A stretch of 64,000 nt of DNA from Caenorhabditis elegans (taxonomy: Eukaryota > Nematoda > Chromadorea > Rhabditida > Rhabditidae), in NCBI RefSeq assembly GCF_000002985.6, contig NC_003279.8, positions 9,920,001-9,984,000 on the forward strand. The letters run 5' to 3'. Positions 1-64,000 of the stretch are shown here, piece by piece. Numbering within the stretch: position 1 is the stretch's first letter; every line of letters starts with the position of its first letter. Under the pieces are notes generated by a model. It saw nothing but the letters and a program-made list of their open reading frames with translations, ran no database searches and had not been told where the DNA came from. Both the position numbers and the translations under genes were made by a program.

Positions 1-990
1 GACAACTGAAGCAACCGAAAACATCACGGCTACCGTATCCGCAATTGTTTCGACAGTTTCTAAAATTTTCCTTAACAAAATTAAAAATTAATGTGCTCTA
101 AGTTCAGAAAAATTCAGCGAAACTATAAAAAGATGGTGTTTTAAAAAGTTAACTTTGGCAATCTTGCGGGTACGGTAACTGCGAAGTTTCAATCGTGTCG
201 AGACTGGAGACCGATTTTTTAAGCTGTAAATCAAAAAATCCGCAACTGGATAATATCATTCATCGTAATACAATTTAATTAAAAGTTTTACTATCGGAAA
301 AGCAGTTAATTGTGTCAAGTGAAGTATATAATCTTTTCATATAATCTCTGTTTTCTCCTTTTTCACACAATTTTCCAACTTTACGGCCATCTTCGCTTCT
401 TCTTCTTTTAATTTTTCACTTTTGATTCATTTTCACCGCAACACAAACCGCGCTCAACTAATTGAGCTTTTTTCTCCAGGGATTGTCTGCGTCTCTTCAT
501 CTTATACACTCATTCATGTGTTCACCGGTCTAACTTTTATCGCGTCAAAGACTGCTCGTTTTCAGAAATAAGGAAGAGGAAAGAAGGATTTAAAAGTAAA
601 TTGAAACTCTGTAAAAGTTGAATGAAATGAGGGAAAACATAGAGTAAAAGACGGGGAAGAGGAAAAAACATTGAAAATTCTGAAAGGAACTATTTGAGAG
701 CAACAGAAATGTGAAGAGACAAGAGTACCGGAAATTTTACACGGAAAGTGACAAATGGGATACTTGATGACAGGAAATTGTAGTGAAATGTTAAGACTAC
801 TGTATTGCAACAAATAAAATGTTTAGTTGAATCTGGAAAAGATTGGGGAATATCATTAGATTTTATAGAAGATAATGTTTTTTTTTTATAAAAGTCGATA
901 GTTTTTAGATTAAAACTTTCCAATTTTTCTATATTTACTACCCAATTAAAATAACAATTTTGAGGTAAAAATACAATGTAAAATTTGAAG
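1..990. other. left edge, no gene resolved
   Basis: No coding exon could be supported here. AATAAA occurs near 811-816 on the + strand, just after a short frame (about 687-764, ending TGA) that could be the tail of a + strand gene. No convincing splice sites link it to anything. A fragment of the dispersed GTGTCGAGAC repeat family lies near 165-225. Confidence 0.3.
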
Positions 991-1287
991 AATCGATTGT
1001 TGAATATTGCGGTAGAACAAGTAGCAGAGAACTACTGTCTATACAAAGGATTGCTCTCTGTTCAGCAAAGATCGCGTCGAGACCTCGTGGCGAACTTGTG
1101 CCCAAAAAATTGATTTTTGCAATTAGTGAACTACAGAAGACTCTACATAAGAACGGATACACAATGTAAGTCAATTTTCTTTAAATCATCCTATAAAATC
1201 TCAAAAACAAAATTGAACAGATTAAATTTAAACATCTTCATTCACCAAAAGAGAGATGCTATTGAACGATATTACACAAGTTGTTAG
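991..1287 (+). CDS. probable last two exons of an unrecognised gene
   Basis: Two + strand segments join in one open frame. The first runs up to 1165, followed by a strong GTAAGT donor. A 55-bp intron ends in TTGAACAG, and the second exon (1221-1285) stops at TAG 1285-1287. The joined frame gives about 98 codons without a stop and includes a helical-looking stretch (SELQKTLHKNGYTI, then HQKRDAIERYY). The left boundary at 991 is a guess: an in-frame TAA at 966-968 limits it, and the only nearby acceptor (TTTGAAG) is weak. I recognise no family. The stop lies 19 bp from the stop of the convergent gene to the right, which is common spacing in this genome. It could be a chance frame. Confidence 0.35.
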
Positions 1288-1305
1288 CTCTTTATAAAAG
1301 AGAAT

Positions 1306-1832
1306 CTATAGAATAATACAACAGCCCGTACTCTTTTTCTTTTGTTCTCCATCAACTGATCCTTTTCCTGGTGTACTGGCAATTGGAGGAACTCGAGATG
1401 AAGCTGGTTTGACCTTTGATGCAACTGTTTCTACTTTCACGGAACCTTCTTTCTTGATCTTTTCATTCGATTCTTCGGCACTGTTCTTTTTCGGTTTTTG
1501 ACTTTCCGGCGCTTTTGGTTTAACCTCCTTCTCATCCTCGGTCATTGATTGCGTTTTTTGAGTCATCAACTGAAAGTTAGTTTATGTTTAAACGTGTTAT
1601 TTTGGTATTCCTCTTTTTTCCAGGCAAGCTGATTAAAATGTAAACTTACAAATTTCTTCTGAGCCAAATCCTCTTCTTTACTTGTCTCTTTACTTTCCTT
1701 ACTCTTACTCTCTGTACTACTCTTCTTCTCATTTCCTTTTGATTTCTTTTTCTCTTTCACTGGATCATCATCTTCACTCAGACTCAATTCAACATTGTCA
1801 TAACCTTTTCTTTGCACTACAGCTGTCGCCAT
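1306..1832 (-). CDS. Lys/Glu-rich protein with CaaX prenylation box
   Basis: Two exons (1832-1650 and 1569-1306) encode 148 aa. A canonical acceptor (AATTTCAG) lies just upstream of the ATG, and a 5' untranslated exon probably ends at about 1910 with a GTAAAT donor. The protein is almost entirely low complexity: acidic and lysine/serine-rich blocks (KEKKKSKGNEKKSSTESKSK) and no globular domain. It ends in CCIIL. CIIL fits a CaaX box with Leu last, which in known proteins favours geranylgeranylation, and the preceding Cys is a possible palmitoylation site. Inference: a flexible membrane-tethered protein, possibly a scaffold or an effector of small GTPases. I do not recognise the family. Confidence 0.7.
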
Positions 1833-2426
1833 ATCTTTGTTTTTTTGCGAACTGAAATTAATTGAAAATAGAGGAAGTTGAAAGTCGAAGAAATTTGAAG
1901 AAATTTACCTTGCCGAAATGGTCAATTTAAAAGAAATAAACACATTTGAAAAATTCGTCAGAACAGTAATTCTTGAAAACAAATCTGCAAGGGTCACACG
2001 TGAACAAAACTAATTTGAGAAATTATATTATATTGATAATAACATTTTTTTAATAAATCAGAAGAGTATACATACATACACTCAACTCGATGTAAACGAA
2101 TATCGTTAATTTCAGTATACTACTTTTTCAACTTGAAAAAATAGATAATTTCTTTTTAAACCTGAAATCTTCGAGTTAAAAACACGTTATTCATAAAGAT
2201 AAAAATGTTTTTCGAGATTTCAATCAAACGCCTAGTGCCTAGTTCTAATAATTGTAATTTTTAAATGGTATTAGATATTATTTGATTAAAAATTTTTTAA
2301 TTTAAAAAATCTCTAAAATGTATCAACTATCCCAAATTTGACCCAGAATAATTCTGTAGCGACCAAGTTTGGTTTGTTCAAAAACAAACTTTCATTGCCT
2401 CTTGTTGGAATTGTGTTGCTATTCAA

Positions 2427-2714
2427 TTAAATTTCAGTAGTTTTCCCATCCTTTTGTCGAGTCTTCATCCACTTCTTCTCTACCGCAACCCAGCTTCTCA
2501 AAGATTTCCTGCTTTTCTCAAGAACTATACTCTTGATATCTTTGTGCCCATTCTTCTTCCGATACTTTGACACAATTCTTTTCAATATATTTGAATCCAT
2601 CGAAGTGGCACTTTCCGATGGGGGCTCGTCTTCTTCTCGATATTGCCTTTTGAGCTGGTTCGTCGTCCCCGCACTCGTCTCCGGAAACAAACATCTTCTC
2701 AATTTCTCTTTCAT
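2427..2714 (-). CDS. small basic hypothetical protein
   Basis: A single open frame of 95 aa from MKEKLRRC to TTEI. The frame extends ten codons upstream to an ATG at 2744, but CTTATAG directly before GCATG looks like a trans-splice acceptor, so the inner ATG is preferred. The sequence is rich in Lys/Arg (KRIVSKYRKKNGHKDIKSI) with a short acidic patch near residue 30, so it may bind nucleic acid. No domain is recognised and no clear poly(A) signal is seen. It may be a real short gene or a fortuitous frame. Confidence 0.4.
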   Translation of the reverse strand: MKEKLRRCLFPETSAGTTNQLKRQYREEDEPPSESATSMDSNILKRIVSKYRKKNGHKDIKSIVLEKSRKSLRSWVAVEKKWMKTRQKDGKTTEI

Positions 2715-2975
2715 GCCTATAAGAAGGATTGAGAGAATTTTCATGGTAGGGAGAGAGAGAGAGGGGGTTCGGATACTGTCACATAATTATCTGTGATACA
2801 CTCTCTTCCAACTGACCTCGATTTTCTGCTCCGTATGTTGTTTTTTCAAAACAAAAGAACAACAGACATATATCGCATTTCCGGAGAGTGCGAGTACAGA
2901 TCTTATCTCATATATATGCAACACGTATTGCGTCGATTGGAGTATATGTGGTCATGGTAATTGGATTATAACGAG

Positions 2976-3015
2976 TGTTTTTACACTGTCAAGAGGACAA
3001 GACAGTGTAAAAACA
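2976..3015. repeat. perfect 15-bp stem hairpin
   Basis: TGTTTTTACACTGTC at 2976-2990 is followed by a 10-base spacer and then its exact reverse complement at 3001-3015. The stem is too short for a typical pre-miRNA. It is probably a small foldback or transposon-end remnant. Confidence 0.7.
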
Positions 3016-3385
3016 TTAAGAAGGGATCTTCTACGTTTGATGACCTGAAGCTAAATAATCCAAGAATGTTAACTTTCGATTGAGGCCTATATATGGCTTC
3101 TCCTGCTATTATTAAATTTTGTTATTGTTCATTGTTACCTCCTTGTTTTTGTTAATACGGTTTTTACGAACGCATGAATGGGCCAAAGGCCTTCTGCAGA
3201 GTTTTCTCGACTTTAACAGGCTCTTTAAATGTATAGGAATATTAAAATTACTACTAAATCACAACTGGATTGCGTTCCCAGTTAACAAATCAAACATACA
3301 TTTTCTCTTAGCAATTAGCAGAATATTTACAAAATTTTCACGATTTGTAAATAATTTATAAATAATTTTTATTCAAGAATATTGA

Positions 3386-3521
3386 TTCAAAAGCAGAAGT
3401 TCATTCCCAGACAACTCGAAGCTTATGCTCTCCTTGTGGTGGTCTATAGTGTTCAGCCCAAGCACCTTCACAAGTACATCCTTCTGGTGCAGGAATATGA
3501 TAGACACCAAAATGATGTTTT
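3386..3521 (-). pseudogene. inverted partial copy of the MSP-gene last exon
   Basis: This 136-bp segment is the reverse complement of 4127-4262, the 3' part of exon 3 of the neighbouring MSP-domain gene, with only about two mismatches. The copied frame is still open through the conserved C-terminal end of the MSP domain, including the stop codon, and an AATAAA-type signal follows. Sequence further upstream on the - strand is unrelated to MSP, so this is a truncated duplicate. Spacing between the arms is about 600 bp, and a transcript crossing both would fold into a 136-bp duplex. Confidence 0.85.
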
Positions 3522-3661
3522 CAAAATTTGATAAATATTGAATAAAAAATGTTTCGAACTTTTCCGTGATATTTTTTTGGCATATTTTTTTGATCTTTCT
3601 CAATTTTCCAATCACTTCTAATTTTTCCACATTTGCAATTCGATTCGAACAATTTCCTTAA

Positions 3662-4247
3662 ATGGCTGAAAAAAAGCAATACATTTCCACGGAGCCTGCT
3701 GATAAGGTATGTCTTTGCGATCCCGAATAATAATACAATTCATTTATTGTAGATCAAATTTCGCGCGGATCCCAAAGAAGAGCAAAAAACGTTTCTGAAG
3801 ATTACCAATAAAAGTGAAATGAAACAGGCATTCAAAGTGAAATGTACTAGAAACGACTTGTTTCGAATCAAACCGGCTACTGGAATTCTCGATTATAATC
3901 AGTCACTCACTATTGCTCTTATCTACAGGTTTGGGAGAATTTTCATAAATTGTGATTTGTCTAGATTGATAAACTTATATACCTACCGGGATACTGTAGT
4001 GGTGGGACTGTAGCGGTACTGTAGGGAGTACTAAAACATCTCGATTCTCAGCAACAATTTTCAGCCAACCTCTTTTAAAATTGAATGAGCTTTCAGAGGC
4101 GGTCAAGACAATGTTCCATCAGATGAAAAACATCATTTTGGTGTCTATCATATTCCTGCACCAGAAGGATGTACTTGTGAAGGTGCTTGGGCTGAACACT
4201 ATGGACCACCACAAGGAGAGCATAAGCTTCGAGTTGTCTGGGAATGA
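3662..4247 (+). CDS. MSP-domain protein (sperm-type)
   Basis: Three exons (3662-3706, 3753-3928, 4097-4247) encode 123 aa. The whole protein is one major sperm protein domain of immunoglobulin-like fold. Residues IKFRADPKEEQKTFLKITNK match the strand order of MSP proteins, followed by FKVKCTRNDLFRIKPATGIL and the C-terminal GEHKLRVVWE. MSP-type proteins polymerise in nematode sperm pseudopods, and the smaller SSP/MSD relatives are also sperm-enriched. This one has a short insert with two Cys (PAPEGCTCEGAWAEHYGPP) typical of the divergent relatives, so it is probably not one of the cytoskeletal MSPs. AATAAA lies 14 bp after the stop, and a transposon-like element begins 67 bp downstream. Confidence 0.88.
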
Positions 4248-4313
4248 ACTTCTGCTCTTGAAATAAATTATTTCATTGATTTTATTAGATTTTACGAAAA
4301 ATTTTTGGCAAAC

Positions 4314-5798
4314 CCTCATTTACTAGCGTGCTCATGTACTTGAACGCTCAATCCCTAACGATGGCTCAATCCCTTCGACGCTCATTTTTACCAAGAAACT
4401 GTAGCTAAAACACAATTCAGAATACATTATCACTTTCAAAAAAAAATTCTGCAAACATAATTTCTTCAAAGTTTCAAAAAAGTTCCAGATTATTTTTGGA
4501 AAAGTTTGGAATAGCATTCAATGTGTTTAATTTAATGTAACTACACCCGCGACAATTTCCTAACCAACTCCAACCAAATCTTCAAACGCTTAAATCCTCT
4601 TCAAAAGCTTAAGTTCAAATTTTCCAACACTACAGTAATCATACAGTAAGCCTACAGTACGCCTACAGTACCCCTACAGTACTTTGACTTTATCCCTAAC
4701 CAACCCCTAACCTAATAAGGCAAAAAATTCAAACTTTCCCAAACTACGTAAATCTTACAATAATAATACAATACAACTCCTACAATACCTCACCGTTATA
4801 TCCCACCAACTCCCAACCCAAAAGCTCTACAACTACTAAAAATTCAAAATTTCCCAAACTACAGTAACCCTGCCGTACACCTACATATATGACCGCGGTA
4901 ATTAATTACGAAATTAGCATATTTTTACAAAAAATTGTATTAAAATTTTGAGCCATAGTGCAACAGGTTAAGCAACTTAAGCTCCAAGTTCTCCTAATGC
5001 ACAAAAAAAAACCTCAAAAAAAAACTTCAGAAAGGTGCGAGTGCAATGCTACTTACAGGCAGACAACCTCTTTTCACTCTCGTTCAGGCAGGCATGCGAT
5101 TTAATTGATTACTGAGCATGTAGCGTTTTAAGTGTTTCAACGTTTTTTTGCTGGTTTTTTAAACACATTTTTCAATTTTTTTTAAGAGGAGGAAAAAAGG
5201 AAACCAAGGATTTTCATAAAAAATAATTTTTCACATACTTTTTCATAATATAATTTTTCTTGAGTAATGAGAGACTTTTTCATAATATAATTTTTCTTGA
5301 GTAATGAGAGACTTTTTCATAATATAATTTTTCTTGAGTAATGAGAGACTTTTTCATAATATAATTTTTCTTGAGTAATGAGAAGTCAAATTGACTGATT
5401 AGTAACCTGCGATTGAGTAAAAGTGTTTAAGTTAGTGAATATATTTTATTCGTTCACGTTTTTAAAAAAATGGCAAGAAGAAGAATCAAAGGATTTAAAA
5501 AGGACAAAACATGTGAGCGATAAGATGATCAAGTAACCGTAATATAGTTTCGAGATCAAATGTGGGGAAGAAGTTTATCAAGAGGTAGAAGGCTTATAAG
5601 TGCTGAGAAGGCTGGGCGGGAAAGTTTAACCGGTAATAATAGAGCTACACTGTTCCATAGGGGAATGAAGTTTCAAAGTAAATGAGCCATTCATTAGTAA
5701 ACGAGCGAAAGTAAAAACATTTGTAAATGAGCGTTGAAGGGATTGAGCCATCGTTAGGGATTGAGCGTTCAAGTACATGAGCACGCTAGTAAATGAGG
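4314..5798. mobile_element. 1.5 kb non-autonomous DNA element, 74-bp TIRs
   Basis: Bases 4314-4387 and 5725-5798 are inverted copies with a single mismatch. The terminal sequence begins CCTCATTTACTAGCGTGCTC. The interior has no open frame resembling a transposase. It contains short direct repeats of CCTACAGTA (about 4640-4680) and a 37-bp tandem array. Structure and size suit a MITE-like foldback element moved in trans. I could not define a target-site duplication: the flanks are GGCAAAC on the left and TTTGTC on the right. The near-identical ends suggest fairly recent movement or arm homogenisation. Confidence 0.8.
5237..5384. repeat. 37-bp tandem repeat, four copies
   Basis: Four head-to-tail identical copies of a 37-bp unit starting ACTTTTTCATAATATAATTT lie inside the TIR element. 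The array is exact, so it is young or recently expanded. There are no spacers, so it is a minisatellite and not a CRISPR. Confidence 0.95.
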
Positions 5799-6887
5799 TT
5801 TGTCAACATTTTTAGACTGTCAGAAACATTCATATTTTCCAGTATGCATAGTTTATGTGGAAAGTCGCAAAAAGGGACATAAAACAAATGGAATAATCAT
5901 GGGAAAATATGAAATAGTTCTACAATAAATGTTTGTATCTTTTTGATTCGGATTCTTTTTCTTTATTTTCCCCAACGATGATGAAATTTAAAAGATCTGT
6001 AAGTTCATTAGTCAATTAATTTAACAATTTTAAAATGAAATAAAAAAGGATCAAACTTTTTCAGAACCCGTAAATATTTTGAAATGTTATCCTAATTCTT
6101 AAAAAATTTTTTGGTATTTGTCACTTAAAAAAATACGAATCATGTTGAAATGAGAAAATTGTTTGGGTCAACCGCGGGTTCGGTAGCTGAAAACTTTCGC
6201 GCGTGCCATGACCTATTGCCGTGATTTTGAGAGCAGTTAAAAACGAACAAAAACATACAACGCAAGCTCTAATTTTCAAGTCTAAAAGTTCACCTCTCCA
6301 CGTTAATAATTTAACACTTCAAAACCAAGAAGGATTTTTTAAATTATTTCTGCTCTGCAGCGACGTGGCGTTTTTCAGAAATGGGAATGCGGAACCAGGT
6401 ACTTTTTTTCGTTTTCACCTGAAACAGAAACAGAGATAGTGGCTGAGTATTTTTGTTTCAGATAATTTAGGTATGCCAAAAATAATTGGGCAATTTCTAG
6501 TTTGAATACATTTCTGAAGTTTAACATTGCTTTTTGAACAAGTACAATATATTAGTCATGACTGCAGGGCGTGATGCACTTTTCACACCGAGAAGTGAGG
6601 CAGGCGAGGTAAAGGCGCATTGGAAACGTCTGAAGTAACTATATAAAACATCTCTTTCATGTTAATAATGCTACGTCACAGACACAGATATACTAATCCT
6701 TCATCGATAATCTCCAATGGGATCACCTTTCGAACTTTTTTCTAGATTTTTGAACTACAACGCCACGTTATAAAACTTTTACAAATTTGATGGGGTTGTT
6801 TATGTTAAAAACAAAAACTGAATTGTCATCATTTACATAAATACTTTGAAATTATTTTACTCATCTTTATTCCAGAAATTGTATAGT
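5799..6887. other. intergenic, no gene seen
   Basis: AT-rich spacer. A fragment of another dispersed repeat (GGTAGCTGAAAACTTTCGCGCGTGCCATGACC, about 6185-6215) is related to an inverted pair near 52.7-52.9 kb. A 72-codon + strand frame at 6221-6439 has no protein-like character and is left out. The promoter and trans-splice site (TTATTCCAG, ending near 6875) of the next gene lie at the right end. Confidence 0.6.
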
Positions 6888-8870
6888 ATGATCAAGAAGA
6901 TTGCCATATTTTCGGGTATTTTCTTTGTAAGTTTCAATTATGAATCAGAGTAATTGAACACTTTCAATTTCAGGTCATTCAGGCAACATCCAACTTTTGT
7001 TTGCAAGAAAAGGAGCTGACAGACGAGGAGTTTTATGATGCCGTTCTTATGAAACATTTTGAGAATAAGAATAACAAAGTGATGTAAGCTTAACGCCTGA
7101 TCTCACCACGAAAAAATTTTAATGATCAATTTATACGAGAGGATTTACTGTACCACTTAAAGGTGTATGCCTTTTTGCGCGGTCTTTGAAAAATTTCCGT
7201 TCGTGGCGAGAATCCCTTTTTCGAAAATGGGAAATTACTAACGAGTTATAATTTTTTAACTTGTAGTGCTGCAGAATGCCCGGATCCAAAAGACAATTCC
7301 ACGTGTCTTTATATAATTGACAGAATTGGATATTTCAAAGACGGGTATGTTCATACAATTGCAAAATCCCCTCATTCTCCTAACTATTCAACTTCAGAAC
7401 ATGGTTCGTGGCTCGATTTTTGACGCCTGCACCTCATCTCATGAAAGGATTTTTGTCGATTTCACGACTAGCAAAGCCTGTTTTCAAGACAAATAGGACA
7501 GCTAACACAGCTGAATGGCCTGTTGATGTTGGTTATATGGATCCTCTCACTCCTAATGCCGTGGAATTCAGTAAGATTTTTCTGCAATAATTTGAAAAAA
7601 AATTTCGCGAATTTTCTACAGTAACCCTTGAATTTTTTTTTCTCCTGCCAGGACCTTCGGTCGTAATTTCAAAGGCAAATCGAATATTTTCGCAACCAGA
7701 TAATATCATTTTTTAAATTTATAGTCGTTATGTATCACTGAAGTGTTTCCAAATTTTTCGATTCCCCAAACGCATAATATTTTGAACTTTTCAGCTACAC
7801 TTTTTTCAACTGGTCATTTCCCGTTGAATCATGATATTACTCGAGATGTTACGTTCCTTGGTGTTGCTACTGGTGGATTAATGTCTTTTATGGCCGAGTA
7901 TTTCAAAAATGTTGTTACATGGATGGGGGAAAGTAAAAAAAAACTTTGAAATTTCAGATGAAACTCACTGGAGTTGATATAGATCCCCAATCGGAATACT
8001 TGGCAAAAAAGTGGTTTGGATATCAAAATAGGAAGAATGATCGAATTTTTATTGCCGACGGAGCTGAGTTTATCAAGCAGATGGCCGAGAATGGTAATTT
8101 TTGTAGTTTGTAGTCTTTTCTGAAATCATGTTTAAGGAGAAACTTCTGACGCAGTTCTAGTTGATGCTTGTCATAACACTGAACCCGTGGATGATATATA
8201 TTGCCCAGTTGCTCCCATTCGAACACCAGAATTCTTGGATAATCTATCAAAAGTTATTGGAACGAAAGGTGAGATTTAGCTTTGATATAGTTTTTCCATT
8301 TCTTACACGAATATGCAATACTCGGTCTCGATACCACTGAGCCATCGCTGCTATCGTACCCACAAGTGTTTAGTAATTGTTTATCTAAATTTTGATTATG
8401 AAATATTTAGCGAAACTGAAAATGCAGAGCAGGAAACTTCAAAACACCTGTGGTACGGTATCTGCGACAATTCGGTCGTGTCGAGACCGAGTACTGTACT
8501 TTGCTCCGATTCCGCAACTGAGTAATAATACTTTACAGGAATGACTACGTTCAATGTCTATATTCAGAAGGCTACAATTGATAATTATGAAAGAATGAGA
8601 GATGATTTCAGTAAACATTTTCATGATTGTAAGCTCATTAATTCCAAACATTTGCTCGCTAATATGGTAAGACTTTTCTTTGAACATAAGATTAGTTCAA
8701 TTGGATTTTTTTCAGTTTTTGGTTTGTTCCAATAAAGGTATATATGATAATGGTGTCGATGTAAACAAGACGAAGAAATTCTTGAGAAATATGAAAATTG
8801 AGCAGTTTTTGGTATGAAATCTGGTCACTTGAACTTCTAATAAAGCACATTCCAGAGAAACGTTATCTGA
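6888..8870 (+). CDS. secreted spermine-synthase-fold methyltransferase-like protein
   Basis: Ten exons (6888-6926, 6974-7083, 7267-7344, 7398-7570, 7795-7910, 7958-8093, 8137-8268, 8539-8666, 8716-8811, 8856-8870) give a consistent 340-aa frame. Residues 1-20 form a signal peptide. The core shows a Rossmann methyltransferase fold of the PABS/METTL13 type: motif I as FLGVATGGLMSFMAEYF, the acidic strand-2 end KLTGVDIDP, then IADGAEFIKQM and the motif-IV-like DAVLVDACH. Polyamine-binding residues were not verified, so substrate is unknown; nematodes have many such secreted relatives. The intron at 7911-7957 uses an atypical GTTGTT donor but the alignment demands it. The last exon is uncertain: splicing at 8855 gives a stop after five codons, while the two other frames stay open for 40-50 codons. 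Confidence 0.75.
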
Positions 8871-9728
8871 AACTGAACAGCTGTGCTCAAATAATATCAT
8901 CAATCCGTGCTCGTCTCATAAATCAAAAAACGCTCAGATTGAACCAGCTGCTGCCCCCAGCGGTCATCCCCTGTCTTCACATTCTTTAATGCTGCTTTGT
9001 CAGCTCTTTTAAATAAAAATGACTCTTCTCCCCTTTACTTGTCTAATTTTATTGTATTCTCTTGGATCGGGTATGTTCAACTGTTAACTAGGGTAAAATT
9101 CAATTGTTTTTAGCATTCTGGTATAATAAAAAAATGTTTGGAAGTTCTTAATTTATATTTCGAAATATCGAATTTTATTATTTATTCTCGTAATTGTTAC
9201 TTTTATTTTCCAATAAGTTCAAATACGAAATTTACTTGCTACTGAAATTTTGAAAAGGGTTCCACATTTTAGCCTCGAAATTTTGCGATTTTTGCGCCCA
9301 AAATACGGTGTACGGTCTCGAAACAACAAATTTTTGTTGAATGATAAAATTTTATAAAAGCTTTTGAAACGTGTGCGCCTTTAAAAAGTACTGTAACTCC
9401 AAACTAAAATTGTCGCGGAATTTTATCGATTTTTCTTTAATTTTTTTTGTGTTTTCAATAAATTTATTAATAAACAAGCTATTTAGATAATATTATATAA
9501 TAATAATTAAATGTTATAATCCTGTAAAACATTTCTGCAAAAATTTTGCAAAGGACCGGATTTCTGCAAACACCATGACGCAAAACTACGTACTTTGAAC
9601 TCATTTTTGTTTTTGTGTTTGTTTGTAGCCTAGATTTCTGATTAGTGGTCTGATAATATATGGTGTTTGAGCATTTCGTAATAAAAAACAGGTGCCTTTC
9701 TATTCATTATTCTTTTAATGTTTCAGTT
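8871..9728. other. 3' region and intergenic spacer with foldback-repeat fragment
   Basis: AATAAA at about 9012-9017 probably ends the preceding methyltransferase gene. Bases 9290-9420 hold a degraded copy of the dispersed palindromic repeat (TACGGTGTACGGTCTCGA, then GTGCGCCTTTAAAAAGTACTGTAACTCCAAACT). A hydrophobic 17-codon frame at about 9020-9070 followed by GTATGT resembles a signal-peptide exon, but no frame-compatible join to the START gene was established. Confidence 0.5.
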
Positions 9729-10790
9729 ATGAGTGAAAAAACAAATCCAAACCTGACACTTCACGATGTGACGGATAAATTAGAAGGAGATGATGAAAAG
9801 GTGAGATTTTAATTTTTATTTAGCAAATATAAAACAGTAATTTATAGTTCTCCAAGTTTAATTTATTTTTATTTCAGTACGCAACTGCTCTAAAAACGTG
9901 TGGTGAAGTTTTCGCAGAAGTTGAAGCAATTTTCAACGATGAAAACTATTTGAGTCATGCCGGATGGTTCAAAGACGAATCAAATAATGAAGGAGACGTT
10001 GTATATGCAAAAGATACTCCACACGGACGAATGGTCACAATTTCAACAGAACTACCAATGCCTGTTGAAGATGTAATGAAAGAGACTTGGAATGGAATGG
10101 AAGCTCTTCCCGAGTGGAATCAGAATATTAATTTTGCTGCCAGAATCGCCGCACCAACTTCAAATTTCGATATTGTTACGGTATGAGAAAACATGCAAAT
10201 CGTGGGAAAGTAAATATTAAAAATGTTTGCAGTACGGGAACAATGATGTCTTAGTGGTCAGTGGACGTGAATTTGTGTCAGCGAGAATTTGGAGAAAAGT
10301 TGGAGATGGATTCATTCTGGCTTCCCGAAGTGTCACAGTTCCATCATTCAAATCTAAACATAAGGGAAAAGTTCGGTTGGTTTTTAACCTCAATAAATAA
10401 AAGATAAACCCAGAAAATTCTGTTTTACAAAAATAGTTTTTTTATATTTTCAAAAAAGCTTTAGACGAATTGTTTGAAAATATGCCCAAAGTATGTAAAA
10501 AATTTAATGAAATTCACGATTTTGGAGCATTAGCAATTAAAAAGTGGTTTGTTGCTATTAAAAGTTAAAATTTCAATTTCAGCGCTCATCTTCACTTGGC
10601 AGGAGCCCGTTTCCGTCCAAATCCTGAGAATCCCGAAACCACTTTAACCGACGTTGTGATGCTTGCTGATTTGAAAGGATACCTCCCAAAAATGATTGTT
10701 AATCAGGTCATCGGACGTATTATGATCATGGATACGGTCACGAATCGTCGTCATTTCCAGAATTTGAAAGCAAAACGGACTAATAATTGA
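9729..10790 (+). CDS. strl-1: StAR-related lipid-transfer (START) domain protein
   Basis: Four exons (9729-9800, 9878-10180, 10233-10375, 10583-10790) encode 241 aa. A TTTCAG acceptor precedes the ATG by two bases, as in a trans-spliced gene. After about 25 residues a START fold follows: a helix (TALKTCGEVFAEVEAIF), GWFKDESNNEGDVVYAKDTPHG, the segment VMKETWNGMEALPEWNQNI, the strand SGREFVSARIWRK, and the C-terminal helix KGYLPKMIVNQVIGRIMIMD. These match StAR/STARD-type lipid carriers (lipid or sterol transfer between membranes). There is no mitochondrial presequence, so it resembles a soluble STARD. The symbol strl-1 is from memory of a START gene in this part of chromosome I. Confidence 0.8.
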
Positions 10791-11013
10791 TTCATATACA
10801 ACCGGTTTTCTATATGTGCCTTATTTCAATACTTGTATTGCACTGCTATAATATGAGAAAATTATAATAAAACTATTGCATTATTTTCAATAATTTAAAT
10901 TAAAGCTTCACGCTAAACAAAAAAAACATAAAAAGGTGGAAAAACTTTTATCACAGTTTTGATCGATCTTCAATTTATTATTCAAATCAATATTCGGAAA
11001 AGTCGTCGCCGAA

Positions 11014-11838
11014 ATGGGAAAATCAAAGTCCGGCGAGGGAAACAAATGGTTGAAGTGAGTTTGTCGAGAGATCCGAAAGTTTCCAAAATTCTCTTTAATT
11101 TCTCAGAGATCGTGGAGAATTTGAAGAGGAGATTCTTACAATGGCAGATGATGCTGGTATTCTGTATGAAAACAGTCTTGATTTGCTGAAAAGTATGAAG
11201 AACTTTGCTGGAAATGTTGGAGAAGGAGAGAAGAAGCATCCGTACGGAAAAGCTGCGAATGCTGCGAGAGCTTATGGAAGCGGGGTTGGTTTTTGATGTG
11301 TTTTGGAAATTCGTGATTATTATACGTGTACACGAAATAATGAGATTTAGTTGGACGTGTCTCGCCACGAAAATGTTGTCCATAAACTATAATAAGCGAG
11401 GCCCATTCAAATGAATCCATGCGCCTTGAAGTGGTTGAAGCTATCTGATTTCAGATGAAAAACTCTGCAGCCTCTTTCAATCACTCTGGAGAGCAGTTCG
11501 ATAAGCTTTTCGAAGCTTGTAACACATTCAAGGATCAAATCAATGGAAACGTCCTTGCCAAATTGATCAGTTTCAAAGATGTGGAATGCAAGGATGTCGA
11601 CACTCAAATGACCCAGTTGAAGAAGGCTCAGAAGGATTATGCGAATAAGAAATCAAAGATAGTTCCAGATCAAGTTCAGGTTGATGCAGCTGAAGCAACT
11701 TTAAAGAAGTTGCTCGAAGAGGCGAAAGCGACACTGGAAAAGTTCAATAAGACTGGATGTGAGCTTCTGACTCAAATTTCGGCTGACATGAAGACTGGTT
11801 TCGACGCTTATTGCGATGCTGCAGCCTCCATAAATTGA
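11014..11838 (+). CDS. small BAR-domain protein
   Basis: Three exons (11014-11054, 11107-11284, 11455-11838) encode 200 aa, just long enough for a single BAR domain. The protein is almost wholly helical. The first helix is LYENSLDLLKSMKNFAGNV, the second MKNSAASFNHSGEQFDKLFE, and the third QMTQLKKAQKDYANKKSKI followed by AEATLKKLLEEAKATLEKF. The last part resembles amphiphysin/BIN and arfaptin BAR halves. BAR dimers bind and bend membranes. There is no SH3, PH or PDZ domain. I do not recognise the orthologue, and the BAR assignment rests on pattern alone. Confidence 0.65.
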
Positions 11839-11994
11839 ACTTCTGTGATTGATTGATTGATGAATCTATTGCTACACTTTAATTTCATAGTACAAAAAAT
11901 TTGAAAAAATACACGTGAAAATGCAGATGAGGAAGAAAACGAAGGGTATGGGGAGAAATGCAGTAAAATATACAAAATGATACAAGATTCTGAA

Positions 11995-14034
11995 TTAGTC
12001 AACAAATGTCCAAGATTCATCGAGTTCGTCTTTCTTCTGACAATCCTCTGGACGTTGAGCTTCAATAAGGGCATGAACTTCCGAAAGATCACACATTGGA
12101 CGACTCTGAATTTATAAATCTTTTTTTCTAAGCAATCAATTTTTAACTTACCCCAATTCGATTAATGTTGTTATAATCGTTAACAACGAAAGACGCGAGG
12201 GCAATAAGATTATGATGTGGATCAGTGTACTTCAATTTTGTATGTGACATTCCAATAAATATACACAAATAGATAACTGCATCACAAAGAGTCGACCAAT
12301 CTCGATTCAATGATTCTTTTGTCCACCGTTCACGAATACACAAATCATGATGAGAAAGTGTTTCTGGTGGTCGGAAATTGAAAATCACACTCAATAAATG
12401 AACGAGTTGAAGTGTATTGGTGAAGGCAGCAAATGGTGGATGTAGATCCAATGGAAGACTTATTGTTCCATTTGATAGTTGATTTGCTAGCTTTGCTCGT
12501 AGTTTATCATTGATGTAGGAGTTTCGAATCTGAAAATTTTGTGTTCTAGATGGTGTTATGAAATTTATTTTATCACTCATAGTCTTGATCTTTTCAAAAT
12601 ATCCTATAATAATTTATGGAATTTTAGCATTTCTTTCAAAGAACGGGGAAATGTTTCGACCCCGACACGACAATTTTTTGTTAACTACAAACGGGTGTGC
12701 GCCTTTAGAGTACTTTAGTTTCAAACTTTTGTTACTGCAACATTTTTGTGGATTTTTAATAGTTTTTTCTTGTGGTTTTTTTCAAATTGGAGTTTTTTAT
12801 TCTTATAATTAATTGTTAAATTTTTTTTTTTTAACTCTGACAAATCTACGAAAACTTTCTAGAGGCGGGCACCTTTTTTATTCAGTAAAAATTTATCGTG
12901 TCGAGACTGGGTAGTACCCAGTGGGTACCGTACTCAGGGTTGGCAAGAATCGCGAAATTTCGCGGTTGAGTAATATTTAAAATTTAAGATTTTACTAACA
13001 TGTCAAATTTGGTCGCTTTGGGTCGTTTAGTGTGAAGTTTAGTAAAAACTCAGAAAGTCAGATGAGAAGCGTTTTTTTTTCAAACTTACCGCTATTCTTA
13101 AACCCTTCTGCAGCTCTGAATCGTTCACAACTGCCCAATTTTTCGAGTTTTTCGATTTCACAGTCACACTTTCCACGTTGACATCATACACTTGAACTGG
13201 AAATATGCGACACGCATGAATACAATATTTTAGACGCTTTTTAGCGACTTCCTCTTCGAGTTTCGTTAATCTTTCTGATTTTTCTTTTTTCTTAATATCA
13301 GCTCTCGAGATGAAATTGCTCTGTGAGGTGAAAACTGCATCAAATTGTGATGGTTTAGAATGTGGAGTAGTATCCAATTTATTCACTTCACTTTGCTTCA
13401 TTGCAATCCGCATTTTTGCATTTTCAACGGCAATATGAAGCTTTATTAGTCGATCTTCTTTAATTGTTATCTGCTCTTTCAGAGACTCCTGGAAAATAAG
13501 ATTTTAAAATAAAATATTTTCAAAAACTTACTGTTGGATCAATGAAAGCTAGTATTTCTGCTTGAAGTCGTTCTTTTTCTTCATATCTTTGTGTAATATT
13601 CTCTCGTCGGGAATATATTTTTAGCTTTTCTAATGTACATTTTTTACAGCAACAATTGGTCTTCTTATTACAATTTTTACAATTCATCTTCCGTTCGCTA
13701 AAAATATCGAAATTAGTTATCTGTTGTGAAGAAAATTGGTTTGAAAGAGGATTTCTCAATTGAAAATTATTCATTTTTTCCTACAAATAAGCCAAAAAAA
13801 TTAAAATCCTCCTTTCAGGTTAAAATAATTAATTCTAGTTACTGAAAAAAGCCGCTCGAACCTGAATTGTGCGCTTATGAGGCCGACACTGCTGCCAATC
13901 GACGATTTCTTCGTCTGAATCGTATCGATTTTAGTCAGCACACCGGGAGGAGTGTGAGCGTGGTCTGTCGGCGAGCCGATGCCATCCGCTGAGATTCCTG
14001 ACAACAACCGGGTTATTGTCGATTCAATATTCAT
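11995..14034 (-). CDS. epg-8: Atg14/Barkor-like autophagy protein
   Basis: Five exons (14034-13862, 13697-13532, 13488-13090, 12529-12152, 12105-11995) give an unbroken 408-aa frame. Architecture follows Atg14: a short Cys cluster (CKNCNKKTNCCCKKC, about residues 62-76), a long coiled coil through residue 190, a segment CIHACRIFPVQVYDV like the start of the Vps38/Atg14 core, then a helical C-terminal domain. The family recruits the Vps34 PI3-kinase/Beclin complex to autophagosome sites. The C-terminus, ELDESWTFVD, contains an acidic-flanked WxxV that fits an LC3-interacting motif. An alternative start at 13774 is possible, but the upstream exon joins in frame at a good acceptor (ATATTTTTAG). 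The symbol epg-8 (worm Atg14) is inferred from architecture. Confidence 0.65.
12640..12965. repeat. foldback repeat copy in intron
   Basis: Intron 3 of the Atg14-like gene carries a member of the dispersed palindromic family: CCCCGACACGACAATTTTTT, GTGTGCGCCTTTAGAGTACT and TTTCAAACTTTTGTTACTGC on one side, and TTTATCGTGTCGAGACTGGG on the other. It accounts for most of the 560-bp intron. Confidence 0.75.
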
Positions 14035-14897
14035 GTTTTTTTTACAAAATAGGGGAAAAATACAAATACTATATAGTTATTCTATTTTCTCTACAGGTTA
14101 TCTACTAAACAGACATATTGGACTAAAGGTGGTTAGGAATTGGATGGCTCACCTGGAATAGGAACACCTGTCACTGTATGGGAATGTCTGCGTATCCTAT
14201 GCAATACTACAGGTGCTGATCTGCTCTCAACTCCTCGTAAACTATCCATTCATTGATTTATCTTTGTGTAGCGTTTACCGCTTACAGCGTCTGAAATATG
14301 TCTGATTTAAAATTTGGGTACTTATGGGTTTCGTTCCCCCCAAAATGAGTTTTTTTAATCGATTTTTTTAAAGAAACAAAAGTTTACGAATTTTCAGACC
14401 TTTAAAAAAGAAAAAACAATCGGAAAGAAAAGAATAAAAGCTTTAAAAATCGATCAGTTGTCTGGGTACGATCACGCGTGAATTATATCGAAATATACGC
14501 AATTTTGCGTCACGGTGTTTGCAGACTCTCAGTCTGTGAAGTCCTCTCGGACAATTCATTAATTTTTTATTTCGCGAAAGAACGAAGGTTCTTGCATAAA
14601 ATTCTTCATGAGAACTTGATAAGGATTGAGAGAAAATTAAATTTTCAAATTTTATTCAAGTAAGAAAAACATCAGGCATTTGCTGTTGAAGCAAACCAAT
14701 AAATACATGGAAAGTACAAGGCTTCAAAATAAGGCGATGGGTCAGTCAGAACAATAAATAAAGCAAATATTGCGATAATATGCGTTACGTACAGAACGAA
14801 ATGGTTCTATTGCATGAGGAAAAGATAAGTAAAAGTGGGCGGGAAGAATGTTGGTTTGACCAAATTGAAATGAGGAATCACAGGAAAAGTTATGAAA
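14035..14897. other. intergenic spacer
   Basis: No gene is supported. Bases 14040-14280 are less AT-rich than the surroundings and probably hold the promoter of the Atg14-like gene. Two + strand frames of 61 codons (14478-14663, 14780-14965) have no protein-like features, and the second overlaps the last dysbindin exon. Confidence 0.5.
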
Positions 14898-16014
14898 TCA
14901 TGGAAGCTGCATGTTTTTGGAAGAAAGAAACTCCTCGAGCATCACTTCTTCTTGCTGAGCCTTAACGGCATCTTCAGGACGAGAACGGAGTGCAGCTGAA
15001 AGTTTTATGATTCAAAATAGGAAAAAACTATTTAAACACTCAATCACTCACAAGTCAAAACGCTGGGAGATTCACACTCGATTTGCACAATAGTAGCTGC
15101 TGATTTGGCTTGTTGTCGGATTAAATCAACTTCTCCTTCAGTATGAGCAACTTCGCACAGAGCTTCCAAATACGTCATCGCCTGTTCAGTTTGGTTGCAG
15201 AAACGCGTGAGTTTCGAAATTTGAGCGTTGATTTCTCGAATCTTCTTGTCAAATTCTACAGAATTTCGGAGGAACTCATCAATTTCCATAACCGCATCGG
15301 CCTTTTCTTTACACATTTGCTGGCATCTTCCCATTCGAGTACTACAAAGATTCGCTAAACGACCCCCTTCGGCTCCATTTTCCTCTACTTCGGTGATAAG
15401 ATTTTGAAAACTGAAAAGATATCATGATAACCTTCTATTATTAAGATTCCCGAGATTGGTAACATACTTTTGAAGCAACTCATTTCCAGCTGATGTGTTC
15501 AAAATTTCATTGACGGATTCGGTAGACACTCTGGAAAGAAAATGCATTTTTTTCAATTGCAAATTTTTTTGGATAGAAAACTCACTCAGAACTCCAAAAA
15601 TTCATTTTAAAACGTAGTTTTTGATATAAATATTAGAGAATTTGTTTCGAAACTATCGAAAAATTCTCAGTTTTGAAATGAAACAACGTCATAAAAATAC
15701 AATTGCATGGTTTATGCTAATTCAAGTGACTGTTTGTGCGTATGTATACTTTGAAGAGGAATATTGAACCTAGAATTGTGTATAAGTGTAGGTGAATACT
15801 AATGGGGATCGAAATCGGAAAATTATTTGTGAAATTACAATAAGAACTTTAATTTTCGATCAAATTTACAATTATTTTCATTTTTCAAGATTAAAACTTA
15901 CTTTTGTTGAGCAACAATGTTCGCCGAAACATTCATTCTAAGTTTCTCTACACCTGTGCTCAACTCTGCTTGAACACTGCTCAATGTGTCCCTTAATGTG
16001 TTAAGCATGTCCAT
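14898..16014 (-). CDS. dsbn-1: dysbindin homologue (BLOC-1 subunit)
   Basis: Four exons (16014-15902, 15530-15468, 15410-15052, 14995-14898) encode 210 aa. The N-terminus [19 protein letters not shown] lines up with human dysbindin's start (a LRxxLxSVQ pattern). The middle [13 protein letters not shown]-like segment and the coiled coil through [19 protein letters not shown] match the dysbindin domain, including the LExLC motif. Dysbindin belongs to BLOC-1, which acts in endosome-to-lysosome-related-organelle traffic (gut granules in worms). The long acidic C-terminal region of vertebrate dysbindin is absent; the protein ends soon after the coiled coil. Intron 1 (15901-15531) is the longest. 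The symbol follows from the homology. Confidence 0.8.
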
Positions 16015-16256
16015 TTTGTATTCTGAAAATATATACCCGAATATTTGAAAGTGAAAATTGAATTAAAAATATAATTCGGCAAAATCAAACCGATTAACTT
16101 CAAGAACAATTTAAAAAATAAATACAAAAGATACTCGTTTTATGTACAAGTTTGCAACTAACAGTGACTAGAACCTCGTCCTCGTGAACGACCTCGTGTA
16201 ATGTAAGAGAAATATGGCAATTAGTAAAACAGAAAATTGAGAAAAATGGTGAAAAT

Positions 16257-18153
16257 CTAGAAATAGTCGTCGTCGTCATCAGAATCTTCATCTTCATTTT
16301 CAGAGGATTCTTGAAGAATTGGAAGTTCTAGAAGAGTAGATGCATATGGTCTTTTGGCGACTGATTGAAGCATAAGTTTTGCCATTTTGATCAGATTTTC
16401 GTCAATTTTTTCGCTTGTCTGCAATTATTTATTTTAAATGTTTTTCGTTTTAAATATTATTTTTACCGTAAAATTCGGTGGATTTTCATCGAGAATTCTT
16501 GGTACAGTAATCGGATGTTCACCATCTATAGACCATGGATATACTCCTGTATACATTTCAATTATAATAACTCCAAGACTCCAAATATCAGATCGCCTTC
16601 CAGAAACATGTCTTCCTAACGATACACCTGGATCAGTGTATTTTGGAGTTCTTCCTTGTTGTCCTTCACGTTCCCGCTTCAGTGAGGAAAACCTGCTCGA
16701 TCCGAAATCCGCAATTTTAATGAGCCTTTCGCGATGCGTATTTTTTAATAAAAGGTTTGCTGGCTTTAAATCTTGATGAATTATGTTTTTCGAGTGCAAG
16801 AACTCTAGTCCTTCAAGAATCTGAAATCATTTTTATAGTTTTTTTCTACAACTTTGAGATTCTTACCTGTTTTGCGTAAGCCTTAACCAGCTCATGATGC
16901 AAAGGTCCAGTTCTTGCAATATATTCTTGCAATGATCCAGTATGCATATATTCCATAAGAATATGAATATCGTTTGATTTTGAAGGCTCGATTATGTACA
17001 AATATTCAACGATTCTCACATGTCGCAGCATTCCTGAAATTCTTTTTTTATTTAATAATTAAAATATTAAAACTCTGCTCACTCAGATATTCCACATCGG
17101 CTTCTTGAGGAAGATGTCTCCCGTGTTTCGAAATGATTTTCACCGCATAAGTTCCTCCTTTTTTTCCTTCTGCCAAGTATACGGATCCAAGAGTTCCTCT
17201 TCCAATCAGCCTGAAAAAATAATTTTTTTAAAATAAATTTCTTTTGTAAATTTATCTTACTTTCCCAAGCTATAACGCCTCGGTATACTTGGCAATTTTT
17301 CGGAATATCTGCTTGCTTGACTCGGCAATCCGTACGATCGACCAGCCAATGTTCCTGCGTAACTTTGTCGATCAAGGTCATTCTGTAAGATGAACAAAAA
17401 TTATAATAACTTTATTTTTCCATTTTCTCGAAAAAAAATGCAACGATTTGTTCACAAAAAAAGCCTTTAAAAGTAATTTTAAAAAGTTTGTTCAATGTTT
17501 TGAAAACCGTAGCCGAAAAATATTCAAATCGAGTGATGGGTCTCGCCACGAAATGATTTTTGTGCGCCTTTAACTGAAAACTACGGTTCTCTTTTTGTTT
17601 CAACGGATTTTGTTCTTCATTTTTGAGATCTTTTCTTGCTTTTTTCTTCGAGTTTACTTTTTAAATGATATTTTCATTTTCTATTTAGATAAGAAAATTC
17701 TAAATTACATTTTCAATAGCTATTTTATACTTACGGTATTCGGCAAACTGTCCATTAGCGCTTTCATAACGATATTAGGCTCAGGTTCTATTTCATCAGG
17801 TTCTGAAACCGTTATTATATTTCCTGTTTTCACTCGAACTGTGTCCTCTTCATATTTTTGCAACACAAATTCCACCACTAGTTTCTTTCCATTGTGCTGA
17901 AATCTTACTAATTAGCTTTTCTGTCAATCGTCTCTCTTTTTTCTTTTAAAATTACTTTAATTGCCTCGTCTAGCGTTTTCTGTCCATCTATGACCATTTC
18001 GTACTTTCCCATCTCGTACAAAATACGGAACATGTCCAGATTTGTCGTCTTCCGGCATTTATCGACAAGTTGCTCGTAATTATTACATGCTCTCGCCAAA
18101 ACTTCCACTTTTTTCCTCAGCTTCTGTTTTTCGTTCATTGATGAGACCGCCAT
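16257..18153 (-). CDS. mekk-3: PB1-domain MEKK2/3-like MAP3 kinase
   Basis: Seven exons (18153-17956, 17896-17735, 17382-17261, 17210-17083, 17033-16867, 16820-16467, 16418-16257) encode 430 aa. Residues 7-80 resemble a PB1 domain as in MEKK2/3 (FRILYEMGKYEMVIDGQKTL, then AIKHNGKKLVVEFVL). The kinase domain starts near residue 160: Gly-loop IGRGTLGSVY, ATP Lys185, catalytic HQDLKPANLL (274-283), DFG 297-299, then DPG 322-324 in place of APE, and SDIWSLGVIIIEMYTG. The tail is acidic (ENEDEDSDDDDDYF). Arg of HRD is Gln, so it is a non-RD kinase, but Lys, catalytic Asp and DFG are intact. Intron 1 contains an in-frame stop if unspliced; the GTAATT donor restores the frame. TAK1-like MOM-4 was considered but the PB1 domain argues for MEKK2/3. 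Confidence 0.8.
17480..17600. repeat. foldback-repeat fragment in kinase intron
   Basis: Intron 2 of the kinase gene contains GTCTCGCCACGAAATGATTTTTGTGCGCCTTTAACTGAAAACTACGG, one arm of the dispersed palindromic family. Confidence 0.6.
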
Positions 18154-21100
18154 TCGAATTTAATGACGACGGTAACCGATGACTCTTCGTTTTCGTCTGC
18201 TTCTGATTCTTCCGAATAACCATTACATTACGGGCGAAGTGGATTGAGAGTGGAGTAGCCGGCAGAAGAAAAAAGTGGACAAGTTTTGAGGTGAAGGCAC
18301 CTGGAAAATAGAAGAATGGCCATGTGTGGGCACACACCGAGACGAGAAAAAAGAGTTTTGGCTGAGAGAAAAAAGAAAAGAGTGAGGACCAATCGAAGTG
18401 AATTCGTGTGCACGCTCTCGTCCAACAGAAGCCGCTTAACATCGCCCGCAGTGAGAGCAGTGCTGAGTAAACGAACCCATGAGGGGTTCACGAGAAAAGC
18501 GCCCGTCGCTCAATAACTGACGTTTTTGTGGTGCGTGCAAATGTTAGAACCCCTTTGTCATAAAAATGTCTGATTGAGGCAATCTTATCATAACGCTTTC
18601 CGCGTTTTGATGATGATTATGACTTTCTCTGGTGTTAGCTTGATTGCAGTGGCGTCACTGTCCAGAATTATCAGTGGCATGGAATTGGGGAATTAAAGAG
18701 AGCAAAAGTACGCGGAAACAATCCGATTTTAATTTAATGTGAGATTGCTTAACATCTACGATGATTCCAATGCTGCAATGCCCTATCCTTTGCGATAAAC
18801 TTAATTCGATTAGTTGCTTTTACAGGGTTTAGCTCTAATTTCGACGTTTACAGAAGCGTCTATGCCGCGTGTTAGAACAGCAAGGTTATTTTAAGAATTG
18901 ATTCTTCATTGGAAAATGATTGTGTACTTTTGGCCAAATTGTCATGTGCGAACTATTGAGCATTTGTGTTTTAGAATTGACACGTTCTCATATTACCATC
19001 TCGATGATCAAAGTACTACTGATCACTACGCAAGCTTATCCAAAGAATCTATACAAGAACAGCGAAGGTGACAGGCTCATCACTATTTGAACTTGCCTGA
19101 ACTTGTTTGAACTACGACCGCCAAGTTTGCACCCTTTGTACTACAGCTGCAACTATTTCAACGTGTCCGATTCAATTTTCGTGTTCTCCAGATGTTTGCC
19201 GTTTCCGAAATTCCCGCTATGCTTGTTCTTTTTTTTGCTGGCATGTTGAAAGAAAGAGCGACTACTTGAATCGTCGAGAATACACCTTATCAATCGTCGC
19301 ACCTGAGAGATGTCTCGCGCCCAAATGCGATCCGGTGTATATGAATAAGAGAATGCGTCTGATTTCGAAAAAAAAGAACACAATCGAAAAACACCAATCA
19401 TTCTCGTTTTGGCATTAACTATATCCTCCTCCTCATTCTCTTCTCACTCATCCACGACGTCATCAATTGTCGTAGTTGTCTCCTTTCGTGGAATGATTAC
19501 GCCAGAAGACATTCCCATCGTTTGTGATGCCACAACTTTGTGTCCGGCAATCTCATCGTTGGCAATTCCGTTCGTTTCGTTTGCAAATCAACTTGACTCG
19601 CTGTCCACTTCTTGATTTCATTCATTTTTCCTATTCTACCTCTTTCTTTTCTTCATGTTCGTTTAGGATTCGAGGACGTGTCGGTTTTGGTATTGGTGTG
19701 TGTCAGTGTGTGTGTACATGCCCAGTTTGGTAATCAAATGAGATTTCTATGTTAGGCCTAGCTAAAGTGCACCCGTACGACGAGACAAGGATATGTTTCG
19801 TTCTCCGTTCGTGTCCGACCTTGATGTCTACAGGCCTCCACGCTTTTTGCCACGTCTTCTTGTGTTACTCAAAAAAGGAAAGAACGACATCGCACAACTT
19901 CCTGCCGTCGCTTTCGTTTTACTTTCAAAGTGGATTGAGAGCGAAATTTACAGCTGGTCACAGATCTTAAGTTGAATTCTAGATTTATCTCTATGACCAA
20001 CATGACTTACGAAAAAAAAATTTGTGTGCTTTAGAAATATCAAAAATCAAAATTTTCTGTACATTTCAACATCTTCAACCTCCTTTTTCAAAATTTTGGA
20101 CTCCATAAATTTTTTGTTGAGAAATTTTCAAAGTGAAATACGCTTTTAAAAAAAATTTTTTATGAATCTTTCAAAGCGATCAAAAAAGTTTGCTATTCCA
20201 GTTTTTTTTGTACACCACGAAAATTCAATATATCTCCAGAGCCTTATCTCAATTGTTTTCATGATTCACTGATATACGTCACGAAATGCTGAATCAGTGT
20301 TCATCATTTTACACGCACCGATCATTTCTGAAGGCCGCAAAAACTTGAATGCGCTCTTGAAAGTACTTTCTTCTTGGGCACTATGCCAGAATTTTTCCTA
20401 ATTGAAGTGGAAATCAAAGATCTCTATATAATCTTGGTCTAGATTTTACAAAATTGTAGTTTGCTGCACCACAAGTAGGTTCAGAGTTCGGCATGGTAAA
20501 ACTTGAGGAACTATAAAAAGCTATTTGCACAACATTTTCGCTTTTAAAAGTTGAACGCGATGCTTCACAATTATCTTTGTTCTGGATTTTTCATTTGGAT
20601 TATTTTAGATTAAGTTCTACTGATTATTCATTGAAATTCTCTCCTAGAAAAGGAAATTCTCGTGCCCTCAACTTTAAAAAATGTAATTACTGGGACGAAT
20701 AGTTCAAAAAATTTCTTTGAAGTGTTGGAGTGCTCTATCGTTGCGTCACAAACGTTGCACATCTGGCACATAACATGAATGTCCCTCTTTTTTACAATTG
20801 GGAAAAAACGCACAGCCGAATCTAAATGATATGGTATTAATTCTATCACCTGCTGCACACAATTCAATTAAAATTCCACCCTCATTCGCTTCTTCAGTCA
20901 TATCTTGGTATTACGCAGGAGGTACGCACACAGATGTTGCGCAGTTCAGTGTCGCATTTCTCATTCCTCCTCCTTTTCTTCCACAACGCAATCATCTCTT
21001 CTCCGGTCGACTGCGGCCAGTGGAGGTTGAGCCGCGTGTATGTGTTGGCCCTCCAAACCATTTACAATAGATTGCCGTCTCCTCCTCTTGTATTCTTTTA

Positions 21101-21534
21101 TCCCATTCCAATCATAATTTCTTTTGGAATTGCAAGTGAGCATCGCACAGACAAAACGGTCATTGTCTGTCAAAGTCGGTCTCTTGTCTTCGTCTACTTG
21201 ACGTCACCTCTTATCCTTCATATTGTTTCTCTTACCGGGTCATCTTGTTCTTCACATCTATTTTCTTACATCTAACCATTTTAATGCAGTTTATCTAAAT
21301 ATACACTTTCTGCCCTCGTGAAAAAATCATGCGAAAATGATAATAAAATAGAAAACAAGAAAATCTTTATCATATCGAGGCGCATAGTTTCATTTTGAAA
21401 CAAGTCTTTGATCTATTTACATTCTTTGACTAGCCTGCTGACTGAGAATGTAGTTTCGAAAAATATAAAGCTATGACCAATAGAAAGAAAAGTGTGAATG
21501 ATAATGATGGTTTTTTAGGCTTGCAGTCGAATTT

Positions 21535-21865
21535 TCTGTAAAATTGCCAAATCTTTGGTAAATACCAAAATTTTGTGAAATCCCTAATTTTTTGGTAAAT
21601 TGCAAACTTTTTTCATAAGTTGCCAAATTTTTGGTAAATTTCAATTTTTGTAAAATCCTTAATTTTTTTTTTGGTAAATTACCACATTTTTCATGGTAAA
21701 TTGCTAATTTTCGCTAAGTTGCCTAATTTTTGTAAAATTGCTAATTTTTTCGGTAAATTACAATTTTTTTTGTAAATTGCCAAATGTGTCATAAATAGGC
21801 AATTTTTTTTTGGTAGATTGTCAAATTTTTTGGTAAATTGCCAAATTGTCGAGAAATGAAAATTT
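21535..21865. repeat. degenerate TTGCCAAATTTTTGGTAAA tandem repeats
   Basis: About fifteen imperfect copies of a unit close to AAATTGCCAAATTTTTTGGT occur in tandem. The unit is itself nearly palindromic. It is simple-sequence expansion, not coding; the antisense open frame across it is an artefact of the repeat. Confidence 0.85.
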
Positions 21866-24800
21866 TCTAGTACTTTTGAGCATTGCTGCAACCCCTCAGC
21901 TTAGATACTAACAATTGTAACGAGATTAAAGTATATTACTCAATAAAAACCAATAAAAAATGTAGTTGTATATTCCGTGGGTTTAAAGGTTATTAGTGAA
22001 ATCCCTGTTTTGTATGATCAGCTGTATCTAGTACCAGGTTCAACCATATCAGTTTTTGATACAAAACCGATTTCCTATATGGTATAGTTTGAAAGTGTAC
22101 TCATACTCTAACAAAAGATCAGTCAGTCGTTCTCAATTTAAATCTAGGCCAACTTTAGTTTCTCATTATCCGAAACGAAACGCTCACAGTTTCATCTCGA
22201 TCTTCTCATTTTTTTTCTACTCTAATAACACCTTTGCTGGTGTTCTCGGATTCCTTGAAAAACGCCCCCACACACACACTTTCTACTTCTTCCGAAAATA
22301 AAAATAAAAGTCAACGAACGACTGTTTGGATACGCTGACCGCAAACACTTTTGGAACTCCGCCGACTCGCCCTGGCTTAACTCTTTTTTCTTTTCAGTTT
22401 GCGCCCAGATGTTTCAAGTTTCAATTGATACATATCATCTGGCTTTCTGAAATAAATGAATGGAGAGCCGAGTGTCGGAGATGAAGCTATGTTGAAAAAA
22501 TATTGTACAGAGCGGCGAATGGTTTTCCATGTCTCCAGTACTGTTGTGCACTCAATTTGTCTCTCTTCATCTCCTCCACTCGTGTGAATCTGTTTGAACA
22601 GTGGCGCCGCGGCTCGTTTCTCTCCTTCTCTCTCTCTCTCTTTGGGCCCTTTGGGGTAAAATCAACGAAGATGAAGAAGAAGCGTGTCGTTTTGTCGGTA
22701 GCTATGCTGCCAGTTCATCGGCAAATAAGCATGCTTGTCCTACATTATGTTCTCATGGATGACAATCCTTTTTTGTCCCTCATTTATAATTTTTTATTTA
22801 TTTTTATTGTCATGGAAGTAGACATAGTAGTTGTTTTCTCCGAAGGTTTTCACGAATTGAATGTACAAGTATCGGAATGAGAATGAACGTATTTAGGTTC
22901 CTCATAACAATTTGTGCATATATCAGGTGACATAAATCGTTATGTCGTAAAATTATCTAGATTTAATTTCAAATTTATCCCTCCTCGTCCCACTAACATT
23001 GTCACATGAAAGGGTTATTCAGTAGTAGAGAAGTAGCATCATCCGACCTCAACTGTGATGCTTATCTCTGCCGCATTTTCATCGACCTCTCTAGTAGGCA
23101 GTAGGCGAATATGCGTGAAGAAAAGATCTCATTCTCACCCGGTTTTTTTGTCTTTCTACCTCAACCTATTCATCTAGAAACTGAACATAAGTTTCACTTT
23201 TCTTGTATTTTTCACCCTTATCATCACCACATCCTTCTTTATTTTGAATAGGCCATGTTCTTACGTGGAATCACTGTCCATTCACTCAAAAAATGTTGCG
23301 AAAATTACTTTTTTAATAGCTTTTCCATTCGGTTCAACAGATGACGATCAGAAATTCCTGGTTTGAACGATAAAGTGCTTGCTTCTTCTTTCTACCACAT
23401 TTAGACCCACCATGGGCTTATCTGTGGGTGATCTAGGATTATATGAGAGTTGTTAAGACGCAGAGTGAAAGTGTTGAGGTCAGATATAGCCAAAAAGTCG
23501 GTTGAGTTATATTATCAGATTATCTTTTCGCCGATATCAAGACTATTTAGTTATGTTGCCGACTATATAGCCAGCTCTTGTCATATCGACTTCCATTTTT
23601 CTATTTTCAGTACTGTTTAGAGATATTTTTCGGATTTGTCGCATTTTTTCTTAGTTGGAAAAAAAAGTAAACCGCACATATATAATGAAACCCTCATTCC
23701 GGGGTTTTTCTAATTTTTTTGTATAAAGAATGAAATAATTTTCGATTCCGTCCTTTGCTAGAGATCAGTACCATCAGAATATTCTCTTTTTTCTCGCCCA
23801 CGACTCATGCTTTTGAAACAGAGATGTTAAATGAATGTGTATTTATAATATAAATTATTATAACATTCATCGGCGTAGTCAATCGGCGTCTCACACATTC
23901 CCATTCTTCTCACCATCTTCAATTTCAATCGGTCATTACCACACCAACACTACCAAAAGCCGATGGAAATTCGACGATTTGTTTATAAGTGACATGTGTG
24001 TCTAAGTCTCGAACTCTCTCCTTCTGACTTCCACCAAGTTGCTCCAATCACTTTCTGCTGCACCAGTCTACGTACCACTTGCCACTATTTCATTTCTTTT
24101 TTCCAATCTCTGATCTATCTGCGTCTCTATTTCTCTACCTCTACTAATCTTGTTCCACAATTGTTTGATAGTTGAAAGTGCAAAAAACGTCTCGTATAAC
24201 GGACCGCGAAAAGTCGTCGAGTGTTCATATACTTCTTTTTTCTCCTCATTTTTCTCGTAGTAATGTGCTATAATTGTTGTTGCTGTGACCGTTTTCACAT
24301 GACTACCGTGATGCTCTAAATGACCTTTTCGTTCTGTCCGCAATTAGTACGAACACTGCCGAGATAATTGCAAGTTGAGAGGGATACCAAAAAAAACGAA
24401 TAAGTGATAGATTGGAATGGTCATGGCGCGTAGCAGTTTGAATGTTGAGAAAGGTCATCGAAGAGCATTTATTTGCACATAGAAGGTGCAAAATTAGTGA
24501 TGTTCAGGTACTTTATGAGCTAGTTCTCAACAAGTCGGCGGTTTTTCTTAAGATGATCAACAAATGTTCGATCTCCTTGTTCTTTTTGTCTGATCAAAGA
24601 TTTATATTTTCGAAAAAAATGCAAAAAAAGTGTTTAATGCGTTATTTTTGAAATTTTATTTTGGAATTAAAAAATTCCAATATTTCAATGGCTAACTGAT
24701 AATTTAATTTACCAAAAAAATTGACGAAATCAGTGAAATTTTCCCAAGGACGAATGAGAAAATACACTATTTTTAATTTAGATTTGTAGTCTCTTCAAAT

Positions 24801-26169
24801 ATCTTTTTTTTAACTGAAATGATTTCAATTTTTCGTTGTATTTATTGGTAACAAAACAATTATATTTCTTTCCTGTCAAACATAAAATAGGCAAACAATT
24901 ATTATTTGAACCATATTTACTTTTATGTTTACTCTCTAGAAAGTAAACTTTGGTAGTACTTCCATGCTTGAGTTATTCTTTTCACAATGTAAAAATCAAC
25001 GAAAAAAAGGACAATAAGAAAACATTTAGTGTACTTTTTTAGTGAATCGTCGAGAATATAAAGGTCACACCTGTTTCTCAGCTGTCTTTTCACTCATTTT
25101 GTGTCTTCCATCATCATCCAAAATTCATTAAATTCGGTTCTGCAATAATAGCAGATCGAGAATGTTTTTTTACAGCCGTGCTAATTTTTAACCGAAAAAT
25201 GTGTCCGGTAAATAAAAAATCGTCATACGGCTAATTAAAAAAGTGAAAGCATTCCGTTCGTCTTTGGGTTTAGATAGGTATCTCTTTTTATTTTTAAATT
25301 TAGTTTAATGAATCACGAGGTGGATGGTAATATAGTTACCGCCATCCAACATTTTTTGAGTCATTTAGGTCAATTGCAGGTGACTTTGTTCAAAAGAATT
25401 CACTTATTATCAAGTACCACCCCTCCAGCCGAATGCTTATCACTCATGCATTTGATCTAGTATTGTTAACACAGTTTTCGTCATCGTTTGTCAAGAAAAT
25501 GAAAGAAGACGTTATGTAGTTGTCGACAACTTCTTGTCAATCGCTGTGGTTGCAACATTTTGCTTTTCTCTTTCTGATTCGCTTTCCTCTTACTCTCCGT
25601 TTTTTCTCGATCAAGAGAGGAGGTCGGACACTATTATTTTCTGTGATTTTCCTTTGATTCTTTCTTTTTGTGTCTCGGTTATCATTGATTCATGTTGTAT
25701 CTCCTTAATATCAATCCGAACCATTTTTATTCGAATTCCATTTGATTCCTCGGATTTCGTTTATCAGGAGGTATAGCACACAAATCAAGGATTGACGACT
25801 AAAACATCGAAATCTCTTTCACATTATTTTTTTGAAAAAAGTGGTATTAAAATATTTTTAATTTTTTTGAAATTAATTTTTATGTTATTGAAATATTGCA
25901 AAAATTCTTTCCGGATTTTTCGTTTCGAATGTTAAAAATCCCAAATTAAACCCTTCTGTAGGAGCTGCTAAGAGTAATTTCCAATTAAATCCTAACATGC
26001 GACACCTTAAAATTCAGAAGGTTTATTTGTTTTAATAGTTTGGAACAAAGTATCCAAAACTATAAATTCTGGAGAATTTTATATAGATATCGGTCACTCA
26101 AGATAACCTGCTAAGAAAGAGTTCATCCTGACACCTTCCGACACATTTTTTTTTTCACAAAATCATATG

Positions 26170-26345
26170 TTTCAATCACTCTCACTCTCTCTCTCTCAAT
26201 ACCTTTTCCTTTATCCATTCAGTATACCACCCAAGTGTTGGATTTTATGGGCTGATGAGAAAGTGAGAACGTGTCAAAGTTTCACACATGTTTTGCGGTT
26301 CGAAAAGTTATCAACTATCCCTCTCTCTCTCTCTACTCTCTAATA
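26170..26345. repeat. CT-rich microsatellite tracts
   Basis: Two runs of (CT)n, at about 26176-26197 and 26320-26340, lie about 1.5 kb upstream of the sqv-5 5' exon. Such tracts are common near worm promoters; no specific function can be read. Confidence 0.7.
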
Positions 26346-27811
26346 TATATCTACCCATTTTTATGTGTGTTTTTGTTATTTTTCAGTCAAGATTTGATAG
26401 ATAGCTATTGAGTATGTGTTGTTAGTGGGTACATTCTCCCACCTTGTGATCACCTTTTGTTCCGCCTATTTTCACGCTCTCATCTTGAAGTATCTACATC
26501 AGTATCGAACATTTTGGCGGCGAGTGAAACTGAAAACAGTAGTTTTTGTTTCGACCCCTCGAAAATTTTTTGTGTTGCCAACTTTCTATTTTAAGAGGCC
26601 ATCGGTTGCTAACCTATTAACCAGTTTAAATTTCAGACAAAATGTCTTAAGAGGGTTTGGACAAATTTATATAATAGGTGGCGCGCGATTGTCCGGCTTG
26701 AACTTTTTTTTCTGTGTGAAAAAGTTGAACTTTCACTATTACTCCAAAAATAAGTCTAGTTTCATCTTGGCTTACTGAAAAAATCCAATTTTCTCTTTGA
26801 TTTATCGAAAAAAAAAGAACAAACTAGGTGAAAATTATGAATTTATCAAGAAAAGATGTATATTTTGATTATCAACATTTTCTAACAGAGAAATTATGGG
26901 AAATTTGAATTTTTACCGAAAAATCGAAAAAATCGTAAAAATCCTGGTTTACAAAACTAAGGTTTTGAAATTAGCTCTAACTAATTTCCTCATTTTCGTG
27001 TTTCTTTTCTTAATCAAATCATTATCGGCTGTCCACAAGATACCATAATTTTAGTTAATATGCAATTCCAAAGAATGCTTCGCTTTTTTATGTTAGAAAC
27101 CATTAAAATCGAATATTTCCATAAATTCTCAAAGAAATCGGCCAATTTTCTTGCCTTTCTCTTCATCGGAAATGTCGCAATCATTCATAATCGAAAGGGG
27201 AAGTGAGTTTTATTCTTTTTCTCGTGCCTCGGAATTTCATGAATTTTCGCGTACCGCTCGTCGCCGTCACTTTAATTGTTGGGCCTCTGTGTTTCTTACG
27301 ATCTTTCAAGTGCTAATTCACTGTCTTTCCCATCCGTTACTAGCCTTATTTTCATTCCTTTGTTTCGCTGATTCCGTTTCTGCAAAAATGAAAGAAAAAA
27401 AAACATTTTCACATAGACTAGGTGGCTGCGATCTGTTTTTTTCTTGCTCCTTGCTCTTTGTGTGTTTTCTCATGCCAACCGTTGTATTGTTTTTCATATC
27501 GTCTTGGTCTATGTTTTGTCGATATTCACTTTAAAAACTCAGATATTATTGGATTTTTTTTTTCAAAAGTTGAGTTTTTGATTTAGACAAAATTTTAAAA
27601 AATCTGAAATTCTTATAATATCAATTTTACAACAAAAAAATTCTGAAGAAATTTTTTTTTCGAATTAAATTTTCTAAAAATTTGAATAAATTGACAAGAT
27701 GTTTTATAATTTGATAGACATATTGAAATTAAATTTTTTTTTCTAGAATTCTCTTCGTATACTTCTTCATATATATTTATTATTTTTAATTTTCATGTGT
27801 ATTTTTTGCAG

Positions 27812-28202
27812 CTTTCTGCTCAAAGTTCCAACACGAGGAGCGGCGGTGCGGTGCGATTCGCGACGAAAATCAATGAATCAGAGTGCCATCTGACGTGCAA
27901 TTATATGTCGCCACCTGCTCATCTTCTCAGTGTTAATCATCTTCATCAAATCCACGAGAAGTTCATCACAATCATCTCACTACGACCACCAACATCATCA
28001 GCAACAACAAAACACCTGACGAACACACCACACTATCCAGTGCAAACGTTCAGCAGAAAAAACACAGAAAATAACAAAAATAACAGTGAGAACCATCATC
28101 AGTCGATTTTGGATCGGAGGAGGAGAGAAGGCGGCGGACGAGGAGACGCAGACACTCTTGCTCGACGACTCATCCGGTAATCGAGAAGACACGGAAGAGA
28201 GT
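27812..28202 (+). other. sqv-5: 5' untranslated exon of sqv-5
   Basis: A good acceptor (TATTTTTTGCAG) precedes a GC-richer block that runs to GTATGCGAGTG followed by GTGAGT. The block is open for 127 codons in one frame, but that frame is rich in Thr, Asn, His and Arg and ends before the donor, so it is read as 5' UTR. The last nine bases before the donor, ATGCGAGTG, are the likely start of SQV-5. An upstream first exon or trans-splicing at 27811 is implied. Confidence 0.55.
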
Positions 28203-31200
28203 ATGCGAGTGGTGAGTCATTTTTTGATATAATTCTAAAATCAAAAGAAATATGATTCATTTATGCATAACGGGGTCAGCAGATGAATGACACCAGTTTC
28301 TTCATAATGAACAAATTTTGGTCAACAATAGGCCTGAGTTTACGTGATTGTCGAAAAATTAAAATAAAAGCCTGTTTTTTCTTCTATAAAAATTCCCAGA
28401 TCTGAAAATTCGTCATTTTTGTTCCAAGAAATACGGTACCCGGTTTCGAAGCGACCGATTTTCTCAAATGTAAAAGAGTGTGCTCCTTTAAGGAGTACTG
28501 TAGTCTCCAGTTTTTTTAAAACTGTTCAATTTTTCTGTTTTTCTAGAGCTAATCGAAAAATTGTAAATTTCTGCTTAAAATTTTTTAAATTGAAATCCAG
28601 TTTTTGATTATTCGGAAAATCGAAAAAAAATTTTAAAATAATAAAAACATTTCAAATTTTAACAAAAAATAATTTGATACGAGGAAAAAAGCCCAAAATT
28701 TGAAGTGATTTTTTTCGAAAACTCGTAAAATTTAAAATCCAAAAATAGTGTGCGCTTTAAAGGAGTACTGTAGTTCCCAACTGCTCGAAAAAACTTTCTT
28801 TGATGTCTCATAAGTTTCACCCTCCAAATTTTCTTCTTTTTTTTTCAACAATTAATAAAACATCGAAGAAAATTCCGCAGTGAGAAGATGAGAACTACAG
28901 TACTCTTTAAAGGCGCAAACTTTTTTTTAAACCGAAAATAGAGTGTTTTAGGTTTTTTTTTTGTTACAGAAAAAAATAAAATTCCTAAAATCTCTGAAAT
29001 TTCTGGGAAAATTTTTTATTTCAGATTTGAATAAACTAAAAGTTTTATAAAAATTAAAATGCTCACATTGTTTAATCTATTGTCAGTTTCAGCGGAGCAC
29101 ATGCAGAATGCCGGTCTCCCGAGCCACCGTCACAATCCTACTCGGAATCCTGTTTGGTTTCTCAATCACTTACTATCTGACGGCTCTCAAATCTCTGACA
29201 AATCCAATAATCTGTGGCCCAGAACAACAAATTGGCGGTTTCGATTATCTCGATGTGATAAGTCAACGTGCTGATGCTGATGTTTTCACAAGATCCCAAA
29301 GTCTTCCCGGTCATCGAAGGGGTCTGATTCTTGTGGCTATTATGACTGCTGCAAAATACGTTGATACACGTGCTTATAATGTTTGGAAAACATGGGCTCA
29401 ACACATTCCCGGACGAGTTTTAATATTTGTTGCCGAAGGAACTGAATCAGTGCATGAGGATATGCCATTAATTCGTCTGAAAGGAGTTGATGATACTTAT
29501 CCACCACAGAAGAAAAGTTTCGCAATGGTAAAATGGTTGGCAGAGAATATGGCTGATGAATATGATTGGTTCTTGCGAGCAGACGACGACCTCTACATTA
29601 GAGGAGAAGAGCTCGCTTTATTCCTAAGATCTGTCGATTCATCCAAAGCTCATATCATCGGACAGGCTGGACTTGGTAACAGTGCGGAATATGGTCTTCT
29701 AGCTCTTGGATCTACCGATAATTATTGTATGGGAGGACCTGGAATTGTTATGAGCAGGGACACCTTATTGTACGTTGTTTTTAAGAGAATTTGTGGGGGT
29801 TTTGTCAAAATAACTGAAACTGACTTCTCAACAAATTTCCAAATTTTTGCTAAAATCTAAAATTTCGTCATTTTTCCTTGTTGCAGCTGCTGAAATACAG
29901 TTTTATTAAATTATCACTCTTTCATTGAGTAATTTGGTAGTTTATCTCGCACTAATTCGACGATTTAGTCACAAATCGAATTTATAGTTAAAATATGCAA
30001 GAAAAAAAGATTTTTGATAACAACTATATTTCAGCTTCTACAACAGGGACAAATTGATGAAATTTAAGATTTGAGCAAAATTTGGAAATTTTTTGAGAAT
30101 TCTCACTATGAAATTCGACTGTTTCGGGGCAGTTTTAATCTATTTGATGAAAAACTCAAACCTTTTCTCTCTTTCAGTGATAACAATTATAATATTATAT
30201 ATTTTTCAGAAAAGTATCTCCTCATCTCGAATCATGCCTCCAACACATGCTGACTTCTCACGAGGACGTCGAACTCGGGCGGTGTATTCGAAAACATGTC
30301 GGTGTAGCTTGCACGTGGAATTATGAAATGCAAAAGTTGTTCCATAATAATCAAAGTGCAATCAAGGAGTCATATGCAAAAAATATGAAAGAATTGAAAG
30401 ATGCAATTACTCTTCATCCGATTAAAGATCCAGCTGTAATGAGGAAGGTTCATCTTCGAAATCGAGAAATTAAACTTCGTGAAGCACGAGCTAAACGAAG
30501 TCTTTTGAGTTCGGAGCTCAGTACTGCAAAAGCACAGACATTGGTACGAATGACACCGAATAGAACGAATGATTTGACACCATGGGAATATATTAATAAC
30601 AATAAAATTCTGTTTTGTGCGGATCGGGTCAATTGTCCTCGGCATACTGTAGATTTGAGTATTCGGACGGAAATGGCCGACACTATCACACAGGTTTGTT
30701 CAAAATTCAGATCAAGTATTGAAATTTTTAAATGCTTTTTTCGAATTTTCGGAAAATCGGAAACTCAAAAATTTTCGTATGTCTATTTCCAAATTTTCTG
30801 GATGCTACAGTACTTCTTAAAGGCGCACACTCTTTTACGCTATAAAATCGGCCGTGTCGAGACTGAGTTCCGTATTTTTAAAGCAAAATTCGCAAAAACA
30901 TTCGAGTAAATAATTTTTCCAAAAAACTATCCCATTTTCAGTTATTCGACGAGTTCAACACAAATGCTCGCCAAAGAGGTCGTGTTCTTCAATTTCAAAG
31001 TCTTCAATATGGATACATGCGTGTTGAACCTACAAAAGGAGTCGATTATGTTCTTGACATGTTACTTTGGTTCAAAAAGTTCCGTCCACCAAACAGAACA
31101 ACAATTTCCGTTCGAAGACACGCGTATGTTCAACAAACATTCGGAAAACTTCGAAGTCTCTCTGAAGGAGTGTTCCGATCAAATATGAGAGCAAACTCTA

Positions 31201-32740
31201 CACTTATTGAAGATCCAACATTGCATATGATTATGCCATTAAGAGGAAGAGCTGCCATATTTGCAAGATTTGCTCAACATTTGAAGAGTATTTGTGCGAG
31301 AGGAGGAGATGATTTAGCTGTTTCATTGACAATTGTATTATACTCGAGTGAAGATGAAATGGAGAATAGGTAAGTTTTGGAAATTTTAAAATCTACCTAT
31401 TTCGGAATGAAAATCCAATTTATAAATCAAAAATGAATGTGTTTACAAATATCGAACAAAATTTAATTGATTCGAAAGAAAGAATAATTTTTGGTCTAAT
31501 TGGATCTCAAAAACTTTGAGCTCTAGAAGAAATTTTTAAAACCCAATTGGGATATTTTATAATTTACAGAGAAACGATTGAAATGCTCCGTGCAAGCTTC
31601 ATCCCAGTAACAGTAATCGAAATGGGTGATGTTTCATTCTCACGTGGTGTTGCTCTTATGCGTGGAGCTGAAACTCTTCCAGCCAATGCTCTTCTATTCT
31701 TTACTGATGTTGATATGCTATTCACATGTGATGCATTGAAACGTATAAAATCGAATACAATTCTCAACGCACAAATCTACTTCCCGATCGTTTTTTCTGA
31801 ATTCTCACATGAGAGTTGGTCTGAAAATGACAAGTTATTGGCTGACGCCTTCCATTATGGACGTGGACGTGGATATTTTAGACATTTTGGTTATGGTCTC
31901 GCAGCGATGTACAAGGTAAGATATTTTGAGAAAATATTTTTTCTTCAATAAATTTTTAATTTCAGGCGGATTTGATGGATGTCGGAGGGTTTGACACAAA
32001 GATCGAAGGATGGGGAAAGGAAGATGTTGACTTGTTTGAGAAGGTAATACACAAGACCAGGAATGCAAATTCAAAAAATCGCAAACATCCACTTTTCAGT
32101 GTGTCTAAAGAATGATCTGTAAAACCTACAAAAATCTTTTTTTATGTTTAGAATAAATTTGAAGCTTCTCTGAAATATCTCTTTTAGAAATATTTTCTGC
32201 GACTTCATTTTGACAAAATAAAAACTGGGAGTTTGTAGTTTTTTAAAATTTTTTCCATTTTTTTCGAAAAATTTTCCATGCAGAATTAAATACGCATGTT
32301 ACAGAAATTCAACTTTCTTCTTTTTGCAAAACCCCAAAAATAGTTTTTAAAGTTTTTTTGATTTATTTTTGAGTCAATGCAAAAAACCGGCAGGCCCCGA
32401 GGGATAATCCATAAAACCTACAAAATTCAATTTTCTGAATATTCCTAATTTAGAGCGTCTCCGAAGTTGAAGAAGTTTTGAGTATTTTTTGTAATTTTTT
32501 TTGATTTCTTACCTGTACACAACATTGTATTTTCTTAACAAACTCCAAATTTTTCAGGCAATCAAAAACGGTCGTCTCCGAGTGATTCGAGTCCCTGAAC
32601 CTGGACTTGTTCACATCTATCACCCAATTCATTGCGATGAAAATATGCCAACTGCTCAAAAGGATATGTGCCATGGTTCAAAAGCAGCAAGTCTTGCTTC
32701 AATTGATACACTTGTCGAGCAGATTGCCCAGTACACATGA
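28203..32740 (+). CDS. sqv-5: chondroitin sulfate synthase
   Basis: Seven exons (28203-28211, 29093-29769, 30210-30693, 30942-31369, 31570-31915, 31966-32043, 32558-32740) encode 734 aa. It is a type II Golgi protein: short basic N-terminus, then a membrane anchor (about residues 13-32). The N-terminal GT31 domain has RADDDLY (DDD 167-169); the C-terminal GT7 domain has FFTDVDML (579-581) and GWGKEDVD (663-670). Both are metal/UDP-sugar sites, for GlcA and GalNAc transfer in chondroitin chain polymerisation. In worms SQV-5 is needed for vulval invagination and cytokinesis. It acts with the polymerising factor MIG-22. The first coding exon supplies only three residues (MRV); an ATG six codons further in is an alternative. 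Confidence 0.93.
28430..28935. repeat. clustered foldback-repeat arms in sqv-5 intron 1
   Basis: Three arms of the palindromic family occur: 28430-28515 (TACGGTACCCGGTTTCGAAG, then GTGCTCCTTTAAGGAGTACTGTAG), 28745-28790 (GTGCGCTTTAAAGGAGTACTGTAG) and, inverted, 28885-28925 (CTACAGTACTCTTTAAAGGCGC). The last two form a foldback about 175 bp long. Confidence 0.8.
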
Positions 32741-33562
32741 TAGCCTTGCCGGTTTTCCACCTCTATCTTCCCGTTTTTTCTTTCTCAATTTTCGAATTCT
32801 TTCCGTTTTTATGAATACGGTTGTCCCTCAGTTTTCATCCGGGTAATTATTGTTTCTTTGATTTGTTTTATCCACTTCTCACACTCACTTTTCCCCCAAA
32901 ATTCCTTTATTGCATCCATTTGATTAATCACGATTATTATATATTTTCTATTCCCCGGTTGAGTTTTACCATTTTCCATCATAATTTCCTAACATTGCCA
33001 TTTTCACAAGAAGCACACGGAGCTTGCCCCCATTTGAAGTTCAAATTTCAAATTAATTAATTCAGTTCATGTCAAATAATATAATAGTTCAGTTAATGAC
33101 CTATTTTGAAACGAGTAATTGTCCCATGCTCCCCTATAAAGCTCAGCCTTTCATTGTTCAAATGTTTATTTCACTTAAAACATTATTGATTGTTCTTCGC
33201 TTTAAATTCCTTAATTCAATTGTTTTCTTTCATATTAATATGAGATTTCCATCAAATCTTTGATTGTTTCTAGCTTTACACAATTGTCTCACCATCATCA
33301 TTTTGTCCATTCTGTTGCCATTTCTCTTCCCCCAACTACAACAAGCATCGGTGTTCTGTGCTTACTCGAAATAAATTAATTGATTGCAGAGTGTAGTAAT
33401 GAACAATTGTGGAATCAATACTTTACAAGTTGTCATGTAAGACATCAATTTGACAAAAAAGTAAGTATAATTTAAATAACCACATGATAACGCACACAAC
33501 TATAAAATATAAGAATGAATGAGAATCTTGGTACAATATGGGAGGAATAACCGAAATTAAGA
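32741..33562. other. convergent 3' spacer
   Basis: This holds the 3' UTR of sqv-5 and that of the convergent RING gene. Pyrimidine-rich sequence follows the sqv-5 stop. AATAAA near 33370-33375 is the best + strand poly(A) signal, giving a 3' UTR of about 640 bp. No other gene is seen. Confidence 0.5.
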
Positions 33563-35834
33563 TCAATTGTTTGGGAGACTCGAAGTAGAAGGCAAAGATG
33601 AATCGGATGAAGTGTTTGCTGATGTTATACCGGCTTTCTTCACATTTTTCTGAATTGTTGTCATCATCAGAACACCGGCACGACCAGTCCAAGGAGCACG
33701 ACAAAGTGGACATGATGATCCTTCCATTGAACCTTTACGGGCTGCATACCAACGACGAACACAACTGAAAATAGTCAAATTAGGGTTTTCCTTGAATTTT
33801 CGTAAATGAGATTACGACGTTTTTTTAAACGTAATTCAGAGAAAAATGATGATTTAGTGAGAACTTGGGTCCACTGGAACTAGCGATTCTTTTCAGCTAC
33901 TCTCAAATGGTTTTGAATTTTTCTGATTTTTCGGAGTTTTTTATCTTTTAAAATTGAGGAAAAGATTAATTTAAGATCTCTGAAGATCACCATTTAATAA
34001 TATAAAAACTCACTCTGTACATCCAAGGAATTGTAGGCACTTTTTGCATCCTTGTGGTTTTATTGGTGGATTGGAACACATTGTACAATCTCCCCACGTG
34101 GAATCTCTGAAATGTTTTTATTTTTATCAAGTATTCTGGAAGCTTACGGGGTTATTCATGTGCTGTCGAAAATTACAAAAAAAAAATTTTTGTATATTTT
34201 GACGGCACATGAATAAGCCCATTATGAAGAAAGACTTACGGTTCAACTAGTTTTCCTCCAGCTGACACTGGTTTTGCAGCTGGAACGATATATTCTTCTT
34301 CATCATGATACAATTCTAGTTCATGATTGTACATGACACGATCTTCGTCGAATATCGGTTGTCTTATGTGATTTCTATCGGCATGAACTGCTCCCCTTCC
34401 ACCAATAATCAGAACATCATCATCATCACTTAGATCAATAACTGATGAACCATTTGATTGAGCTTCATCATCATCAGAATCTGCGTCTACATTCTCAGGA
34501 TCACTTTCATCTTCATTATTCAATCCAGAACGGTAAAGTGGATCTCTTCGTGGATTATCAGGATATATACGGGAATGAAGTAGATCACGTATATAATCTG
34601 CACTGATGTTGTGTTGGCCACTTCCACGATATCTTCCAGGTGTTATCACTCTACCACGGCCTCCTGGACCTCTTCCGCTTCTTGCATATGATCCTCTTGG
34701 ATTAAATGCACGTGGCATGTCTCTTTCTTCATGATCAGATTCAGCCTCAGAGTCTGCATCAGATTCAGATGATGAGATTGTAATCGTCGCATTTCGTTCT
34801 TCTTCTTCTTCATTGTCGCTCTGCGTATAATCACTGTCATCGTCGTCATCTGGGAAATAGGTTTCCGCCCTGGAAATTATTATTTTTTTAAATAATTCAA
34901 TTTAGATATTGATGTATTCTACTAACGTTATATCACGTATTTCATCTCCCTGGCGTACTTGAACACGATCTCCTTCAAATTGCATTTGAGGGTCTGCAAA
35001 AAATAATCAAATTTGTAAGAATGTTATCTATATGATAGTTTTCGAAAATATTTCAAAATTTTCGTAAAAATACTATTTTTTTCTGCTATTATAGGCTCAA
35101 AATATGTCCAAATAAACGAACAATTTCTCACTAATATTTAATGGGGATTCACAGTTTTGGAAAAATATTATTTCCAGCTTAAATCTCCAATTTTGCCAAC
35201 TTTTCCGTGTCGCAGAAACAGGAAATTAATTTTTATTTAAAAATCGTCGTATTTGGCATATTTTTTATAGCTTAAGCTAATATGTCAAATACGACAATTA
35301 TCAAATAAAAATTAATTTCCTGCTACTATATTTCGTACGGAATTTGAATATTCAAAAATAATTTAGCTTTCTTGCACTCACTAGGATTTCTTGTCTGGCG
35401 TGTCGAACGACGCCGGTTCGGACTCTCGGATATTTGCTGATTTGCACGTGTTCGATTCATCGTCGCTTCACCACCCCTTGCCGATCCTCTTCCACGTCTT
35501 GCAGACGTTGTTCCTCTGGTGCCTCGACCTCTGACTGAGCTGGATGAAGATGGTCCAGCATCTGACGTTCCTGCGGTGCTTCTTATCCGTGAACGTGAAT
35601 ATGGACTTGCTCTTTCTCGTGCTGCAGCTCTGTTTCGACCTCTTCTGGCAACTGCTGGTGGTGTATCATCGGATTGTTCTCTTTGAAGTCGTTCCGCTAG
35701 TTCCCGATCCTTCCTTTCCTGCTCTTCGCGTCGCCTGTAATCGATTTTTTGTAATATTTCGAAATCGCTTTGATAAATACTTACAATTGATCTGCACGAT
35801 CATTATTCGAACGACCATTACCAGAAGACGACAT
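33563..35834 (-). CDS. C4C4 RING protein, paralogue 1 (acidic, MIU-like)
   Basis: Six exons (35834-35785, 35734-35382, 34993-34927, 34869-34240, 34106-34014, 33764-33563) encode 464 aa. Residues 17-37 form a charged helix ending DRELAERLQREQ, which fits the MIU ubiquitin-binding pattern (D-x-x-L-A-x-x-L-x-x-x-Q/E). Next come an Arg/Ser/Gly-rich stretch and two acidic blocks separated by a GRGPGGRGRVI patch. SSVIDLSDDDDVLIIGG resembles a SUMO-interacting motif. The C-terminal RING has eight Cys and no His: C374, C377, C387, C390, C396, C399, C416, C419. Inference: nuclear ubiquitin ligase or reader. It is the first of three tandem paralogues on this strand; gap to the next is about 410 bp. Confidence 0.8.
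34148..34220. repeat. imperfect palindrome in RING paralogue 1 intron
   Basis: GGTTATTCATGTGCTGTCGA and TTGACGGCACATGAATAAGC form inverted arms around an A/T core in the intron between exons 4 and 5. It fills most of that short intron. Confidence 0.8.
35219..35325. repeat. inverted repeat in RING paralogue 1 intron
   Basis: CAGGAAATTAATTTTTATTT at 35219 and its complement at about 35305-35324 bracket CGTCGTATTTGGCATA and TATGTCAAATACGAC. The whole structure can fold into a stem of about 40 bp with few mismatches. Confidence 0.85.
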
Positions 35835-36245
35835 CGTCTTGGCTGACGGCCTACTATCACCTATTCCTAATACCTGAAATTTAAAAAAAACTGATTTCAA
35901 AAAGAAAACATTTCTTTAAATATGCGAAAATTATCATTAAGTTGAGAAAGGTCAAAGGAGATTGAGAGGAATAATGAGACCTCCTCCGAGAAGGAAAATG
36001 TGCGAGACCTAGTCCACGGCCATCCGGCCATCTTTTGCCAAATTCGGAAATATTTTGGCATTTCAGTTTTTAGAATATATGAGTGTTACTAAAGTATAAA
36101 TAGCACAGCTTGATAACTGAAATATGGGCAAGAAGAAATAATATTTTCAAAACGGATCAATATTTTATACAGATAATGCAATGTCAATATACAATTTGTG
36201 AAACGGTGGAATTTTCATTTGTTTGATTATCGATTTTGCTCTGAT

Positions 36246-38345
36246 TTAAAAACGACGATGAGCGATAGTACTTCTTTGCGAAATCACATTCATATTTGAA
36301 ACATCCGGTTGTCGAGACCATCTTCGTCGACAAAGAGGGCAAGATGGAGAAAGAGCATGATGATGCCAGTGAACAATGCATCTGAATAAATTTAATGTGT
36401 TGAAATTGAAATAATTGCTGAAAAAACTTACGCGCTACACCCAATTATTTGCTGACAACGATTACATCCTTGTGGCTCGATAGGAACTTCAAAGCACATT
36501 GTGCAATCTCCCCATGTTCCATCAGGAGTTCCTGTTCGAATAGGCCTGATTGGCATTGATGTGCCAGGACCATCTGAATAACTCATATAACTGTCCGAGA
36601 TTTCGGAATCAAAACTATTTTCTTCGTCATCCTCATCATTACTGGATCGACGATCAAACGACGTTGTGAATCTAAATAAACTTATATTTTAGATCTCTTG
36701 AATTTTTAAAAGTGGAGAAACCGAAATCTGACACAACTACCGAATTTCGTCATGAGATGTTTTTTAAATTGTTCAAAAAAAAAAGTTTAAAAAAAAGCTC
36801 GAAATTTTAGATTTTAACTTTGAACCACCATAACTTTTTTGAGAAACTTTCAGAACGTCTCATCACGAAATTCGGTAGTTTTAGGGCATTTTGGGACAAA
36901 AAGGGCGAGGTGTCAGATTTCGGTACTCCACCTTTAAACTATTGCACTATAAATACCTATTCTGGACCCCATTTTGAAGAGATCTCGTCTCTGTTGAACC
37001 TATGGGACTATCAATTGAATCTTCCTCGTCGTCATATTCACTATCCGAATCCCAGATGATCGAATCGCTTTCAGGACGGAATCCAGATGATCGACTATTA
37101 TTTGATCTAGGAAACGTTGATTATATCTAATACATTGGTTTTATGCATATCACCCCGGTGCGAAATTTTGTCGTTAACGAGTCTCGACGCGACAATTTTT
37201 TAAATGCAAAAATATGTGCGCTTTTATAGAGTACTGTAATTTCAAACTTTTGTTGGTGCAGAATGTTCATTGATTTTTTTTCTCACGATTTTTAAAAACC
37301 TTATTGGATTCCGTATTTTTCGAACAAAAATCAAAAAACGTCGCGTCTATGCAATATTACCTCCGTAGTGTTGGACCAGTATGTGATGCTACCGCAGCTG
37401 CGGAATTCGGCGAATTCGAGTCGTCGGATTCTTCCTCATCTTCATCATCCATGTCACTATCGTCTTCTTCCTCATCAGTATGAAAATGTAGTCGACGAGG
37501 ACCGCCTGTAACTAAATTAGACCTTCTGAATTCAGATTCTTCTTCATCCTCGTCTGTTATCTCGCTGTCTTCCTCATCATCACTGAACACAACTCGTGAA
37601 ATTGGTTCTCTAAAAAATGTTAATTTTCATAAGAAATGTGGTAGTCAAGGGTGTCACTTGATTTTCCGAAAAAAAGTATCAAAAAGAACATTAACAAATT
37701 AAATTTAGTTTTTATAAGGTAATGTTATTTTCTTCTAAAATAAGGAAAAATGATATTTTTTTGAAGTATCGGGAAAACGAAAAACCCACACACCCTTGAT
37801 GCGAGAAACTGTGGTTTACCGTCTTATTCTTGAAGCGATTTGGTGGCCTTCATGTGCTCGATGATAATTTTCTTCCTCTTCGTCATCCTCTTCATCTTCA
37901 TCACTCATCTCAGAATCGACATCTTCTTCGACATTAAAAAATACAGATCGATGGCTTGTTGGTACTCTGAAGAACTATATATTTCCAATATGCTCAAACA
38001 AAAATAAGTTAGAACTCACCTTACGTGTTGTGATGCATTTCTATTATCTATTCTGTCAGTTTCTCTTGGTGCAGAATATGTAGCATCATCGGAAAATTCT
38101 TCCTCTTCTTCATCCATCATTTCTTCATCGTCATTATCGCTGTCCAAATCCCAATTCCCTCCACCATTCGGAAAATCAGGCCTTTCACCTTCATTTTGCC
38201 GATTTTCCTGCTCTTGAATTCTACGTGCTAGCTCATAGTCTTCCATTTGTTGTTCATATCGCCTGAATGCTCGTCTTTGCTCTTCCACATCAACTTCAGG
38301 AAAACCTTTTATCCTATGTTGACGAGATCCACGCATTGGATCCAT
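36246..38345 (-). CDS. C4C4 RING protein, paralogue 2 (acidic, MIU-like)
   Basis: Six exons (38345-38020, 37966-37820, 37609-37361, 37106-36957, 36671-36432, 36381-36246) encode 415 aa with all phases consistent. TATTTCAG 12 bp before the ATG is a likely trans-splice site. The N-terminal helix EVDVEEQRRAFRRYEQQMED continues into YELARRIQEQE (D36-E47), fitting the MIU pattern. Most of the protein is acidic and disordered (runs of E and D). The C-terminal RING has spacing C-x2-C-x9-C-x2-C-x5-C-x2-C-x12-C-x2-C, identical to paralogue 3. Trp two or three residues before Cys1 and after Cys6 (IVHWHHH) are shared or nearly so among the three. Function is inferred as an E3 ligase; no substrate can be read. 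Confidence 0.8.
36711..36935. repeat. inverted repeat in RING paralogue 2 intron
   Basis: GTGGAGAAACCGAAATCTGA and CTACCGAATTTCGTCATGAGA on the left are mirrored by TCTCATCACGAAATTCGGTAG and TCAGATTTCGGTACTCCACC on the right. This is a foldback element of about 225 bp filling most of the intron between exons 4 and 5. Confidence 0.85.
37160..37345. repeat. foldback-family copy in RING paralogue 2 intron
   Basis: It contains GAGTCTCGACGCGACAATTT, GTGCGCTTTTATAGAGTACT and GTAATTTCAAACTTTTGTTG, one arm of the dispersed palindromic family, in the intron between exons 3 and 4. Confidence 0.75.
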
Positions 38346-38940
38346 CCAACTTGTTGACTGAAATATCAAAATTTGAAATTTTAGAGAATGCTAATACAAA
38401 TAACAAAATATTAAAAAGGAATAGTTACACCTTTAAAAAAGTGTCAGAATATCGACGATCATTTGATTTATCTCAAATAACAATTTTTCTGCTGAAATAT
38501 TTTCGAAAAATTGCTCAAAATGGGCGGCAAGTTGGTGATTGTCGAAAAACAAGCTCGATAATTCTTCAATACGATAATCAAATTTCAGGCTATTTTGGGC
38601 ATTTTTTCCAAAACTTCAGCTGAAAATAAAGATATTTTCAGATAAATCAAGCGATTGTATATATTTCGGCACATTTTGCTAATGAACTGGAACAGTAAAA
38701 AATCACCGCAAACAACGAAGAAAATATGTTAGAAGTATCATGACTAAAACATAAGTTGAGAAGACATCAATATTCGAAAATATATATACATGCATTCATT
38801 TTTTTGTGAGATTGGATTAAAAAATAGGCAAATAAAAAAAAACAGGCAATCTCCGATAATATAGTAATCTTAACGATTTTACAAGCAATATAGGTGAGTT
38901 ATATGGCACAAAACAATATGAGTTAAAGGGAATTTACAAA

Positions 38941-40084
38941 TTATTTGGAAGTTATTCGGCGCTTGGATCGACGAAGAGAAGACTGTTTTCTCACAGAAAT
39001 CACAGACATCTTCGATACGTCCGGCTTTCTTGCCCATTTTCGACGACAAAGCGGGCACGATGGTTTGGACGAACTGCGATACCAAATATCGACACATCTG
39101 AAAATTATATTTATGTTAATGTCGACAAAAACTGCTACAATTACTCTTCACATCCAATAATCTGTAGACAATTGTTGCATCCAAGCGGCGAAACCGGAAC
39201 CTCGAAGCACATTGTACACTCTCCGTGGGAGCCGTCTTGATTGCGTCGTCTGGGATGTCGATCTGTGATTCCGGTAGATGTGCTCGGCCCTTCAAAGTCT
39301 ATGGGAACGTGCTCCTGGTCATATGTTCTCGCATCATCGCCAATAAATGATTGATCGTTAGTGTTCGTTGGTGACGAATGATTTCCCGAGTCACCGCTGG
39401 TTCCACTACTGCTACTTGAAAGGTTTTCAAACTCGATTTCAAGGATGGGAGAAACTGCTCGACCCCTTCTTCTACGAATCGGTGTAATCGGTAGATTGGT
39501 TTGAGCAGTCGCTGACATTCTGATTGAGATTCTTGCAGAACTCCGACGTCTCAAGCCCAACAATCCTGTAGAAAAAATCGTAATCTCTGGCGATGTGGGT
39601 GATGCACGCTCTTGAGAAGATGATTCTGGTTGCTGAACAGTAGGAGGTACCTCTGGCTGTGTATTGGGTGCTGCCGGGATTTGATTTGCAGGATTATGTA
39701 TGCGTCGGCTAATATCTCCAAATCTCTCCTGTTCAGGGTTTGCATATCTCCGACGTCTCAAAACGGAAACCGGGCTCGCATTGGGCGATGCTTGTGGTTG
39801 CTGAACTGGCGGAGGTACTGGAACTGGCGGTGTGTTGGGCGCTGCCGGGACTTGATTTGCATCATTATTTATATGTTGGACATCGTGATCATGAATAAGT
39901 TGTGCAAAAGCTTGATCGTTCATCTGCTGCTCAAACATCTCTAACGCTCGCCTGTAAAATAATCAGGTACCGAATAGGAATACTATTCACAGTCAAACCT
40001 TTGTTGTTCCAAATCGACTTCTGAGAACGAAAAGTTCAACAACGATGAACGCCGTCGCCGAGACCTGCGTGCTGGTGATGGCAT
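38941..40084 (-). CDS. C4C4 RING protein, paralogue 3 (MIU-like)
   Basis: Three exons (40084-39999, 39951-39145, 39097-38941) encode 349 aa. An acceptor (TTCTCTTCCAG) precedes the ATG by about 11 bp. After a basic N-terminus, EVDLEQQRRALEMFEQQMND runs into QAFAQLIHDHD (D41-D52), matching the helix and MIU position of paralogue 2. Residues 60-130 contain two tandem copies of a Pro/Gln-rich unit (NPANQIPAAPNTQPEVPPTV and a similar earlier one), an internal duplication. The acidic blocks are weaker than in the other two. The RING, CTMCFEVPVSPLGCNNC onward to SCPLCRRKW, has the same eight-Cys spacing as paralogue 2. The tail is basic (RRSKRRITSK). The gene ends about 600 bp upstream of paralogue 2. 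Confidence 0.8.
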
Positions 40085-40498
40085 TCCGTTTGAGTCTGGA
40101 AGAGAAGAGAATAATTGCTTTCAAAATCTTAAGCTGCGCTTGAAACAGAAAGTCTAGAAAGCATTAAGAATGATTTAAATGAAAAAAAAATGACGGTTTC
40201 TCAATTGAAAATGTTTTTAGAATCTGTAAAAATGCGAAACTAAGGCGCGAGAAAAATAGAACAAAACATGAAATTTCATGAAACGAAAAGGGCAAACTTG
40301 GTAATCGCTGCGAGACCCACGACTCATCTAATGTGGTTACTGTATTCGAGAAATTTTTATTTCTTTTTCGTTTTTTTGTTGCAATTTCTGAACAAATTCG
40401 TTCTCAATAAGAATAATTCCATAGAAAATAAATTAATTATTTTTTATTAAAAAACCCCGTAAGAAAAACAAGAAAATCAAATAGATAACTGTAAAATC
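40085..40498. other. short spacer between ALG10 gene and RING paralogue 3
   Basis: 414 bp on the - strand between two co-directional genes. It holds the 3' UTR of the ALG10 gene and the trans-splice region of the RING gene. Spacing and shared orientation are compatible with an operon; no SL2-specific signal can be confirmed. Confidence 0.4.
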
Positions 40499-41971
40499 CT
40501 AGAACATGAACCGTTGCTTGACGCCAGGTTCGTTGGACCATTCGAACGTTTTAAATAAGAATAAAACAAAAACTGCCGCAAAAATCACAGCTTGAGATAT
40601 AATTTCCAAGAAGAGAAGTGATTTTCTAGAGTTATTTACAGTCGAAAGTCTCCAGAGAACATAAGGAATAATATAATATCGCATTTCGAATAGATGAGCT
40701 GGAACCAAAACGAGTAAAGATGCGATTATAAATAGAATTTTGTGGAATATATGCACGGACGGTGTCGATGTCGTCATAAATCTTAAAGAAAACACGTAGA
40801 GAGGAGCAAGAGTTGTCCGCATTGTGGGATTTGCCAAGAATCGCCTCCAGATGTAGAATGTGAAATGCCGATTATCAGCGAGAAGATACGGGTGATCATA
40901 AGAATAGTAGTAGACAAGAACTGCCACAACTGCTTGTAGAACTAATGATTTCATGTCGGTTAGGTGTCGAAGGTGAGATAACAGATTTGGGATGATTTGA
41001 GTCCAAGTGTGAGCCGCGCAGAATGCAACCATGTAGAAAAATTGAGCCACGTGGAACTTTGGTTGGTGAGCTTTTGCATCTCCAAGGACAATTTGGAAAT
41101 CATTGAAATATATAAACATCGCAAATCCAATTGCAAGTGTAATGAATGGCCATAGAGAAAATGCAGTTGAAATTATGATCTTAAGATTTTCCATTTTTGA
41201 GCGGGACTTGTCAATTCTTGAAGCAATTACAGAGAACGCGTATATCGCTGCCCAAATGATATTTGTCTGGCGTGTCAGTATTGAGATTAGGAATAAGAAC
41301 GCAGATGCAATTGGGTTTCTGAAATATCACATCATTATTTTCAATAGATGCATTGATTTACCCGATCGAAAATCCCCAAATAACTGAAGTGAGTGACAAC
41401 AAATCGGTATAAAAAAGAATTGAAGACGATATCAAAATTGGAAGCATTCCGACGATTGATGCAGTCAGCCATACATCTTGCTGCAAATCGGTATTTTTCA
41501 AATAAATCTTCAAAGTTGGAATTCTTACTCTAACGAACATTCTCCGAAAACGGCAAAATGCTGGTATAGCGAAAAATAGAAGAATCGAGTTAGCGTATCT
41601 TTCATTTCCACCACATAATGGCATTGAAATAACATAAAGTGCCGGTGGAGTTGTAATTAATGGATTCCAGCTGTAATTTCCTGAGCAATATGATCTAGTT
41701 TGAGCTGAAAATTAGGGAAATTGTAGACAGAATCTCGACAATTGTGTCTCACTAATGTGGAAGATCTCATCCATATACGGCTCTGGAACATAGTGGTAGA
41801 CAATTGTTGTCAGCAGAACGTGAATGCAAGAAAACGAAGCACCAAGTAGAAAATCGCCTAAACTTGAGAAAATTGGTTAAATGAATTTTTAACTCCAGCA
41901 AATATTCATTCACTTTTCCTGGATATTGCGGCAAATGGCAGGCTTATTCGGGGCGGTTTCGATTTTGTCAT
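40499..41971 (-). CDS. algn-10: ALG10-type alpha-1,2-glucosyltransferase
   Basis: Four exons (41971-41914, 41857-41753, 41704-41362, 41318-40499) encode 441 aa, near the usual 440-470 for the DIE2/ALG10 family. It is a polytopic ER membrane protein with about ten or more hydrophobic helices. Family signatures are VPEPYMDEIFHI near the first luminal loop, YCSGNYSWNPLITTPPALYV, RQTNIIWAAIYAF, and LLADNRHFTFYIWRR in the C-terminal half. ALG10 adds the third, terminal glucose to the lipid-linked oligosaccharide before transfer to nascent glycoproteins. The symbol algn-10 follows worm naming for this enzyme. Upstream sequence is a 3.7 kb spacer, so its promoter lies there. Confidence 0.9.
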
Positions 41972-44900
41972 CTGAAAGTAAATAAATTGTTCTTCAGTAT
42001 ATTTATTTATTTATTTTCTATTAGATTTAAAAATATATTGAAAATAAAAGCTTAAAGCATTAAATTCATTGAAATCTTTCAGTTAAAAAATCTGTCGTAA
42101 ATCCGCAAGCACCTAATCTGACGACAACTTGCGTACAGGCGGGAGAGCGAAAACATTTAATTTTCGAGACTCTCGATTTTTTCTTTTCAAGGTCAACTCA
42201 TGTTTTTTGCTTTTCCACGTTTTCTTTCCTTTTCTCGTTTCTTCGATTGTTCTTAAATTCTGAGGATGATGTCCCTGTGGGACATGTCAAGAGATAGTTT
42301 TCGACATGACACTCCATTGTGGAGCTAAAGCACACGAAATGTTAAGGAGTCTTGGCACTTGTCACGGGGAGAATGTCTCAGAAGGAAGTTTGAGCGAAAT
42401 TTTGATGTTAGTTAGGATCTGCAAAAGAATTATCTTTGAAAACGATATGTTGTGGTAGTTTTCCGACACTGGGATTTTGGCCCGAATATCGTTCCCGTTC
42501 CATAAAGAACTTTAATTATTTTTGTCTGATAGAATTAAAATCTCTCCGTTGCACATGATTAATGGAAAAATGTAATGGACCGATAAGAAAATGAGAATGG
42601 ATGATTGTATACCCAATTGAAATGCAATTCGGCAGAACATACAATGAAACAAGAGCCATCACGTCTTCCATCACTCCCTCTCCAAAAGTGCTAATTCGCA
42701 ATTGTTCATGAATAAATAGAAAGAAGAGTCTTTTCCGTCTTCTCTTCTCCATCCATCTATCGTCTCCGAATTAGGCCCCCACACATTGAGAAGGGCTCAA
42801 GAGACATCGGAGCACTCCATCATTCGGCCAGTCCTCTTCGAAACAACACAAAACCGATCCATCTAACACCTCGCTCTCTTCCTTGCCGTCAGTTCGCTCC
42901 CTCATTGATTACTTTTTGTTCTTCTTCTTCTTCGTTGTTCGATCCCGCCCCCTATTTTCCCTCTTCTTTTTCTTTTCGTGCGTGTTGCAAACACCCCATT
43001 CACCTTGATTTATGGCGCCGCCTCACCCACTGAGACTCCGAGTGAAAACTCTTGAAGAAATAGACACAGATACGTTATTGCTATTCGCGGGTGTTTTATG
43101 TGTTTTATGTCACTCAATGAGTCTTCTTCATGGGATGTTCGTTTTTTTAGTGATTGGTGGAACTTGATTGATCTATTGATAAATATATCCTCCAATTGGT
43201 CTAGGATCTAGAGAGTTTTATAACTTTTCTCGTTCATTCTGTCATATTCTGATTTGCTATATAACGCCTATCAAAATGAGAATTGAACACAAGTTCTGAT
43301 TTTTCTTTGAAAAAAAAGGCTCATCTTTTCTATTTAACCAAAAATTTTCCATCTGACCGCCCATCCTCATTTTCACCATTTTCTTTAGTTTTTTTTTCGG
43401 TCAATAAGCAGGTGGGAACCATCTGGGTTCATCGCCATCAAATCATCACGTTTGTTGCATCGCAATGTCTATTTCTCTTTTTATGATCAATTTGGCCATA
43501 ATGCGACACATTTAAGAGCCCTTCAATGATCTATTGGTGGCTATTCATGTCGATGGTTTTTAAAGGATCAGCTGGAACAACGAACATCTCTTCTTGGCTA
43601 CGTTTACTTCATTTTTTTACAACCATCAAAAACTACCTGATATTGAAACGAGAAATCATCCAAATTGCTCCCATCGCGAACATTTTCGCATTCCCCCTTC
43701 TTATCACCATCTTGTCTGAACCTCTTCTTCTTTTCCACTATTTCCAATTCCGCGTCCATTTTTCATTTCCGTTATCAATCACAAATCACTCGTTTGCTCC
43801 ATTTTCTTCTGGTCACAAGCTCCCAGTTGTGTTGCTCTCGTCAGTTCTTTTTCATCGAAACGACGGGCCTATTTGTTCATTTGATTTGATTCGGGAATTG
43901 AATTTGACACCCATCTCCGGCACGAGACGTGTATGTTGGCTCTTCACATTGCGAAACTCGGCCTCCCAGTTCGGATGTTGGAAAAGTTTATTCAAAAGTT
44001 CAAATAATATGTTTATGTGCTCCTCGAGTTCGTCGATATTAAATTTCTGGCATCTTTTTTTGAATTTCGAAAACAATTAAATTATTTATATAATTTTCAG
44101 GCTCGATTCTGCGATTTTTAGCAAAAAATACGGTACCTCTCGACGCGCCAAATTTTTGATAAATGTAGAAAGCTGTGCGCCTTGACAGAGTACTGTAACT
44201 TTAAACTTTGCTGCGGAATTTCCATCGATTTTTTATAGTTTTCCGATAGAAAATATTGATTTATTAAATAACTTGATTAAAACAATGAAAATCCATGAAT
44301 TTACCTATATAAAATCAAAACAATCCGCAGCAATGCGAGTTACAGTACTCCTTGAAGGCGCAAACAAAACTTTATCGTGTCGAGACCTGGTACCGTATTT
44401 TTGGTGCAATATTTTGCGTCCTTTTGCTTAAGAATATCGTTGATTTCAGACAATTTGTTTTAAATGTTTTCTTTGCTTTCTTCAACTTAAATATTTAAAA
44501 ACTAAAAACTAATTTCCGAAATGCCAAAAAATTCTACCAGTTAGGTCATTGCTCTTATCTCTTCTACAGATCGATCGTCCCCGTTTTTCTCAATTCGATT
44601 CTCATCTATATTTTCCTCAATTCTCTCCAAACAATAACAAGAATATTTTCGAAATGAATCACTGTTTGAAAATTCTTGAATCCTTCCTCCCTCATCCGTT
44701 TGCATGTTCATTGCCCATTTGACACTCGAGCAGCAGGTGGCCTGTGTCTCTTCACTCTTTTTCGATCTTTTCATTAGGTCAGTGCTCATCATCATCATTA
44801 ATTACTCTCGAATTCCGAGCCGTAATTATTCTTTACTGTGTGTGTGTGCTCCGTTCTCTCGGAAGTTGCGTAACGAGAGAGTATTACAAAAAAGAGATTA

Positions 44901-45640
44901 GAGGCATGTTGTACAGTAATCTAAAGATTAGATTCACTTAGATACCGAAATCTACTATTCTTTGTCTTTCTTTGCCACGTTTCTCACTATAATTTCACGA
45001 TTCATTGATTCGATTTAGCACTTGGAACCAATGTCAACATTACACCATTTCACTTTTTTTGAAAATTCAATGTTTTCTCATCAATTGAAGGTCAATTTAT
45101 GGACCGAGTCTTCTATTTTGAATTCCAATAAAACCTTCCAAAAAATGTTTATAGAAAATGTTTCGAAGAGAAATCCCTAAATTTAGCCAAAATTTTTAAT
45201 GTGTCATCTTTGCCAACTGCCGGAAAGTATTTGTGTTGGTTTTCTGATATTTCGAGAAAAAAAAAGATTTTTCGTAAAATATCTAAAATTGTTGGCCATT
45301 TTCCTCCGTTTAGAAGAATTTTTTGAAAATGTTTATCCACATCAACAACTCATTAAAAATTTCACTTTTTGTTAATTTTCTAAACATTTTTTTTCGATTT
45401 TTTCTGAAAAAGATTTTAGCTATTTACTTAAGTTCGGTTTTTTTTCCAAATTTTGCCAAAAATCATTTTTCTAGAATTTTGTTCTCTCCATTTCACAAAC
45501 TATTAACTAAATAATGTTGAACTTCTTCTATACATATAACCAAAAAAACTATTTCTTTAATAATTTTTTATATTTTCAGACGAATCCTGCTATGAACTAA
45601 CACTTGTCAATCTGAAATCTCTTCAAAACTATCAATTACA
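41972..45640. other. intergenic region between ALG10 gene and mom-5
   Basis: No supported gene. The ALG10 and mom-5 genes diverge from here, so both promoters are expected inside. Bases 42.75-43.05 kb are GC-richer and pyrimidine-biased. A 184-codon + strand frame (43526-44080) is hydrophobic, Ser/Phe-rich and probably spurious. An antisense frame at 43852-44076 looks more protein-like. An acceptor (ATTTTCAG, near 45580) 60 bp before the mom-5 ATG indicates a 5' untranslated exon or trans-splicing. Confidence 0.5.
44105..44410. repeat. full-length foldback element
   Basis: An inverted pair: the left arm reads AAAAATACGGTACCTCTCGA, GTGCGCCTTGACAGAGTACTG, AACTTTAAACTTTGCTGCGG. The right arm reads its complement from CCGCAGCAATGCGAGTTACAGTACTCCTTGAAGGCGC to TCGTGTCGAGACCTGGTACC. 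The core is AT-rich. This is the clearest complete member of the family in the window, about 300 bp. Confidence 0.85.
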
Positions 45641-48600
45641 ATGCATCGACATATTCTGATATTATTTTTATTCGGATGCTTATCAGCTGATCAACGACTC
45701 TCATCAACTTCAATTTCATCGATGAATGGATTCTCAACAACTCGAAAATGTGAACATATTACAATTCCAATGTGCAAAAATCTGGATTACAATCAAACAG
45801 TATTTCCAAATCTTCTCGGACATACAACACAATCTGAAGCTGGTCCAGCAATTGCGCAATTCAATCCATTAATTAAAGTTAAATGCTCAGAAGATATTCG
45901 TCTCTTTCTTTGTACTGTCTATGCACCTGTCTGTACAGTACTCGAAAAACCAATTCAACCATGTCGAGAATTGTGTTTATCTGCAAAAAATGGATGCGAG
46001 TCATTAATGAAAAAGTTTGGATTTCAATGGCCAGATCAATTGGATTGTAACAAATTCCCAGTAACTGATTTGTGTGTTGGCAAGAATTCCAGCGAGTCGA
46101 GCAACTCTAAAAAGTGGGTTTTCTGCATAATTTTATGAATAAGAATTTATAATTGATATATATTTACAACAAAAATTTCAAAAGTACCCAAAACATGAAT
46201 TAAAGTTTAAATTTACGGGAACCGTTCTAGAATCCTTTTTTTAAATACAGCGAGAAATTAAATTGTAAATTCAGTTAAAATCATCGGTTTTGCATTTAAA
46301 GAAAAATAATAATAAATTCAGAATGGCCTGCAAAGACCGAACCTCGTAAGAGTTTTCAAAAAAAAAAAGCTCTCTGAAAATTAAATTTACGGCCGCTGTG
46401 ATACTGACAAGTTTGGCTGAATTTAAGTATTATTCCGAATTTTTGAGCCCCATAAAAACTCCTACTCCAAAGCGTCAAATAGTTTTTTATCAAAGTTTTT
46501 GAATTTAGAAATTTTCCGAAAAAAATGTACATCGAGATTTCTAAATTCTTTGTTTTATCGAACAATAAAACAAGTTTCCGTAGATCGAAATATAAAATAT
46601 TTCAAGTTACAGAAGTAGTAATGACGTCACATTCGGTGTTTCAACAATTGCCAACGAAGTTGTCCTTTCTCCAAAAAAATGCCCTCATCATATGCATACA
46701 ACAAGCGGATCTCATTTTTCATTGCCTCTTCTCAGTGGACGCCTTCCTGAATGTTCATTAACATGTGAAGCTGACAATCAAGTACCAATGATGTTTGATG
46801 GACGTGTTCGACGAATTCTTCGAATCTGGACAGCAGCATGGTCTGTGGCATGTTTCGTGTGCTCTTTATTCACTCTTGTCACATTTCTTGTTGATTTATC
46901 ACGATTCGCGTATCCAGTTCGACCGATTTTGTATCTCGCGTTCTGTTATCTAGCAATTTCTACGGTTTATATGATAGGTGAGTTGAATTTTCTGTTTTTT
47001 TTAAATCAGATTTTTTAGAAACTAAAAATGTATTTCTACAGGCGTAGTCGGTGAAGATGGATTCGCTTGTGGAACGTATGGATCTACTCCAACAACACTT
47101 GTTACGCAAGGAGGAGAAAATGTTGGATGTAGTGCTCTTGCTGTTGTTCATTACTTTTTCTTCATGTCAAGTTGTGCGTGGTGAGTTTTTTCGTTAATTT
47201 TTGTATTTTAACGAAAAAAGTACCGTTTTTTGTACCACAAATAGAAAACTGGTTTTGAAAATGTGCATTCGAAAAAAAATCGGCATGTTTTTCTTTTGTT
47301 CAAACACATTTTTCAACAAAAAAACGACAACTGAAACATTTTTTTTTTAAAGAACTTTTTGAATATTTTGATAAAAATTTTAATTTTTATAATTTCGAGT
47401 GTAATTTTTCAGAAAAAAATTACATTTATGATTTTCGACAATTTTCAGTAACAAAAATCTAAAAAATATTTTTTTTAAACCAAATTTTAAATGAAAAAAA
47501 CCCCGTTTCCGGAAAATCGGAAAATCAAAAAAAAAATTCAATTTTTATCAAATTTTGTTCATGAAAAAAATGTATTTTTTCTTCAAACAAAAAAAAAACA
47601 AAAATCGAAAATTTTTGTTTTCATTGAAAAATCGAAAATCGACACCCAAATTTTTAATCTTGATTTAAACAGCTATCAGCCTTTTTAAAATGATATTTTA
47701 TATACTAAGTATTCTTTCAGGTGGCTTGTACTGTGTCTAGCCTGGTTCCTGGCGGCAAATCTGAAATGGGGAGCTGAATCAATTGCTGCTCTGTCACCAT
47801 ACTTCCACGCAATGTGCTGGGGAGTTCCAGCAGTTCTCTCGGTTACTGTACTAGTGACAAATTCTGTCGATGGAGATGTATTTACTGGAATCTGTTCAGT
47901 TGGAAATTTGAATCCCTCTGCTCTCGTCTATTTCTTTTTCACTCCGATCGTTGTATCGTTGGGTTAGTTTTTTTGTGAATATTATGGTGGGGGAAGACCG
48001 AAATTGAATTCGTTTCGTTGTGTGTTCCATCGTTATTTATCTTCGTTTTCTTCTCAGAAATGTTCTATTTGCAGCACTCGGAGCAGTTTTACTCGTTTGT
48101 GGAATTTGGTCAATGATCCGTATTCGAAGTTATATTAAACTTCAACACGCCGATGTTGAGAGGAATATCAGTAAATTGGAGAAATTAATGTTGAGGTTCG
48201 ATATTTCAAATTTTTGAAAATCTTCAAAAGTACCTGAGCTTTTTTAATCAGAAAAGAAATACTTTCGATTTTTGGAAAACGAAAAATTGGAAAAACATGT
48301 ACAGAAAAAGACGAGCAAACTAGGTTTACTGATGTAGATATATTGATTTCAGTTTGGAAAGTTGATAAATTATTCTAAAACCCGAGAATTCCCTGGAAAT
48401 CATTTTTTATTTAAAATTCCAAAATTTCAGAAAAAAAAAACGAAAAAATTGGATTTCCTAAGAACCGAACAAAATAAGAAAAACTTAAGAATCGCTTTTC
48501 TGATATTCGTTTCATATTATCATACAAATATTATATTTTCAGAATCGGTGCCTTCGCCATAATGTACTCTCTACCAACTGCAATGAATGCTGCAATTATG

Positions 48601-49334
48601 TGGTATCAGGCAGTAAATATGCCTGCCTGGCTTGAAGGATGGCTTCATCATCGATGTGTTCGACTTCAAGATCGAGAATTATTCGGTTTCACGTATCCAG
48701 TTGATGATTGTCCGATGGATCCGAAAGTTGCAGCTCCGGAGATTATTGTTTTTCTTTTAAAGTTAGTTTGAAACTGTGAATCAGTTAAATTTCAATCTGT
48801 ATAATCTAAATTTGATTTTCTGATTTTTGCGCCAAAAATGCGACATCCGGTTTCGACAAGACGAATGTTTGTTAAATGCAAAAATGTATACGCCTTTAAA
48901 GAATACTGTAGTTTCAAACTCTTGTTGCTGCAGAATTTTCATCGCTTCTTGATAAAAAATATTCTTATTTAAATATTAAGCAATTCAAACACAAAAAGCC
49001 TAACATAAGAAAAACTATTCATGAAAAATCGATGTAAATTCCGCAGCAACGCGACTTCGAAGTTACAGTACTCTTTAAAGGCGCATATTCGACAAAATTG
49101 GATCGTGCCGAGACTGCATAATTTCGCGTCTAGTTAATATGAATTATTTATCTTGATTCGAAACCCCTAAATGTTCTTATTTTCAGATATGTGTCTCAAT
49201 TGGTTGTTGGTATAACCTGTGCCATTTGGGTTGTCTCTTCAAAAACTCTTTCAAGTTATCACAAGGCTTACCTGGCACTCTCTTCGAGGTCACCTACTGT
49301 ACCTGCTCATGTTGATCAGGTTAATATGAGGTGA
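45641..49334 (+). CDS. mom-5: Frizzled-family Wnt receptor
   Basis: Seven exons (45641-46113, 46613-46977, 47042-47180, 47721-47962, 48075-48195, 48543-48761, 49187-49334) encode 568 aa. A signal peptide (1-16) is followed by a cysteine-rich domain from C37 with all ten Cys. A linker and seven membrane helices follow (first at RIWTAAWSVACFVCSLFTLV), typical of class F receptors. The intracellular motif after the last helix reads KTLSSY (539-544), where most Frizzleds have KTxxxW. MOM-5 receives the MOM-2 Wnt signal that polarises the EMS blastomere. In exon 5 the acceptor TTTGCAG is used; an earlier TTCTCAG breaks the frame. The final AGGTGATAG could also act as a splice donor, so a longer isoform is possible. 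Confidence 0.94.
48830..49125. repeat. foldback element in mom-5 intron 6
   Basis: Inverted arms: GTATACGCCTTTAAAGAATACTGTAGTTTCAAACTCTTGTTGCTGC on the left against GCAGCAACGCGACTTCGAAGTTACAGTACTCTTTAAAGGCGCATA on the right. The outer ends are CCGGTTTCGACAAGACG and CGTGCCGAGACTG. It fills most of the 425-bp intron. Confidence 0.85.
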
Positions 49335-50112
49335 TAGTCTCTTCTTGTCATTTTATCCTATTTATATGTATTCTCATTCCTTTTCTCACTTTTTTCCCAA
49401 CCAACTCAAATGTTTCTTTTTCTTCATTCTTTGTAACTTTTCTGACTTATTCTTATGCTCTCTCTTGCTCATCGGACGGCGCCCATCGGTCCCCTTCCTC
49501 TCACAGAATCATTCCCCAGAGCATGATCCATCTCTGTGTCTACACTCTCCTCGTCTACTCGTTGTCTCTCAATGCTTCCTGATTTGAGTTGCGACGAGCA
49601 CATTTCTAAGAACCGGCTCCCAAAGATGCGCTCTTACATAGCAAAAGAGAGACAACGAGTGGAAAAGATGGTGAAAAATGATATTTTTGAGTGGAATTAC
49701 ATTGAAATCTGACAAAAAGGGCAGAAAGAAGCTTGAGAAAAGTCAAAAAAGAACCCCCTTCAATTCAGGTTACTGTAGATCAGTTCTCTCGCTGCCATTT
49801 TTCATGTATCTCGTTTATTCATGTTCTTAAGTTCTGTTGTCACCAGCTCCAGCACAAGGTTCACACACTTTTTTTCACACTTTGAGCACTCCAATCAGGG
49901 TAAAACCACTTTCATCCCAGTCTTTGTCTCGAATTTAGAGTTATGAATTTATTACTCATTATTTATGCGGTTGCTTATTTTTCTTCATCCTCAATTTCTT
50001 TTTCATCGTATATTCATATATAAATTATACATTATTATTATTGTTTAATTTGTGACACGGCGATTGAAAGAACCTAAAATAAGGATTGCAAAGAAAAACG
50101 GATGGTTATGAA
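49335..50112. other. convergent 3' spacer between mom-5 and tetraspanin gene
   Basis: It contains the 3' UTRs of both genes. The stretch just after the mom-5 stop is pyrimidine-rich and open in two frames for about 80 codons, which may be UTR or an alternative last exon reached through the AG/GTGATAG donor. No other gene is seen. Confidence 0.45.
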
Positions 50113-53067
50113 CTAATAATAAAAGTCATGGAAATCCTTGAGAATTGATTTTGAAAGACAACAAGCGAAACAGACTCCGACCAATTGAATTGCTGCCAAA
50201 ACTGCACAAATTCCGCCGACCATTGCTCCATTCTTGAGCACCCATTCTGCAATTAAAAAAACAATCAAATTTCCGATAAGCCCAATCATGCTCTATTGAG
50301 AAAGTGCAACAGAGCACACTTTGATCTTCTTGGAAAAAAAAGACTAACGTTCGACACTGTGAATGCATCCGGGCTCAAAGAGTGGAGCATTCTCTCGAGC
50401 ACATCCCTCGATTTCTTCAATGCAACATGAATCAGGAATTGTTGTGAATGTGAGCCAATCGGATGAATTTGTTACTCCACAACATTCAAACAACTAAAAT
50501 TGAAATTAATTTGAATTTTAAATGCTGTAGTTCTACTTTAATTTTTTTTTTGGAAGTTTTGCTAAATTAAAGAAAAACTTCATGAAAAATACAGGTAAAA
50601 AGTAAATAAGTTTTCGAATCAAAATTGAATATTACGGGAACCTGAGAACTTGACGCGCAAATATCTCGTAGCGAAAACTACAGTAATTCTTTAAATAGCT
50701 ACTGTAGCGCTTGTGTCGATTTACGGGCTCGATTTTAAGATAATTTATTTAAATTGAGCCAGTAAATCGACACCAGTGATACAGTAGTCATTCAAAGAAA
50801 TACTGTAGTTTTCGCTCTGAGATATTTTGCGCGTCAAATATGTTGGTTCTCAAAATTTTGTGTTTCAGTAATATTTTAGTCAGAAAATTTTTAAAAAAAG
50901 TATTTTTTTTCGAAATTACCCATTTTTAAATTAATTACTAATACGAGAATTTTGAAAAAAACAGCTCTAAAATGTGATGAATTTTTTTAAAATTTTTTTC
51001 TGAATTGAAAAAAGTTTATTTAATTTTTTTGAAATTTTGAGAGATTCTGAATAGACTATTTTTAACATTTTAATTAAATTTAAAGCAAATAACGTATTCT
51101 TCCCGAAAAAAATTTTTGACTGAAAATTTCTCATTAAAAAATTCAAACGTTTTCCAGAAAACATGTCAAAACAACATTCCTAAACCACAATTCTAAAATT
51201 TTCAGATTCGATTTTTTTTTGTAGTGACACATTTAAATGATCTGACGCTACCCAAATTCCAAAACTAAAGCACATTTATCCCGTAAAAAGCTCGAAGGAT
51301 GATTTTTGGCACCTAAAATAATCTATTTTCAGATCATAAATCTACGGGGGATTATGTAGATACAATTGGCATTTTCAAACAAAAAAGTGCGAAGGTCACA
51401 CTCATTTAACTAATCTCATCAGTAATCCACGTGGCTTATTCACATGACGCACGTGGTGTCAGGATGTCCCATTACGGTTTGACCTACAAAAAATGCGGGA
51501 ATTTTTCGCCCAAAAAATTGTGACGTCAGCACGTTCTTAACCATGCAAAATCAGCTGAGAACTCTGCGTCTCTTCTCCCGCATTTTTTGTAGATCAACGT
51601 AGATCAAACTGAAATAGGACACTCTGACACCACGTGATGACGTTTCACTAACCTGATGTGTCTTATCCCATGCACTCTCAACTCCTCGACTCTCGTGATA
51701 TCGTACCATACCCGTCTGAAAAAATATTATTTTTCTGGAAATTTTATTTTGTTTAAAAAAAGGAAAACTTGGTTCAGAGCTTCTTAAAAATTAAATTAGT
51801 TTAATTGATAACTTCAGTTTTCAGAGATTTTTTTAAAGTTTTGATTATGTTGTTATTTTTATCAAATTACAATAATAAGCTTTTTGCATTATTTTCGATA
51901 AAATTATTTGTCGGGCGCTGTAAGCCTTTAAAATATACCTGAAGCTGATTACCAATTCCAAGTCTGAAACTATCATGCAATGCATATCCGATAATGACTG
52001 CTGCTATTTCACACGTCTGTAATGATTTATTCCGTTCAAAATGAAATAATTCGTCCAGAACTCACGATAAGAAGTGCAAGAAGAACTGCAAAAGAGACGG
52101 TTAGACAATAATTCTCACGAATTGCTCCACAACATCCTAGAAATCCGAGAAGAGTACACAAAGATCCGATCACGAGTAAGAGAATCGGTGTGGCTAACCT
52201 GGAAATTTGCAAAGGCGTTCTTTTCTACTTTTAGGTAGCCCAAGATGTAATTTTTCTGGAATAATTATCGTTATTTCATAGTTTTCTGAAGCACGCATTC
52301 AAAGGCTCACGGATTTATATGAGTGGGTCTCGCAGCGAGGAAATGTCTATGATAACACTTTTAGGAATTTAGGTGCCCGTTTTTCCTACTTTGGAAAATT
52401 ATGAACAATTTTCTCACAATCAGTTCTTCTTCTGTAGTTTTGCTAATAGTAAGACTATCAATATTATGATTTTGATTCATATTTGGCAGCAAAAGAACAT
52501 CTGTCGAGACACATCTAATTGTAAATAAAATCCGTGTACCAAAATGGCGAAGTTATGATACCGAAAAGTTAACTCTTCATAAAGGCGGTCTCGCCACGAA
52601 ATACCTTGACAATTTTTCGAATTGAAAAAAGTTCCTTTTTTATTTTTTATTTCAGAACATTAGATAGAACAATTATTTGAAAAGTGCGAGTTTAATTTTG
52701 GTGATTTTGGGTCCTGGCACGAGCGAAACTTTTCATCTAGTCCCTGGTTAAATAATTTTACCATTCTCCAAAACACAAAATTAAAGGCACATACAAAAAT
52801 CTATACAGTACTTGTAGGTACGGTAGCTAAAAAGTTTCACTCGCGCCATGACCCCAACTTTCAGATTTCTTACCTTTCATCGCCTAATATATCTAATACA
52901 TTATCAAATTTCAACTGTAAAATGGATCCAACAATAATCAGAGACAGTCCTCCCACCTGGAAATTTATTTTTTTGTAGCAATTTAATATTGTAATCTACC
53001 GTACCCATAATACTAAATTAGCCAGGAATAGAAGATATTTAACTATGGTAACTCCTCCTTCTACCAT
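50113..53067 (-). CDS. tsp-7: tetraspanin
   Basis: Seven exons (53067-53005, 52956-52874, 52198-52066, 52016-51939, 51715-51653, 50493-50349, 50246-50113) encode 232 aa. Four membrane helices are visible: VKYLLFLANLVLWV with GGLSLIIVG, ILLLVIGSLCTLLGFLGCCG, TVSFAVLLALLI into CEIAAVIIGYAL, and GAMVGGICAVLAAIQLVGV. The large extracellular loop has the diagnostic CCG (FECCGV) plus DSCC and further Cys pairs. Juxtamembrane Cys (GCCGA, CFACC) are likely palmitoylated. Tetraspanins organise membrane microdomains. The large loop is short, about 75 residues. Introns 2 and 5 are long and repeat-laden. The symbol tsp-7 rests on remembered map position next to mom-5. Confidence 0.88.
50637..50862. repeat. 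foldback element in tetraspanin intron 5
   Basis: GAACCTGAGAACTTGACGCGCAAATATCTC and AGCGAAAACTACAGTAATTC mirror GAAATACTGTAGTTTTCGCT, GAGATATTTTGCGCGTCAA and TTGGTTCTCA. The inner arms, GTGTCGATTTACGGGCTC and GAGCCAGTAAATCGACAC, flank an AT-rich loop. The family differs from the GTGCGCCTTT one. Confidence 0.85.
51447..51640. repeat. foldback element with CACGTGGTGTCAG ends
   Basis: ACGTGGTGTCAGGATGTCCC and GTTTGACCTACAAAAAATGCGGGAA on the left are mirrored by TTCTCCCGCATTTTTTGTAG, GATCAAACTGAAATAGGACAC and CTGACACCACGTG on the right. The loop holds GTGACGTCAGCACGTTCTTAACCATG. This resembles a high-copy worm palindrome. It lies in tetraspanin intron 5. Confidence 0.9.
52705..52860. repeat. 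inverted pair in tetraspanin intron 2
   Basis: GGGTCCTGGCACGAGCGAAACTTTTCATCT and GGTAGCTAAAAAGTTTCACTCGCGCCATGACCCC are imperfect inverted copies of one another. A related single arm occurs near 6185-6215. Confidence 0.75.
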
Positions 53068-53577
53068 GATTTGTTATCACGATGTCATTTGAATAAGAAG
53101 AGTTTGTAGACGTAGAAGATGTAGAAAAAGACGTTAGTTGGAAAAGGAAACAAGAATGTGAAGAAGAGCAAGAAGGCGACAACACAATTGAGTCGAAGGG
53201 GCGGATGCTCCGAACTCCGCCCATTTTGTGGTTGAGAGCAGTTGATACTTCTTCTTCTTCTTCTTTGCCACTTTGTCTCTCTTGAGTCGCGAGCTTTAGG
53301 GAATATAAGGAATATTTTGAGACGGGTTTTGATGCAAAGAAGCACCCCTCTGGAGGGCTCCGATAAAATCTAAAAGTTTTGGTGCTCAAATTCATCACTA
53401 AAAAAATTTGAGAAAACAAACACACAAGAATAGAATGGGAGTTTAGGGAAATAACAAAAAAAAAAGAAAACAGCTGGAACAGAAGAACAAGTGTGGAGAT
53501 GATGGAAAGCGAAATTTTGGGTCAAGAAACAAGAAACAGGCAACAAATTAATTTGAATAGAATTTGAATTGAAGTGA
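53068..53577. other. spacer between tetraspanin and LTV1 genes
   Basis: 510 bp between two co-directional - strand genes, holding the LTV1 3' UTR and the region upstream of tsp-7. Antisense frames here are Ser/Phe-rich and not credible. Confidence 0.5.
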
Positions 53578-56286
53578 CTAGATTGGGCGAGCCTTGATCT
53601 GTCCGATACGTCCTTTCGCAAGCTGAAAAGATTATTTTAATTGAGAGGTTTAAAAGTGCCGGCAAAAAATTGTTTTAAAAAATTTCTTAGCATTATTACC
53701 GAGTTAATTGAAGCATCAATAATTTGAAAAAAAATCGAACAATTTTTTTTTACATTTTTTTTTCAAATTTTGTTGATGCCGATGAGGAACAAAAACCATA
53801 AATATTATTGTCTTCAATAGAAGAAAAATTACCAACATTTTAATTTTCTTAAAATAAAAAAAGCGGCACGCTTGGTGCATGGCTGTCGTGTTTTTTTTGT
53901 TGTTTTTTCGGACCAATAAAACAAAAAAAGGGAGAGGGGAAAAATTCGATATTTTTTTGTTTTTTTTTGGCTCAAAAGGTTTTTTGGTGACTCCCATGGT
54001 TGTGAGTGTGAAAATATTTTCTTTTAGTTGTTTCATACTTTTTCAATATGAAATATGAAAAATTACCTTTCGTTTCTCCTCGGCGAACATAGTCTTGTTA
54101 GCCTTTTTCTCAACTCTTCTCAGCTTTCTGGCCTCTTTTACAGCTTTTTTCCGCAGACTTCTCTGTTCCGGAGTTTCATTTTTTGGTCGGAAAGTAGAAA
54201 CAGTTGAAAAAACGCTTTCCTTATCATCATCATCCTCCATATCCTCATCATCATCTTCATCTTCTTCAGCAATATCCATCTCTTCAACAGCTTTATCGAA
54301 TCGTTTCAATGCCTTTCTGGATAAACCACGTGGCTCCTTGATGAGTGTCGGATGATTGTAGATATTAGTGTATTGAGTAGCAAATGATTCACAATCCCAT
54401 TTCATTTTCTTATTTGTACCCTCATCCACTTCCACAATCTCGTATTCTTCTTTGTCTTTGATGACTCCCTCTTCAATGAGACGCATTCGTTCACGTACAT
54501 AATGCTTGGCGAGCTGTAAAATTAAATGATGAATGAAAATAATTCTTTTGAAAAGTACTACCTCTTCATCATACTCTGCATTTGAAGGTCCTTTGTCATT
54601 TATAAGTTTGTGAAGTCGTCCAGCGTTCGGTTCAAGTGCTCCTCCAACATCATAGTCGTCACCATCAAGCTCTCCGATCTGAAAATTAATTCATTTTTTA
54701 AAACTGGGTCAGATTAAATCTCAAAAATAATAAATAAAAGTAGAATGTTTTCTGGTAACACATAATTTTCTTGAAGTTTATTTTTCATAAAAATGAGTTT
54801 ATTTAGAGGAAACCGAAAGATTGAAAAATTTTTTGAGAAAACTAAAAAATGTATGTTTCATTAAATCAAGTCTTGTTTATGTTGAAGATTATTTTATTCT
54901 AAAAAGAGGAAAACTTGCCAAAACTTAAAGAATTTTCCGAAAAAAAAACTAAAAAACGATAATTTTCGATTTTTTAATTTTTAAAAATTAAAAAATTTTC
55001 AATTTTCAATTTTCGATTTTACTGGAAATCTAAATTTTTTCGTTTTCTATGAAAAGCCGATAAGCGAAAAATTTGATTTTTTTAAAAGTTTTTTTTTGAT
55101 TTTCCGGAAAACCAAAAAATCTAAGAACAATTTTTTAAAAAAAATCTAGTCAAAAAATCATTTTTTTTTAAATCAAGTCTTTCTTATGGTAAAGAGAAAA
55201 AATTAAAAACATATCCTTTCATTCTAAAGAGAGGAAAAATGGCGAAAATTTATGGCATTTTTCGAAAACTGTTCGATTTTTAAATAAGTTTAATTATCAT
55301 ATTTTTCAAGCCAATAATTCTGAAATAATACCTGATCGGTGTTGTATTCACGATCCATGAGTTCTTCAAAAGCATTATCAATAACTCTTTGATCAGCTCT
55401 TTCAACTCTAATCTCTCCAACAGCCTCTTCTCCAAATAACTCGTCATCATTATAATCATCATACATCTCATCGTCTTCATCGTCATCCTCTTCTTCTTCC
55501 GAATCTTCACCTCGTCTTGTACTTCTATAAACTGTAGTTCTTTCATCAAGAAGACCACCAGCAAGTGTGATAAAATTATCTTCAAGTTCTCCGGTGTTAC
55601 GATCATCTGTCACCTCTTCCAACGCATTTGCAACATCTTCGTCAAAAAATTCCGGTTTCTTAAGAGCACCGACAAGTCCGAAAAGTGGTGGAGCTGGTGG
55701 GAATGCTGATGAACCACTCGTTTTGATGGTCGTTTTCTCGACTTCTTCATGAACATTTTCCAGCTTCATCGGCTGAAAATTTAAATGATTATTTTACCAA
55801 TACAAGAAGATTGTTTTTCGATTATGTTCTAAAAGAGGTGATCGAAAAATTGTTTTTTTTTTGATTTTCCGTAATATGGAAAACTTTTTTTTAATCATCC
55901 ATAAAATTCAATTTTATGAAATAATGTAAAAAATGCTGATTAAAAAAACATAGAAATTTTTTACTTAAAAGAAGTACAAAGACCAAAATTTTAAGCTATT
56001 TTTTGACATATCCTAAAATCTTTTGATTTCATTGAAAAATCGAAAAACAAACACTTTTTTTTAAGTTTCGGTATTTGATCAAATTGATTTTAAGATGACA
56101 AACCTCATTAACAGCTCGCATGTGCTGCAAATAATCATAATCATCGTCGTAGTAGACTCCATACTTTTGCTGTTCCTCCAAATGTTCTTGAGTTGGCTTG
56201 AATCGTTCACTTCTTTCCCTATTATCCGGAACCAATCGAAAACTTTGACTGGCTTTCTTATCAATGAATGCCTTCCTTTTACCCAT
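53578..56286 (-). CDS. LTV1 homologue, 40S ribosome biogenesis factor
   Basis: Five exons (56286-56104, 55772-55332, 54678-54562, 54513-54067, 53622-53578) encode 410 aa. The N-terminus MGKRKAFIDKKASQSFRLV, the segment DYDYLQHMRAVNE, the long Glu/Asp-rich middle (EDSEEEEDDDEDDEMYDDY), the motif FATQYTNIYNHPTLIKEP and the basic C-terminal helix (RKKAVKEARKLRRVEKKANK) all match LTV1. LTV1 binds pre-40S particles, helps shape the beak and supports nuclear export; its acidic middle is a casein kinase 1 target in yeast. It lies 450 bp downstream of, and in the same direction as, the eIF3c gene, so co-transcription is plausible. Confidence 0.92.
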
Positions 56287-56737
56287 TTTGAGGCGAAATT
56301 TATGTTTCCAGTAACCTGAAATATGAATTCTATGTTAATTTTTTGTTACTTTTATTGTTGGATCTGAGAAAATAACTGATTGGACAGAACCGGGGCTCAT
56401 AAAAAATTACTTAAAATTGGACGAATCAAATTAAATATTTCATTAAAATAATATCCGGCAACCCAATATAAATAATTAGCAAAAACAAAACAGTATGGAA
56501 AGAGTATAACTTAAACACTACTAACCGGAAACGAAAAATGAGAGCTTTAAAGTTCAGATCTCACACTGAACAAGGAAAAGTGGGAAAGGGTGGGGGATTA
56601 CCAAAAAAACTGATCAATTAAATAAAAGATTCAACAAGTATTGGCGCCTGCAAAAAGTTTTTGAGACTAATTGCAGGCGCCATGAAAGGCGTATTAGCGG
56701 GTTCCACGAATGGGAGAGACGATTGAAAAATGGATAT

Positions 56738-59660
56738 TTAGAAGGCTCGTGGCTTTTGAGGATGACGACGTTGCTGACCACCTTGAGATCCCCAATTTCC
56801 TCGCTTTCCGTCTTGTCCTTGTCCTCCACGTCGTTCTCCTTGGTATCCACCAGATCCTTTCTGCTTATCTCCTTGCCGCTCGTTCCTTCCTGGAAACCAC
56901 GATCCTGGACCTTGATAACCACCACGTCCAGTGCGCGGCTCCAGAATTTGTTCATTGTTTTCGGCAAGAGTTTGAAGTTTGTCAGACAAGTTGAGAGCAA
57001 GCATTTGAAGTCTGGAAGGTTCAACACGGTGCATGATGAGACAGTCGGTGGGCTCGTCAAGTGTAGCCGAAAGTTCCTCTTGGATGATCATTTTACTGAA
57101 AAAATAAAAAAAAATTATGTACTGTCTAGTAAAATATTACAAATACCTGATGATGCTATGAACATCTTTCTTTGAAAGTTCGAACAAATCCGCAAGCTTC
57201 TTGAGCGAAACAGTGGCATAAACTGTAGAGTATGTGAGCAAATAAGTTCTGAGAGATTCCTCTTGAATACGTCTCACAACCATTCCCTTAACAGTCTCAG
57301 CGTTATGGAAAAGATTCCAGACCTTCTGGTTCATCTTGTCATTGACGATATAGTCTTGACACTTTTTCCAATCTCCATTCAACATTGCTTTCGATGCGGC
57401 GACAACATGTTCACGGGTATTCTCTGGTGGTCCAGTGAGAGAAGCTTTCTCGCTTTGCTTCAATTGGTAATGGAAACTTCTGCTGAGCATACGACGACGC
57501 ATTTCGAATTCGCAACTAGCCATGTGTGGAATTTCGAGAAGCATCGAACAGATCAGATAGACACACTCCATAAGTTCAACATTGATGTGCATATGATATG
57601 GAACTTGACGGGAACGATCAATCTTCTCTTGTTCAGCAGTCTTTTCGTGCTGACGAGTTCCAACAGCTTGAGCAAGCAACTCCTTGGCACGTTGGGTATT
57701 TTGAATTTCAGATAGTCCTTGATGAGCTTCGCGAATGAAACCGTGTCGGAAAGCGCAGAGACCGAGTTGGCAGATAGTTCTGTTGTAGAGGATTTGAGTG
57801 TCGACATCAGAATGATCAACGATAGCTTGCATGTGACTCATAAGAAGAAGATCTCTGGCGCGGTGCCACTTGTCATGAACAGCCAGATAGTAAACATGGC
57901 AGAGCATAGCACGTTGTCTCAATCGTTTCTCATCATCAAGTGTATAGATCTTATTACACAAGTAATCCATCAACTTTCCAGCATCCTCCTCATTTTGATC
58001 TTGATATTTGTAGTAGGCATGCTCGATGCGCATCATGTACACTTTGCAAACTTCGTGTTTATCGAAAATGCCAGAATCGTTACGAAGTTCAACGTACTTC
58101 TCGGCCTTTTCAATGAGTGAGCACATATCCTTCTCGGCCTTCAACTTCTCGATATAATCATTGGAATGACAATCGGCGTTTTGAAGAATTTTAGCCAACT
58201 CTCCGTCCAATCTTTGCACAGCAATCAGAATACTTCCTTGAATGCGATACTCTTGAGTGTCATCCTGCAAATATTAGGATTTTTATTAATTTTAGGAATG
58301 CAAGTATTACCTTCAGATTTTCATCTTCTTCAGCATATGTCACAGATAACTTTACACGATCAGTTCCGATGAGAAGATCGAGCAAGCTGTTGACGGTTTG
58401 CAGAGTGGTCATGAATGTTTCGTACTCCATGTGATCACTAATTTTAGCGTTCAATTCGAAAAGAGCCGAGATTATGCAGAAACTGATTTTAACGTTGATT
58501 CCTAGACCAAGTTCTTTCTCTTCCGATACCTCCAAAAGTTTTCGAAGATTAGCAACATGTTGATTACGATCTGTCGTTCGTTTTCCACGAGCCGACATAA
58601 CCTCATTGAGTTTCTTAATCATAACGTCATGAGTAACTTCTTCCTTGGGATCAAAGTGAACAACAGACTTCTCACGATTAACTGGAGTCCAATCCGCATC
58701 ATCGTCTTCCTCGACAGCTTCTTTGACTCTGATAACTCTCTTCTTCTTTTCTTTCTTGTCATCTTTGCTCTCCACGCGGAATTCTTTTTTCAAGAAATAC
58801 CTACGAAGTTGCTCCATCTTAGTCACACTGTCTTCGTCATCAGAAGAATTGGATTCTGGTTCAGAAGACCAGTTAGAGGAGTCGTCATCGTCGCTGTCAC
58901 TGTCACTATCGCTCACTGCAGCTTTCTCAGATGGTTTTCCAGGTGACTTTTCAGCCTTCGATTCAGAAACCTCTCCAAAATCATCGTCGTCTTCATCTTC
59001 TGGAGTTTCATATCCATCCTCGTCAGGATTAACGCGATAATCGGTAACAAGATCTTGCAGTTGTTGATCCTTGATGTATTTTTTCAGTTTTTGACGAAGA
59101 GGTGGAAGAGCTTTTGCGTTGTTCTTCGAAAGAGCAGATTTAGCATCTTTATCATCCCATAATTTATTTACGTAGTCTTCGATTTCCACAAGAGACCTGA
59201 AATATTTTATATCAACTACTAAGTTTTCATTAGCATTTTATTTTATGATGTGACTGTAAATTAAAAATATATCTCACCTTATGTAAAATCTTGGATTTGC
59301 GACATTCTGACGTTGAAAGACCGTCTTGGACTTATCATAAGCTTTGGCCAGAGAATCAAAACCTGTTAGAAGTCTGTTCAGATCTTTGTTGCTCTTTGCA
59401 TCTCGATTTTGCTTGATAATTCCTTTCAGCTCATCGAATTTTTTGTCCTTTTGGGCACGAACAACACGCTTCTCATCTTCTTCAGGACCGGCCATGAAAT
59501 CGAGATCATCGCTGAAAGATTAATCAATCTTTTGGAATTACTTTGGAGATTATAATTACCGAAATTTCGCGCTTTTGTTCACTTTTTGATCCTCTACCTC
59601 ATCCTCGCTGGACGAAGTGTCGGAATCAGAGTCCTCCTTAGCATGGAAGAAGCGAGACAT
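56738..59660 (-). CDS. eif-3.C: eukaryotic translation initiation factor 3 subunit C
   Basis: Five exons (59660-59560, 59511-59278, 59196-58311, 58264-57147, 57095-56738) encode 898 aa. The start MSRFFHAKEDSDSD is near-invariant in eIF3c. The N-terminal half has acidic serine blocks (VSDSDSDSDDDDSSNW) and a motif for eIF1/eIF5 contact. Residues from about 640 form a PCI domain ending in LADLFELSKKDVHSIIR. The tail is Gly/Arg/Gln-rich (GGYQGERRGGQGQDGKRG). eIF3c is part of the eIF3 octamer core that binds the 40S subunit. It is expected to be essential and broadly expressed. Confidence 0.95.
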
Positions 59661-60493
59661 TGCTGAAACAAAATTGACATTATGAAATCCCAAAACAAGA
59701 AGCAAACAAGCAGTAGATACACAATTAGACAGAAATTCCAATATTATTTAAAATTTAAAATGAATAAAACGATTTTCCCTTTGAAAACAATTCAAAAAAC
59801 AGCTAATGGGTCAATATTTAGCTGAAATAAATTTAAGTGGAAGTGGAACATAAGAAAATCGTTGCAAGACCTTACTGGCGCGTTTCGCGTGCACGGGAGA
59901 TGCGTCAGCACTCGCCACTTGCGCCAGTGGGCATTTGCGCGGAGATTTAAATAATAATTTATTATTTAATCACAATTCCACAATTTCAGGTTAATTTTAC
60001 AGAACGAGAATAGTCTCTAAATAACTTATATATGAACCGAGTATTCAGTAAATCAATCCAACATTTAAAAAGTTTTATAATTTTATTTTCTATTCAACGT
60101 AAGAACATCGAAGAAAGACGTATATAAGACAGGAATTTGATAGTTAAAATGCAAAGATAATCGCGAAAATGTTTTGTATTCAAAAATATTATGCTACAGA
60201 CGTAAACAAAGAAACAACAAAAAGAAAGAGATAAACCGAGGGCAAAATGAGAAGAAATGTGCTATAAATTAGGAAAATCGGAACGTTTTGTTTGTTCTAA
60301 ACTCGAATTCATATGAAATCGTCAAGAATGAGGAAATTTGGGACCGGTAGAAAATGAAGAAAAGAAGAGAGAACATATTTTAATCAATAATACGACTATG
60401 TACACGCTAAAACAGCTTCCAACTAGACGAATTAATGGCTTTGAACGGGGATTTTTGGGATGAAAGATGGAGTTGACAGATTTATCCATTAAA
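59661..60493. other. spacer between eIF3c and sys-1 genes
   Basis: 833 bp containing the sys-1 3' UTR and the eIF3c promoter or trans-splice region. A short GC-rich block at 59875-59945 (CGCGTTTCGCGTGCACGGGA, TTGCGCCAGTGGGCATTTGCGC) stands out from the AT-rich background. No gene is seen. Confidence 0.55.
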
Positions 60494-63208
60494 TCAGAAA
60501 TATTCTCGATTTGAAAAAATACCAGCAAGAAGGTCGTTTTCAGGGAAGCGACTCAGCAGAGAATTCGCGGCTTTAGCTGAAAAAATGCATTGTAATTTAA
60601 TTTATGAACACATTTTCGAGACACATACCTATATCTGAATTTCTATGATTCGTCAGTCCTTCCAACATCGGCCTGTCAATCGTCCAAATATCCGCACGCG
60701 TCGGGCAGTGCTCCAAAATCTTGTCACATACAACAAGCACATTGTGAATAAACGTTGGTTTCACTTGATTTCCGTTCAGCAGATTTAATGGGCAATCAAT
60801 TGAATACGAGTACTGTGCCACCTCTTTTTCAGCTCCACATTGCTCCATGAGCACAAGCAATAAACTTATGGTACGTTCAACAAGTTGCTGCTTTGTGGAT
60901 TGAGTTCTTGTATTGTTCGGTTGACGAAAAACCCATGAATAGGCGGCACAAATGTGTCCTATTAAATTTTCCTTCCGATTTTCATCAATAACATTCAGAA
61001 CACCGTCTTTTGGAACAAATGGTGTTCGGAGTAACAGTATAAAAGATCGGAGAATTGTACTTCGAAGTTCCAATAAACCAGGTGTATCCATTCCTTCACA
61101 TGATAAACAACTCATCAGTTTTTTCAGAATATCCTGAAATAATTTAATTCATTTTTATATCGTTTTTCAAATTCCAAAACGTACAATTTCGATGAATTTG
61201 CAGACCTGCTGCTTTTCATTCGGTCCAGCCGTTTTCGTTTCTCCATTGGGCGTTGGAATCCACATCATCAGGAAATTGTTCAATGTACGCAGACAATTGC
61301 AAATAATTTCACAAACTCGATTTCTTTTCGGAGCATCGGTAAGTTCATCTAGTCGTGGATACTTTGAGATTATCGTGTGAAGTAGGAAAATTGCATTGGA
61401 TCGTATAGCAATATCTTTTACGTGTTGTTTATGAGCCACTACGTTACTCAGAAATCCTGTTCCACTATAGATAACTTCATCATCCGGATGAATTTCGATG
61501 AGTCTCAGTAACTGAAAATTTCCGGTTTTAAACAGTTTATTTGAAGGGAGAGAAGTTTTTTTTTAATTTGAATAGACTAAAACTAGCCTGAAACGACCGA
61601 ATTTAATAATGAAACTTCTTACAAAAGTGAAGTATCACTATGGAATTAGATAGGTTTGGGGCATCTAGTATAATTTTTTAAAGTAAAAGAACACATAAAT
61701 AATTTTCTAATAGTCCAGTGATTTTCTAAACGTAAAACTTACGAATGGTAATATATTCTCCAATGGAGTCTTCGCCAAGGCTTTTGCATCAGAGACCTGA
61801 AGTAAGAGCTTACATCCAGCTCTTATCAAATCATTGTTTGGATACTGTACTACAGTAGTAATTGCTCCAACTCCATCAGACCGTACGAATCCATCAATTG
61901 CATCGGAATCATGAAGGAGAAGACCCAGAAGATCAAATGTTCGGATTATAACTTGGATAAGATGAGCTCTGGAAAATTAATATAACTTGTTAGTGATGGA
62001 GGAATTTTTCATTTTTAAACTTACAATTCTGGATTTTGAGGTAATGTTTCAGGATTTTGGCCTGCAATCAATCGATACGATCCGATCATTACAGCATTCA
62101 ATTTTATAATTAATCCTGTTGGCGGAGGAGGTTGATCATGTGGATTATTGTTCCATATGAAGTAATCTTTCAATCGAGTATCCTTGCTAATAATAAATCG
62201 AAAAATGATGAAAATTGCTGGATTTATCATTCCCGGGTGTACTTGAGGATTAAAGTACTCGGAGAGAGTGCCAACGAGTTTTTCGAATTTCAAATGTTGA
62301 GCGAATTCTGTTCTCAATTTCTCGTTTTTCACTCCCATTATGATACAGTTGAAAATTTGAAACACCTGATTTGCGCAGTGTTTCATGTGAGGATCTTTTT
62401 GCCAATTTAACGAAATCAAATTGCAAATCAATTCTCGAAAATCTTGTGGACCATTCTCTCGAGGACAAAACATTTGAACAACTTGATGAATATATGGTGA
62501 AATAATGGGTAGAAATGTGAATCTTCGAAGAATATCCAACAGATTATACCAGAGTTGAGCCTGAAAAAATATGATTTGAAATCTGTAATTTGTGTTGAGA
62601 CTTACATAATATGAAATTGGAAGTTGAACTGGTTGAGGTTTCAGACCATCGTAAATTATGTTAAGGATTTGTTGTACGCAGTTCTGAAAAAAATTACAGA
62701 TTTTGTAAAAAGAATTCCAACATTTTTGGAAAACTCACCGGCATATTTGCCTGATCAACTTGTGCAAATTTATCTTGTCGTATCCAAGTTCGTATTGTTT
62801 TTGCCATATGAAGTCTTTGCATGGGATCTGGTGTATTAAACCATAGCTGAAATTGAACTTTATCAAGATTCATTATTGATTTTTCAATTACAAACCCTAA
62901 TTGCTTGTTCAGCCGCTTGTGTTATATTCATTTGCATCATTTCAGGATTCACATTTTCACATGTTGAACCATTTGATGAGTAGCATCGCTGAGAATCGGG
63001 AAATTGATTTGTCATGGTTGTATTCACACTGAGCATTGACATTCGATCGTCTCCTTGATGATATGACATAACTGATGGAGCAACTGGTGGAGCAGGAGAT
63101 TGAGAATATGGCCATGCTTGATTGTTGATCCATTGTTCTGTCCGAAATTTTTGATTCTGTGCGGGAGCCGCTGGACCTCGTGAAGGTGACGGTGACGAGT
63201 ATAGTTGC
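60494..63208 (-). CDS. sys-1: divergent beta-catenin SYS-1 (5' end outside window)
   Basis: Exons 63208-62896, 62846-62739, 62683-62606, 62560-62025, 61968-61743, 61511-61185, 61133-60629 and 60576-60494 encode the C-terminal 724 aa in one consistent frame; the first coding exon lies past the right edge, since 63208 begins in mid-codon. A Ser/Pro/Gln-rich N-terminal region is followed by helical repeats that fold as armadillo repeats although sequence identity to beta-catenin is very low (for example VIIRTFDLLGLLLHDSDAI and FLLHTIISKYPRLDELTDAP). SYS-1 binds POP-1/TCF and co-activates transcription in the Wnt/beta-catenin asymmetry pathway. Recognised from recalled SYS-1 sequence features. 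Confidence 0.93.
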
Positions 63209-63294
63209 CTGAAATAAAACATAGAAAGTTTTTAGGTATATCATATTTTATTAAATTAATTATAAAACCAATCTGCAAAATGTTGTTATTTTTT

Positions 63295-63530
63295 GTTGCA
63301 AAAAGGCGTGCGCCTTTAAGGAGTACAGTAATTTTAAACGTTCGTTGACGCAGATTTACCATCGATTTTTCATGGTTTTTTCACGAATGTATATGTTTTT
63401 ATTGTTTTATTTTAGGTTTTTAGTGAATAATTATATATTTTATTAAAAAAGTGTGAAAAATCTATGAAATTCCGCAGCGAAGGAAGTTCGAAAATACAGT
63501 AATCCTCAAAGGTGCAAATTTAAAGAAACA
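63295..63530. repeat. foldback-family element in sys-1 first intron
   Basis: GTGCGCCTTTAAGGAGTACAGTAATTTTAAACG on the left faces CGAAAATACAGTAATCCTCAAAGGTGCAAATTT on the right, about 200 bp apart, with CGATTTTTCATGGTTTTTTC and AAAAAATCTATGAAATTCCGCAGCG further in. A further arm (CTACAGTACTCCTTAGAGGCGCGCACC) lies at about 63875-63905 beyond the next element. Confidence 0.8.
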
Positions 63531-63540
63531 GATGAGAACC

Positions 63541-63834
63541 TACACTCAAAATAATAAAACTGCGTGGCGTGTACTGCAGAAAACCTAATATTTAGGCCCC
63601 GCCTTTTAATCGTCCACTCACGGGGAAAACGCAAAAAGCGGTACCCCAGGCAATATCAGCCGCCGACATCATTCGAGGTCCGCGCACCACACTATTTTTC
63701 TCACTGTTGGCGTGGCGAGCTGTCCCCCCCTCCCCTATTTTTGTCTTTTCCCCGTGAGTGGACGATTAAAAGGCGGGGCCTAAATATTAGGTTTTCTGCA
63801 GTACACGCCACGCAGTTTTATTATTTTGAGTGTA
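63541..63834. mobile_element. 294-bp MITE with perfect 89-bp inverted arms
   Basis: Bases 63541-63629 and 63746-63834 are exact inverted copies. The ends read TACACTCAAAATAATAAAAC, so each end carries TA, as expected for a Tc/mariner-type target duplication. The 116-bp centre has a C8 run and no coding potential. It sits in the first intron of sys-1 between arms of another repeat family, which suggests insertion into or beside an older repeat. The exact identity of the arms implies recent origin. Confidence 0.88.
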
Positions 63835-64000
63835 AGAAGTTTTGAAAGAAATCCTTCAATTACGAAGATTTGGAAACTACAGTACTCCTTAGAGGCGCGC
63901 ACCTTTTTTTTTAATTGATCGCTTCAAGACCTACTATCGTGATATTTAGGCAAAAAATCTACTTTTTACCAGATAACATTTAAAATTAATCTAAAAATCG

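Follow-up and report, generated by a model that had tools for sequence, protein, structure and literature searches.

Three adjacent genes on the - strand of a 64,000-nucleotide window of Caenorhabditis elegans DNA (the window being the whole stretch analysed) belong to a family of six paralogous genes, whose products look, as judged from their sequences, like little-studied candidate ubiquitin ligases with a built-in helix for reading ubiquitin. With moderate confidence the proteins are regarded as RING-type E3s in which an N-terminal MIU reads ubiquitin, a C-terminal C4C4 RING acts and a long charged linker lies between the two. The MIU-RING family, with one member carrying a SIM-like motif pair in the register of RNF4, provides named, testable candidates in C. 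elegans, a principal model for studies of SUMO and DNA damage, and it shows a C4C4 RING on Listerin/NSE1-like spacing.

Gene models and paralogous family

Gene A (38941..40084, - strand) encodes a RING protein of 349 aa in 3 exons (40084-39999, 39951-39145 and 39097-38941), gene B (36246..38345, - strand) one of 415 aa in 6 exons and gene C (33563..35834, - strand) one of 464 aa, also in 6 exons. All three models had been proposed as adjacent - strand genes in an initial annotation and were reproduced exactly, with a single terminal stop in each and GT...AG at 12/12 introns. The linker of gene B is acidic, D and E making up 30% of the portion preceding the RING. Gene B has no intron before the helix.

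The trio had been described as a locally expanded family. Expansion is supported at the sequence level, but it is not limited to the local trio: together with the paralogs D, E and F, which are located elsewhere in the genome, the family comprises six genes, spread over three contigs. The first RING half of B, of E and of C, each used as a query against the genome, returned the identical six loci each time, and a genome search for further members with the helix of D recovered D only. For the last exon of paralog F two in-frame splice acceptors are available, which result in different Cys spacings.

C-terminal C4C4 RING

The eight-Cys C-terminal RING was found with the spacing described initially at C274-C315 of A (39046..39218, - strand), C347-C388 of B (36330..36505, - strand) and C374-C419 of C (33701..34087, - strand). 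A and B share the Cys spacing 2-9-2-5-2-12-2, gene C has 2-9-2-5-2-16-2, and an intron between the fifth and the sixth Cys interrupts the domain at the same codon in 6/6 paralogs. Eight Cys ligands in the order C-x2-C...C-x2-C are present in all five clear gene models, F having eight or nine depending on the acceptor, and ligand five is Cys in all six paralogs. The earlier statement that the RING contains no His holds for the eight ligand positions but not for the domain as a whole, as four His lie in the C6-C7 interval of gene B. Moreover, a hydrophobic residue between C1 and C2, an Arg after C8 and the sequence CPLCR are found in six of six paralogs and a Trp at C6+4 in five of the five clear gene models; the hydrophobic residue, the Arg and the Trp occupy what are presumably E2-contact positions, their roles being assumed from c-Cbl and RNF4.

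A profile of the six paralogs matched Listerin (E 5.1e-4) and NSE1 (E 6.1e-4), and E-values against the Listerin, NSE1 and TRIM RINGs ranged from 5e-4 to 3e-3. The best 60 of 120 RING-profile matches consisted of 46 RING-type proteins, 13 COX6B and 1 SALL4, which at the sequence level agrees with the original assignment to a RING-type domain with C4C4 ligands. By hhalign the family scored 96.7% with two Listerin (LTN1) RINGs, the best profile-profile match of the three groups tried, 93.9% with two NSE1 RINGs and 92.3% with three classical RINGs. The RING profile is nearest to Listerin, then to NSE1, with Cys replacing His. Used alone, the gene B RING had NSE1 as its best PDB match (E 0.014), and the gene C RING returned a cathepsin first (E 0.079) and ribosomal L33 in seven of 20 rows. 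In Pfam scans of A, B and C singly the cut-off of every RING family was missed; paralogs D and E reached 3.7e-5 (below cut-off) and 4.3e-6 (at cut-off), respectively.

C3-x2-C4 spacing, the Trp at C6+4 and CPLCR are common to the family and Listerin; the fifth ligand of Listerin, however, is His, and it is preceded by a gap one residue shorter. The C4-to-C5 gap of the family is also one residue longer than that of NSE1. With NSE1 the family shares C-x2-C-x9-C-x2-C...C-x12-C-x2-C and a Trp after C8, but in NSE1 the fifth ligand is again His and the last Cys is not followed by Arg. Membership in the Listerin or the NSE1 family was rejected on two grounds, the Cys at ligand five and the absence of the remainder of those proteins. 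Listerin has a giant body, which the family members lack, and NSE1 has winged-helix domains.

The initial annotation had compared the RING with that of NOT4/CNOT4, the ligands of which are C4C4 as in the present family. This comparison was not borne out, the nearest profile neighbours being Listerin and NSE1, and kinship with NOT4 was rejected on the basis of a weak match (E 0.77) and of a Pfam scan with E up to 10, in which no NOT4-type RING or RRM was detected in A-C.

In a rival reading, which we consider unlikely, the RING would be a degenerate zinc module without catalytic activity and the proteins would serve as adaptors, taking clients that bear ubiquitin to chromatin or to a different ligase. 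Such a nature has been argued for the weakly active NSE1-type RINGs, and it would fit the single-sequence match of gene B to NSE1, the C4HC3-like spacing and the scores of A-C under the Pfam cut-offs; however, CPLCR (6/6) and the Trp at C6+4 (5/5 clear models) follow Listerin, which is an active ligase, and the matched NSE1 fragments differ in having CPHCN/CPNCN and a Tyr at C6+4.

N-terminal MIU-like helix

The D-x-x-[LF]-A helix recognised initially is present in all three proteins, and each has exactly one match to the strict motif D..[LF]A..[LI]...[EDQ], covering residues 41-52 of A (DQAFAQLIHDHD; 39882..39917, - strand), 36-47 of B (DYELARRIQEQE; 38205..38240, - strand) and 26-37 of C (DRELAERLQREQ; 35674..35709, - strand), the last resembling Rabex-5 and myosin VI. 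In 5000 shuffles the strict motif appeared within the first 60 residues in 0.22%, 0.00% and 0.02% of cases for A, B and C, respectively, and it occurred anywhere in 0.12-0.28% of whole-protein shuffles. Since the three proteins are homologous, their motifs were counted as one event and not as three. The helix core is kept in paralogs D, E and F outside the cluster: Q-x3-D-x3-A, whose D and A belong to the MIU core, comprises the only invariant helix columns of the six paralogs, paralog D matches the motif loosely, its last position being different, and in E and F the Ala is preceded by Tyr and the end of the motif is lost.

When the gene C helix was searched against 177,635 PDB sequences, 3 matches were obtained at E<=10, all to Rabex-5 (2c7m/2c7n, 2fid/2fif) and myosin VI (2n11) and all weak (E 0.56-1.4), and one scrambled copy of the helix yielded 0 matches. 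Single-helix PDB searches gave 0 matches for A, 0 for D and 3 for B, none of them an MIU. The family helix profile, which includes the gene C helix and is therefore not independent of the gene C search, returned five matches, namely RNF168 (5xiu, E 0.65), myosin VI (E 1.1) and three DHT03 chains, one of which ranked first (E 0.48), ahead of any MIU. Myosin VI is an MIU-containing protein and the DHT03 chains are designed helical proteins. The original proposal of an MIU-like helix is upheld at the sequence level by these RNF168, Rabex-5 and myosin VI matches, at weak E-values (0.5-1.4), and the likeness to known MIUs is suggestive, not proof.

We also considered that the helix may be an ordinary charged coiled coil or serve in dimerisation, its MIU likeness having arisen by convergence in a Q/E/R-rich sequence; this reading is judged improbable. 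The abundance of E, Q and R, match E-values of about 1, the scoring of DHT03 chains and the failure of the A, B and D helices to retrieve an MIU singly are in its favour, but the other two proteins matched by the profile and all three gene C matches are MIU proteins, the scramble gave nothing and the MIU D and A are among the invariant positions.

Returning to the MIU reading, the gene C core DRELAERLQRE is one residue apart from DWELAERLQRE of Rabex-5 (RABGEF1), which lacks a RING of the family type. The invariant Ala of the family is presumably the MIU Ala position of RNF168, as suggested by the 5xiu alignment. Both RNF168 and the family have a RING and an MIU helix in one chain, and the family helix aligns to 5xiu; the order differs in that the RING of RNF168 lies at the N-terminus and two MIUs come after it (PMC2699339, available part), whereas the family has a single N-terminal MIU-like helix and a C-terminal C4C4 RING, and orthology with RNF168 was rejected on this ground. 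In the same part of that paper, Ala-to-Gly exchanges at A179 and A450 of RNF168 served to inactivate both MIUs and markedly reduced the binding of ubiquitinated proteins, and Rabex-5 is described as an exchange factor for Rab5 that has a zinc finger binding ubiquitin (PMC2699339).

SIM-like motif pair of gene C

Gene C carries a tandem SIM-like motif, VIDLS-DDDD-VLII, at residues 300-312 (VIDLSDDDDVLII; 34404..34442, - strand). The initial account of gene C did not include it. The pair corresponds to VxDL[S/T]-4-VxI[V/I] in the spacing register of SIM3 (V62-T66) and SIM4 (V71-V74) of RNF4, and in both proteins the pair is located upstream of a C-terminal RING (PMC4083429, available part). RNF4 differs in having four SIMs (PMC3901395, available part). 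The gene C motif is more acidic than that of RNF4 and closer to the PIAS VIDLT type. RNF4 itself has a classical RING and is not known to contain an MIU.

Of the shuffled sequences, 0.015-0.07% contained a PIAS/RNF4-type core followed by acid and 0-0.015% the RNF4 SIM3-SIM4 register, both patterns having been picked after the sequence was known. Under a general SIM rule 2 sites were observed versus 0.77 expected, a count reached in 18.7% of block shuffles. No matches were found in a PDB sequence search with the region, and among the four further paralogs scanned, A, B and D had no such site and E had one, C-terminal to the RING. The two SIM-like motifs in the RNF4 register make gene C a candidate SUMO-targeted ubiquitin ligase. 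That gene C is no SUMO reader and that the hydrophobic residues of VIDLSDDDDVLII came together by chance within a disordered acidic stretch is a serious possibility, to which somewhat less than even weight is given: the ordinary general SIM count, the missing PDB match and the pattern among the paralogs point that way, whereas the rarity of the specific core and of the RNF4 register, post hoc as these patterns are, points to a SIM pair.

Proposed mechanism

The gene models, the paralogy, the conserved Cys/W/R pattern and the Q-x3-D-x3-A helix are seen in the sequences; coordination of zinc in a cross-brace, the binding of E2, of ubiquitin and, by gene C, of SUMO, and an amplification mechanism are inferred. 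Most likely the MIU would dock the protein on a substrate that already bears ubiquitin, or on ubiquitin that the protein itself has attached, and the RING would bind a loaded E2, so that the pair could extend or spread ubiquitin on the docked substrate, an amplification as by RNF168 with the domain order reversed. The linkers between helix and RING have diverged among the family and probably select substrates. For gene C the PIAS/RNF4-type tandem SIM suggests SUMO-modified substrates. In a more far-reaching reading of rather low probability, the neighbouring paralogs of gene C would be its sister ligases, with linkers choosing other substrates.

Literature context

In the available part of a 2013 paper an RNF4 or SLX5-8 homologue was not evident in C. 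elegans by BLAST (PMC3861103); the SIM-like pair of gene C newly provides a candidate SUMO-targeted ligase there. In 2025 it was argued from genetics that SMO-1 mediates the degradation of a worm protein by the proteasome (PMC12635358, available part); section 16 of that paper names no worm SUMO-targeted ligase. Neither such a ligase nor a worm RNF168 is named in the available parts of PMC8527565, PMC4390335, PMC10778024 and PMC8161396, and none of the papers retrieved on MIUs and RING fingers in C. elegans is about these genes according to title and start of abstract.

The genes beside the trio encode ALG10 and chondroitin synthase. Because T24D1.4 is ALG10 (PMC3651406, available part) and T24D1.1 chondroitin synthase (PMC1112593, available part), the trio probably belongs to the T24D1 series. 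For the candidate trio members T24D1.2 and T24D1.5, no literature mention was found for the former and none among the literature matches listed for the latter. The candidate member T24D1.3 was scored +, - and - for CED-1 level in three rounds of an E3 RNAi table (PMC9388098, available part), and it appears in a co-expression clique with egg-1, filed under embryo development (PMC8213770, available part).

The RING gene family

The gene models of three consecutive minus-strand genes with a C-terminal C4C4 RING, namely A (40084-38941, 349 aa), B (38345-36246, 415 aa) and C (35834-33563, 464 aa), were reproduced exactly, with GT-AG borders at 12/12 introns. The first RING halves of B, of C and of paralog E, each used as genome query, led to the same six loci, i.e., the trio (the window covers 9.92-9.98 Mb of contig 1) and the paralogs D (contig 4, ~12.7232-12.7246 Mb, 291 aa), E (contig 2, ~5.2130-5.2139 Mb, 226 aa) and F (contig 4, ~13.8344-13.8364 Mb, partial model only). 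The local expansion proposed in the initial annotation is supported at sequence level for the tandem trio, but the family also has these three members outside the cluster. For B, the second RING half was also used as query; it found five of the six loci and missed C, which carries 4 extra residues in this half. The N-terminal helix of D matched only D itself and is therefore unusable for finding members.

An intron in the codon directly 5′ of the sixth RING Cys was present in all six paralogs. A second intron (phase 2), located 12 residues ahead of the invariant helix Asp, is common to A, D, E and F; gene C has an intron of the same phase 9 residues ahead of this Asp, and gene B has none at the corresponding place. 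The common RING introns and the shared ends show common descent; the six genes are a real paralogous family.

In the last intron of F (contig 4, ~13.83446 Mb, minus strand) TTTTCAGGTGTT is repeated at the 3′ splice site, resulting in several possible acceptors, and one frame is open across the whole intron; splicing variation or a decaying gene may be the reason. Upstream of D, 0.8 kb of sequence (contig 4, 12.721 Mb, minus-strand reading) contains many short repeats in a long row, with frames like LPELPELPKLPE....

The RING domain

The alignment of the six RINGs, for which one of the candidate splicings of F was used, contained the invariant columns C, C, P, P, C, C, G, C, C, W, CPLCR, W and V. 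The Cys spacing was 2-9-2-5-2-12-2 in A, B, D and E and uncertain in F, while gene C deviated solely in the sixth gap (16), in agreement with the x12/16 described before for the trio. The description as eight Cys without His is valid for the ligand positions but not for the whole domain, as four His in B and one in D lie between the first and last Cys, all outside ligand positions.

A profile built from the six RINGs matched Listerin (5.1e-4), NSE1 (6.1e-4) and further RINGs in the PDB; of the best 60 of 120 matches, 46 were RING-type proteins, one was SALL4 and the remaining 13 were COX6B chains, beginning at E 0.078. In profile-profile comparison, Listerin RINGs (96.7%, n=2) ranked before NSE1 (93.9%, n=2) and classical RINGs (92.3%, n=3), with narrow margins between tiny profiles. 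Based on these matches, the family RING looks like one with C4HC3-like spacing, except that, in contrast to the Listerin/NSE1 type, His at ligand five is replaced by Cys with one extra residue ahead. In this family, M/V/I, W and R occupy the E2-contact positions of active RINGs (c-Cbl Ile383, c-Cbl Trp408 and the linchpin Arg as in RNF4-type RINGs, respectively), which favours the prediction of an active ligase.

The MIU-like helix and the predicted function

Only Q, D and A, spaced four apart, were invariant in the aligned N-terminal charged helices of the six paralogs, and D and A are part of the core of the ubiquitin-binding MIU motif. According to the accessible part of PMC2699339, in which the MIUs of Rabex-5 and of RNF168 are named, Ala-to-Gly exchange served to inactivate both RNF168 MIUs. 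In the search of the gene C helix against 177,635 PDB sequences (E<=10), all matches were to two Rabex-5 sequences and to myosin VI, the printed cores of gene C (DRELAERLQRE) and Rabex-5 (DWELAERLQRE) differing in one residue. The helix family profile matched five PDB chains, namely RNF168 5xiu, myosin VI 2n11 and three of DHT03, presumably a designed protein, one of which ranked first; 5xiu, 2n11 and the Rabex-5 entries are assumed to be MIU structures. Against an MIU speak the E-values of ~1, the PDB searches with the single helices of A, of B and of D, which gave no MIU match, and the weakened cores of E and F. One scrambled-helix control (n=1, of little weight) gave 0 matches.

The most likely function of the family is ubiquitin-directed ubiquitination, in which the MIU would dock on a ubiquitinated client, the RING would work with an E2 and the charged linker would select the client, possibly with SUMO as selecting mark in the case of gene C. 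The domain order of RNF168 is opposite to that of A-F.

In the linker of gene B (exons 2 and 3, 37966-37361) three related modules, RSVFFNVEEDVDSEMSDEDEE, RVVFSDDEEDSEITDEDEE and RLHFHTDEEEDDSDMDDEDEE, were observed, each composed of a hydrophobic/aromatic trio and an acidic run. Ten pairs were tested by block shuffling, and these had the three smallest P values (0.018, 0.009 and 0.001). The modules resemble histone-binding motifs of the acidic type that are anchored by an aromatic residue.

The SIM-like pair of gene C

Residues 300-312 of gene C (VIDLSDDDDVLII) form a tandem motif resembling SUMO-interaction motifs (SIMs). As the available text of PMC4083429 places RNF4 SIM3 at V62-V63-D64-L65-T66 and SIM4 at V71-V72-I73-V74, the core starts are nine residues apart in both proteins. 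There, SIM4 of RNF4 is said to bind weakly and to play only a minor part, and an excerpt of PMC3901395 states that a SIM pair with a linker shorter than that of SIM2-SIM3, presumably SIM3-SIM4 of RNF4, does not engage di-SUMO with both SIMs together; the likeness in register alone therefore promises no chain binding. In the same paper, the PIAS1 SIM is characterised as having a VIDLT core that is optimised to bind mono-SUMO with high affinity. The PIAS-like acid-rich SIM of gene C would suit mono-SUMO targets. The RNF4-register pattern, selected after the motif had been seen, occurred in 0.005-0.015% of local-composition shuffles (20,000 each) and in 0 after whole-region shuffling, a looser tandem pattern occurred in 0.4-1.6% of shuffles, and the general SIM count was not unusual versus shuffles. 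The pair as a SUMO reader is a lead rather than a result.

For C. elegans, the portion of PMC3861103 (2013) available reports no evident RNF4 or SLX5-8 homologues by BLAST and an apparent loss of SUMO chain formation. In the accessible part of PMC12635358 (2025), worm SUMO (SMO-1) works via typical SIMs, and SMO-1-mediated proteasomal degradation is proposed for DRH-1.

Genomic context and previous descriptions

No paper on an MIU combined with a C4C4 RING in nematodes was found among the matches listed (titles and abstract starts, mostly outside subscription journals). The MIU-RING kind is already known, and A-F would be a new version of it, with the SUMO idea for gene C as a bold extension.

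The Pfam scan identified an ALG10 gene (PF04922) upstream of the trio on the same strand and a Fringe-like glycosyltransferase exon (29051-29860, PF02434) on the opposite strand. Since these fit T24D1.4 and T24D1.1, given as ALG10 (PMC3651406) and chondroitin synthase (PMC1112593) in the parts available, the trio should lie within the T24D1 gene series. T24D1.3, a number of this series, appears in an RNAi table for E3 ligases of C. elegans (PMC9388098) and belongs to a co-expression clique classed under embryo development (PMC8213770); its descriptions in the accessible parts of both do not include a ubiquitin-binding helix.

The eIF3c gene (57137-58273, PF05470) adjoins a minus-strand gene for an acidic protein (54043-55793), whose single scanned exon (54043-54690) gave no Pfam match at 0.001 and which we assume to be LTV1-like.
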